Assembly (NCBI RefSeq): GCF_023343835.1
Contig: NC_064439.1
Span: 40,913,508 to 40,977,507, forward strand
Direction: 5' to 3'
DNA: 64,000 nucleotides
From: Lagopus muta
Lineage: Eukaryota > Chordata > Aves > Galliformes > Phasianidae
Shown: one piece after another, positions 1 through 64,000 of the stretch
Layout: each line of letters starts with the position of its first letter
How positions within the stretch are numbered: the stretch's first letter is position 1
Notes under the pieces: generated by a model
Told to the model about the DNA's origin: nothing
Seen by the model: only the letters and a program-made list of their open reading frames with translations
Databases searched by the model: none
Program-made: the position numbers and the translations under genes

Positions 1-177
1 AGAAGAAGGAGGGAGCAGGAGAGAAAGATTACTGGTTTAGACATTCATAATGCAAAAAAAAACCAAAAAACAACCCAAACTCACAGTCAAAATCACCAAG
101 CAATTTGTCACAAAAAGAGGTGAAATAAACTACACACAGACCACAGAAATGGCTCTGATGCTGCAGCCCACCCTTAC

Positions 178-311
178 CAGCTCTCTGATACTGCGGTCTT
201 CAATTTTGTTTAGGACTTGATCAGGGGAAAAGAGGCCATTTCTGTAAGCCAGAAGCTGAGATAAATCAAACAAGGGGACGCCTTCTGTGAACAGCTCTGC
301 TATTACACAGC
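178..311 (-). CDS. PIK3R4: PIK3R4 (VPS15) second coding exon
   Basis: Minus-strand internal exon that continues the kinase-like domain of VPS15, the regulatory subunit of the class III PI3-kinase (VPS34/PIK3C3) complexes in autophagy and endosomal sorting. Read from 311 down to 178, it encodes a C-lobe segment starting [10 protein letters not shown] and ending DRSIREL, which I recognise as PIK3R4. The acceptor is a pyrimidine run plus CAG just before 311. The donor is CTG|GTAAGG at 178/177. The exon is 134 nt; with the single base carried over from the upstream exon it makes 45 whole codons, so the splice phases agree. The remaining exons (rest of kinase, HEAT and WD40 regions) lie outside the window to the left. 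Positions 1-177 are intron. Confidence 0.95.
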
Positions 312-2725
<2,414 letters not shown>

Positions 2726-2764
2726 TGGGGGTAGCTTTTTCTTATCCCCGTTATCAGAGACTCC

Positions 2765-3590
2765 CCCACCATGCCCACTGAGCACATCCCTCAGTGCCAC
2801 ATCCACACGGTTCTTGAGCACCTCCAGGGACGGTGACTGCACCACCTCCCTGGGCAGCCTGTGCCACTGCATCACTGCTCTTTCTCAGAAGAAATTCTTC
2901 CTCATATCCAACCTGAACCTCCCCTGGTGCAACTTAACTCCCATCCCAACACTGTTACCTGGGAGCAGAGGCCGACCCCCACCTCACCACATCTCCTTTC
3001 AGGCAGCTATAAAGAGCGATCATGTCGCCCCTGAGCCTCCTCTTCTCCAGACTGAACAATCCCAGCTCCCTCAGCCGCTCCCCGTAAAATTCGTGCTTCA
3101 GACCCCTCACAGCTTTGCTACCCTTCTCTGAATGCACTCCAGGGCCTCGATGTCTTTCTTGCAGCAAGGGCTCAAAACAGCACAGCACTCAGCAGTGCGG
3201 AGAACAGAGGGACGATCACCTCCCTGCTCCTGGTGGCTGCACTATTTCTGGTAAGTAAGCCAGGATGCTGTAGGCCTTCTTGGCCACCTGTGCACACTGC
3301 TGGCTTATGTGCAGCTATCTGCTCACTAACACCCCAGATCCTACAGCTTTCCAGCCACTCTGACCCAAGCCTGTAGCATTGCCTGGGGTTGCTGTGACCA
3401 GTGTGCAGGACCCAGCACTTTGTTTTGTTGAATTTCAACCCATGGACCTTTCTAACCTCAGGCAGATCAACACTTCTTCCAAACTGGTGTCGTCTGCAAA
3501 CTTACTGAGGGTACACTCAATCCTCTTGTCCAGATCAATAAAAACATTAAACAGAGCAGGCCCCAATACTGACACTGTGTGTCTGCAACA
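2765..3590 (-). mobile_element. CR1 LINE fragment, antisense
   Basis: Plus-strand sequence reads as the reverse complement of a CR1 3' region. It contains the characteristic blocks on the dominant lesion around the RT end and 3' UTR: the block equivalent to 'gaacaggctgcccagg' is at about 2850 and the 'aggttcaggttgga' equivalent at about 2910-2930. Further right, about 3390-3590 corresponds to the end of the reverse-transcriptase frame. It is diverged and carries no open RT frame. It abuts the PIK3R4 promoter island. Right boundary uncertain by about 50 bp. Confidence 0.85.
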
Positions 3591-6500
3591 GGCACAGCAG
3601 ACCTTCCTTGTGCTCAGCATTGGTGGAGGCATGGGATATCTGCTTTTATGGGCTTGATACCGAGGAAGTGTAAACTGCTAGGGTCAAGAAATGCTAATGG
3701 GAGATCAGATGTGTCAGTAGAACTGGCTTTAGATGCATCAGCCAGGACATCCTCTTGGCTGTGTGAAGGGCAGCGTGGCTGCCATGCTGCATTCCCCCCA
3801 TGCTCAGCATTGGGTACCTGTGAGAGCATGGAACTATGTTGTATGAAACCAAAACTTCTCTGGAAAAAACAGATTCAGCAACATTCCACTCAAGCATCTC
3901 GGAGTCAAAACAAAGCTTTGAAACTCAAATTGACATGTTTTCCTGCAAATGGCCTGGAAGATTTTCACTGCAATGGTTCTTTGAGTGTTTTGGATATATG
4001 TGTGTTTGCCTTTGAATAGGTGTGTTAATTTATCAGTTGACTTTATCTGTATGGCACTTTTCTTATTATTAACTTGGGAGTGACTCAAGATTTGTGCGTC
4101 TCACCCCTGATTAGTTGTATAAGTGTTTTTAAACCTTCTGCAACACCCTTCTGCTCTATCAAATCTTCTGACAGCCTGCTTTGCTGATTTAGACTAACCT
4201 CTCTGCCCGCAATGTAGCAGCGATCCCAGGGATTTAAATGGGAGAAAGTCTGAGCTGAGAAATGCTTTAAAGTGTACTTTCTTTATGAGCACCCAAAGCA
4301 GGATTGCTTGAAATCCCCAGGCTATGAAGTATGGCCATGAAGTATTTGTTGTGTAGTCTTGTGGTGATTGTTTCTGAATGCGAATCGCTTGCACCTGGAT
4401 GCTTCTTTCAAAACAGCCATGTACAAAATTAATTCCACAAAATGCAGTGTGAATCAGTATGGAAGAGGAAAGTTATATTTATTTTAAACAAATTTGATTT
4501 CAGTCACCTACACATTCTGTTCTAGCTGCAGTAGATGCACTCCCACACCGCGTACTCAGAAACATCAAGGTGGATGTCTGAGTAACCCAGCCAGTATGCA
4601 ACATGCAACACTAAGAACGTGGTGCTGGCTATCATGTCCTCACTGCATCTCTGCAGTCCCCTGTGTTTTTCAGTGATGAGCAGTTTTGTGGATGTAGCTC
4701 TTACACATTCTGTACAATTCAAGCAGTTTTACTTTTTCTCTGGAATATTGATTAGTGTGGCATAGGTAATTGTTGATGTCCATTCCTTGTGTTTGCAGGA
4801 TCTGGGTACAACCTGTTCTCTTGTCAGGATAACAAGGAAAAGGACTGAACATGTGGCGTGGTGCAATTTTTTGCCCTTCTCCTATTACCAGAGTGCAGGC
4901 TTTCTGGTCCTGCTGCGGACAGCTTTGTACCGCAGATCTCAAAGAAGTGAAGTCTGCAGGTCGGTCCACCAGCGATTTGCCTTCGGCAGCCACTGGGTGG
5001 CAGTGCTTCCTCTGCCTTGCTGCTCTTAGAGGATGCCAACGCCTCGAGATGCCCCATGGCTCAGGCGTTCCCATCTAGCAAAGAGCTGTCTAAAATATTA
5101 AGTATTTCCAGGGCTCGTGCAGCAAGCAGGGCTTTGCTGGAAGCTGAGTTTCTTTTTTTATTTATTTTTATTTTTATTTTTTTAAGTGATTCGAATTGGG
5201 GAAGATCTAATTCAGCAGTTCTGGAAGTTTGTTTTTATAGATAGATTTTATGGAAAACAAAGACCTACCATAAAAATCTGTAGCTCACCGTTTCCAGGAC
5301 TTTGGCTTCCCATCTTCCTATAGCCCACAGGTTTATGTCTTTTATGTCTCAGCAGATAATAATTTTACAGGACAACGGAAGGGTCAAGCTTCAGGTACCA
5401 TAAGGCTGATTGTTGTAAATGCATGTGCTTACTAAATTGCCCTTTGCTGGAATTTTAGAGGCAAAGAATAGAACAGAATGAGGGGATGAACACATTTCCA
5501 AGAGAAAACAAAAGACAGAAAACAAAAAAACCCAAACGTCCCGATTGCTGTGAAATCTGCATCAATTTAAAAGGATTTCCTTCTAAGGGAGATCACATGA
5601 GTGTGAGCTCTTTGAGAGCAGGTAGTCTGAAGAAAGTCTCCAGAACCATGTGCCAGAGCAACCACTGTGATACTGGATGTGTCTTCATGAGGAAAGAGTG
5701 AGAACAAGAGCATACAGTCTGCTCTGCAGATGGGTTGTGAGTTTAGTTCCTGGGTTGTGACTTTAGTTCACTAAAAATTATTGCATCTTATTCTTTTAAT
5801 GCCTACCTCCTGATGCAGACAGAAGCAGTGATGTTTATGCTGTGACACCAAACAGTGGCCTTTCTCCTCCACTCTTACCCTTCCTCACCAAAACACTGGA
5901 AGTTCAGGGAAACCCAGTCCTAGAGTTTTTTGTTTGAAGTTTCCCTGCATCACCCATTATATTTAGCTCTAAATTCTAGCCTGCCTATGACAACTAATAT
6001 TGCCAAAACTTTTGGTTATTCAGTTTTGAGAAGAAAATTGTTGAATCGTTGGGCCTGTCTGTGGTGAATGAGATATAATCAGATGTCTGGGATGGCGAGA
6101 AATATCAGTTAGACGTATGCATTAACTGTGTTTACAGGTGCAATATCAGAGTTGTTGGTCTATCATCTTGCTCTCAGGCAAAACACAAGGCAGTTTCTAT
6201 TTTTTATTAGCTTCTCCATTACCTGCTCTCAGTAAACAGATTGTTGGCTTTTTTGGATAGACATTTGTGCATATCTTCACCTTCCACTCAATGTAGTTAC
6301 CCAGCCTGATTTTTGGAGTATGCTGCACCTAATAAATGTGCAGCTGCCATAGCTACTGTAACTATACAAATACAAAGAAAAGCTCCTCAGCTTTTAAGGA
6401 GCAGCAGGAGGCAGGTAATAAACCAAAGCTTTGCTCCTTGCACACAAAGCAGGTGAAAATAAAAACACCAGGCTTCCCTGCAGGCTTTGTTCTTATGAGC

Positions 6501-8199
6501 AGGTACTTCAAGAACTGCAACATAGCTGCTGCTTCTGGGAGCAGTCAGAGAGTAAGAAAGAGCAAGGCAAAATGCTACTGCTCATGAGAGAGCCTTCTCT
6601 AATAAATCCAGCTATAATTAAGCTGGTGATAACGGGATCTTAAAATAACAGCGCATTCATTTTTGGAAATATTTATTTTCCTACTTGCCTTCTTCCATTT
6701 TCAGGCTCTTCTCCCTTGTTCTTTTCTCTCTGCTGGTTCAAGAAAACCACCTCCAATACATCCACCAGTGTGAAGCTGTTCACCAAAGATTTTGCAGCTT
6801 TCCTGAGCACTTAGCTTTACTCGTATTGATGCACTGTCATGTATGCATCCTAATTCTCCACTCCAATGTTTTTAAAGAACCCCTTATATAATAGAACTCC
6901 TGGAAATTCACTTCTTTTTAACATGCTGGGTAAATTATATTCTCAAATGTAGCAGCTTATTCTTTTTCTGTCTGCTCCCAGTAAGAGATCTGATTTCTGC
7001 TCACTGAATTCTCTGGCAAGTAGTCAGTTGGCTATAATGAAGGTAAAATTGGGTCCAAGAGTGTTAAATCAGATCTTCTCCAGCACAGAAAAGCATACCC
7101 AGTCTTTCAGCCATATCACTCTATTTGCAAACACCAGGAAGTCTTTTTTTTTTCTTTCCTTCTCTCTGAGCTGTGAAACATGATATGAAATGGCTGCTAA
7201 CAACTGTTTGAATTCTAGTAGATGGGGGCTAAAATTCAGCCAGCAGCTTGCTGCAAACCCAATATGTTCTGGTCGACACATAGACCAAGAACTGCAGCCT
7301 CTGTATCTGAATAGCAAGAACATTTGTGTGATCACCAAGAAAGTTAGTGTTATTGGTTTGTTGGAAGAGATTTTCTTTCTTTGTTTTGTGATTCAGAGCT
7401 TACTGCCCCTTACTTTGCTTGTCTCTGAAATTCAAAGTGCTAGTCACTCTTTAAAGTACAGTAATTTTAATTTGCTATAAAATTATTCTGAAGCTACAGC
7501 TGCATTTTCATTCACACTTGTAGTGTTCACCTAGTATATTTAAAAATGTTTGGGGCTTTGGGCCAAGTTTTACTATAAACCATAATAAATAGTTGCCTGA
7601 CTTACGTGGGTATCTTCCTTCAGCAATCTGTTTCTTGCTCTCAGATTGGCCTTTGCAGCTGACATACCTGCTTCTTTTCCTGCCAGCATTTTATATTTTC
7701 CAGCTGAAGCAAGTCATACCATGGTTCAGCAGTCTACCAGCGTTGTGACTCCTCAACACTATTTCCAGTCAAGTATTTTCAAGTTTCTTTGACCTCTGCC
7801 TTCCCAGCTCACCTGCTTTAAGAAAGCATGCTTATTGTCTAGCTTACAGAGTACTCTAGCATTAGAAATTCCTAACTTGTGTTTTTAAAATGGCGAGTAA
7901 GACTATGACAGCATACTCATACAAAGCCAACAACTGGCTTTGACTCACTGCTTGCTTTGCCCAGCTTGCTTATCTATTGACTTCAGTAAGGCTGCTAGTA
8001 TTCACTAGCCTCAGCAAGAAAGTACATGCAGCTCCATCTTAAAGAGGTACTTCTTTTCATAATCCTTGCTGGCTGCAGTTCACCTCTGCTCTCCCCACAC
8101 CCCTCACGATTTCCTGTTTTCTGTAGCCTCCCTCCTATTTGCGCCCTGCATAAGGCATAACTGGAGAGGAGAGAAATCGAGAAGAGATTACCAGTTCTG
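3591..8199. other. Intergenic, no recognisable gene
   Basis: AT-rich unique-looking sequence. Short open frames on both strands lack codon-like character or recognisable domains. A T-rich low-complexity run is at about 5150-5182. A short local duplication (GGGTTGTGA..TTTAGTTC) occurs at about 5733-5770. No repeat family is recognised with confidence. Confidence 0.6.
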
Positions 8200-10292
8200 A
8201 TAAAGCCAGAGGACTACTATCCACTCCTACTTTTTCAAGTTAGGTCACAGGAGGCTGCAATGAGGAAATCAGAAAATATTGAAAGAGACTGTTTCCCTTG
8301 GCAGGATGTTGGAGGGACCAGGAGTACAGATATTGTTCTTCTTGATCCTCCCACCTGGTGACTGGGACCTGGGTAGAAGGAGAGAACAGATCAGTTGAAG
8401 GAATGTCACACTGGTGACTGGTGTCACACTTGGGGTTTTGGCTGCGATGATCCTGGATGCACTTTTGATAAACCAGGCATGTTAGTGTTGGATGGGATGC
8501 AAATGACCTGGATGGGCAGGAATGTTCTGGCAGCAAGTTGGCTGGACTGACTAGCAGAGATTTAAACTAGATTCAGTGGGGGAGAGGGATGTACTTCTGA
8601 GTGATGGAGAAGAGCTAAGGAACACCATCACTTTGGGAAGCAGCAGGGGGAAACCTCAGATTTGTCCCAGAGGAATTTGGGAGCACTCCTCTTAGAAGGT
8701 GTCACAGCTCATAATCCAGCTGAAGTGCCTCTACACCAGTGCATGCAGCATGGAAGATAAGCAGGAGGGGATGGAAACCATGGTGTAATTAGAAAACTAT
8801 GACCTAATTGGTATCACAGAAACATGGCAGGATGAATCACACAACTGGAATATTATGACTGAGGTTTACAAACTTTATAGAAGGGATGGGCAGGGCAGCA
8901 GAGGCGGGGTGTTGCCCTCTATGTTAAGAAGTGTTTACATTGTGAAGAGCTGCCTTTAAAAAAAAAAAGCCATGAACAGGTTGAGAGTTCGTGGATTAAA
9001 ATTAAGAACCAGACCAATAAAGGACACCTAGTGGTCAGGGTCTGCTATAGGCCACCTGATCAAGGGGAGCCTGTAGATGGCGCTCTGGGCTGCAGCAACT
9101 ACGCTCGGACTGAGTTTGTGATCTCGAGAAAAAAGGATCTGTCGAAGAGCAGTCGGGATCCTGAATTTCACGAAAGTGAACTTACAGACATTTAAGGAAT
9201 TCTGGATGAGATCCCCTGGGAAACTGTCCTTAAGGGCATAGGAATGGAACAGAACTGGCAGCTCTTCCAGTCTGAGAGCACAAGAGCTCTCCGTCCCCAG
9301 ACAAGAAATCAAGCAGAGAAGGCAGGAAATCAACAGGAACAAGGACCTTCTGGTTAAACCAAGGGAGAAGAAGGAAATGTACAGGCAGTGGAAGCAGGAA
9401 TGGTGAATGGTTGGCCTGGGAAGAATACAGGGATGCTGTCCAGCTTTGCAGAGATGAGATCAGGAAAGACAAGGTGCACATGCAATTGAACTTGAAAAGA
9501 GATGTGAAAATAGCCAGAGGGGGTTCTACAAGTACATTGGTCAGCAGAGACAGGCAAATAAGAGTATACCCCTTCTCATAAATGAGAAAGAAGAACTGGC
9601 TTCAACAAACATGGAGAAGGTTGAAGTACCCAGTAAATTCTTTACCTCAGTCTTCACTGGCAGTCAGTTCATGAACCTCTAGGCAGGATTTTGGGGCAGA
9701 AAATCCTTCCCACTGTAAGAAAAGAGCAACTCTGAGACCTTCTGAGGATGAACATGTACAAGTCTATGGATCTGGATGACATGTAACCCAGAGTCCTGAA
9801 GGAACTGGTTGATGTGGTTGCCAAGCTACTCTCCATCATATTTGAAAGGTCATGACTGACAGACGAAGTCCCCAGTGACTGAAAAAAGGGAAACATTGCT
9901 CCTATTTTTAAGAAAGGGAGAAAGGAAGACCTGGGGAGCTAACGGCTTGGAAGACTCATCCATATATCTGAGAAGATCGTGGAACAGGTCCTCCTGGAAG
10001 CTATATGAAGATACATACAAGATGAGAAGGTAGTCCATGACAGCCAGCCTGACTTCAGCAAGGGCAAATCTTTTCTGACTAATCTGGTGCTCTTCTATGA
10101 TGGAGTGATGGTGTTGGTGGACAAAGGATGGGCAACTGATGTCAGCTACTTAGACTTGTGCAAGGCATTTGGCACAGGTCCACACCACATCCTTATCTCT
10201 ACATGATATGGATTTGAAGGCTGGACTGTTTGGTGGATAAAGAATTGGTTGGATGATCACAAGCAGAGGGTTGTGGTCAGTGGCTCTCTGTA
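8200..10292 (+). mobile_element. CR1 LINE, internal ORF1-ORF2 fragment, decayed
   Basis: About 2.1 kb of sense-oriented CR1 body. The left part matches the region around ORF1 (the 'tttaaactagattcagtggggg' block at about 8560). The middle corresponds to the endonuclease part (8800-9060). The right part (9900-10290) encodes a broken reverse-transcriptase segment with recognisable pieces such as SYLDLCKAF and the block for 'ggtggataaagaattggttggatg'. Many stops and frameshifts make it non-functional. The 3' end of the element is missing, because sequence stops matching at about 10292. The left boundary is uncertain by 100 bp or more. Confidence 0.8.
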
Positions 10293-13164
10293 TTCTTTAA
10301 AAAGGCCATGTAGGATGCCAATCTGTTTTGCTGTCACTTGGTTGCTTTTAATTAATCTATGTCTCTTTTAAATTTGGGGATATCAAGTGGAGTGAAATAG
10401 TTCGCGTAACGTCTTTGGATAATAATACTTTGAAGAACAACAGAAAGCAAACTATGAGGAAAATGCTTCCTACAGGACTTGCATGTTCTGGAGTGATGGT
10501 GTTTGCATAGTGCAGCCCTGAACCATTTAGAGATTCTGCTAATATATGTATCCACTGCCTGACCAATACACTGACTGAAAAACAGTATTATCACAGCTGA
10601 CTTTGGTCAGAATCTGAGTAGTGAAAGAAGAACGAGAGTGAGGTGGTGGGTAGGAATCACAGCTCTAGCATGCAGCAAATGGTTAGTGTTGGCAACCGCG
10701 CTCCAACTCTGAGATAGGAAAAAGTCTTACAGCTCCTCATAGGCCATGCTTTAGTTGTGAAACCATCTGATGGCAAAATTACAGTAGGAAGTACCATTGG
10801 GGGTTTTACATCAGATAACAAATGTGCCTTTGTAAGGAAATACCACAGAACCAGTCATGCAAGAGCAAGAGGGAAATGGAACGGGTGTCTGCAAAGGCAG
10901 GGAGGGCCCAGCACGAGTCAGAAGGCAAAAGAAAAGCGTCTTCTTTGCACCAGAGAGTGAGGCACAATCTCCGTCCTTGTGCTCTTTAAAAACAAGGACA
11001 GTTTTCGCCGTGTACAAGAGCAGAATTGGCTATTTCAAAACATGGAGCAAAGCACAGACTAGACCCATTTTCCACCATGTGCTATGGCTCAGCTGGCATA
11101 ACAGCAATGTACAAAGAAAACATATTTTTTTCCTTCAATAAAAAGCATAATTCTGCTATGCTTCCATTTTAAACTAATTGTACATTGGAGTACAAAGCAG
11201 ATAATTTTGAAGACAGATTTTTCATTCCCAGGCTGGAGATGATTCCATTTTCCAGCTGCTGGAAAACATCGTTAGCTGATCCTGTAATGGAGTCTCATGT
11301 AAGAACTGCCTCATTACCATCAAGTGTTGCCAGCTCTTAGTTTTGCGTTCTGCTTCATAAATTCCAAAAAGCAGCTCAATGTGTTTAGGAACTATTTCCC
11401 TGTTTTAAAAGGAACCTGAATCTATTCCAGGACCCAAGCCAGTTCCCTTACAGTTTAAATGAAGACAGATTGCCATGAGCTTATTTCAAAAAATGAAGAA
11501 GTTTTTGCAAAACAATTTCTTGTTCTCTTTTTTTTTTTTTTTTTTAAGAAACAAAAAGTTGTGCTTTTTGTGTCTTTGAAGAGCAGGGAATAAGCCCAGC
11601 AAAACTGGACCATTATATGTGCCTGTTAGTCAAGTATTAACATCATATTTTTTTCCCTAGGCAGAAAGCAGTAAGGAGTCAGAAGCCATTCTTCCTGATT
11701 CTACATACCAGCAGGGTTCAACTCACTCCAAATCAAAGTGGAGTTGCTGAGGAGGTACTAATTATGAGGTCTGTAGGATTTCTCCCTTCAGTTGTTAATT
11801 TGATTATAATCTAAGACAGTGTTAATCAGCTTAGGTCAGCTCTGTGTCACCTGACTTTTGTAAAACAAGAGAAATCTCTTCTAAATCATGATTGCTACTT
11901 GGTATGTTTATAGCAGTTTTTCACTTTTATAGGCAGCCTATAATACCGAATAAGAAAAGGAGGCAATTTTCTTCTCTTACCTAGAAAGACAGAGCAATGC
12001 AACAGATTTGTACTGTTATTCACATTGCATATGTCCCTAAGAAATACTAGAATGAAATTTTCTCGGGGCTGCAAGAGTACTTCACAAAACAAGCTCACCA
12101 AGGAGAACATCAATCACCAACTGTGCACCTTCCAAATATCTGGGCAATTTGCCTGAGCAACACAGGATCCTTGGTCTTAGCAGACAATTACATGCGTGTT
12201 GAATTTCACCTACAGTTTTTTGCTTTTTTCTGAAAGGAAAAGGAAAGTAGAAAAAAAACCAAACACGTATTTTGCAGTTGGCTGTTGATCATTTTCTATG
12301 AAAAACTGGCAGCTTCCATCATGTCTGGCCAGATGTAAATGGATGAAAGGGTCAGCTAGAAAATGGCCACAGATGTGATAATATATGTACATAAATTAAA
12401 ACAAGGAGAGCTTCCATTAATTTACTCCTATGATTTTGACTTTGAGAAAGGAAGCAGAATCAGAGGGCAGTATCCCAAGGCAAACAACCAACATTGGAAC
12501 AGTTCAAAGATGCAAGAAGATGTGTGTTTATTCTGTTCAAGGGGAAATATGCAGCTGTAATCCTAATTAAAAAAAAAAAGAAAAAAGATTTCCTAGGGTG
12601 GTTTTCTTCTAAATCTATTCAAAAGAACATTTTAAAATGCTGTGACCTCTTTTCATCATTATTTTCTGAACCCAAAATGCAATTTAGCTTGTTGTGTCCT
12701 GACTAGAAATAGTGTACATGCACCATGCTGAACTTCCAAATGTAGGTATGTAAAAAATATCTCTGTTGGACCCTATTTGCCCATCTCTTCCTGTTCCCCT
12801 GAGTTAAAACACTGGGCTTTGGTCACTTTTTCCTCAGAAAATATGTTAACAATCATCATTTTTCATTGTGAGAAGGGCTAAAAAATTTATCACCTCAACA
12901 TCCTCACCTTATATTGCACCATTGTACTTTGCAGAACGGAGTCTGCAGAAGGAAAAATTTTAGCTGCCTGAAGTCCTATTTATACTGCCAGTTCTCATTT
13001 CACAAATCTGTTTTTAAATCAGAGATTTAAATTAATCACTCTCAAACTAATCAGTGAATCAGTTCCAAATCTGGCAGCCAGTCCATGTTGATACAGGATT
13101 TTCTGCATGTATGTATTCCCAAATTTTGTTTGCACGGTATTTTATTGCAAATACAAAAAGTAAA
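10293..13164. other. Intergenic, no recognisable gene
   Basis: AT-rich sequence with a pure T run at about 11528-11546 and an A run at about 12570-12590. Small open frames (for example 10757-10960) have no recognisable features. No repeat family is assigned. Confidence 0.55.
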
Positions 13165-13226
13165 TGGATTTGTCAATTATGAATGGATTTGTCAATTATG
13201 AATGAAATCAAATGAAGATGAATGAA
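13165..13226. repeat. Short tandem duplications (19-bp unit twice, then a second 2-copy unit)
   Basis: TGGATTTGTCAATTATGAA occurs twice back to back (13165-13183 and 13184-13202). It is followed immediately by a second local duplication built on ATGAAATCAAAT (about 13202-13225). Looks like replication-slippage products. No function is implied. Confidence 0.9.
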
Positions 13227-16200
13227 ATCAAATCAGACTGGGGGAGAAAAATGATGTGTACTCCCAACAACCTGTCAGTAGGGCCTGAACTAGCAGGGAA
13301 TTGACATCCAGTACTTATGTGCTAGATCTTCTTATAAATAATAAATCACTTTTTCTTTCTGCAAGCAACACGCACTTTGTTCACCGTTTGAAATTCTTTA
13401 CATTATTAACAGCTTGTTAGGAATTTTAGAAGCTGAGATAAAGAAAATACTCGGGAGATCCTACATAGTTTATATTCAGATTTCATACTTGCCTTTTGTA
13501 CACCCGCCTTCCTACTTTACAAGATATTTTTCATAATTTTGTAAGAGGGAGGAAAGTCTGGGAACTTCTCTGTGGCATTTGGATGCTGTAACTATTCTGG
13601 AACACAATTTGAGTAACACACACCATTTTTGTAAACCATTACATTGTACACATTGAGGGTGGCCAAGTTTTCAGTATTGTTTTCGGTTTAGTTTCTTTTG
13701 CCTGTCAAAACTAGCAAGGGCAGGTTATGTATATATAAAAACAGGTTTAGGAATTTGTGATTGCAGCATCTTCTAGTTGAGAGGCCGTGTGCAGGGAGAC
13801 TCTTGCTTCTTCATAGAAGAAGACTTTGATGTTTGTGGAGGGAGCGGTGAGAAGGGCAGCAGGACACTGACGATGCAGTGAAAGGAAGATGGTACAGACA
13901 AGTGGGGAAGCTGTGTAATATTTCAGTCTTCAGGACTCTTTTCCAGAGATAAGATCTGTATGTGCTTTGCAGGGAGTTTAGGTCTGGTGTGGAAATGGAG
14001 AGGAAAGAAGGCTGGAATTTGTGTTTTTACTCAAGTACTGTTTTCTGTTCAGTTCATTACACTTTTACAGCTTCTGGAACTGACGTGCCAAGGTGTATAT
14101 TTCTTCTTGGGAGCAATCCAGCAGAACACAGGTCCTAAAAGAAGCTGTGAAGAAACAAGGGAATATAACAAACAGCTTAACAAACACAGCTGGTTCCTCA
14201 GTGATTGGAGAGTGGAGTAGAGAATAACCCTCTCATCCACTGCAGAAAGTATGACACAGAAATCTGTCTTTATAGCACAAGCTTGTTTCTATCCTCAACT
14301 TAATTTAAAAACTTCTTGCTATGATTTAGCCAGCAAGCTGAGGCCATTATCTGAGTAAGGAAGTGGTCCTGTAAGAGCTGCACTGAGCAATTGAGAAATG
14401 GGCCTACATGTTTGCTCCAAAAGACTGGAGGAAGGAAGGAAATTCCTGCGGAGGAAGGAAATTCCATATTGTCATTGGAAGAGTTTAGTCAGTGAGAAAA
14501 GGAACATGTAAAACATACCATAACAGAGGAAAACTCTGAGGTTCATGAAGCACAAAACAAAACCTAGGTGCTGTACCTCTTCCTTCCATTCCTTCACATT
14601 ATCTGAAATAAACCAAATTGGAAATGTCACTAGTAATGATTTTTCTGCAAGAAAGCCTTACTACTAAGATCCCTTTTGTGAAATGTTGTCCTGGGCCAGT
14701 TGAGTATATCCAAGTCAAGAGTGAGCAGCACAGTGCTCTGATTTGAGAACGGGCAAGTGGGGAATAAAGGGGATTGCTGCAGCAGGTACAAAACTCAGCA
14801 GAAAAGGAATTGTGTTCAGGCACAGACCTTGCAAAGAGGACCATCCTGTTCTTGCACACCCCAGAAATCTCTACAGGAACAGCCAGGCTTTGCTTAGGTC
14901 TTGAAAGGTTTCAGCATAGGTTGCTGAAAGAAAGGATACTAATGAACTGTTCATTAGTTCTTTTCTAGAAGTAATTTATTCTTCTTTCTTTCTTCCAGTA
15001 GACATCTCTTCCTCTGTTTATGTGGCACAAAGATAACCTGCAGGGATAAATGGAAATTGAGTTTGTGCCCTTATTCCTAGAGTAATTTGAATTGATGTTA
15101 TACTGCTGGTTAAAAAAAAAAGCTAGCCTACTTTCTGTGCATTTTTAATAATGACTTAGCCACTTCTTGTTTATTTTGGACTTTTTAATTATTTTTAAAT
15201 TATTTTCTTATTTTCTATACCTTAATTCTCACATCCTTCTTATACAGAGATAATCACTTCACATAAATGAGACAGAAATTTCTTCCAATAGTGATTTGTA
15301 GCAGTGATTAAAAATTGAAAAGACAGATAGTCTGGTACATTAAGGAACTAATAATATCTGCAAGGCATCTCCTTCAGTGCTTTAACCTGTACTCTTCAAT
15401 GCATGAGCTTTGTTTTTCTTATTGAAAGTCCTGCAGGAATGCCACATCTGCTCATCTGTGTGGGTAAAGCTCAGCAAATCTCAACATTAATTCAGTAGAA
15501 TGCTCTGAACTGGTAGACAGCCAAGGCAATTAAACAGCTATCCTGATAAGGAGAGGCAAAGAAGTTTCTGAAAAGAATCACTGTGGCATAAAGTACCAAC
15601 AAAGAAAGAAATATGGCAGTAAGGAGATTACTCACAGCATTTCATTTTTCTTTGGCATTTATTTCCTTATTAATGCTGGAATCTCTGTACATGATGGAAG
15701 TGAAGTTTGGCATTTCATGCTGATTTAAAAGCTTGCTAATACTAATCTCCCTGTGTCACTGAATGAATGCATCTCTGCTAAGTAGTCTCACTATCATTAA
15801 GTATAATTGCTCTAAATTAGCATCCAGGGAGATGCCCTGGTTAAAAAAAATCCGGGTTGAAAGGTTTGTACTGTAGCAGTAGTTGTTTGAATTGACACAT
15901 GGTTTGGATTTTATGACATTGCTCTGAATAGTTACTTTGATTTTAGGTAAGACATTTTCCAAGAGTAAGAAGGTTACACACTGACTGCATCAGACTGAAA
16001 AATACCAGTGTATTTGAAAAATATCAATGCATTGCACAAGGTCAGTTTGCCATACAAATGCTTCAAACGATCCTCTGAAGAATATATGTTGGAAGAAGTT
16101 CTTTTCTTTTTGGGGCTGTTGCATTGAGCTTCTAATTATCCCACAGTGTAAGGCTAATATGATAATTCTGTAGGCTAGACATTTCTCATGTGGAATAAGG

Positions 16201-18982
16201 AATAATTTAAAATGGTCATTAGAAGCTGCATGATCTTGAAAATAGAAATTCTTTTCATTTTGTCCATAACATAGGTAATTGTGCTACAGTCTTCCTTACA
16301 ATGTAGTGCTAATTTCTGGAGTTACTAGTTAAGGTAACAAGGAGGCATCTGCACCATATTGTGTTCTTGGTTACCTTTACACAGAAATATGCCAAAGAAC
16401 AATTTCAGATAATCTGATGCTTGAGAGAATTTTCTCTATAATTAATCAGCATCTGAGGACATTAGCATGTTTGCTTAAGAAGGAATTTTTTTTTTATTAC
16501 TTGAGGTTCACAAACGAAGGTTACACAGCATGAAGGTCAGCCTTTAGTTCAATGTGACAAGCCTTGTTTCAGAGGATTATTTTAAAAAATATTTTTTATA
16601 TTCAATAATTTCCCTCCTAACCATACTTCATTACTAGCTGTTTTATTATCTTTCATCTCATGTCCAGCAAGCTAAACTGATAGAAAATTACTGTGCTTTT
16701 TGATATAAAAGGAAAAGAGAATGTCCTTAGCTCCCTGCAGAGAATCACTGCATGTCTAACATTTGCTTACCAGTTTTAGATTCCACTAGCACTGAAGCGC
16801 TTTTAAGTATTATTAATTCATATTCATGTGCACACAACAAGCAAATGTATTTTGAAACCATGCTGATATAATCTGTCTTTCACAGACTGCTCCAGTCAAA
16901 GCACCAGGACTGTGTTGGACAGGAAGGAAAAATGAATTCCAGGATGAGGAATCTCCACTGACCTTGCCCCTTCCCAGGCTCTACACAAGAACGTCACTGC
17001 TGATTTTGACAAGTCAGTAAAAAAAGGTGACGGACGCTGTCGGGTAATCAGACAGGATTGGCTGTATTCTCTGGAGTGTAAGGGATTTGGTTTCGTAGCA
17101 CAAAATTGGTTCTAGAGATGACCATTTATGCTGCTCTTGCTACCTTGTTAAAGATTTCCCAAGGAACAGTACTACTGTGCAGCAAATTGCTTTTTTGCTG
17201 ACAGTGCCTACCGCTTACATACCACACCTTAGTTTGCACTTCATGGCAGCGCCTAACTGCAGCACACGTATCCTTATGTGAGCCTGGCATACCAGATGGA
17301 CATGTTGGCTCACTCTTAAGAGTTGAAGGAAGATTTTGTAATATTTTTCTTCACGTTTTCATGTGCCAATAACAGGAGCATGTGATCCCTAATTCCTGAG
17401 GTGCAGCGTTACTCCTCCTCCCACACCAAGCCTTTTCTGAACAGGTTTAGCCAGATGTGCAGCTGTAAAGTCATTTTTCTCTGTTATCTACAGAAAGATA
17501 CCAGAATAACACTGCAAAAATTCCTTTCAGTTCCTTGTGGATAAATAAAGATCTGATCCAAAAGTTGCAAATGTGAAAGGATCATATCATAGTATCTCAT
17601 AATGCCATATTATAAACAAATGCTAGTCCCTGAGTGATTTAGCTTTCTAGTACCACAATTTTTCTGTTGACTTTCAGAGCAGGGTTGAGTGAGGTCATTG
17701 ATACTGTCTTAAGGACCACTGATTTTCAATGTTTCATTCTTTAATGTTTAGATTTTAATTATTCTTTGTTAATTCCTCTCTACAAATTAAAGTTCTTCTG
17801 CAGAGAAGAATGAGTGTGTGAAACATACATGGTTTTTATATTCTTTTATTTCATTTTCTTATAAATCTGCTAAATGAGTGAATCACAGGAGCCACACTCT
17901 GACCAACAGATTACTTGTCAGCAGAGCACTGGCTTGCTTTGAGCATTGCTTGTGGAAGATGCAGAATGTCCATCAGTGGAACCCTTTGTGATCAGAGCAA
18001 ATATGACCAACATAAAGTTTAGGTCAGAACAATAGGCTATACCATTGCTTCTCAGACTTTTTTTATTGGAAGAAAAAGCCAAACTTTAAGAAGAGAAAAA
18101 TATATCAGATTTTGCCATACCTTCTTCTCATATATGGAGACATCCTGTTTATATTCACTGACCATTATTTTTATTCACTTCTTTACTTATATTTGGCTCC
18201 ATGTTCTGCTAATAGTTTTTTTTTTTTTTTTTAAATTGTTCAGCACATGTGTCATCTAAGATGTGATGAGCAAGTGGTAAAAAAAAAGCTTAAGAAGCAC
18301 TGAAATGGGTAAGTTCTACAGAGCCTTTCTATCCATTTACTTTTTGGCTGATATGTATGTGTTTGCAAATAAATGTTACCAGGAGTCCTACTTGCACCAT
18401 TTACTGCTGACTAGTAAGAGTGGGAATATGAGACCTTCTTCTGTGTTCCTCTGCTCCTCTGGCATGCAGTATAATAAGCTACCAGGACAAACACAAATGT
18501 TCATTGCTGCAGTCTGCAGCCCATTCATCCACATATCGTTCTTTCTATGACTTTTCATGTAGTTGTTATTTGTAGCGATTGTAAAAGCAGCAAATTTTGA
18601 GGCAAGGGAATTGTCTGTACGTTCTCACTTACTTTTACCTGTTTTATTTCTAATGAAAGGACCTGACTGACAGAATGACACATAATCTGTTTAAAGAGCG
18701 GACTGGATGGGTACTGCTTTGCAGCTAATACTTCGTGAGGTTTTTGTGAGCTCTGAGTCAATATGAATGTCAGCGTGGGGAATATATTTAATCTTTCTGC
18801 GTAGTTGTTTGTATCAGCCTTCTCCTCAGGCATTTATAAGCAGCTGATAAAGCTCTCAGTGGAACTTGCTGTGATGCATACTAAAACTGATTTGCTCAAC
18901 CTGTCGCTTGTGTTATCTAGTAGAAGTTTAAGGCTTTAAGCTAGTCAGAAAATTTAGAATTCAAATTGTCCTTTGGCTGAAA
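13227..18982. other. Intergenic, no recognisable gene
   Basis: Long AT-rich stretch. It includes a small duplication of a GGAGGAAGGAAATTCC-like unit at about 14430-14476 and T-rich runs at about 16486 and 18219-18232. No gene, RNA gene or repeat family is recognised. Confidence 0.5.
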
Positions 18983-19580
18983 AGGAGGTGATTGTCCCCC
19001 TCTATTCTGCCCTTGTGGGGCCCCACCTGGAGTACTGCATCTAAGTCTGGGGCCCCCAACTCAGGAAAGATGTTGAGCTTTTGCAGAGGGCCCAGAGGAG
19101 GACCACAGAGATGATCGGAGGGCTGGAGCACCTCTCCTGTGAAGACAGGCTGAAGGAACTGGGCTTGTTCAGCCTGGAAAAGAGAAGGCAGTGGGGAGAC
19201 ACCATAGAGGCCCTCCAATATTTAAGAACAGCTTATAAAGATGAGGAAAATAACTTTTTATATGTGGAAATATTGATGGGACAACGGGGAATGGTTTTAA
19301 ATGAAAGGAGGGGAGATTTAAATTAGATGTCAAGAGGAAGGTTTTTACTGAGAGAGTGGTGAGATGCTGAAACAGGCTGCCCAGAGAGGCTGTGAATGTT
19401 CCATCCCTGGAGGCTGTCAAGGCCAAATTGGATGGGGCCATGGGCCATCTCACTGAGTACTCGATCTGTGGCTGGCAACCATGCCTGTGGCAGGGATGTT
19501 GGAACTTGGTGATCCTTGAGGTCCCTTCCAACACAAGCCCTTCTATTGTTCTATGGTTCTACAATTCTATGATTCTATGA
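18983..19580 (+). mobile_element. CR1 LINE 3' fragment, sense
   Basis: 5'-truncated CR1 with an intact 3' terminus. The end of the reverse-transcriptase frame is visible at about 18990-19200, including the block equivalent to 'cctggaaaagagaaggc'. The 3' UTR follows and ends in repeated TTCTATGATTCTATG-type octamers at 19541-19580, diagnostic of CR1. Typical target-primed reverse-transcription truncation. Confidence 0.92.
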
Positions 19581-19725
19581 AAGAGTATGTGAGCATTACC
19601 AGCTTTTGTTCACTGCAGCCATTTTAGAACTAAGGACAGCAACACTTCAGTTTTGAGCACTGCTTCTTGACTGGAAAAAAGACTAGAATTATAAGTGATG
19701 ATTTTATGAGTGTTTTGTGACCTTG

Positions 19726-19758
19726 ACAGTGGTAATACAGTGGTAACACAGTGGTAAC
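19726..19758. repeat. 11-bp tandem repeat, three copies
   Basis: ACAGTGGTAAY occurs three times head to tail (19726-19736, 19737-19747, 19748-19758) with one mismatch in the first copy. Local slippage microduplication in unique sequence. Confidence 0.9.
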
Positions 19759-22700
19759 AGTGTCTTTTTTGAACATGTGGCCCCATTAATAAATGGCATT
19801 TTATAGTATCCCGGTGTGAACCCTGGCATGACCTCATTGAAGGTACTTTGGATTCGTATCACTGGAAATTGTCCTCTGATATCCCTTGTTTGAACTTTCA
19901 TGATATTTTTGAGATTCAGTACTGTGGTTATACAATGGTGCTGTAATGTCAGCTGTAGAAGCAGAAAAGGTGCAGCATATGCAGTGCTTTTGTGGAATGC
20001 CTATTTTGCCTTCTGGTGTTCCTTCAGATCCATCATAGATGAATCTAAGAATGGAGGCAAGACTTTGTTTTTGGTCTTTTTTGTGGAAACTGCATACATG
20101 AAAACTTATTCATATAAATGTACTTCGTCTGTGTTACCTCTGCATATACATTCATCACCAGACTAAATACATGACATAATTTTATATTGAGAGCAAGTAG
20201 CCAAAAGATGGAATTAAGCACATCCTATAATTTAATACCAGGTATTTTGAATAATTTATTTTAAATGTTTGATAATGGATGCAACTTACAACTATTTATT
20301 AGAGCATTAGAACACTGCAGTTTTGGATTAATGCAACCATTTTGTTTGATTACGGTGTGTTTATTTACCAGTGTGCACTGCTTCCATAGTGGCTGTAACA
20401 GACTGACTGGGTACTGGGCCTTAAAGAACGCCTCACCCTTAGCTGAGATTTGGTCTGTGTTTCCAGCTGCCTTGTCTTGTGAGAACTCCTTGCAAATGCA
20501 TCAGGTAAATTCCACATGAATACTCTACCTGGCACACAGATATGGATATATTAAGGACTGTTTTCCTTTTCACCAGAAGTACTTACTTCTATCTCAGCAA
20601 CCTTCTCCTCTCATACAGTGCATTATTTAATTTCCATTAACAGGCACTCTGTGTGCCCATTTAATCAAGAGAATGAAATAACAGTACTTTTGACTCAAAT
20701 GGTGATACAGTATAAAAATAAATACAGATGTTTCTGATATTCAGGCTCCCTTCAGGTGGACAATTGAGAGTTTAGGCAAATGTTGTTTTCTTGCACTGTT
20801 AATAATTTTCTACTACGAGTATCGTAATACATCTATTTACTGAACCAAATTGTATTGACAGCAGGGAGCACAGTGCACTTTTTGTAATGTCAATCTGAAG
20901 ATTGTTATTTAAAGCAGAATCAAAGGCTTATGAAGAAGATATGGACTTAGCTCCCATGAGGTGATAAGGGAAATTGCATTGAGACGACAGAGCAGAAGGT
21001 TAGCTTACTGCACTCTGCAGTGGAGAGATATGAGAAGCAAAAAGGAACATTAGTAAATCACAGGGTAATGTCATCATGTTATTTCATGGGATGCCCTGGA
21101 AAAATGAACAGAAGGAGAGCAGTGTTATGTCTTACACATGCACTGTAAGCATCCATGGTACGATAGAGTGATCCAGCTGCTGAAGATAGGCTCTAAACAG
21201 AAAAAACATGGGAAGGTGAGATGCCTTTTTAACTATGGTTAGGACAGCATTAACTCCATGAGAAACCTGCTTAATAAGTGTTCTCCTGAAAGCATGGAGC
21301 ATACCTCTTTATACCCCCATCCAAATAATCGCAGCAGCTCAAGTGTATTCAGTAAGTTGACTGTTCCACACACAGGTAGTTTTTAAACAGATATTTCAAT
21401 TTTAAAATAAAAAATTAAAAATTAAAAAAAAAAAAAAAAAAAAAGGAAAACAAGAGAATGTGGAGGCATGAGGAGAATGGAAATTTCCTCATTCATAACT
21501 GTTTCAAAGCCAGTAGAGCACCACTGGCATGAGCTGATGGCTATTGGGGAAAAGAGTGGCTTCACTTCCAAGACACTGGGGACTGCCTTACCTTGAAGTT
21601 TCTTGGAGAAACTAAAGGATGGGCTGGAAGTATGCTGCAAGCTAAGCCTTAAGCTGGGTCCTACAGCACATCTGCCCAGCTAGCTTTGGCAGCAAGCTCA
21701 CCAGAAAGCTGAGTTTGAAAACTACTCTGTCAATCTAATGCATTCTGTCCAAAGAAAAAATATTCAAGGATGGGGCAAGTTTTCCTGCTCTTCAAAAGGC
21801 AATGTGACAGAGGTATAAGGGCACAGTATTGTAATCCCACATGAGAACATTCCCATTGCAGAGAAACGGGAAAATGTGCCTGCATTTTGGTACCAGCAGT
21901 AAATGATACTCTCTTGATATAGTTATCTGTCCAGTACTGCAGCATTACTTCTCAAATTTTCTGTGTAATGCATAGAGTGACTGAGCATTTCCCAGTTATA
22001 TGCTGCACAAAGTAACCCAAGTGCATTATCAATACGATAATTTCATTCCAACCATACCTTAAATATTTTCTGACTGACAAATTGTGTTTCTTTATCATGA
22101 GAGCATAATTATGTTTGGAAAGAGTATATGTGCATAATCACTGTGTCATATTTATCATAATGAGTAGAAAGCTAACAGAATAACTTTCCCATAGAAAACA
22201 GAAGATTGCAATAGGAGTGCTGAGTCTTTTTGTGGTGATAAATGGTGCTGACTCTATGACTGCCCTTGTTTAGTCCCTGGTGGTATATCTTCACAATAAC
22301 GTTTCTACTTACATTATGCCCTTTACTTTTGCTTTTATCTGCTCAGCATTTTGGCTGCCAGATTTTACAAAAACAAAGAGAACTGTATCATTTCTTTCCA
22401 AGAATCCTTTTATTTTATCTCTGAGTCTGAAATGTGATATTTGCATGTGTGGTAGTAGCAAAGTGTTCAAATCAACTGATACTCTATAGCAGTACCAGAT
22501 CAAGGCCTGTTCTCAATCTCTCATAAGAATTCAGCAGTCATTTATCTACACAAATGTACATGTATATTTGCTTTTTCAAGGAACAATTGATTCGTTAAAA
22601 AAAAAAAAGTGATATGGAGGAAAGCTAAGTAGTGTAATTCACTGCACATGTTGTGGGTGCCAAGTGTGTATAAGGAATTCTAGAGGAATTACATCCATTT

Positions 22701-25700
22701 ATGCAAGGAAAAATCATCTGGGCTGTTACATCTATGGTACCATCTCTGGTGCAAGAAATTATTGATCTGCAGATTGTTGGAAGCTGATGGAAGTTGGGAG
22801 ACACTGTGCCTGTTCTGCTCAGTCAGCTCCTTGTGATGGCCATGGACAGAGAGATGAGAAGACTCAGTGAGTCCTCTTGCCCTGTTCACCCAGGATTGGG
22901 CTGGGGCTCTTAGGGCCCCAACCAACCTATATTGTAGCTGCAGGACGGCTGTAACCATGCCTGGCTGTGGACCCTGCTAATGGACACATCTGAAGCCATG
23001 CTGGGATAATGAAAAAGTGCACAACAGCAATCAACAGATTGTCCATCAGTATATGCAGAGTTCAGACTAATAGCACTGCATACTTTGCAGTTGGAATCTG
23101 TTCATTACATTTGCCTTGTGAGAAAGAAAATCTGTGTCCAGTTTTCTCTTCTTGACTTCCCTCTTTGAGAATTTAGTGGATAAGATTAAAAGGTATAATG
23201 TTAACAACTCTGTTGAGTGACTGTTTCTGTGCACAAAAATGTAATTCAAGTTTCATCAGCCTTTCCTGTCAATAAGTTTCAGTGCTGCTGGGAAAGGATT
23301 GTTTCTCTGTTACCTTCTGCCTGTGCAAGAATTGAACCACATCAAGGCTCAGAATGAGAAAGTACAAATAGCAAATGAATGAGGCAAACTGAATCCCTCA
23401 GTGAAGATCTTGTGCTAATAAAACTTTCAAGCAGTCAATATTGCATCTGCTCCATAACTTGGTTCACTTGTAATTTTTGTTTTAATAAAAAACATAATTC
23501 ATTTCTTCAATATGCTGCAGTTCTGTTTACACCCTCTATATAATTACAAAGCTTTTTTCTATTCCACTTGCAAATTTGTAACATTTTTTCTGCCTCCTCA
23601 TATTTGCACCTTCCTGGGCTTAACCTCAAAATCATTCTTTCTGGATGATGAACTTATTTCAGCTCTTTTATTTCCTTAAAAATAAAGTTCCGTTTTTGTA
23701 TTCTTAAGTCATCATATTTGATTCATTTCTATTTTTACTAATTCTATTCATATTTTCTGCTGTGCTTATATCCTCCCCCTGTATTTTGGGTCAAAAGTAT
23801 TATAAATAAATTGTCATTATTTCTCTGTCTGCCAGGATAACTGCTTATAATAGCCTGGTTTCTAATTCCTTAGAGTTGATTAAGGACTTATGCCCTGCAG
23901 CATACACTGTTGTGTCCCAGCCCGTACCATTTCTCATGAATGTCCCCATTATATGCTTGTGTGTCCAGTCTTTTTGTGCATCTGATTAGCATTTGACCTC
24001 TGAGATGACCTGTGGCAAAAATTCCACATTTTAATTACTTCCTATTTTATTCAAAAGAAAACTCAAAAAATTACTTCTTTCCTGTTTTTCAGATATCCCG
24101 TGACGTGGTTTTTCCCCTGCATGGAGTAAAAGCAAGGAAGGCTCACCCTTTCTTTGCTGTACCCTCTTTTGTACTGTCTTTTATTTCACTCTGTGTCTCT
24201 CTTCTGACTACTCTGAACAGTTCACAACTTTTCAAGTAAGAACTTCATACGAAAGCTTTTGTATTCGTGAGCATTGTCTGTCTCATATTTTTTGTGTTTC
24301 TGCAGCTCTTTTTTGTAAGATGATGATACATCTGGCTATGGGCACTCCTGGTTAGACACATCCTCAGGTTCTGAAATAAAAAATAAGACTGCAAATACCG
24401 CTCTGTCTCATTCTCTAGGCACACTTTTTTGATCATCCATTCATAATGTGTGCAATCTTCTCTGCTTGATGTCTTTAAAGTGGCTGCATATCATCTGCAC
24501 TAGAGATCCAGGCTATCCAAACTGACAGATAATTCAATCCTAAAATATTTCTTAGGGCATGTAAAAAGCAGAAAGAACAGATTGACATGCAGCTGTTAGG
24601 AAGAGTATCCTTTGATATATGAGCAGAGAAAGACTAAACCAAGAATAATTTTCCAGAATCCATTTTCTGAGTGTCTTTTTACTTTCAAATATCATTCAAG
24701 TCAGACATTTGCCAATTTACAACATGAAATTCAGAAGCCTGTTGGCCAAGCTTTTATTCTAAACTCCAAACTATTGTGCTGGTTCTTTCTTTTGCTATAT
24801 GTAGGTTTCCAACACATTCTTCTTTTTTCTCATCAGTACAGAAACAAACCAGCCTTTTGTCTGGTTTGCCTCCTAACCTAGGCCTTTAGAAATTGAGCTT
24901 TTTATGAAGTAGGGTACATTTTTTTCAGTAGATGCTAAGCAGATGAACTGTTAATTGCACCTGGAATTCCAGGTACCTCAGTACTTCTTGGTCCTTACTC
25001 TCCACCAGCTTTCAAATCATGTATGTATATGCTTTCAGTTAGATTCTGTATAGCCTGTCACTATTAAGATTCACACCGACTGCTCTAGGATAAGTCACAT
25101 AATACCCTTACATAATACCCTGTACTTGCATGCTTGCTTCACCAACTTCAAACTTGAGATCTTCACAAAGATAAGGAAAAAAAATAGAATTTTCTAGGAG
25201 TACTATCCATAAACCACAGGACAGTTTAGATCTTCTAAAGCAAGAAGAGGGGTCCCCAAGCTGCCCCCTTTAAAGCCCATGTCAAAGTTCCCTTTCTTTC
25301 TGCCTTGGCTAACAGGGGTTCCTTTGGGAATGTTTAGAAGGGCTTCAGGGAAGGAAGGAAAAGATTCATTTTAGACTGTGAGAAGACAGGAGAAAAGGTC
25401 AATTATTTTTGGTTCAATTCAAATGCCTGAATTGTCTTGGGAAGGATGAGTATGTTTAAAAAAGAAAAAAAATATTTACATATGTATAAAGCTGTAAGGA
25501 AATATAGCAGGACATACTGCATAAAAGGTTTAAGTAGGAGAGCTGTGTTATGAGAAGCTAGTTCCATTTGTGAACTAGTGAAGTGTATTTATGCTTTCTT
25601 AATTTAAAGGAGAGTGAGTTGCTGGAATCAGACTCAATTTCAGAAAGATCTTCCCTTTTATTTAGTGAAGAAAAGTGGTAATAGGAGGGGAATTTTATAT

Positions 25701-26080
25701 GATAGATATCTAAGCACATGCTGTGTACCACCTACGTATTGACTGCTAGAGAGTAAAGAATGAAATAATCACTGCCTCACTGCCATTTTATGCCAAAAAT
25801 ATGTTTGTTAAATACTGGCCTTGCTTGAGAACTTTGGGGAAGATTTCTCCCCAGCTTTCCCAGTGAGGTATATATGCACTGCAGAGTACACATTCCTGAG
25901 GCACTCTGTCACCAGTAGATTTCTTTCAGTTTGCTCAGCCCTGGAATGTCTCTTTCTGTTGTTCACTTTTGGCTTTGGATTTTGCATATACCGTTCCATA
26001 GAGTGGAATGTGATTTTTTAGAAACATGATATTAGTATGTGGCTTTCTGCATGTTTGATACCACATTATTAGCATTATGA
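19759..26080. other. Intergenic, no recognisable gene
   Basis: AT-rich sequence without recognised genes. A poly-A run is at about 21424-21444, preceded by an A/T-rich stretch, and another A run at about 22598-22609. A slightly more GC-rich patch at 22780-22980 has a minus-strand open frame (22689-22958) with no recognisable domain. A small direct duplication of ACATAATACCCT lies at about 25097-25122. Confidence 0.5.
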
Positions 26081-26732
26081 GCTCTGCAGAGAAGGACCTC
26101 GGTTTTCAGGTTGGCCAACGGAGCGTGCCTCCATGGCCCTGAAGGCCAGTGGCATCCTAGGGTGCATTAAAAAGTGCATGGCTGTCAGGTCAAGGGACCT
26201 GATCGCTCCACTCTCCTCTACATGTGGCCACAACAGGAATATGACGTCCAGTTCTGGGCTCTTCAGTTCAAGAAAGACAGGGAACTTCTAGAGAGAGTCC
26301 AGTGGAGAGCCTCAGAGTTGATGATGAGGGTCCTGGAGCATCTTCCTTGTAAGGAAGGGCTGGGAGACGGGCTGTTCATCGTGGAGAGGGCTGAGGGGGG
26401 ATCTTATCAATGCTTATGAATATCTGATGGATGGGAGTCAGTGGATGGGGCTAGGTTCTTTTCAGTGGTGTGCAGCAACAGGACAAGGGGCAACAGGCAG
26501 AAACTGGTATCAAGAAGTTCCATATGAGCATGAGGAAAAATTCTTTGTGTGTGGCAGAGCCGTCCAACAGGCTGCCCAGAAATGTTGTGGACTCTCCTTC
26601 CCTGGTGAATTTGAAAACTCTCCTGGACTCTGCCCTGTATGATCTACTGTGGGGAACCTGCTTTAGCAGGAGGTTGCACTACCTGATCCTTAGAAGTCCC
26701 CTCCAACCCCTATGATTCTCCAGTTCTGTGAT
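26081..26732 (+). mobile_element. CR1 LINE 3' fragment, sense
   Basis: Diverged 3' CR1 fragment. The left part corresponds to the end of the RT frame (GTGCCTCCATGGCCCTGAAG-type block at about 26130). The right part is the 3' UTR, with the 'aggctgcccag' block at 26570-26580 and the terminal 'ccctccaacccctatgattct' block at about 26699-26720. The tail is degenerate. No intact frame. Confidence 0.88.
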
Positions 26733-27934
26733 GAGTCTCTTGTCCCCAGATACATCTACAGATGTAGTCCTTGTTGCCCAGTATGTTGCTGTTGTGAAGC
26801 TTATACTTTCACTAAGATTGTGTTTTCTAGACAATTTGACCTTATAAGTCTCTATGTCTTAAATAAATCAGGTCATTACAGATCAGGACTGTATCGTATT
26901 TGTATGTGTTCCCCACTGGAGGCAAATTTACTCTGAAAAAGACTTCGCATTGGACTCTTGTGAGTGAGAGATGGAAAACATTCATATTCACCCTGGATGA
27001 AAGCTAGAGGCACAGACAAGATGAGCTGGCTGCCAGGTTCACAAGCAGTGAATTTCAGCCTGTCTTTTCTAACCTATTCTTCTGTCAAGCAGCTAAAAGT
27101 AATGCACAGCCCAATATACAGCAAGGAAGCTGCTTTCACTCTGCTCTGAGACGTGTGTGTAATTAGTTGATCTTTTCTGTTCAGACAGTTAATAGTCCCC
27201 AGAATATTTTGTGTTTAATAGACAAAGAAAACACAGTGGATTTTTGTTATCTAATTCTAGTGTGGCTTCTTACTGCTCTGTGTGGGAAGTTCCCTGTGGA
27301 AGAATTGAGGAGGAAAAAGCCTTTTGTAATCATTTAAGATGAATACAGAGTTTCCTGGGCTACAGTGTAGGAATAATTAGCAATGAAGCACCCGTGGGGA
27401 GAGATGTATCAAATAGGATATCACTGGATCAGTATTTGGTCTGGTATTAATTAGTGAAAATACCAATTAAGGTTTCTATTAAAAAATCTGGAAGATAAAA
27501 TGAAGCATGCATTGTTCAAATTTATAGAGGCCAACTAGCTACAGAATGATTGATCAAGAGATTTTCGAGTAAGAGGCAACTTTTAATTGGAAGAAGATTT
27601 TAATTTAGATAAATGTTAACTAATGCACAAGAGGGTAACACTTTGTAAAACGAAAAGCTGCTGTTTAAAGATCAGTAATGCAAAGAACTTAGGAGAGTGG
27701 GTAACAAATGGGGCACAAATCCCAGTACCATAGAGCTTTAAAAAGACAAATAGCTTTCCTGCCTGTATAAGGAGTGAAAAGAGAGGTTGTTTGTAGGACA
27801 GTGGCCATGAAAATCAGTGTCCTGTGTTTTCAGTGTGGCGGTGTGGCTTCAAACTCTTGTTCACATTAAAAATAACAAACAAACAAACAAAAAAAAAAAC
27901 AACAATATCTGCACACAAAAGTTCCATACCTCTG
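26733..27934. other. Intergenic, no recognisable gene
   Basis: AT-rich sequence. It ends in a low-complexity (AAAC)n/A-rich block at about 27868-27906, just before an old LTR. No gene recognised. Confidence 0.5.
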
Positions 27935-28160
27935 TGTATGGGAACTGTTGAGTCAGGGCCTGAAGCACTGATTGATCACCTGAAGTGAGCACTGAGTCAG
28001 CCATGGAGCACAGGTGAAGGCGATTCAGCTGAGTGATGGAAGGAGTGGAGCCTGACTGCCAGACCCTATTTAAGGGCTGACTGCCATGGGGAAGGGTCTC
28101 TTTCTGGAGGTCCTTGTTTTTGGAGTTTTTCTGAGAGCCTAGCATATGGGTGAGCTTTTT
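27935..28160 (+). mobile_element. Old, diverged LTR related to the 45.3-kb provirus (partial or solo)
   Basis: Starts TGTATGGGAACTG, like the LTRs at 45311 and 50946, and can be followed alongside them. Shared features are TGAGTCA twice, the block GATTGATCACCTGA, the GAGCACAGGTGAAGGC segment, the TATTTAA promoter box (about 28067) and a GG|GTGAGC splice-donor-like site at about 28150. Many substitutions separate it from the young LTRs, and their second palindrome arms are absent here. Similarity fades after about 28160 in a T/ATT-rich run, so the 3' end is not defined. No gag or pol sequence follows, so this is a solo or truncated LTR. Confidence 0.8.
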
Positions 28161-28865
28161 TTTTTATTATTATTGTTATTATTTTCTTCTACGGTGGTAA
28201 TCCTTCTTGTTACATGACCTGTAAAATGCCAGCCTGCCCATGCCACTCTGCTAATTGCGTATTTGTTGATTGTATCTTCTGTTTGGTGGGGAAGGCTGGT
28301 GAACACGTGTGTAACTTGACCAAGGAAAGAAGTTTTGAGAAACAAGTGTTGTTGAGTTTCTTTTTAGAGCTGTGGGCATTGTTCTAAGAGCCATTTCATC
28401 CAGGCTGAACTGCCATCACAGGCTGTTGGTTATCACAGCGTGGTGCTCTTGAGGAATGAGCTGCCTCTTGGAAGAAAGAGGAAAAGCAAATTGCTCTTTG
28501 CGTGTGTGGAAGAGGTCAGAGGTAGAAAAATCTCAAAATGCTTCAGTTTAGGAATTACAGACCAGCCCTCTGGTCTAACAGTGCCATGCTAACTATTTGC
28601 AACAAAGTATGTACTGCATAAAGCTATCTGTGTGTCTGTATGAGTGCCTGCGTGCAAAGATGTTGTATTATACTTAAGCATTATGAAAACTGAGATATGT
28701 GTCATGTGTTGGCACTACACCAGTGACAAATCTATGCATATGAAAATCACAGTTTACTGGTGACATTTTAAAGTCTTCTTTCTCCCCTTTTTAAACAAGA
28801 TCTTCGTATACAGAGTCAATGCTATCATTAGCATATGCTTAGGACTTAATAGTAATAGCCTGTGA
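28161..28865. other. Intergenic, possibly including the lost 3' end of the old LTR
   Basis: Begins with a T-rich and (ATT)n stretch (28156-28185), then unique sequence. The first 130 bp or so could be a divergent U5 of the LTR to the left, but I cannot align it. No gene recognised. Confidence 0.4.
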
Positions 28866-29360
28866 TTTCACAACATTGTAGAACAGCTGAGGTTGTAAGA
28901 AACTCCTGGAAATTGTCTAGTGCAACCCCCTTGCTCAAAGCTGAGTTAGAAAGGCTGCTCAGAGTTGCTTCCAGTCAGGTTTTGTGTGTGTCCAAAGTTG
29001 AAACACTGGAAGCCAGTACTCAGAAAGTTTCATTGCTGTTTAAAGGAGTCAACAGATGGTGACATCATCTGAGTTTAAAGGAGGAAAAAAAAATGGGAAT
29101 TCATGTATTTTGCTCTGTCTGTCACCTTTTAATTATGCACAGTGTGCTGCTGGGAAGTCAGTCTCCACTGCCCTTCCCACTCTCACCTCCAAACCCATCA
29201 GGTATTTAAGTATATCAGGCTGAATAGTCCCAGTTCTCTCAGCCTTTTCTCCCATTACAGATGCTCCTGTCACTTAATTATCTTTGTGCCTCTTTGCTGG
29301 GCTTGCTCCACTATCCCCATATCTTTCTTGCACTGAAGAGTCCATAACTGGATGTGGAAC
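28866..29360 (-). mobile_element. Ancient CR1 LINE fragment, antisense
   Basis: Strongly diverged CR1 3' region in reverse orientation. The block reading as 'ctggaaattgtctagtgcaacccccttgctcaaagc' (about 28907-28942), the 'ccagtcaggttttg' block (about 28970), and the 'agtcccagttctctcagccttttctcc' block (about 29227-29253) appear in the order expected for an inverted CR1. It is older than the other copies in the window, and internal parts are rearranged or lost at about 29060-29150. Confidence 0.75.
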
Positions 29361-31555
29361 TAAAATATCATGTGTTTTCTGGGTGCGTCTATATATGAAT
29401 ACGTGTGTGTATGCAGCTCTATAGCTATACATGTACATACAGATATATGTCCAAATACATACATAGTTTGCACCCCAAAAAAGAATTATTTTGCCTCTTT
29501 TATAACAGAATCTGAGTGCTATTTGAGGGCTTTTTTAATTTTAATTTTTATTACTATCATTAAAGGTTGTTGTAATACAGAGCAGATGTTGTTGAAGTGC
29601 TGTGTGCGTTGCTAAATTCACCTTGACTGATATCATATGCTTTTGTTAAATAAACAGGTGAATGCTATTCTTGATAGTGTACAGTTGCCATGACTCAAGA
29701 GCTTATTCTGTTTGTGGAGTACCTAGTGGATCACTGTTTTAATCTAAACTCAGTTAATTCCTAGATGTTTCTCTCTTCCTTTTAAGTGTGTTGTGGCACA
29801 AGGAGCCAGTTCTAATAAAAACACAGTGTACAACAGGAAGAAACTGTTCTTTCAGGCATCAGAATGCTCTCTTGGAATTTTTTTTGCCACATTATTTTGA
29901 ACTGCGGAAATGAGATTTTTTTTTTCTCCACTAAAGCATTCTGACAGCTGATACACTATGCTGAAAGCTGTCTTTGCTTTTCTTGGCTTGCTGTTGCCTT
30001 CCTTGAAGGAAGAGTGGAAAAACATATCACCGCTCTTGTTCATGAAAGTTTTTCTAGTTATTGAAGTACTATACTGGCTTTCTTATTTCATCTTTGTTCC
30101 AGTGAGGGGTTTAGAGGACTTCTAAAGAAAATACAGAATTCTGGTATTGGCCAAAGCAAAGTACCAACCAGATGTCCTCCTTCACTTCCAAGGCTCCAGA
30201 CATCTGGGTGCTGCAAATGTCTCCTGTGCACAGCAAGTACCCACATGCAGCACACGAGAGGCAGGTATACGTGTGGCTGCTGAAGAACAGGCATTAGCAG
30301 AGCCCAAAACAAGCCTACTGACAAATGGTCCATTACTCTGGAAGAGCTTGGCTGTGTTATTGCACTACTTCGCAGATGTGTCTTCTGCCTTGTATGCTTT
30401 TTTCTTAATGGCATAGAATGTAAAACTGATCTTTGACAAAAGTTGGATGCAATGCAGAACCAGTATGTCCTAGTACTTGCCTGTCTTATAAGAACTGTTA
30501 AAGCAAAGCATAGCTTTATGCTTTCACCTGCTTGGCTCCAGTGTTTGTGGTTTGTGTCTTCAGTATTGCTACTCTTATCCTTCTGCCCCTAGTGATCCTG
30601 GCTTTGCAGAGTGCATGCAATTAAAGTTTTCACACTCGTGCAATTAAAACTCTCACTGAGCTTCATAATATTCCCTTGGCTTCACAGCAACAAGTGTACT
30701 TGGCACTTTCCACCGCTGACAACTACAGACTTTCTCTGCAGCACTTCAGGTGCTTGGAGCCACACAAATGACGACAAATTCAATAAAGCACAGAAAGCAG
30801 TGGTTCTTATGCAGCAAGGACTCGTGAGGGCAGGAGAAGGGTTGCGCAGAGTGTTTAAAATTGTTTTGCGTCTCAATGTGAGCAGTTGTGCGACTGGAAG
30901 ATCACCTTGTAAGCAGGCTTTGTGCCATCCAAACAGATGGACTGAAGTACAAGCAGCCAAACAGTAATTTAGGAGCATGAAATGGATTTGCTGAAGGCAG
31001 GCTTCCAAGTGTGAAATGTCAGAATAGTTGCTTGTGTTAAGCCTCCAAACCTAAAGGGAAGGATATGTGCTAGTATTGTGGGATGAGCTAATGCTGAAAA
31101 CAAACATGAAAATCTGTTTTGGATTCTTTCCTGGACACATTGAGAGATTTTTTTCTTAACTGTGCTAAACTAGAAGGGATGAGTAGGAGAGGAATCCTGC
31201 AAAGTAATAATATTTCCCTACCAGATGGATAACTTTCCAGAAATTATGCTGAGAAAGTGAAGAAATTGTTACTTTCACCTCCTGTAGATGCTGATGTGCA
31301 GAAGGCAGAGAACAGAGCTCTGGCTGGTTAGTTTTTGGTGTCTGTGTTCAGTAGCTTCAGTACAAGTTCTTTAGCATTAGCTAAACTCTAAATAATGCAT
31401 TATGGATAGAAATAACCTTAGTAAAGTCTTTTAAAAGACTTTGAGATGATCTCTGATGGCTGTGGAGATGCAACAAGGATGGAATTGCCCAGGTATAATG
31501 AGAACCTGGCTCCTCTCAGGGACTTCTGCTTTAAAGATCAGTAATGATGGGGGGG
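29361..31555. other. Intergenic, no recognisable gene
   Basis: Includes an alternating (purine-pyrimidine)-rich patch with TGTGTG/ATATAC words at about 29400-29470. The opposing open frames at 30088-30416 have no recognised domain. No repeat family is assigned. Confidence 0.5.
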
Positions 31556-31940
31556 AACATAGAATGGCCTGGGTTGAAAAGTACCTCAAAGGCCACTTAG
31601 TTTCAACCCCTGCTATGTGCAGGTCACCAACCAGCAGCCCAGGCTGCCCAGAGCCACATCCAGCCTGGCCTTGAATGCCTGCAGGGATGGGGCATCCACA
31701 GCCTCCTTGGGCAACCTGTTCCAGTGCCTCACCACCTCTGTGTGGAAAAACTTCCTCCTAATACCTAACCTAAACCTCCCCTTGTCTCAGTTTAAAACCA
31801 TTCCCCCTTGTCCTGTCACTATCAACCCATGTAAATGGTCATTTCCCCTCCTGTTTTCTCCCTTCAAGTACTGCAAGGCTACAATGAGGTCTCCCCAAAG
31901 CCTTCTCTTCTCAAAGTTAAACAAGCCCAGTTCCCCAAGG
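31556..31940 (-). mobile_element. CR1 LINE 3' fragment, antisense
   Basis: Begins AACATAGAATGGCCTGGGTTG, the reverse complement of a CR1 3' tail. It continues through the recognisable inverted blocks 'gaatgcctgcagggatggggcatcc' (about 31674-31698) and 'ctaacctaaacctcccc' (about 31765-31781). Relatively well preserved, truncated at its 5' end at about 31940. Confidence 0.93.
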
Positions 31941-34900
31941 AAAATGATAGCTTTCCATAGCTTTGAAACTCAAGAATTTAGAATGATAACTAGTGGGAAA
32001 TACACTTTGCTGCTTTTACATCCACTATAAAATCAGGTGAATGTGTTGTCTTGTCTTCTGATCAAAGGTGCAAAGTAGAGAAGGGCTCGCAGAAAGAGAA
32101 CTGTAATGAGTTGAAAGGAAATGAGCTTTCAGGTGTGATTTAAGGCAAAGGCTCCTATTACAAGCTGAGCTTTATATAAGCTTACATTGCTATGCCCTGT
32201 AACTAGTGCCTTGCAATTCCAGTTTAAGAAGCGGAGAATGAAAGAGTGCATTAATCTGGCTGAAATCCACATAACAGGATTGTGAGCAAAACAAAAGTGA
32301 AGTCAGGCTGTGCTGTTGGTTAAATACAGCTGAAGTGGTGGGGAGAAGTATGGGAGAAAGGGGTTTCCTAACAGTTATACTGCAGCTGAAGAAGCTTTAA
32401 GAGGCGTTCAGATTTATTCTTTGTAGCAGGATGAGTAGGAAAAATCAGCACCTAGTTACTGTTATTCTATTTCTGCAGCTGAATAGCTTTGCCAGAAGTA
32501 AGACTGTTAGAGCATGCTGTCAGCAAAGCAATTTGCATTTGATAGCACTTCCCTCAGTCCTCCCAGATCACACTGTCCTTGTAACACTGGTCATTTGTTG
32601 TAGGCTTTGCATTTGATGTTCTGGCTTCCACTAGTTGCTCTGCAGAAAAGGACTATGCAACATCTGAAAACTGCTGTTCTTTTGAAAGAGACAGAAAACA
32701 TGCATCCAGGTCTCAAATTCCTGATGTGGATCCTTCTTTAAATGTGCAGAAACGGATATTGCTTAAACTATGGATAATCTCCTGCATAAGTTGTCTTTCT
32801 ATTTCATAAAGCTTCCTATCCATGTAATTTGGAAACTTGTATTGAGAGTGAAAGTCAAGAGGATTCAAGAAAAGGTAAATGTATTTATTTACTTTAAATT
32901 GTAACCCTGTGGGTGACTTACCTATTTTATTACCTATTATCTTAAAATAAATGTCAGTATCTTGAAGTAATGGCTATGTTTAAGTTTTTATAATGGCTCT
33001 TAGTGGAAAACTGGCTCTGAGAGCAAATAATTTTTGATTCTTAGGATACTGTTTGACACAAAACAGTCAGGGTACGGAACCATAAAGCTTTAAGTGGTTA
33101 TTACCTGTCCTACTGAGGATCAGAAAAATCCATATTTCACTGCTGTCATGAGCCATTTTCAGGCGATGCCAGTTCTTTTTGAGTGATCTGTCTGCACCCT
33201 TGTTGGACTTGCTTTTACTTGTAGTAGTATTGAATCTGCTTGTTACAGTAAGGGAGATGCATTTGAGAAAATGAATCCCTAAACATGCCTATGAACTACA
33301 GCAGACTTCCTTTCTTATAGCTTTTCTCTTAGCCATAAGCATTGCGTTCTTCTGTCCTCTCAGTGCTGTGAGAACTTTGTTTCAGGCAACACTCATTTGA
33401 CTGAGATGGGGTGCAGGGACTGGTCAGCATTTGGGCTCTCTGTTATATACATCTGTGTTAAATAAAAGATTGAATTCTTGGCAGTTGCACTGTATTTTGG
33501 TTTCTTAAATCTTTTAGAAAAAGATCTAAAGATTTAGATGAGATTTCTTGACTCAAAGGCAAAATGAATATCATGAAGAGAACTGAACTATACGAAGCTG
33601 CTGCAGTTACACAGTGAAGTAGAGGGGATTTTTGCATGTGGGAGAAAGAACAAAGCCAGAACAGGGCTATCTCTGATGTGTGCTCAGCATTAAGCTACCT
33701 GATTAACATTCATAAGAAACCTATAATGAGAAATAACCTATTTCTGCGTTCCCTTGAAATGGTTGAATTTATTTTTGCACTAAATCATATTGAACAGCGT
33801 GTTTCCCTGAATGAAAGGTCAGCAGACAAAAAAGGCACATTCCTTTAACATGATATATCTTGAAATCTTTTATTCTTTGTTTTGTTACATCAGTGTACAT
33901 TTTCTTCTTTACTCCTAATGTTTTTACAATGGCTAACAGCTCAAAAATGTGTTCTCCTTGGGTTCGGCCCCTGTTGGCAGGGGTGATGCTCACCAAATAC
34001 TAACATTTGCTTCTTTGACTCTACAAACATTTATGGGGTGGGAAGCACAGCTGGGCTCAGCAGGTTGCCCTGTGTGGTGTTCAGAATGAGCTTTTATTAC
34101 TGAGGATCCCATTCTTTTATCTTGCGGGGTAAGTCCTTTAGATTGTTTGCTCAATACTTGCCCAGTGCCTTGTAATAAATATTATCAGTGGATGACTAAC
34201 TGCTTTCTATTTGAAGTTTTGTTGCTGTTATCCTTGATATTCACCCATTATTGATCATGATAGGTGCAAAGGTAAAGTTCAAGAGAGCTAATATGTCCAT
34301 GTTAACTGTGCTGTTTTTGTGCACTGTTCTGATAGCAATGAGCATCACACAGGACTCTGCTTAGACAGTCATAGAGTTAAATTCACAGTGGAGGATGTGT
34401 GTGGGATTAGTTGGCTAATAGCTTTGAGTTCTTCAAATGTTCAACTGATCTCGGGAGGATGCATAGGTCAGTTACAACTTGATCATCCACTGGTGGGGTC
34501 AAATGGTTTATAGAGCTGCCAGTAACATGACACTAAATGTAGTAGGTCCATTTAGGATGGAGTGTCTTCCGGTGCTTCTGGTACAGCAGCTCCAAGCTGC
34601 TAGAGGAAGTCCATTTAATCAAACAAAGCATTCATGTAGTTATTAGACTGTTCACCCCAAAGTACAGAGCTTTATCAATATAAAATGGATTGAGTGTGAT
34701 ACTTCTATTCATTTGTCTTACACTGCCTGATATTACATAGTGACTGTAATGAGGCTTGTTGAATGACTGCTGTTTCCTTTGATTTCCAGGAAAGATATGC
34801 TTCCTAGGAGTCTTATCACACACTTTAAAATGAAATATAACATTAGAACATATGCAGCAGCTTCAGTCCCAGGCCAGCATTGCATGCTTGCTTTCAGTTA

Positions 34901-37900
34901 CATTTTACTCCAGAAACTAGACAGAAATACAAGTTCTGTTGACTGGATTCTTCTAAACTTTATGGAAAACTGATTCTTCATCAGTAAGATTATTGTCCAA
35001 CAGCTATCTTTAAATAACCTAAAGCTTTGAAACATGCATGTTGTTCAGAACTGATAGATTCTGGAAAATACCGCGAAATTTTATAAAGTTCAAGAGAGAA
35101 ACAGGTTATAGGAAGGACATGTACATAGGTAAGAACATCCAGATTTATGCTAAGAAGGATAAACTGGCTTGCTCCAGGATATACACTAATCTGTAGGGAG
35201 ACAATTTCCACACTGGCAGTGTGTTAAATCATTGTCTTCTGAGATCACTTTCTTCAATCATTCATCACTGACCATATCAGGCCCAGGAGCATGGACTTCA
35301 TGGAGTGTTGGTATGATGCAATAATGTACTTCATTTATGATCTTTAACATTTTCTATTCTATTTTAGCTCAGTCTTGAATGTTGTAGAGCATAAAGACCT
35401 GAATTCTTCTTGACAGGTTTTATAGAAATGGTATGGAGATGTATTTTATGGTTACTTAGTTGTTTCTTTTGGAGCAGATGACATCTTAAAAGCTTAGTTG
35501 AATTCAGGAGGCAATTCTACTTAAATGAGGCTTTTATCTTTACCTGTGCAGCTATTTCTTATGGGAATATATGTATTTTTAAAGGATTCTTATCTAATTC
35601 TGAACACTGACATTTTCTATTTAAAAAGCTATGGTTAAATCTTTAGAAGATATGAGGTATTTAATATTCAGCCTGAGTAAGAAAATAAATAATGTACTAG
35701 CATGTGAAACTGCCGCTGACAGTTGAAATAGACTTGTTTTTTCCTGAAAAATAAGCTTTAAATACAGGTGATAATGAAGGAACTTTGAAGATATAGAAAG
35801 GGAGACACAGAGAGAAGGCTGAATTACACTGTATATTTTGATACGGTTACTTCTTTCAGGGGGTGGGGAAAAAAAGAATTGCAAAACCCTGTGAATTTTA
35901 GCCTTGTAAGTGGCTGCAGGCAATCCCTAAACAGCAACTGAATAGCTCTGGAAATGAATTTTCCTTAGTGACTGTGTAATGGATTTGTGGTTTTAATGAC
36001 ACAGCAGACTAATCCCAGTCAACCCCATTCCTGGCAGTTGTTCACTCCCACTGATAAAGCAGTAGAATAGCTATAAACATGCCCGTTATTTTCTTGTCAA
36101 ACAAAAGACAAGGCGTTCAGGAGGTCTTGCTGCTTACATCAAATACAGTAGGAAGTGTATATGTGGCTTGTTTAATTGTGCATTTGCCGGGAGGCTTACA
36201 TGCTTTCCTTGAAGAAATCATTTTTCAATTCATTTGGCAGAGCAAAAAATAAACTTTGCCTTTGATACTAGTTTGAATATACATGAATTAGCATCTGAGG
36301 AAATGACTTTTCAAGAGTATTCTAAGGTTACATCTTTCCAAACTGTGTCAGTAAACTCATACTTCCTGTTGAAAGTGCCAGTTGGACCCAGACCAAGCAT
36401 TTTTGTGACAGAAACCACAGGACCTTTTCCCTCTTTGTAATCAGCTTCCAAAGGGCCTCTGACTAGCAAATAAATAAAAGAACCACCATTTTGTTTTGAG
36501 AAACCACCAACTTTCCTGCTGAAACTTAGCAGCAGATAGACATTTCTTACAGCCTCACCAACCAGCTCTTCTTTGGAATTACTTTTGAGCTACACACCAG
36601 ACACAAACTGAATGCTAAAATAATTTCTCTAGCTAATAGCTCATGCACCAGGGGGATATAATCAGTGAGCTGCTGCTTTTTTACGTGAGCTTTAACAGAT
36701 GGGTTTGGACCTTGGGGGAAAACACAGAATGAGTTCTGAGAGTCCAGAACTGAAGTAGCATAGGGTAATTTGTACATTGTGCTTGGCACTGAGAGTATGT
36801 ATGTCTTCGGCAATTAACCACAGCAGTTGCTTTGGCAGAACCCTTTCTGCCTCTCTCTTCCAGTAACCGTGGAACACATGGACAGAAGATTCTCAAAGAT
36901 GTGAAATGCTACAACTCCATGAAAATGAGATTAATATGATAGGATATGTCCTACTGAAATAGCCACTAATAGTAGCATTTCATCAAAAAGACCAGACAGT
37001 GAAAAATGATCATGAGTACTTTTCATACACAGGAAAAGCTCCAGTAAGTGATGGCAACTTATCAGATATTAAAAAACAAATAACAGCAAAATAAAAAAAA
37101 AATCCCACCACCCCAAAGCAATCTACCCTTGGCGAAGTCATATGTGAGTCAAGGGTGTCTCAGACATAGTGCAGCATAGTGACTGAAGAAGTCAGTCAGC
37201 AAGTGGCCACTAGACTGCTGGAGACAAGCTATTCCTTAGCTCTTACTGGAGAGCCAATCCCTTCTATAAAAACGTACTTGTCTTTCTCAAATTCACTGCT
37301 TTTGGTTCCAGCACTGCTTTCTAAATTAATTCTACCAGAATTGGATAATACCACCTATGGTGATTTGCATCATTCTTCCCTTACAATCCCTGTTCTGACC
37401 ATTTCTGCAGGTTTGTAAGTTGCCTTAAGGTCTAAGCATTAATGAAGTTACAGTTTCTCATGTGAGGACCTTCTTGTAACAGAGTTTGTCAGATGTTTGC
37501 TTGTCAACTTCACTGTTCTTTCACTTACCTTTGTTTTCTTCAAAAAGGATGGCTCTTTCCGGTCATAGGTCATGCTTCAAGTAATTAAAGACAGTGCTCA
37601 CAGAGGGCCATTAGTCAAGTAGAAAAAAGCATGAAGTCTATGTGAAGTGTATATTTCCAACAGTTAACTTTTGGAGTAATTTACCTGCTGCCAGATCTTA
37701 CCATGAAAGTGTGGTTACAGGTCCTTATTAAGGAGATTTTTGTATAGGTTAAATAGATATTATAGTCTGCATGCACAGTTTATGGGTAGAAATTATGTGT
37801 ACAGTCAGCCTGGATAACAGAAATTATTCCTTACAGCTTTAAAGTCTACAGTAATTAAATCAAAATGGGCCTGTTGAACTTAGTCTCTAAAGGTAGTTAC

Positions 37901-39589
37901 TATATGCCGCACAACACTAGTGTAACTGAATCTGGCATACATATTTGACACAGCTATGGAAACTATAGAACTACAGGCATTTTAAAGGACAAGCTTAATT
38001 CTCTGAAGTGACAAGCCAAGACTTTTGCAAGGATCAGCTTTCCAAATGGGAAGTGTTTCAGACGTGTAGCCAGCCTGGGGATGGGATATTGCAGATGCAG
38101 CTCAAAGGCCTGAATAGGACACATTATCCAGTGTATAGATCTTCTAGCAACTTGTGCTGATAGAGCTGTCACTTGATCTCTGCTCTGAGATTAACTACAT
38201 CCCATCACACAAGTTAACCTCTAGCTGGAAGTGATGTGGCTTAAAGTTCGATTTCACTTATGCTTCTAATGTGTATAGGAGATGTATTCTCAACAATGTT
38301 CTAATAGTGACAATGCTTGTATTTTAGTAGCGCTGGCTGTGGTAGGCAGGTTTTTTCTCTAAAAGAAATAAAAATTGTCTGTGGGTCAGCTGTAGTCTGG
38401 TTTTCTTTCCTTTCTAATGCTTTTTATGATATATTTAGTGTAGCTGCCTCAGGTTTCTAGTAGAAGCTCTCTCTGACAGAAGCAGGTGTTACAAATGACA
38501 CCAAAGAAATCTATATAGCTATTAAGGAAAGCTGTGCTATTATGGCTTTAGACACATCAAGTTAAATCTAATGAATAGTGGTATACGTATTGGTATGTAA
38601 AAGCTATGTGTATGTTGAATTTTAGATGATCAAAGTGCTGCTGTCTTTGGATGACTAAGGTGCTGGTGATAAGTAGCTAAACAGCGGGTTGACTTGTTTC
38701 CCCAGTGAAACATTTTCTCTAGCTTCTGTTCTTTATTGTTCTGAAGCACAAAACATGTGAACTGACTGCTGTGCATCCCTAGGGTTGTATGTCCAAATCT
38801 GAAATGTTTTGTGATTCTCTGGGGTTAATGGGTGTTGCTTGATGTGATCAGCATGAAATAGAGCAAATGTGGATTTCTATGTGCTGCACTTGCTACTGCA
38901 GTCAGAGGGAAACTTCCAGCAGGACTGAAGGCTTTCAGGGATGTGCAAATTTTTTTCCTTAAGTAGGTCTTATTCTTGAATTACACTTACTGAAATTGAA
39001 GTCTGAATGTTTTTTCTCTTCAGGTAAAAATCTGCTGCATTACCATCTTGAGTATGAAAAGCTGAAACATGACTACTCAATTTTTCAAGCACACCATTTG
39101 TCTTTCTGTGTGGATACGCACAAATTTCTTATGGTGTTGCCATAAGGAAACAGCAACTAATACAAACCACTTGAAGGGAACAGTAAGCTGAATAAGCTTA
39201 TAAAAACCTTATTCCTAAGATGTCTGCCTTTCTGAGAAAAGCAAAGAGAATTTGCTCCTTACCATCTTGAAGACTATCTGGCTCTTTATGGGCTGCAGCA
39301 GCTTTTTGACTAATAGTTTACCCCGTTCAAATTTTTATCTTAAGAAGTAGGGAAAGCATATGAACCTAAATGTTCAGTGCTTGTAGGTATTTTGATTTTG
39401 TTGATTTTTTTTTTTTTTTTTGTTGATTTTTAAGCCAAACTTTATGGCTATCTGAGATGGGCTGCTGAAGATTTCTTGTATCACTGATACTTAAAATGGA
39501 ATGATAGTAAACATTCTGAAATACTATTTCTTATCTAGGCACTTATTTAGTGATACTGACGGATACCATTTAATTCATGTTGTCAGGGG
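31941..39589. other. Intergenic, no recognisable gene
   Basis: About 7.6 kb of AT-rich sequence. I see no recognisable coding exon, RNA gene or repeat family on either strand. Short A- and T-rich runs occur (for example about 37078-37100 and 39403-39422, the latter flanked on both sides by TTGTTGATTTTT). Confidence 0.45.
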
Positions 39590-39644
39590 GTTGGTGATTC
39601 ATGATCCTTGAAGTCCCTTCCAACCTGGGCCGTTCTGTGATTTA
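39590..39644 (+). mobile_element. Very short CR1 3'-tail fragment, sense
   Basis: About 55 bp matching only the last part of a CR1 3' UTR: GGTGATTCATGATCCTTGAAG, then CCCTTCCAACCTGGGCCGTTCTGTGATTT-like sequence. An extremely 5'-truncated insertion or a remnant. Confidence 0.8.
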
Positions 39645-40225
39645 GGTCAGCATCGGGACTGAATGGCTCTTAAATACAACTACTGATTTGGGTTCAAGAG
39701 GCCATGCAGCAGGTTGGCTGCCACTTCTGAAATACAGTGCAATGGAAAACCCTACCAGGATAAGCTGTGCAGTACTAAGGCCAATGAGTAAACAGATACT
39801 AAGCTGGACTCTCACAGCATTATTTGAGTAACTGGTGGAGCAGTGCGTGTAAACAAAAGTATGACAAGGCTGGAAGGAAAAGGAATTCAAAACTAAAATA
39901 CTGCATTGCTAGTGTTACATTTATGTAAGAAATAAATAATTTGTTTTTAATTAAAAAATTCCCTCGGTCTCATCCCACTGCTTCCTCCATTTTCATACTG
40001 TGAGTGAGTCTGACAAAGATAAATCAGATTTTAATTTAAGGGGCCTTGATGTTAGCACTTCTACTGCCATGCAGACAAGAAAACCATCAAAATGTAGGTA
40101 GCATTTGAAGTCCTGAAGCAGTTAATCAAAACAAATGCTTGTAGTTCCTGTTTTCTTAAGTGAATTTCTTCAGCTGTGTCCTACCAAACTAGCTTATCAC
40201 AATTGTTTTTTTCTCCTTAGAATTA
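39645..40225. other. Intergenic, no recognisable gene
   Basis: Unique-looking sequence between a CR1 tail and the mariner remnant. Nothing recognised. A TA at 40224-40225 is the probable left target site of the mariner. Confidence 0.5.
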
Positions 40226-40761
40226 TGAGGGGTGCTCCTAAAGTAATGCCTCCTATTTTATTATGTTTGCTCATGACATCAGAGGCAGATGTTGGTGATA
40301 CAGCAGAAGTTGAACCTTCCCATCAGTATTCCATTACATGTTGTTGCCATGTGACAGATGGCAGCAGAGGGGCAGTCTGACAGTGTGGTGTCTGTCATGG
40401 AAGTGCAAGTGAAGCGAAAGGGTGGAATGGAACTCCTCTGTACATATAAAATGTCACTCATTGATAATCACTGAAGCTTGCTGAATGTTTATAGAGACCA
40501 ACCAGTGGATGTGAGCACAGCAATATGGTGGGTGGTGTGTTTCAGCAGTGGCAACTCTTGGGTCACTTCAGTTGGTGCAGATTTTTACAAGCATGGCATG
40601 CAGACTCTTGTTCATCCCTGGCATAAACACACAGCTAATGGTGGTAACAATATTAGAGTTTTGTAGCTGAGGCTTTGCTCTACCAAGCAGTATTATTCTG
40701 CTCTTTGCATCCATTGTAGTTTCTGTGGGAACAAACAGGAGGCATTATTTTCAGAGTGACC
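40226..40761 (+). mobile_element. Internally deleted Galluhop-like mariner transposon
   Basis: Terminal inverted repeats are visible: the left end around 40230-40253 (GGTGCTCCTAAAGTAATGCC..) and the right end around 40738-40761, which is its imperfect reverse complement (AGGAGGCATTATTTTCAGAG..). TA dinucleotides sit immediately outside (40224-40225 and 40762-40763), as expected for mariner. Inside, 40478-40666 encodes a piece of the N-terminal helix-turn-helix region (YRDQPVDVSTAIWWVV) followed directly by a piece resembling the transposase C-terminus (GADFYKHGMQTLVH). This points to an internal deletion that removed the catalytic core at about 40555-40575. The length of 536 bp compares with roughly 1.2 kb for a full element. 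Non-autonomous and diverged. Confidence 0.85.
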
Positions 40762-40763
40762 TA

Positions 40764-43700
40764 TATATGATATTTCCTACATGTGGCTTTAATGAGCAAC
40801 TGTGGCCTTTACAGGAGTTAGCCTATGGCTTAGAATGAGGCAGTTACATCTCAGGCCCTGCATCTATTTTTACTATATGCTTAATCTCCAGGAAACGCCT
40901 TCCTGTTGAATTTTTAGAGTTTAAAAAGCTCGGCATGTGCCCAATTTAAGTGCACAGATCAATTATAAAATGTGCGCAGCCTGTCCTGTAGAGCACCATC
41001 AGATGTACTGAGCATCTGCTACAAAGATGTATGGCACGCAGTAGCACAAGTATATGTTAACTTCCCTCCAGGAAATCAGACAGAATTATAGCAGTCCTTT
41101 TTTTTTAACCAAAATTTAAACAAATAAGCGCACAGAATGCTCAAGAGGCATTGAAAAATAATAATAAAAAAACAAGCTTGGTGAAAATGCTTTTGAATAA
41201 TAGAAATTTCAGTGCTGTCAATCACAACAATTACAGAAATGACAGCCTTTCAAATTCTGTTTCAGAGGAATTTAATTTAGTTTTTCTGTTCTTTAGGTTT
41301 TAAGGTTGATGCTTTCAAGCTTTTCTATGCAGCTACAAGGACACTTTTCAGCTCACGAGAACAGTTCCAGAAACCAGCACATAATATTAAAGACTATAAT
41401 ATTAAAGACCAGGAATTGAAAATATTATTAATACAGCAGTATTACAGGAATTGGCCTTCTGGTTGTACGCTCTCTCTGGTATTGATGCTGCACACACTTC
41501 TTTCTTTTCTATCACTGCTTTGCATCCACAGGAAGCTTGTTATAGTTCACTACGGGCTGATCTCAGTCCTCAGGACAAAGGGAGGAACCTCACTCAGTGC
41601 TATCAGTCGTCTTTCGTAGTAATGAGTGGTATTTGCAAGGAGGGCAACATCTAAAAACACTTGCAGCAGTTCTATATATAGAATTCAGAGGTGCTGGCAT
41701 TGGTGCTAGAAACATTTAAACCTGACCAAATTCCACATAGTTACTATCTCATGAAGTAACTTGGAACAATTACAGTGTGCCGAGGAGACGCTGTTTGTGG
41801 AGGGCTAATTTTGCAGGCAAGGGCAGGGTGTCATGCTGCATCTAACTGGAAAGGTTGAATGGAATTACTGCCACAAATGACTAGCTGGCTCAGAACCATG
41901 TAGACTTGATAAAAACAAGTTCTGCGCTTTGAAAAGCTTGTACATCTGCAGTAAGCCTGGAATTCATTAGCAAATATATGCTGAAAAGTTCTGCTTGGGA
42001 TCAGAAGCCATTGAGTAAATGACTGAGAAATACATGAAGTCTTTTCTTCAAAATGTGTTCTCTTCTGTAATAAAGCAGTCTGGGATTTAGGGGGAAATAT
42101 ATACATACATTTATAGTGTTTTTGCTTTTGTCACTAACACTGCGTATTTTGCACGAGAAAATGTGATTTCAAAGGTTATGACCAGTCTAAAAAGGAACTT
42201 CTTTATTTTCTGACTGATTTTCAGTTTCTTTGGTTACAGTTCTTCACTCATTGAGCTGCAGCCCTGAAGCAGTATTCTGATGAGACTCTGTAGGATGTAA
42301 TAGCTTAATTGCCACAAAGCTTAGTTTCTTTAAACCTAGTTGTCTCTTCATGTGCTTGTGAGACTATGGCTTTGTATATAACAAATCCTATCAACAGGAA
42401 AAGCAGAAACACCAAGGTTAGCTTACTTACAATCCTTTGTAATCTGTCCCAGAAAGTGAAAAAACTAGCAGCATCAGGGAGTGCACATATTGAAGATGTG
42501 ATGCTGTGAACAGACAAAGATAACCTGTGAAAAGCAGAAAACAATTTGGAGTGAAAGTGATGTGAGCTATCAAAGACAAATGATCAAAATAACCCTTAAA
42601 ATAACCTTCTGGAATCTTTACCTCTTGGAGAAAATTCTCTGGGAGCTCTGTCCTGCATTTTAAAGAGCAGCAAAGTCTTGATGCCTGCTGCATACTTCAC
42701 ATCAATTTCTAATTAGCATGTTACTCCTACTATTTCAGGATGTGAGGGGGTATTTTTCTCCCTTAATGGATGATTTTTCACAGGTCAGACAGTAATGAAT
42801 CAGAAATGATTATAACGTGATTATTTATTTCAATTTGGCACATAAGGTAAGGCATAGATATATGAACAGATGTATACTTGATTAGACAGAAACTAAAGAT
42901 AAGCTAATGGTATCAACATACATTTGATTTGCCTAACCACAAATTGATATGACAAAATACCATATCTGACATCTAAATTATTTCTACCTGGTGTGTTATG
43001 ATTAGTGTGATCTCATAATCATAATTAATGCCAACTTATATCACCTTCTGACCTTAAGTGTGACAGAAGATATAGAAGATATACAATAGAAACAATGTCT
43101 GTTTAGACACAAACAGACTCTGAGCAGTTTACAAACATCATATATCAACTTTAGGATTACAGTTTACTTTGGGCTGAAGAATTTAAAACAGTGAAACAAG
43201 CTTTTCACTATCTATCACTGCCTATTTCTGAGGCCCATAAATAGGGCTGCATTTGTAGAACTCCTCCATAGATCTGGGTTACGTTGGAGGCCACTAAAGA
43301 TGGAAAGGGAACTGCCAAATATTTTTACCAAAAGAGAAACTTCTTTTTTTCTTCCCAAACAGGCAGCTGGCATGCTGAATTTGTACAAAATGTCCCCCCA
43401 GCCAGATGGTAGGGAGGAGGGCATATGGTACCGTTTTCAACTCTTTTAAAATTAAATCCCCCTCTGGTGCTTCTTGGCTTGTTGCAGATGCACAGAATGC
43501 AGCTGACGTCAGTTCACTGATTTACTGGAAAGGAGAGGGGCACCTCAGGGCCCTTTTAACCCCCTCCCATTGTAACAGGCTGGTGGAATATATGCTCCCA
43601 CTCTAAGTGATATAGCTGTGGGGTTTATCCCTCCCAGGTCCCACTTCACCTGGGGCTGTATCCAACTCTCAGTGATCTACTATTCAGTGTCATTTCACTT

Positions 43701-45310
43701 AATGGTGGTAGTGTTGAAGATATTCCAGCACCGTATTTCCAAGCTCTTTTTTTGTGCTGCTCAGAAATGAGGGTTAATTTTTTTTAGTTCCACTTAGAAC
43801 TCCTTGTGCTTCAGTATCCATCAGCAGTGGGAGAGAAGTGCTTCCGAGCACTTACTCCCACCTTGGTCCATCCTGGCACAAACTTGTGTCCCTGGATAGA
43901 GTACCAGGTCCGCACAATCTGGTTAAACTCCAGTGTTTCACCAAGTGTACTTTACTCAGTTTATAAGTGCTGCATACCCTGTGCATACAGCTTTTTACTG
44001 TCACCTCACAAAGCTAATTGCTTGAGTTGTTTGAGAACACATTTGAATACAGAATGAGTCTTAGGGGTTACCTTAAGGCTATGGGGTTATGCTAGTGCAC
44101 ATAGCTGCTCTAGAGGCATGCTACATTAGTCACATTTATCAGTAACCACTACCAGATTAAAAATGTGACCTCAGACCGTGGTTTTGCAAGATATAAAGGA
44201 GTGAAAAAAAGCTTCTGAGGACTAGACTTTCACTTACATGCACATAGTACTTCTCAAAGCAAAAAGGAAAATAGAATGCTGTAAGCTGTCCTGTACAACA
44301 GAAACTTATAATGAATTTCTCCCAATCTGAAATGCTGTCTGATGCTCTCACTTAATAAAACTTTTGGCTCCAAGTCTGAATAAAATTACGCAGCCTGACA
44401 CGTTACTCTTAACAGTAATCAAGCCAATTATCTTGTTCTTGCCTGGAGCTGAAATCATCTGAGTAGGTAAACATCTGTTTACTAACTGCCAGCTCCTTGC
44501 TATTACCTTCACCCCATTTTACCTCACTGGTAATATTGAAAAAGAATTTACAAGTGCTGAAACACTCATAATATATGCAGCATTTCTGAACTTCTTGGCA
44601 CATTAGCCTTGAATCAATTCAGGCTAAATCACCTCACTACCACTGATTATTTAACTCTTTACTGTTGCACTGTTGAATTGTCTTTACTCTCAACCACAGG
44701 CACCTTACTTTAATGGCGTTTTTCATGAGTAGATGGGTTGTTCTTCCTTCCCCTTTAACGGATTGCAATAATCCATCATATAGACATGTGAGTTTTACAT
44801 TACCAGGGAGCAGTTGTTTCCATCCTCTGCTGTACATGGGCTGTAATGTGACTGTAGCTGCAGCTGATGTTGCAGAGCTGTGCTGTAAGTGTCCCACAGC
44901 AGGCACCCAACATGGCCTGCCTCAGCTAATATTTCCAATAGTAGTAACTTGCTTCATGGCATATTCCAATTACAGAGCACAATCTCTTCAGATGAATCTC
45001 TTGGCTGCCTTTTGCAGGCAAGAGAAAACTAGCTCTTCACAAAATGAGTAGGATCATCTTAAGAAATCTGAAGCCAAAATAGATAGAAGCACATCTCCTG
45101 AAAGCTCACACTTTGGCAGTGAAGCTGTTATTGGAGTAGTCAACTCTGAAAACAGAGTAAAACAGAAACGGCTGAAAAGCCTTAAATGAAGGGAGGGAAA
45201 ACCTCTGTGAAAAATACACAATCAATATTTTAACTATTTTGAAAGACTGTGGCTGAAGGAAGAGACAGGCAGGTGAGTACAGGGCATGTGGGATAAATTG
45301 AATGTATCAG
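40764..45310. other. Intergenic, no recognisable gene
   Basis: AT-rich sequence. A 15-bp direct duplication (ATAATATTAAAGACY) is at about 41381-41410. A more GC-rich patch at about 43360-43680 holds a full palindromic CRE (TGACGTCA, 43504-43511), but I cannot assign it to a promoter or LTR. No gene recognised. The last five bases (45306-45310, ATCAG) are the left target-site copy of the provirus. Confidence 0.5.
45306..45310. repeat. Left target-site duplication of provirus (ATCAG)
   Basis: ATCAG immediately before the 5' LTR matches ATCAG at 51261-51265 immediately after the 3' LTR. A 5-bp duplication is typical of class III ERV integration, and its exact match supports a recent, unrearranged insertion. 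Confidence 0.93.
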
Positions 45311-45625
45311 TGTATGGGAACTGCTGAGTCACGGCCTGAACCTCTGATTGATCACCTGAGGTGAGCCATGAGTCAGCCAGAGGAGCACAGGTGAAGGCAA
45401 TTCACCTGTGCTGCCAGAAGGGGTGGAGCCAGGCTCCACCCCTCCTGGACCTATTTAAGAGCTGGCTACCAGAGGGGAAGGATCTCTTCTGGAGATCCTC
45501 CTCTTTGATATCTTCTAGTGAGCTCAACCCAAGGGTAAGCTCTTCTACTTATTCTCTTTTGTGATCCCTGTTTGCTGTGCCTCACTCTTTTGAGTATATT
45601 GCAATTATAACATCTTGGTTATACA
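45311..45625 (+). repeat. 5' LTR (315 bp)
   Basis: Starts TGTATGGG and ends TTATACA. U3 features are AP-1-type TGAGTCA at 45325-45331 and 45369-45375, a palindrome CACCTGAGGTG at 45353-45363, and a 12-bp inverted repeat with a 5-nt loop (45384-45395 / 45401-45412) carrying CAGGTG/CACCTG E-boxes. A second 12-bp inverted repeat with a 1-nt spacer (45419-45430 / 45432-45443) follows. A TATTTAA box at 45452-45458 is the likely core promoter, putting the transcription start near 45480. A good splice-donor match AGG|GTAAGC lies at 45535. No AATAAA is seen in the LTR, so the polyadenylation signal is noncanonical or unidentified. Confidence 0.95.
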
Positions 45626-45627
45626 CT

Positions 45628-45645
45628 TGGCGAGCCAGGCAGGCT
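45628..45645 (+). promoter_or_regulatory. Primer-binding site, tRNA-Arg-like
   Basis: Two bases after the LTR end comes TGGCGAGCCAGGCAGG. I compared it with the complement of the 3' end of a vertebrate tRNA-Arg(ACG) recalled from general knowledge (TGGCGAGCCAGCCAGG..). The first 11 bases match, one differs, then four match. The position and the leading TGG fit a primer site. The tRNA identity is my inference. Confidence 0.7.
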
Positions 45646-45663
45646 GATTATACTGAAATTAAC

Positions 45664-47235
45664 ATGTCTTTCCTGTGGAACTTCTATAAATGGGTCAAGG
45701 GGGAGAACAATACTCCCCTAGAGAAAATGATTCCAGGGCAGATCCCAGGATTTGAGGGATCGCCCTATTACGAGTTAGCTGCCATCATTGAAAAATGGGG
45801 TCCCTTACGTGTTATGGGCAATCTCTCCCCATATCGCATGGCAGACTATTTTCAAGGACTTGGCAAGGACATTCTCATCACCAAAGAAAGACAATTGGCT
45901 GCCTCCATGGTGGCATGGCCACTATTAACCGCTTTAAATCATGCGGACTCAAGAAATAATACTTTAGAAACCGAAAATCAACTTTTGAAAGATCGCATTG
46001 AAAAGTTAGAGCACGAACTTGGCGTTTTAACGGGGAAGAAGCCAATTCTACATCTTCCTGTAAGCCAAATTCGTAATATTTCAATAAATGATGACCAGGC
46101 TCCTGAATCAACAGACTTCGTTGATCAGGACAACAAGAAATCCAAATCAGACCTTGAATGTCCAATTCAAACTGATCCGTTGGAGGTCCGTCCTGTGATA
46201 ACCCAAAAAACAAAAAAAGTACAGGACAGACCGGCAGGGGTGCCACCTGATCAATGGCCCCCTGCCCACACTCATTTACATGTGACAGCTCGGCCATACA
46301 CAGCAACAGAATTAATGGATTTAGTACAACGGTTTCGGCAGAAGCCCAGAGAAAGTGTGCCGGCTTGGTTATTGAGACTGTGGGATTCTGGGGCAGAAAG
46401 TGTCGTGGTGAATGGCCCAGAAATATCTAAGTTGGCCACCATGACTGTCCATCCTGCTCTTAGGCAAAGGTTATACGTGGGCAATCAATATCGTGATGAA
46501 AACCATTCCATATTAGAATGGTTAATGGCGGCCTGCCGTATGGTATGGCCGAATAAATCAGACATACCGTTACATACAGGTATGTGGTCCTCCATGGAGG
46601 ACCTTCAGAACTATATCCGTGAACTGGGTGTAAGAGAGGCCATCTATGAAGATACATTTGATGGCCCTGATATGGTTAAATTTTCAGCAGGGATGAGAGA
46701 TTTAATTCTACAACAAGCTCCCTCCCATCTGTACGGTACCTTAGTTTCAATATTAAATCCCCTTGTAGCATCAGAAGCCGTAGTCCAGCAGGTTGCCCAG
46801 TTAGTTGCCGATTTGGGAGAAACAGAACGCCTGCGGACTAGGCGCAATATTCGGTTTTTGGAGGAAGCAGAGGTCCTGCCGGTAAATAAAACCAGAATGC
46901 CGGCTACTCGAGCTCCTCGATCGGGACCCATAAGGGTATCCCGAAAACAAATGTTTAATGATTTAATTCGGGCTGGGGTCCAATTTGCTAAGATCGACCG
47001 CCAACCCAATCACGTCCTTCTCCAGCTCTGGAGACAACTAAAGGACAATCAAAAATTCCAGAGCTACCCTAAGAAATCAAGGGTAAGAGCTATAGAAAGG
47101 GTTCCAACAACAACATGGAACCTAGAAGATTTTATTGTTCCAAACAGGAAAAAGAAGCCACCTCAGGTGTCTCGGGCCACAATGCCTGAGCCATCAGAAG
47201 CAAAAGAACTGGCCCTAGCACAATTCATGCACTGA
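45664..47235 (+). CDS. gag: gag polyprotein of ERV-L-like provirus, intact
   Basis: 523-residue structural polyprotein expected to assemble intracellular particles. The start is the first ATG in the open frame after the LTR (45664). The frame stays open upstream into the LTR from 45577, but only with a GTG, so ATG is preferred. An aromatic N-terminus (MSFLWNFYKW) precedes a clear heptad-like coiled coil at about residues 101-122 (LETENQLLKDRIEKLEHEL), as in class III and spuma-type Gags. A capsid-like helical region with AWLLRLWDSGA lies in the middle (about 240-270). The C-terminus is basic (KKSRVRAI.., NRKKKPP). I see no CCHC zinc knuckle, so nucleic-acid binding probably relies on basic residues. 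The stop is TGA at 47233-47235. The pol frame (-1) overlaps the last 46 nt. No in-frame stops. Confidence 0.92.
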   Translation: MSFLWNFYKWVKGENNTPLEKMIPGQIPGFEGSPYYELAAIIEKWGPLRVMGNLSPYRMADYFQGLGKDILITKERQLAASMVAWPLLTALNHADSRNNTLETENQLLKDRIEKLEHELGVLTGKKPILHLPVSQIRNISINDDQAPESTDFVDQDNKKSKSDLECPIQTDPLEVRPVITQKTKKVQDRPAGVPPDQWPPAHTHLHVTARPYTATELMDLVQRFRQKPRESVPAWLLRLWDSGAESVVVNGPEISKLATMTVHPALRQRLYVGNQYRDENHSILEWLMAACRMVWPNKSDIPLHTGMWSSMEDLQNYIRELGVREAIYEDTFDGPDMVKFSAGMRDLILQQAPSHLYGTLVSILNPLVASEAVVQQVAQLVADLGETERLRTRRNIRFLEEAEVLPVNKTRMPATRAPRSGPIRVSRKQMFNDLIRAGVQFAKIDRQPNHVLLQLWRQLKDNQKFQSYPKKSRVRAIERVPTTTWNLEDFIVPNRKKKPPQVSRATMPEPSEAKELALAQFMH

Positions 47236-50200
47236 CAAGGGGTGTTAGTCCCCGTAGGGCCTCCAGACGGGACCGGAGGCCCTATGTAGAATTAACGATT
47301 TATTGGTCCCGAAAAAATATTCAGAGAGTGATGGCACTAGTAGATACTGGAGCAGAAACATCAATTATCTATGGAGATCCGGAAAAATTTCATGGTGACA
47401 GAGTGATGATTGGTGGTTTTGGGGGACAGACTATTCCTGTCACCCAAACATGGTTAAAATTGGGGGTTGGGCGTCTCCCACCCCGGGAGTACAAGGTGTC
47501 TATTGCCCCAGTCCAAGAATACATCCTGGGCATAGACATTCTATGGGGTCTGGCTCTCCAAACAACTGTGGGAGAGTTCAGACTTCGACAAAGATGTATC
47601 AGTATCCGGGCGGTGCAGGCAATATTAAGAGGCCATGCGAAACATGAGCCTGTTTGCCTGCCGAAGCCGCGCCGGATTACTAACGTTAGACAGTATAGAC
47701 TCCCGGGTGGGCAAGATGAAATATCGAGAACGGTGCAGGAATTAGAAAAAGTGGGCATTATAAGACCTGCACACAGCCCGTATAACTCCCCCATATGGCC
47801 GGTGCGAAAGTCGGATGGCACATGGAGGATGACAGTAGATTACAGAGAATTAAATAAGGTCACGCCGCCTATTCATGCGGCCGTACCCAATATTGCTTCC
47901 CTAATGGACACATTGAGTAGGGAGATAAAAACCTACCATTGTGTCCTAGATCTAGCAAATGCATTCTTCAGTATCCCAATTGCTGAGGAATCGCAAGATC
48001 AGTTTGCGTTTACGTGGGGAGGCAGGCAGTGGACCTTTCAGGTCCTGCCACAGGGGTACGTGCATTCACCAACGTATTGTCACAATTTAGTGGCGCGTGA
48101 CCTGGCTGACTGGAGAAAACCTGATGATGTTAACCTATATCATTATATTGATGATCTCCTGTTGACATCCGACTCACTGGAGGTAGTAGGACAGGCAGCT
48201 GATTCATTAACTGCCTATTTGCAACAAAGGGGATGGGCTATAAATCCCCAAAAGGTGCAAGGTCCAGGCCTGTCCGTAAAATTCCTGGGGGTGGTTTGGT
48301 CAGGAAAGACCAAAGTGCTACCCAGTGCTGTTATAGATAAGGTTCAGGCATTCCCAGTCCCTACAACATCAAAGCAGCTGCAAGAGTTTCTAGGTATATT
48401 GGGTTATTGGCGTTCCTTTATACCTCACCTAGCGCAGCTGCTAAGGCCACTATACAGACTCACAAAAAAGGGGCAGCTATGGGACTGGGGGAAAACCGAA
48501 CAGGATGCTTTCCAACAAGCAAAACTGGCAGTTAAACAAGCTCAGGCATTGGGTATATTCGATCCTACCCTCCCAGCCGAATTGGACGTTCATGTTACTC
48601 AAGACGGCTTCGGTTGGGGCCTGTGGCAGCGCCAGAGTTCTGTTCGGACCCCCATTGGTTTCTGGTCTCAGGTTTGGCACGGAGCAGAAGAAAGATACAG
48701 TATGATTGAAAAACAGTTATTGGCTGCCTATTCGGCATTACAGGCAGTAGAGCCAATAACTCAGACAGCTGCAGTTATAGTTAAGACCACTCTGCCAATT
48801 CAGGGGTGGGTGAAGGATCTGACCCACCTTCCTAAGACAGGGGTGGCCCAAGCACAAACAGTGGCACGATGGGTCGCCTATCTCAGCCAAAGGAGCAGTC
48901 TGTCTTCATCCCCCTTGAAAGAAGAACTTCAGAAGATCCTAGGCCCAGTTACGTATCACAGTGATGCACCAAAAGAAATACTGGTCGCTCCACCAGAGAA
49001 GAGTCCCGTTCAGGAGGGAAAATATCCTATCCCTGAAGATGCCTGGTACACAGATGGGTCCAGCAAGGGCAACCCGAGCAAGTGGAGAGCAATAGCATAC
49101 CATCCTTCCACCGAGACAATCTGGTTCGATGAGGGGGATGGTCAGAGCAGCCAATGGGCAGAACTGCGAGCCGTGTGGATGGTTATAACCAAGGAACCCG
49201 GTGATGGTATCCTGAACATCTGCACAGATAGTTGGGCTGTGTACCGGGGGCTCACTCTCTGGATTGCACAGTGGGCCACCCAGGAATGGACTATCCACGC
49301 CCGACCGATCTGGGGCAAAGACATGTGGTTAGATATATGGAATACGGTCAAACACAGGACTGTACGTGTCTACCATGTTTCTGGTCATCAGCCCCTACAG
49401 TCACCGGGAAACGATGAAGCCGACACATTGGCCCGAGTTCGATGGATTGAGAATTCACCATCTGAGAACATCGCCCGCTGGCTACATCAGAAGCTACGGC
49501 ATGCTGGACAAAAGACAATGTGGGCAGCTGCTAAAGCATGGGGACTGCCCATACAACTATCTGATATCGTCCAGGCATGCCAGGATTGCGACGCTTGCTC
49601 CAAGATGAGACCGAGATCGTTGCCCGAAACAACAGCCCATCTTGCTAGGGGACACAATCCTCTCCAGCGATGGCAGGTCGATTACATCGGGCCCCTTCCT
49701 CGTTCCGAAGGGGCAAGATATGCCCTGACCTGTGTCGACACTGCAAGTGGGCTACTGCAGGCCTATCCAGTACCGAAAGCAAACCAGGCATATACCATCA
49801 AGGCACTCACTAAACTGATGTCTGCCTACGGGACACCTCAAGTCATCGAGAGCGACCAAGGGACTCATTTTACTGGTGCAACGATACAGCGCTGGGCAGA
49901 AGAAAATAACATCGAATGGCGATTCCACCTGCCATATAATCCAACAGGGGCAGGCCTCATCGAACGTTATAATGGTATTCTTAAGGCTGCCCTGAAGACA
50001 GACTCCCAGTCCTTGCAGGGGTGGACAAAAAGACTGTATGAAACCCTGCGGGACCTGAATGAAAGACCTCGAGATGGCAGACCCAGTGCCCTGAGAATGT
50101 TGCAGACGACATGGGCCACCCCGCTTAGGATCCAAATTACGGGCACTGATCATCAGGTAAGACCCCAAATTGGTAATGAAAATAATCTTCTGCTCCCTGC

Positions 50201-50612
50201 CCCTGAAAACTTAGAGCCAGGTACCCATAAAATAAAATGGCCCTGGAAGGTGCAGGTAGGACCCAAGTGGTGTGGCCTACTTGCACCTTGGGGGAGACTA
50301 TTGGAGGTGGGAGGCTCAGTAGTCCCTCCAGTAATAGGTACATGGCCTACTGATATTATGGTCAACACTCCGATCTTTATTGCTAAAGGGACCCCCATCA
50401 TGTCCCTATGGCAGATCAGGACACCTCCTTTGGTGCCTGATATCGTTATGCAGCCGCAGATATCCGGCAAAAAGGTGTGGTACAGGCGGCCAGGACGTGC
50501 CCCAGTACAAGCGGAAGTGTTGACCCAAGACAGAAATACGGCCTGTATCTTGCCCTGGAGAGCAGACCTTCCCCTCCTGGTACCTGTAAAACATCTGTAT
50601 TACTCCCCGTGA
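47190..50612 (+). CDS. pol: pol polyprotein (protease, RT, RNase H, integrase), intact
   Basis: An open frame of 1140 codons, -1 relative to gag, opens at 47190 after a stop. The first ATG is 47331 and the protease active site LVDTGA is just after it (Asp at 47343). It is followed by GFGGQ and an ILGIDIL segment typical of retroviral aspartic proteases. The reverse transcriptase has LDLANAFFSIPI, LPQGY and the catalytic YIDD at 48144-48155. RNase H residues are visible in YTDGSS (Asp at 49053), AELRAV, CTDSWAV and GNDEAD. Integrase has an N-terminal zinc-binding H-x4-H (49485, 49500) and C-x2-C (49578-49598), then the D,D-35-E triad at 49680, 49854 and 49962 with exact spacing. About 170 residues follow the core, ending in a basic module (KKVWYRRPGR..). 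No stops or frameshifts. Expression from gag is unexplained, because no canonical slippery heptamer is seen. Sequence upstream of the ATG continues protease-like (PYVEL), so fusion to Gag is more likely than initiation at 47331. Confidence 0.92.
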   Translation, partial: AIRSKRTGPSTIHALTRGVSPRRASRRDRRPYVELTIYWSRKNIQRVMALVDTGAETSIIYGDPEKFHGDRVMIGGFGGQTIPVTQTWLKLGVGRLPPREYKVSIAPVQEYILGIDILWGLALQTTVGEFRLRQRCISIRAVQAILRGHAKHEPVCLPKPRRITNVRQYRLPGGQDEISRTVQELEKVGIIRPAHSPYNSPIWPVRKSDGTWRMTVDYRELNKVTPPIHAAVPNIASLMDTLSREIKTYHCVLDLANAFFSIPIAEESQDQFAFTWGGRQWTFQVLPQGYVHSPTYCHNLVARDLADWRKPDDVNLYHYIDDLLLTSDSLEVVGQAADSLTAYLQQRGWAINPQKVQGPGLSVKFLGVVWSGKTKVLPSAVIDKVQAFPVPTTSKQLQEFLGILGYWRSFIPHLAQLLRPLYRLTKKGQLWDWGKTEQDAFQQAKLAVKQAQALGIFDPTLPAELDVHVTQDGFGWGLWQRQSSVRTPIGFWSQVWHGAEERYSMIEKQLLAAYSALQAVEPITQTAAVIVKTTLPIQGWVKDLTHLPKTGVAQAQTVARWVAYLSQRSSLSSSPLKEELQKILGPVTYHSDAPKEILVAPPEKSPVQEGKYPIPEDAWYTDGSSKGNPSKWRAIAYHPSTETIWFDEGDGQSSQWAELRAVWMVITKEPGDGILNICTDSWAVYRGLTLWIAQWATQEWTIHARPIWGKDMWLDIWNTVKHRTVRVYHVSGHQPLQSPGNDEADTLARVRWIENSPSENIARWLHQKLRHAGQKTMWAAAKAWGLPIQLSDIVQACQDCDACSKMRPRSLPETTAHLARGHNPLQRWQVDYIGPLPRSEGARYALTCVDTASGLLQAYPVPKANQAYTIKALTKLMSAYGTPQVIESDQGTHFTGATIQRWAEENNIEWRFHLPYNPTGAGLIERYNGILKAALKTDSQSLQGWTKRLYETLRDLNERPRDGRPSALRMLQTTWATPLRIQITGTDHQVRPQIGNENNLLLPAPENLEPGTHKIKWPWKVQVGPKWCGLLAPWGRLLEVGGSVVPPVIGTWPTDIMVNTPIFIAKGTPIMSLWQIRTPPLVPDIVMQPQISGKKVWYRRPGRAPVQAEVLTQDRNTACILPWRADLPLLVPVKHLYYSP
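47239..47286 (+). promoter_or_regulatory. Hairpins at the gag-pol junction
   Basis: Just after the gag stop there is a small GGGG/CCCC stem (47239-47242 with 47250-47253). It is followed by a strong 12-pair stem, 47253-47264 with 47275-47286, including one G-U pair and a core of AGGGCCTCC/GGAGGCCCT with a 10-nt loop. The two stems compete for base 47253 only. Position at the frame change suggests a role in pol expression (frameshift, bypass or reinitiation). This is inference. Confidence 0.6.
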
Positions 50613-50932
50613 GTCTGTGAGCCTTCAGGACCACCGGAAGGAACAAAATGCCATCAAGCGTTCCAGTGTTGCTGTCAGATCACGTACAACACCCGGTGAT
50701 GGTCTACATGGGACTGATGGAACATAGAATGGACTTGCACCTCAGGACTTCATACCTCCAGGCACATCATCGAGCACTGGCCCATAGAAGAATATGGACA
50801 TCCACTAATCATCACTTGTCTTGAACTGTACCAACATACGTCGCGATAAAATTGTATAAGCGTCGCGATATACCGGATCTCTGTATTAGGGAAAGCTTAC
50901 CCTTTTGTTAACCTGATCATTGGTTCACGCCG
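50613..50932 (+). other. Noncoding tail between pol and the polypurine tract
   Basis: About 320 bp with no env-like frame. It contains CGTCGCGATA twice (50839-50848 and 50861-50870), 12 bp apart, each with the palindrome TCGCGA. The intact CpGs here fit a recent insertion. Function unknown; a packaging, export or 3'-processing element is possible. Confidence 0.7.
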
Positions 50933-50945
50933 TGAAGGGGTGGAG
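50933..50945 (+). promoter_or_regulatory. Polypurine tract
   Basis: The purine-rich run GAAGGGGTGGAG (interrupted by one T) directly abuts the 3' LTR, as required for plus-strand priming. Position is decisive. Confidence 0.8.
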
Positions 50946-51260
50946 TGTATGGGAACTGCTGAGTCACGGCCTGAACCTCTGATTGATCACCTGAGGTGAG
51001 CCATGAGTCAGCCAGAGGAGCACAGGTGAAGGCAATTCACCTGTGCTGCCAGAAGGGGTGGAGCCAGGCTCCACCCCTCCTGGACCTATTTAAGAGCTGG
51101 CTACCAGAGGGGAAGGATCTCTTCTGGAGATCCTCCTCTTTGATATCTTCTAGTGAGCTCAACCCAAGGGTAAGCTCTTCTACTTATTCTCTTTTGTGAT
51201 CCCTGTTTGCTGTGCCTCACTCTTTTGAGTATATTGCAATTATAACATCTTGGTTATACA
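50946..51260 (+). repeat. 3' LTR (315 bp), identical by eye to 5' LTR
   Basis: Base-by-base reading against 45311-45625 shows no difference and the same length (offset 5635). It carries the same TATTTAA (51087-51093), AP-1, palindromes and splice donor (51170). As the last complete promoter of the element in the plus direction, it faces the CpG island at 56 kb. Confidence 0.95.
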
Positions 51261-51265
51261 ATCAG
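51261..51265. repeat. Right target-site duplication of provirus (ATCAG)
   Basis: Pairs with 45306-45310. Confidence 0.93.
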
Positions 51266-52001
51266 GAAAAATACAGATGACAAAATACAGGCTTGAGAGA
51301 CAGCAGTTAAGCCCTATAGTGAGAAAAGGAATCATTTAGTCTTTCTGAACAGGATAGATTAAACCCCATTTTCTTAGATTCTCTTACTTACAGTGTATGT
51401 TCACTACAACGTAAATGGGTTTAAGGTTGAAGCTCTACACGCTTTGCTTTCCTTCATCAGTTCTGGGAGTTCAGCAGTAATGCCTCCTTTGAGGTTGGCT
51501 TGCCTGTGAGCTGGACGGTTCTCTCTGAACCAGGTAATCAACAAAGCCAGCATAGAAGAAGCACAGAACTAAGAATCAGCAATAGGAGAATCCCAAAAGC
51601 CTGATTTAATGCCAAGTTAAAATGCGGTGTGGCTGCACCCCCTCCCTGAATGTGGGACACCAGCAGGGACATGATTTAAGGATGGGAAGAGAGGATTAAA
51701 TCTTATGATGCTTTAAAAGTCAGTGAAAACTAATTTAAGAATGCCATAAACCAAAGTTCTTTAATTATCATAATTGCATGGTGTCAAGATAAGGCTGAGT
51801 TAAGGTAATTTGAAAATATAACTACCTTTCTTACATCTCAACATGCTCAGATTTATAAAATGAAATGAATATTTATTTCCTCTGAAAGAATGATACAGTT
51901 CATTTTTTTCATTGTTTTTACATTTGGTAAAGTTAATTTTTTTGTTGTTGTTGAAGATATGTATACATACTTCTCCCATGGCCTTTTGTTCCATGTAACT
52001 A
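51266..52001. other. Intergenic, no recognisable gene
   Basis: Sequence that was contiguous with 45305 before the provirus inserted. Nothing recognised. Confidence 0.5.
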
Positions 52002-52278
52002 GCGACAGGAAGAGAGAGAATGGCCTCAAGTTGCACCAGAGGAGATTCAGGCTGGACTAATGTATTTCCTAATGGAAATACTTCTCTGAAAGTGTGGTCA
52101 GGTGCTGGAATGGGCTGCCTATGGAGGTGGTGGAGTCACTGACCGTGGAGGTGTTCAAGAAATGTTTAGATGTTGTACTGAAGGACATAGGAAATACTGG
52201 TGACAGGGGGATGGTTGGACTGGATGATCTTGGAGGTCTTTTCCAACCTTGGTGATTCTTTGATTCAATGATTCTATA
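52002..52278 (+). mobile_element. CR1 LINE 3' fragment, sense
   Basis: Short 5'-truncated CR1 3' UTR. It starts in the 'gacaggaagagagagaatggcctcaagttgcaccagaggag' block, continues through 'gctggaatgggctgcct' and 'ggatggttggactggatgatcttggagg', and ends in ATTCTTTGATTCAATGATTCTATA. Well preserved. Confidence 0.92.
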
Positions 52279-55200
52279 CACAAACACATATGAAGCATTC
52301 AAACTTGAGCTGGAGTCAGCATGGATTTTCCCCCAGAGAATTCTATTCAGAGAAAAGATGATTACTTGCAAGTAGCTATCAATTGGACAGTGCTCATGGA
52401 AAGGATGTGGGGGGAAATATGCAATGCAGGCTTTACAAGTGACAAATGATTTTTAGGGTATGAAAATGGGAAGCTGTGGTCTCACCCTCCCCCTGTCTGA
52501 CTCTAGTCATGCAGGTACTGTGCAGAAAACTGTAAAAACGCTGCTGGGTTTTTGACATATAGATGAAAGAAGACAAATAGTAAGATTAAATCAAAGGAAA
52601 GTCAATTTTACCAGAAAGTAATTTTTCTTCCAGAAAAGCTAATTTCTGCTCTGTTGAGCAAAGGTTGAATTATGCCTAAAGCAAAGTAAGAATATAGGTG
52701 TTTTGACAGAAGGTTCACTTATTAATTAGCTCAGAAAAATGCTTCTCTCTTATGACATCTTATAAAGAAACTTTCCATAAGATTAACAAAATCTGTAGTA
52801 GACCTCATTAGCATTACTCAACTCTGACAGCACTTAAACAAACGTATCTTAAAAGGATCTTTTAAGAGGATCTGGAAGCTCACTTCAGAGCAGAAAAATT
52901 ACACCTTAAAAGAATTGTGTTTAGCAGATCTCCAAACTGTAAATATGCCATTACAGCTGTCCTTACTGTGTTTGAAATACATTTTACTACCTCTGATAGT
53001 GCTGTATGTAGCACAAGGGCATTGCCAAGATGAATTGACCATGATCCTGAATACTCAAACACTAAGTTAAGCTTGCATATGAACTTCTGCTGGTGAGGGC
53101 CTATCCGTTGAATGAGATTAGACAGAACTCTCTTCCCATCCAGATGATGAATGATACTATCTGGAATGTCATTTATTAATTTTTCCAAGACCTTCAGAGG
53201 CTCTTATTTTCTTCAGAATAAATAGAAAGGCAGTTGAAACTTTTTGGGTTACCTTTAGATTCAGTCAGCAGGGAAAAAAGGATGCTTTTTTTTTTTTTTT
53301 TGGCTAGCTACACTAAAAAAAACCCATATCTTATTTCATTCTATCAAATTTTCATCTCCGAAGGCCGACAGGAACATAAAAAGTACCTATTTATGCTTCC
53401 CGTGGCAGTGCCACCACCTTCTTGACTGTGCCAGAAAAACCACTTCTGATTCAGTTAGAGACGCCTCTGCTTACTGATTTGCTGGGCTATTTCCGACTGG
53501 AATCAGTCCTCACATAACCTCACTCTGATTAACACCTACGTTTGTCCTTCTGAGATTATCTGGTGGTTCCTTGCTGCTGACAGGCGCTTGCAGAAGCAAA
53601 GTTCTGACACTGGCATCAACAGCAGGTAAATGGTGAGATTTTGGGGGGAAAAAGATGAAGAGGGGTGTGTGTATGTGGCAGGATGACAGAACTCTTCTTT
53701 TCTTTGTGACACAGAACACTTAGGCGGAACTGGGTGGCACGGAAACCCCACAGTGGCACAGCAAGGAGAGAACTTGGCTGCTTAAACTGGCACTGAACAC
53801 TCATGCAACTGATTTCATAAATGCAAACCTACTGTCAGCAGGTTCACTTGTTTGTTAGAAAGCATTTTCAGGTCTGCAGCCAAAGAAAGGCCAATGCTGA
53901 CACAATCACCACTGGGGTGAGCAGTCTGTTTTTCCCCCAACCCATCAGTACTGTGTATCCTTTCAAGTACTACCTTTCTTTTAAAAGAGATTTCAACAGT
54001 GATGTTTAGAGGTTTTCTGGCCTTTAATATTTTAATATGTTCTTCTGTATTTTCATTTGAATTATTTATATTTTGGGTTGGTAGAGACACATTTGCTCAT
54101 TGGATAATTCACACTAGCATTTTATTGCAGTTTTTTTTTTTTTTTTTTTTTACATGAGATTAAAAAAATTAACACAAATTCTTGCAGTTTGAATATGGCC
54201 AACTAGCTGGTTACTATAATCAAAGCCTTTATTATTATTATTATTTGCTTTTATCTCTACAATTGCATTATAATAACAATGTTTTGGTTTGCTAAATAAT
54301 GACTTTGCTATCTCCTTGGAGGACGTTAAGGCTCTCCTAATACTCTTGTGTATCAAGCTCACCTTAAGGTCAGGTTTTTCTTTTTATTCAGCAGCAGATG
54401 GAGATAAAATACAAGTACTGTTTATTAAACAGCCACTTAAGAGCACAGTACAGCAGGAAAAGTCATACAACTCCCAAGGATGGATACAGTCCTAGGATAA
54501 AGCAGAAGCGGCTGCACTTAGGAGCGCATGATTGTCAGATTTACACTAATATGAAAGAGATTAAGTCCCAGAGATGAAGTTTTTTGAGTTGTTACTATAC
54601 CATAGTGCTTGCTTTTGACTTTTTTCTCCTTTTTTTTAAGTGAAAGAAGGATATTTCTTACTTGTCAGATTTTGTCCCAGGTATTTCCCAAGTACTTCTC
54701 AATAGCTTCAGTTCTGGATAAGCTCACTAACCAAGATCCAACATCTTCCTCCCAGTCTCCTCCCCAAAACTTCCAGCACAGTGCTAAGAAGTCCAAATTT
54801 GTTGTACATGCCAATGGTACTAATTGTCACAGTTAGCTAACATGGCTCTTTGTTGGCATCACAAACAAGTCAATGGAAGCAGTGCTTTTGGAGCCTTACC
54901 TACAGTGACAGTGCTACTTACTTGTAATGGAATATTTCATAGAGTAACTACAGGGATATTTGAGTGGCAAAAAAAATGGGACAAGTCTAAAATTAGGCAT
55001 TAGGCAATCTCAGTTGACCTGCTTGTTGTCTCCTTGTTTTCCTAAAAGCAAGTATGTAGGGCCCACATTACAATCAGCAGCTCTGATTCTTATTTACCTA
55101 TCACTGTATGTAGACAAGTTATTTTAGCACCCAAAAATTGAGCTTTAAGATCTTGAAAAGAGGAAATAAGCTATTTAACTTGACCATGTTTGGCTGAGGG

Positions 55201-55645
55201 ATTTAAGAAACATGCTGCTGCGGTTCAGAAGGCTTAATTAAAATGTTTGAAATTATAATGTTCTGTTAAATGCTCCTCATGAACTGACAGAGATGGATTT
55301 TGGTTTTTTCTGCTGCTTAAGAAAAACAAAGCAGAGGCGACAGGTCGTTAATCATCAGCTGTCAATGGGATTGTGCCTCTCCATCCATGTTGTTGCACTC
55401 CTTTAGAAGCAATGTAAAGCCTACAATTAGTGTGTCTGCATTCGATTTATGACCTTGAGAGTCTGAATGCATTTTGTTGTTACCAGCATTGTTACTAGCA
55501 CTGTGCATCCTACCTTACATTCATTACCCTTAAATATAAATTGATCTGAGCGGGGATGATTTTACCCTTTCCAGTGCTTTGGTGCTGAGTGTTGGAATTG
55601 CGGCTTCAAGTAACGTTCCTCTGCAGGTCTTGGTAAAGGGAATCG
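52279..55645. other. Intergenic, no recognisable gene
   Basis: AT-rich sequence with long T runs at about 53285-53301 and 54131-54151 and a (TTA)n run at about 54229-54246. Short open frames lack recognisable domains. A partly shared T-rich/A-rich composition suggests decayed retroelement tails, but none can be named. Confidence 0.5.
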
Positions 55646-55845
55646 AATCAGAATCATGAAATGGTTCGGGTTGGAAGGGACCTCAAAGCCCGCCCAACCG
55701 CAACCCCTGAGGTGGGCAGGACTGCTGCTCACTGACCAGCTGCCCAGGGCCCCATCCAGCCGTGCCTTGTGTGCCTCCAGGGATGGGGCACCACAGCTTC
55801 CCTGGGCAGCTGTGCCAGGGTCTCACTGCCCTCTGAGTTTCTTAG
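55646..55845 (-). mobile_element. CR1 LINE 3' fragment, antisense
   Basis: Begins AATCAGAATCATGAAATGG and reads as an inverted CR1 tail, with 'gttcgggttggaagggacctcaaagccc' and 'gtgtgcctccagggatggggcacc' equivalents. It lies about 115 bp before the CpG island at 56 kb. Confidence 0.9.
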
Positions 55846-56525
55846 TGACATTTAACTTAATCGGCCAAGCTTTTCCGTAGTACTTGCTAACGAGGGCTGG
55901 TGCTTGTGCGATTGGCTGCAAAAAGTAAGTGCTGAGCTTCCACCAGCAGCCCGGCACGACCCTGGGCAGCAGGGGGGCCTCACACGGGGCCCACACCGGG
56001 GCCCCTTTTCTTCAGAGCAACGTTGGAAATATTTATTGCCGCGGCCACGAGGGCACCCACAGACGCCGCGCACACCCCGACAGGAGGCGGCGAAGCACCG
56101 ATCGCATCCAGACCGGCCGCCTCCCGCCTCCGGGGCGCAGGCGCATGCAGAGGGGCCGGAGGCGACCGCCCGCCCTTCCGCCGCGCGCCCCGCCTCGTCC
56201 GCCGCCCGCGGAAGTGAGCGGAGCGGGGATGCGGCCGCGCTGCCGCCCCGAGGCGCGGAGGTGAGAGGCGCGGCCGGGGGCTACCGCCTGCTCCTCTCGG
56301 CTCCCCCTCACCGTCGGCCGTCGGGTGAGCGGGTGGGGCGGGCCGAGCGAGCCGCGTGGGGACGCTCCCTCCCCTCTGCTCACGTCTCTCTTCCCTCTCT
56401 CTCCCTCCCGACCGGCGCTGAGGGAGCTCGGGCCGGGCGCTGGGCTATTTTTAGCTCCCCGGGCTGCGGGAGGCTCTGGCGGCGGCGGGAGCGGCCGCGG
56501 TGCGGTGCGGCGGCTGCGCGCTGCG

Positions 56526-56573
56526 CTGCGCCTTGTGCTGCGCTTCGTGCTGCGCTGCGTGCTGCGCTGCGTG
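56526..56573. repeat. 12-bp GC-rich tandem repeat, four copies
   Basis: CTGCGCTGCGTG-type units occur at 56526, 56538, 56550 and 56562. The last two are identical and the first two carry changes. A minisatellite-like array inside the promoter or 5' UTR. Copy-number variation is likely. Confidence 0.85.
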
Positions 56574-56640
56574 CCGCGGCGCTCCGCAGCCTCCGCGCTC
56601 CCCGGCGTGAGGGGGCCTGCGGCCTGCGCGGTCCGGCGGT

Positions 56641-56692
56641 ATTTTTTTTTTTATTTTTTATTTTTATTTTTACGATTATTTTATTTGATTGC
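56641..56692. repeat. T-rich tract inside the CpG island
   Basis: A 50-bp run of T with interspersed A lies abruptly within GC-rich flanks. It may be part of the pyrimidine-rich region before the acceptor-like TTTCTCTTGCAG at 56709-56720, or a decayed A-tail of an antisense insertion. Confidence 0.75.
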
Positions 56693-56720
56693 CCTTCTCC
56701 AGCGCTGGTTTCTCTTGCAG

Positions 56721-56756
56721 ATGTTGCTGCAGGTGGGGGCAGAGGGAGCGGTGTGA
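56721..56756 (+). CDS. Possible upstream ORF in the 5' leader (11 codons)
   Basis: ATG at 56721 directly follows an acceptor-like TTGCAG and opens an 11-codon frame that stops at 56754-56756, 110 nt before the presumed main start. If the leader contains it, it could dampen translation. No experimental support; conservation unknown. Confidence 0.3.
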   Translation: MLLQVGAEGAV

Positions 56757-56866
56757 TTGCCGGGGATCTCGGGGCGGCTCTCTCTCCAGCTCTCAGCTCC
56801 CGCTCCGGCGCCGCTGTCGCTAAAAGACTTTTGTAACTCTCGACTCACGTACGATTTCGATGGAAA

Positions 56867-56872
56867 ATGAAG
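56867..56872 (+). CDS. ATP2C1: ATP2C1 (SPCA1) first coding exon, coding part ATG-AAG
   Basis: ATP2C1 encodes the Golgi Ca2+/Mn2+-transporting P-type ATPase SPCA1. The major mammalian isoform begins Met-Lys, with the next residue Val starting a new exon, to my knowledge. Here ATG-AAG at 56867-56872 is followed at once by GTAAAG, a good splice donor, so the exon would encode exactly Met-Lys. Gene order (next to PIK3R4) and divergent orientation match mammals, and the CpG island supports a promoter. The 5' UTR is probably part of 56721-56872 or longer. A second ATG at 56860 in another frame overlaps. No further coding exon is recognisable before 64000, so the identification rests on two codons plus synteny. 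Confidence 0.6.
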
Positions 56873-57411
56873 GTAAAGCTCTCCCCGGAGCCGCCGGCCT
56901 CCTCGGAGCCGAGAGGATCTCTGTGCTGGGAGCCTGCCTCGTTTCACCTCCGTAGGGGCCTCTGAGCTCGGTGCTGTTTTGATGATGGGATGAAATTCGT
57001 CTTTCGTGGTTAAATCGAGGAGCGTTAATCGCGCTTGCGTTGAAATATTTCTCTGCTTACTTAATCTTGCCCTCTTTGCAGTTCTTTTTTCATTAAAAGC
57101 ATGACTGAAGCTTAACGTGCTGCCATTTGGACGAGCTGGTGTAAAGCTGCCATCTCTATGCGATGCGGGAAGTCGCTCCTTTGGACTGCTGTGATACGTG
57201 TTCTCCTTGTCTGGTTTGGGATTGGTGTAGTCTGGGGAGTTATTTCATGTTGTCCATGCTGGGTTTCTGTGTGTGCTCTGGGAGCTTTGAAAGCCAGTTT
57301 GCGTTGCTGATGCTGACTGTGAGCTTCGCTGCTTTCCTTCTGAGTTGACTGGGGATGTTGTAAATCTCTTGAAATTGCAGTTTTCTTTATTATGGATGTA
57401 AGCTGGAGGTG

Positions 57412-57528
57412 CTCGAGGTTGGGTTGCATGGAGCTCTGGGCAGCCTGGTCCAGTGGTGGCAGCCCTGCCTGAGGTTGGGTTGGAGCTCAGTGATCTGTAA
57501 GGTCCCAAGACATGCCATGATTCTATGA
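57412..57528 (+). mobile_element. CR1 LINE 3'-tail fragment, sense
   Basis: Short tail: the 'gagctctgggcagcctggtccagtgg' block, then 'ggttggagctcagtgatctgtaaggtccc', ending CCATGATTCTATGA. It lies 22 bp from an oppositely oriented CR1. Confidence 0.85.
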
Positions 57529-57550
57529 AATGGCAATCCCCTTATCAGAG

Positions 57551-57715
57551 ATCACAGAACAGCCTGGGTTGGAAGGAACCTTAATGATCATGAATCTCCA
57601 ACTGCCCCTGCCACAGGCAGGGCCACTGACCTCCACATTTAATACTAGACCAGGCTGCCCCATCCAACCTGGTCTTGAACACCTCCAGGGACGGGGCATC
57701 CACAACCTCTTTGAT
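57551..57715 (-). mobile_element. CR1 LINE 3' fragment, antisense
   Basis: Starts ATCACAGAACAGCCTGGGTTGG and reads through inverted CR1 blocks ('gaccaggctgccccatcca', 'aacacctccagggacggggcatcc'). It forms a tail-to-tail pair with the fragment to the left. Confidence 0.88.
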
Positions 57716-60700
57716 CTCTGTTGTCATTATTCTTTGGAGATATTGGATGGAATTTTTTGGTGGCCACTGTTTTTCCTTTGTTGTGGATGGATGTGAACCT
57801 GAGGAGCTTAAAGCAGTGGGATCCTTAAGGGTCTGACTTGGTAGCCTGGATTGGGTTCTTGGGGTAGACTTGTGGGCTTCCATGATGGATATCATTCTGT
57901 TTCTGGTGACTGGAAAGCTGTTGTAAAGTCCAACCTATGTTGAAAATGCCATAGGTTGTTATAGTCTTGCATCTCAGAACATTTTTCTAACTTGAAAAAT
58001 GCTAGAATTTTATCAATGCTATTGATCACATCTTCTAAGTGAGTATTTGTCATAAAGAACACAAAACTTGTCAGATAGAAGTTGTAATGTTTGTGTGTGT
58101 CGGGGGGGGACATCTCTAGAAGACTGATTTTGGCTTTGGGAGCCCAGTTAGCTGACAGAAGCACAGTCAGTGCCCAGTTAGTTGACAGAAGCAGTGTCAG
58201 TGCCTTTGCATTGAAGTTGCTGTGTTTTAAATAAGGTTTTTGAATGACTGAATCTTGGGGCAGGAGGAGAACAATGAATCTAATACAATTGAAAAGAAAT
58301 GCACGTAGGGAAAAAGTATCTGTCTGATGTTTGTGTGCCTAAACTGAAAGAGCAGGAAGGCTTCTAATGCCTTTTTAGTTTTATTAGCAAGAAAATATGA
58401 CATTGTGTATAATCAAATTTTGTGTGGTGCAGTATGGTCCATTCTAATTCTGCTGAAGGCTGGTAGCACAGAGATGGTGTTTCTTATGTTTCTTTTGGAA
58501 GAAATAAACTATATTTCAAAATGAGTAAGATTTGTATGATAGGAGTGACATAAAATACAGCTAAGGGGAAAAAATACTTCATAAGATGATCAGATGTATT
58601 TCAAAGGATGAAATAGTTGCTGTGTTTTACTGAAAGTTTGCAAAATGGGAGTTTCCTGGGTATTGTAGGAAAGCTAAATTTCAGCACAAATTAAAAAATA
58701 GAGTTGGTGCTCTTGAGCATTGCTTTCTCTCCACTCTTTCTCCCCCACTTCCACCATAATTGAGCTTCTGGGCAGACATATTTATAACTGTCTACTGTCT
58801 GTTTTGTCCTCTTGGTGTTTTTGAGCTCTTCTTTCTCTATCCATTTGACATTTTGAGCCAGCTAGATGCCAGCAGCTTTCATCTGGATCGTTTCAGCAAC
58901 CCTGATAGAATCATTAATGTATTTTCTCCAGGTGAGAGTTTGAACTATAGAGTGAGGATTGCAGGAAGATAGAATGTGTTATATGTATATTTTTTTGTAT
59001 GTTTGAAAGTTTGAATATTGAGCAAGAAATGGGAGATATTTTTTTCTACATTTGGAGCAATATTCAAGGACAGAATTGATAATGCCATTTGGAAAACTGA
59101 TGTTTTCATCTCATAATTCATTTTTCATAAGCAGTATGGCACAGTCACTGTAGCTAATGTCTTGTCCCAAGACTTTGTGGTTTCTGTCTCTTGTATTGGG
59201 ATGAATTAGCTAATTAAACTTCCCCCAAAATTCATGTATCTGTAATGGGGAAATGAGTTTTCCGTCATAGAAAGGTTTTTGCTTTTTTCAGTGAGGCTGT
59301 GACTTAGAGGATTGAAGTTTGTGTTTTTGTTTGGAGTTTTGTGGCTTCAGAACTGGAGCTCTTCCTTAACTTGTGGACAGGCGAGATGACTTGCAGCTGC
59401 TTGGAGAAAACAGCTCTGATAGCAGTAGTGAGATAATGGTGCTGTTTTGTTACCAAGGCCTTTGGTGGCATTCATTTTCAGATCGCTCTGTGCCTATTGG
59501 AAGAGGTCAGGACTGCGTTTTCCCACCTGTAGATTTTCCTAAAGTCACACACAACATTGGCACAAGCACAGATTTACTGTAAATAATAAAAACATTGCAT
59601 GGTGGTTTCGAAACCTGTAGTCTTCATTCTTGTAAGGCCTACTTAGCTCTAGCTGATCATCACAGACTGCTAGTTCAATCTGTATTCTGTCAATAGCAAT
59701 TTCTGGATAGTTTCGATAACTGGATGAGTACTGAGATGAGTCAATTTCTTTCTCTGAAGCAGAGAAGTTTGTTACATGCTGCTGAGACAACATGGGCTTG
59801 TGTTGTTTTTAACCCATGCTTGGAGTACGATTGGCTTTCCTAGCGAGTTTTGTCTGTATTCCTTATGTAGGCTGCTTTGGAAAAGTGACCAATTTCAGAT
59901 CAGTGGGCAGCTTCTGTTTTTTGGGGGCAGTGTGGTCACATCATGGACCAGCTGCCCATGGACTGTGCAGCTGTAAGGGCTGATGGAGGGGTGGAGGCCA
60001 GGTGGAGAGCTGGAGCAGCAGGGACTCAAAAACAACCCACGCTGTTCCAGAGTGGCGTCATCAATTATACTTGAATGTAACATCCAAAATAATGAGTATG
60101 AATCTTGTGATGGAAAATGTTCCAAATTCTGAAATGGAGCTGGACTTATCACAGCAGTTCACATGTCTTTTGGCATTACTTGTTTAATAAATCATCTGCG
60201 TAGGTGAAACAAGAATTTTTGTATTCACTGATTGCACTTTGTTTCAATCTATGGCTCGCTATGAGAAAATTAGAATGCAGTACTTTACATTGATGTTGGC
60301 ATAAATGATGTCTGTTCCATTTAACTTGGAGGACAAAGTGAGGGGAGGGGTTTTATTTTTTCAAACCGTATTATTTGAAGTCTTCACTGAAGGCCAACTC
60401 TAGTAGATAATTTCCTACCTGTTACACATTTAGTTATCATAGCGCTGCCAGTGTAGCACTTGCCTTGCATTAGAAATACAGGCTTCCTCTTTGAATTGCA
60501 GTTGGTGTCACCTCTGACTCTGCTGTGTGTTTGGTTCATAGATCATGACGTATTTTTCATCCGTCCCCGATTTTTCCATGCAGATGTACCAGTACAAACC
60601 TGTGATAATCTGGAAGTGGTTTAACGTGGGATCTGTTTGAGATCAGGTGCTGCGGAGTGTATGATTAGTTGTTTTGTTGGCTTTGTAGCCCTTTTATATT

Positions 60701-62109
60701 GGGATATATGGCATCAGGCTCTTAGTGAGTTACGAAATGCAGTAGTGTAAGGAAAATTAGGATACCTAATTTAACACAGAAACGAGTGTTTTTGTTTCTT
60801 TCTGATGTCCAGTCTGACAAATGAGTTTGATCTTGGTTTCATAGGCCACTATGACTGTTGTCCAGCCATTTGTCCCCCCACCCCCATGCTGGGTAGCACA
60901 CTGCTGAGTTAGGGAGCTGCATGGGCTCGTGGAGAGTCCAGTTCATGTCAGAAGCAATGAGCATATGGATCTCTGGAGGGCATAAGGGGTGAGAGCCCCC
61001 ACTGCTTAGTGCAAGCGGGATGTTTGATTGACGCTGTTCTTCTGTAGCCTTGGCTTTGGTGTATCAGGCTGAGGCTGTCTGTGGGGAATAAGTTAAAGAT
61101 GAGTAGATTTCATTCGTTGTGCACCGTTTGTTGGTGAACAAGTTCAGGTGATGAATAACTGACATTTGCAGTGGGGTTAGGATCAGCTAGAAAGAATGAC
61201 AGAGCTGCCATGCAGGGAAGAGAAGGAAAATAAAGTACACTCATCAAGGTGTAAATATGGGCCAAGCATCTGTTTCTATTTATTTGTTTTGTAAATATCC
61301 TAGTCTAAGTAATTAGAAGGGATAATGGGTTGGCAGATGCAGGTTGCAGAATCTACAAAGGCTTTTGAAAGGTTTTGTCATAGGTTTTCTGCAGTGCTTT
61401 CTTCCCATAGGTACATAATTCACCAGCAAATCTTGAATACAATGTTGCTGCTTTCTTGATACTGATTGTAAGAAACCTTATTGTGAGTATCGAGGCAGTG
61501 AGTTAGTCTTTTAGAGGGCATTGACACCAGCTTGGTCTTATTTCTTTTAAATGGTAAGTTTGAATTGATTTGGTTTTTGTTAGAGTATTATTTTGTCTCA
61601 TTTTGAAGTAACTCCATAGCTGCCAGGTGTATAACCAGCAGTTAGGTCCTGGAGTTTCACTCATTATTTTAAACAAATCTGAACTGTAAATACTGAGCAA
61701 ACGTGTCTGTGACTGTTTAGTTACAGTTCCACGACTGCTAAGTCCGTACATGCTGTGGGGATGCTGGTAGTATCCCACAGGGTAATACTAAAATGTTTTG
61801 GTGTTTGCTGTTCCAGTGCCAACCTTCATTTTGAGAAGTTCAGCTATGAGAGATGGAGGCAGGCTGTTGGAGGGGAGCCGTATGATCTTATTTCTAAGCT
61901 GAAATGTTCTCTTGTAGAAAGTTAGCAACTGTGGCAAGATTAATGACTGGTATTTCTGCCCAAAGTCTTCTGGCCTTGAATTTCTGAAATGCTTCATGTG
62001 AATCAGGATTTAAGTGGAGGCTTGTGCTGTTTGGAGCCAAGTGAGGTGTGGTAGCTGAGCTCTTGTGTAATGAGTTTCTGGGCTGACCAAGTGCTGTCTT
62101 ACAGAGACT
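57716..62109. other. Intronic sequence, no recognised element apart from a small duplication
   Basis: AT-rich. Contains the 30-bp duplication at 58142-58201. Open frames (for example 58760-58972, 59373-59582) show no recognisable domain. Confidence 0.45.
58142..58201. repeat. 30-bp tandem duplication
   Basis: GCCCAGTTAGYTGACAGAAG plus ten more bases occurs twice in tandem (58142-58171 and 58172-58201) with a few differences. Local duplication. Confidence 0.9.
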
Positions 62110-62498
62110 TTGGTCTCAGCAGAAGCTGAGAGACTTGGGGCTCTTCAACCTGGAGAAGGCTGTGAGGTGACCTGAGAGCAGCCTGTAGGAGAACTACAGG
62201 AAAGAAGGGGACAGGCTCTATAGCAGGATCTGTGGTGATAGAAAAAGGGGAAATGGTTTCAAAGAGGGGACATTTTTTCCTTATATCTAACCTAAATCTT
62301 ATACGGTGAGGGCGGTGAGGCACTGGAACAGGTTGCCCAGAGATGTGGTTGATGCTCCATCCCTGGAGACTTTCAAGGTGAGGTTGGATCAGGCCCTGGG
62401 CACCCTGATGTAGCTGTGGTGTCCCTGTTTATGGCAGGGGAGATGGACTAGATGGTCTTCAGGGGTCCCTCCCAATTCTAAGGATTCTATGATTCTAC
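62110..62498 (+). mobile_element. CR1 LINE 3' fragment, sense
   Basis: Includes the end of the RT region ('gagacttggggctcttcaacctggagaag', about 62130-62160) and the 3' UTR ('ggcactggaacaggttgcccagag', 'ggttggatcaggccctgggcaccctgatgtagctg'). It ends in AAGGATTCTATGATTCTA. 5'-truncated. Confidence 0.92.
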
Positions 62499-63317
62499 AG
62501 GCATTGTTTTGATGAATTTCAGTGAATGCTTAGGATACTGCGTTTTTTTCTTCTTCTGATTAATAAGTAATGAGAAACAAATGAAATGTTCAAGGAGATT
62601 TTTTTTCAGTGTTAGAGGAGTTTTTCAAACAGGAAGAATCAAAATGGAATGTTTTGGCCAAATATCTTGGTAGTCAAATTGTTCTGGTGTTTGTCAATGC
62701 ATTTTTGCTAACTCTGCTGGCAGCTCAATGACTGGGGCAATGAGAGTTTGAATTTGCTTTGTACAGCCACCAAAGTGTCCAGAAGCAGTCCAGCCAGCAT
62801 ATCTCTTTGGCTGTATTCAAAGGTTGAATATTTGGTTTTCTTAAAAGATTCAAATGTATAGTACACAAATGGGCTGAAGGAAGGTAAGGCAGTTTGCTTA
62901 GAGGTGGAGTGGTTTAGTATGAAGCTTTGTGGCCAGTCTTCCTTGTGGAATCTGTAGCATTGCAGTCAGCTTAAGGTGTTGTTACTGTTGTGAAATATCT
63001 GTGGAATGTTTTCTGCCTGTGAGAGAGCAGGCAGTTGTCATTCACAAGGCTTGCAAGATAACCCCATGGAGTATATGCTGCAACTACAGAAAATTGCCCA
63101 ATTTTGGTGTTGTGCTGGTATCCTCAGTTGAACTAATGCCCTACTTTCCTTTCTGTTTCTTAAAGGAAAGATGTAATGTCCTGGGAGTAAGATGCATTTC
63201 AGATGTGGAGATGTATTTCTTGGACAAGTTATTTTTTGATAATAGAGTTTTGGTACTTAAATATTTTTAGTAATTTTTCAGTATTTTTATTACATAGTTA
63301 TTGAGCTTTTGTAGGGT
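62499..63317. other. Intronic sequence, nothing recognised
   Basis: AT-rich. The 113-codon open frame at 62929-63270 has no recognisable domain and I do not call it a gene. Confidence 0.45.
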
Positions 63318-63481
63318 GAATCACAGAATGATTTGGCTTGGAATGGACCTTAAAGCCAACCAATTCCAAGCCCCTGCCATGGGCAGGGCTGCCACCCACC
63401 ATGTCATGCTGCTGGGGGCCCCATCCAGCCTCGCCTCCAGCCCCTCCAGGGATGGGGCACCACCCTGTCAGTTGCCCAAAT
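63318..63481 (-). mobile_element. CR1 LINE 3' fragment, antisense
   Basis: Begins GAATCACAGAATGATTTGGC and reads as an inverted CR1 tail ('gaatggaccttaaagccaacc', 'ccctccagggatggggcacc'). Short and 5'-truncated. Confidence 0.88.
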
Positions 63482-64000
63482 CAGTTGGATGTTATGTAGG
63501 GCACTGTGGTATTCTTTAGACTAACTGAAGCAGATAGCAAATATTTTATGACTTTGTCAGTTGTGCAAACTTTGATTTAGCCTGTCAGCTTTAGAATTCA
63601 GGTTTCTGTTGCTTAATTGATCAGAATTCCAGAAGTAACGTGTACCAAGAGGTACATTTCTGATGTTGGCCTCAGGAGGGCCTTAAGTGCTGCTGAAATA
63701 GCACTGGACTGCGGCACAGGCTTTTTCAGGCTGCAGAGCTGCTTAGCAGGTTGTTCTCGTTTGGGTATTTGTATTCCTCCTGTTAATGGGTGGTCTCTGC
63801 GCCAGGTTGAATACCACCCTTTTTCTGTAAAGTCCCCTGAAATAACACAATAGCGATGGGCTGAAAGCATGTGACCTCCCAGGACAGAAATCTGCTCTGC
63901 AGGGAGAACTCATTAATGCAAATTAGTGTGTTGTGTCTCTTCCCTTCTAGCTTTTTTAGAGACAGAACTTCTCTGCATATGTTTCCTTTGATGTGGAGAC
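63482..64000. other. Intronic sequence, nothing recognised
   Basis: No repeat or exon recognised. Opposing open frames at 63613-63870 have no recognisable character. Confidence 0.4.

What the first reader, a model, noticed from the sequence alone, without database searches (positions are those of the whole stretch)
45306..51265. Apparently full-length, very young ERV-L-like provirus with intact gag and pol
Seen directly: two 315-bp LTRs with no difference found by eye, an exact 5-bp target duplication, a primer site, a polypurine tract, and two long uninterrupted frames with all expected protease, RT, RNase H and integrase residues. LTRs are identical at insertion and then diverge (established knowledge), so this copy is recent. 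Intact class III elements are uncommon in bird genomes, to my knowledge, and this copy may come from a still active lineage.
Basis: partly seen in the sequence, partly recalled or inferred. Interest (0 to 1): 0.88.

Follow-up and report, generated by a model that had tools for sequence, protein, structure and literature searches.

The report
Young bird endogenous retrovirus, recently multiplied
This is a complete, very recently inserted copy of a virus-derived jumping element without an envelope gene; its family has just multiplied in this gamebird genome, is of a kind already known from chicken, and its nearest relative found outside gamebirds lies in a mole.

Summary
Two identical 315-bp LTRs (45311-45625, 50946-51260) flanked by ATCAG enclose intact gag (523 aa) and a 1140-aa pol frame, with primer site, polypurine tract and no env. 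It is a class III ERV but not ERV-L proper: pol has no dUTPase, and by description it fits the ERV-S/AviERVIII (GGERVL18) kind. It is not rare in its own genome: of 131 scored RT matches (1803 candidates), 63 lie in a 1140-aa frame without a stop, and 17, window included, share one RT protein. Of 31 LTR pairs found in a systematic sample of 40 copies, 11 are identical over the 315-column core. Variants shared by several copies are mostly silent, singletons are not, as expected from serial copying by functional RT. So this is one copy of a large, very recent, env-less burst. The host is probably rock ptarmigan. Close relatives carry the names of six galliform species and one mole, Talpa occidentalis (RT 70%, RNase H 60%). 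Some other copies bear extra tandem units at the U5 end. The kind is known (Huda 2008; Vargiu 2016); the burst and the mole link are the interesting parts. Present-day activity is not shown.

The parts
45306..45310 (.). target-site duplication, left copy (ATCAG)
   Evidence: a 5- or 6-bp duplication was also found in 25 of 31 other copies tested
45311..45625 (+). 5' LTR, 315 bp, TGT...ACA; TATTTAA at 45452; two palindromes with 12-bp arms at 45384-45412 and 45419-45443
45628..45645 (+). primer-binding site; matches the recalled 3' end of vertebrate tRNA-Arg(ACG) at 15 of 18 bases, 11 in a row from the CCA end
   Evidence: tRNA letters recalled, from no call
45664..47235 (+). gag, 523 aa; MHR QKPRESVPAWLLR at residue 226; no CCHC zinc knuckle; ends in TGA
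47190..50612 (+). pol open frame (PR-RT-RNase H-IN), -1 relative to gag, 1140 aa stop to stop; no dUTPase found
47239..47285 (+). two adjacent predicted RNA hairpins just after the gag stop; a possible but unsupported aid to pol expression
   Evidence: z -2.94 for 47233-47300; z -1.80 for the longer stretch; no compensatory change seen in 15 aligned copies
47274..47615 (+). protease stretch (LVDTGA at 47337)
47802..48293 (+). reverse transcriptase core (YIDD at 48144)
49041..49436 (+). RNase H
49485..49943 (+). integrase HHCC and rve core
50934..50945 (+). polypurine tract GAAGGGGTGGAG
50946..51260 (+). 3' LTR, identical to the 5' LTR
51261..51265 (.). target-site duplication, right copy (ATCAG)

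Best explanation
A very young provirus of an env-less class III (ERV-S/AviERVIII-type) family that has just amplified inside a galliform germ line, most likely by intracellular retrotransposition. Inferred cycle: the LTR drives a genomic RNA; Gag (MHR, no zinc knuckle) packages it; pol, in the -1 frame, is made through a recoding or reinitiation step near the gag stop, or from an RNA of its own, which is not resolved; tRNA-Arg probably primes DNA synthesis; integrase inserts the DNA with a 5- or 6-bp duplication. Shown: anatomy, identity of the LTRs, many near-identical open copies, purifying selection on RT in the replicating lineage. Inferred: intracellular spread, primer identity, current activity.
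For: Identical LTRs and duplication. LTR search of the window's own genome: 48 rows, of which 40 span the whole LTR (the window's own two included) at 99-100%; 40 of 2539 candidates were scored. Among these 40 I see 13 LTR pairs: 11, the window's included, have starts 5,635-5,693 bases apart, leaving no room for an env beside gag and pol; two are internally shortened (4,705 and 811). RT search: 131 scored of 1803 candidates, 63 in a 1140-aa frame without a stop, 17 (window included) at the top score with 100% identity (counted by hand). LTR pairs: 40 copies fetched (every third of the 131, window left out, last three of the series not fetched), both LTRs found in 31, 11 identical over the 315-column core, one of which differs in U5 unit number beyond it. 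RT pieces of 19 copies (every seventh) plus the window: variants in two or more copies 34 silent / 18 replacement / 0 stop; singletons 53 / 82 / 9, Fisher p 0.0018 without the stops, 0.00056 with them. Age of this copy from 0 of 315 differences: median 0.58 My, 95% bound 2.5 My at 1.9e-9 per site per year; bound 6.3 My at 7.5e-10.
Against: Expression, particles or a new insertion were not observed. Only the best-scoring candidates were scored, so the sample leans to young and intact copies, and an env-bearing form with another LTR could have been missed. In 9 of 40 sampled copies both LTRs were not found, and the older sampled pairs differ by up to 30 bases, so the family also has an older layer. 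Gene conversion between LTRs could make a copy look younger. No canonical slippery heptamer was found in gag frame from 47160 to 47290, so how pol is expressed is open. The gag search of the genome did not complete, so counts of intact gag are missing.
Confidence: 0.85

Rival explanations
1. A recently infectious virus rather than an intracellular element: repeated germ-line infection with env supplied by another retrovirus or by env-bearing relatives.
For: HERVS, which PMC4724089 pairs with the avian family, carries a class I env (passages). The mole sister relation needs some passage between hosts at some time.
Against: All 11 near full-length LTR pairs seen among the 40 LTR matches are 5.64-5.69 kb from start to start, leaving no room for env, and the window has 333 bases between pol and LTR with no Pfam match in its longest forward frame.
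Confidence: 0.1
2. The copies are an assembly or segmental-duplication effect rather than separate insertions.
For: Several near-identical copies lie close together on small contigs (C37, C57), two of them 5.7 kb apart on C57.
Against: 25 of 31 sampled pairs have a 5- or 6-bp target duplication, 24 different sequences among the 25; flanks differ in the pairs printed; copies lie on many contigs.
Confidence: 0.04
3. The copy is older and looks young through LTR gene conversion.
For: One pair in the sample joins two different LTR types (L039/L040, 11 differences), so exchange between copies occurs.
Against: Both open frames are intact, and 11 of 31 sampled pairs are identical over the core, which would need conversion in each of them.
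Confidence: 0.05

Closest known systems
AviERVIII / GGERVL18 of chicken (Repbase; PMC4724089, passages; PMC2169234, passages)
   Same: Avian class III pol said to cluster with HERVS; two GGERVL18 LTR insertions found only in two Gallus species show activity within that line. HERVS lacks dUTPase and zinc fingers, as here.
   Different: No GGERVL18 sequence is held here, so identity of the two families is inferred from description, not compared.
HERV-S / HERV18 of humans (PMC4724089, passages)
   Same: Class III pol without dUTPase, gag without zinc fingers.
   Different: HERVS has a class I env and is old (the class III HERV supergroup is given 13-42% LTR divergence); this element has no env and identical LTRs.
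ERV-L (MuERV-L, HERV-L)
   Same: MHR, no Cys-His motif, HX4HX28CX2C integrase, pro and pol in one frame, no env (passages of PMC8278194).
   Different: ERV-L pol ends in a dUTPase; here none was found. The dUTPase-bearing relative nearest in RT reaches 56% there and 35% in RNase H (P0013).
GGERV10 of chicken (PMC2329609 read whole; PMC5260121 parts 1-2 of 4)
   Same: LTRs identical or one base apart, gag of about 1,600 and pol of about 3,300 bp, 0-3 My old.
   Different: LTR ends TGTTG/CAACA as printed; here TGTAT/ATACA. PMC5260121 judged its 49 full-length GGERV10 copies unable to retrotranspose.

Membership tests
class III (ERV-L/ERV-S, spuma-like) ERVs | RT falls with class III pols and not with gammaretroviral or foamy RT | tested here: met
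   46 rows, the window among them, form one group (100/98) apart from SFV and from MLV with one Passer row. Only two outside references, and they did not form one outgroup; SFV sits on a long branch. Against: by pairwise score RT is nearer an MLV-type chain (161 bits) than SFV (138 bits).
class III (ERV-L/ERV-S, spuma-like) ERVs | gag with MHR QX3EX4(hydrophobic)X2R and without CCHC | tested here: met
   QKPRESVPAWLLR at 226; no CCHC, 2 cysteines in all; criterion from PMC8278194 (passages)
class III (ERV-L/ERV-S, spuma-like) ERVs | LTR termini TGT...ACA | tested here: met
   TGTATGGG...GTTATACA; criterion from PMC8278194 (passages)
ERV-L proper | dUTPase at the C end of pol | tested here: not met
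   no PF00692 match in pieces covering pol to its stop
ERV-L proper | integrase HX4HX28CX2C and DX58DX35E | tested here: inconclusive
   HX4HX28CX2C met; DX57DX35E, one residue off
ERV-L proper | tRNA-Leu primer site (recalled) | tested here: inconclusive
   site fits recalled tRNA-Arg(ACG) at 15 of 18; no leucine tRNA was compared in a call
ERV-S / AviERVIII (GGERVL18) | class III pol without dUTPase, gag without zinc finger | tested here: met
   definition from PMC4724089 (passages)
ERV-S / AviERVIII (GGERVL18) | sequence groups with the HERVS and AviERVIII references | not testable with these tools
   no such reference was found here; only the bird-plus-mole clade supports it indirectly
ERV-S / AviERVIII (GGERVL18) | associated class I env (reported for HERVS) | tested here: not met
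   333 bases from pol stop to 3' LTR, no env match; whether AviERVIII has an env was not seen in the passages read
GGERV10 | LTR termini TGTTG and CAACA | tested here: not met

The most novel reading that the evidence does not exclude
An env-less ERV-S-type lineage is still jumping in ptarmigan germ lines; its sister lineage in moles means the group passed between birds and mammals, and its LTRs grow by tandem U5-end units that are born in the 5' LTR of one copy and inherited by both LTRs of its offspring.
Probability: 0.35. Interest if true: 0.72.

Novelty: new member of a known kind. Interest (0 to 1): 0.52.

Why it matters
Young coding class III elements allow direct study of how an env-less retroviral lineage multiplies in a bird germ line and how the host silences it. 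Dozens of open copies, many with identical or nearly identical LTRs, make insertion polymorphism in wild grouse and ptarmigan testable. A bird-mole sister relation would be evidence of passage between classes in a group whose human members are old and defective.

Tried and rejected
Not GGERV10: the LTR ends differ. Not ERV-L proper: no dUTPase. A canonical -1 slippery heptamer in gag frame: none from 47160 to 47290. Pol starting at the ATG at 47331: unlikely, since the protease match begins upstream of it at about 47274. A pseudoknot between the loop CGGGACC and GGTCCCG at 47306-47312: seen by eye in the window, but in the 15 aligned copies partner bases change without compensation, so not claimed. 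A frame arrangement peculiar to this copy: rejected, all 15 alignable copies of 20 fetched (two of them covering only the second part) keep TGA at the same place and show no inner gap up to 47330; 5 could not be aligned. Self-priming: no 7-base piece of the complement of the 25 bases after the 5' LTR occurs in 45311-45665. Relatives in viral contigs: none by gag or RT. Solved structures related to gag by sequence: none at E up to 1. Gag fold: the structure service was busy at all nine requests. W linkage of contig C57: the marker search did not complete. Papers on such a family in Lagopus: one search for 'Lagopus' with 'endogenous retrovirus' listed 12 papers, one on galliform alpharetroviruses and none whose title is on class III elements. 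Wicker 2005 is not held.
Full report
What is there. The window holds a complete provirus between two ATCAG duplications (45306-45310, 51261-51265). The LTRs (45311-45625, 50946-51260) are 315 bp and identical. Behind the 5' LTR lies a primer site (45628-45645) that fits the recalled 3' end of tRNA-Arg(ACG) at 15 of 18 bases. gag runs from 45664 to 47235 (523 aa), and the pol frame from 47190 to 50612 (1140 aa stop to stop), in the -1 frame with a 46-base overlap. Pieces of pol match RVP (E 1.5e-5; below the cut-off in the shorter piece), RVT_1, RT_RNaseH_2, RNase_H and rve. A polypurine tract abuts the 3' LTR. There are 333 bases and no env between pol and the 3' LTR.

What kind it is. Gag has an MHR and no zinc knuckle, the LTR ends are TGT...ACA, and the integrase zinc site is HX4HX28CX2C. 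These are class III features as given in the Xenopus XtERV-S paper (PMC8278194, passages). The dUTPase of ERV-L was not found. PMC4724089 (passages) states that HERVS lacks dUTPase, that HERVL and HERVS gags lack zinc fingers, and that HERVS Pol clusters with AviERVIII, called GGERVL18 in Repbase. I therefore place this element with the ERV-S/AviERVIII kind. The last step, a comparison with those reference sequences, could not be made here. By pairwise score the RT is nearer an MLV-type chain than a foamy one (161 against 138 bits), though in the tree it groups with class III rows.

Relatives. Protein searches found gag relatives in 7 clusters (capped at 8000 candidates), RT relatives in 381, of which 120 were listed, and RNase H-integrase relatives in 9 (capped likewise). 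The close named ones are galliform: Phasianus colchicus, Tympanuchus pallidicinctus, Numida meleagris, Centrocercus urophasianus, Cyrtonyx montezumae and Lagopus muta. The one close relative named outside birds is LOC129144682 of the mole Talpa occidentalis: RT 70% over 207, RNase H 60% over 267, integrase 53% over 235 residues. In the 50 rows printed, the next RT outside galliforms and mole is 56%, the next RNase H match over 200 residues is 40%, and the common class III elements of other birds are about 44% in RT. Trees join the mole to the galliform rows with 99/99 (RNase H) and 100/100 (integrase), but only 92/51 in RT, where the mole row is truncated. The RNase H tree warned that its join of a long crane row to the galliform-mole group may be false. 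Since two searches were capped, decayed mammalian relatives may have been missed. A bird-mole sister relation is therefore supported among what was found, not proven against unseen relatives.

Its own genome. The window lies in an assembly of 1,026,658,476 bases in 165 contigs. The LTR gives 40 whole-length matches at 99-100%, the window's two included; 40 of 2539 candidates were scored. The RT piece gives 131 scored matches out of 1803 candidates. By hand count, 17 (window included) share the top score at 100% identity, and 63 lie in a 1140-aa frame with no stop reported; five further rows show 1140 with one stop. I name no copy. 45 of the 131 lie on one 6.80-Mb contig, C57, 0.66% of the assembly, about 52-fold enrichment (counted). 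Nine of these 45 belong to the 63. C57 may be the W chromosome, which is known as an ERV refuge in birds (PMC8310711, passages), but the marker search did not complete.

Age and selection. I fetched both LTR regions of 40 copies, every third of the 131, leaving out the window and the last three of the series. Both LTRs were found in 31, not in 9. Eleven pairs are identical over the compared 315 columns (one of them differs in U5 unit number beyond these), 4 differ at one base, and the most diverged differs at 30. For the window copy, 0 of 315 gives a 95% upper age of 2.5 My at 1.9e-9 per site per year (rate printed in PMC5260121), or 6.3 My at the slower rate of PMC2329609. In RT pieces of 20 copies (window plus 19, every seventh of the 131), variants seen in two or more copies are 34 silent, 18 replacement and 0 stop; singletons are 53, 82 and 9 (Fisher p 0.0018 without stops). 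This is the pattern of a lineage that replicates through functional RT and whose copies then decay. In a separate, chosen set of RT pieces, six copies with identical RT protein differ from the window by 3-8 bases, all silent; that they are all silent follows from how they were chosen.

LTR growth. Other copies have longer LTRs: 5' lengths of 344 (9), 360 (4) and 367 (4) recur beside 315 (4) in the 31 pairs. In the copies of the 344 and 367 classes that I printed, the extra 29 or 52 bases repeat the end of U5 just before the primer site. Both lengths could be set in 24 of 31 pairs; 21 agree. Of the three that differ, one is a doubtful call with a 4-bp duplication (L037/L038; both LTRs carry the unit). 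The other two (L023/L024, 417 against 315; L043/L044, 373 against 344) have the longer 5' LTR. Since the U5 of both new LTRs is copied from the 5' end of the RNA (established knowledge), a unit gained in a 5' LTR would pass to both LTRs of its offspring. This reading is mine and rests on two pairs.

How pol is made. The gag stop TGA and the -1 register are kept in all 15 alignable copies of 20 fetched. No canonical slippery heptamer exists there. Two hairpins are predicted after the stop. Frameshift, reinitiation or a separate RNA remain open.

Literature. Young ERVs with identical LTRs and intact gag and pol were reported from chicken in 2008 (PMC2329609, read whole), although a later study judged its GGERV10 copies unable to move (PMC5260121, parts 1-2 of 4). 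So the kind is known. What seems new is the size and freshness of this burst in the host, and the mole sister. One search for Lagopus with 'endogenous retrovirus' listed 12 papers, none titled on class III elements; a find in the assembly paper's main text gave no 'retrovirus' and no 'LTR'.

Noticed in passing
window 27935-28168: A diverged relative of the LTR (76% over 245 columns, same strand, matching LTR bases 1-243), probably an old solo or partial LTR: the family or its ancestors were active in this host line long before.
   Followed up: partly
window 45417-45428 and 51052-51063: The exact 12-base polypurine tract recurs inside U3, overlapping one arm of a perfect palindrome with 12-bp arms just upstream of the TATA-like box; a second palindrome with 12-bp arms lies beside it. 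A second plus-strand start is conceivable.
   Followed up: partly
L009-L088, ends of LTRs: U5-end tandem units of 29 or 52 bp make LTR length classes; in L023/L024 and L043/L044 the 5' LTR has more units than the 3' LTR.
   Followed up: partly
L009-L088, flanks: Target duplications are 5 bp in 17, 6 bp in 8 and 4 bp in 1 of 31 pairs, none found in 5: a mixed stagger within one family.
   Followed up: partly
G000 contig C57 (6.80 Mb): 45 of 131 scored RT copies lie on 0.66% of the assembly; possibly the W chromosome.
   Followed up: partly
L039/L040: A provirus whose two LTRs belong to different LTR types (11 differences), as after recombination or template switching.
   Followed up: no
window 1393-2394: A coding exon with the start of PIK3R4 (VPS15) on the minus strand; the provirus lies upstream of this gene.
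   Followed up: partly
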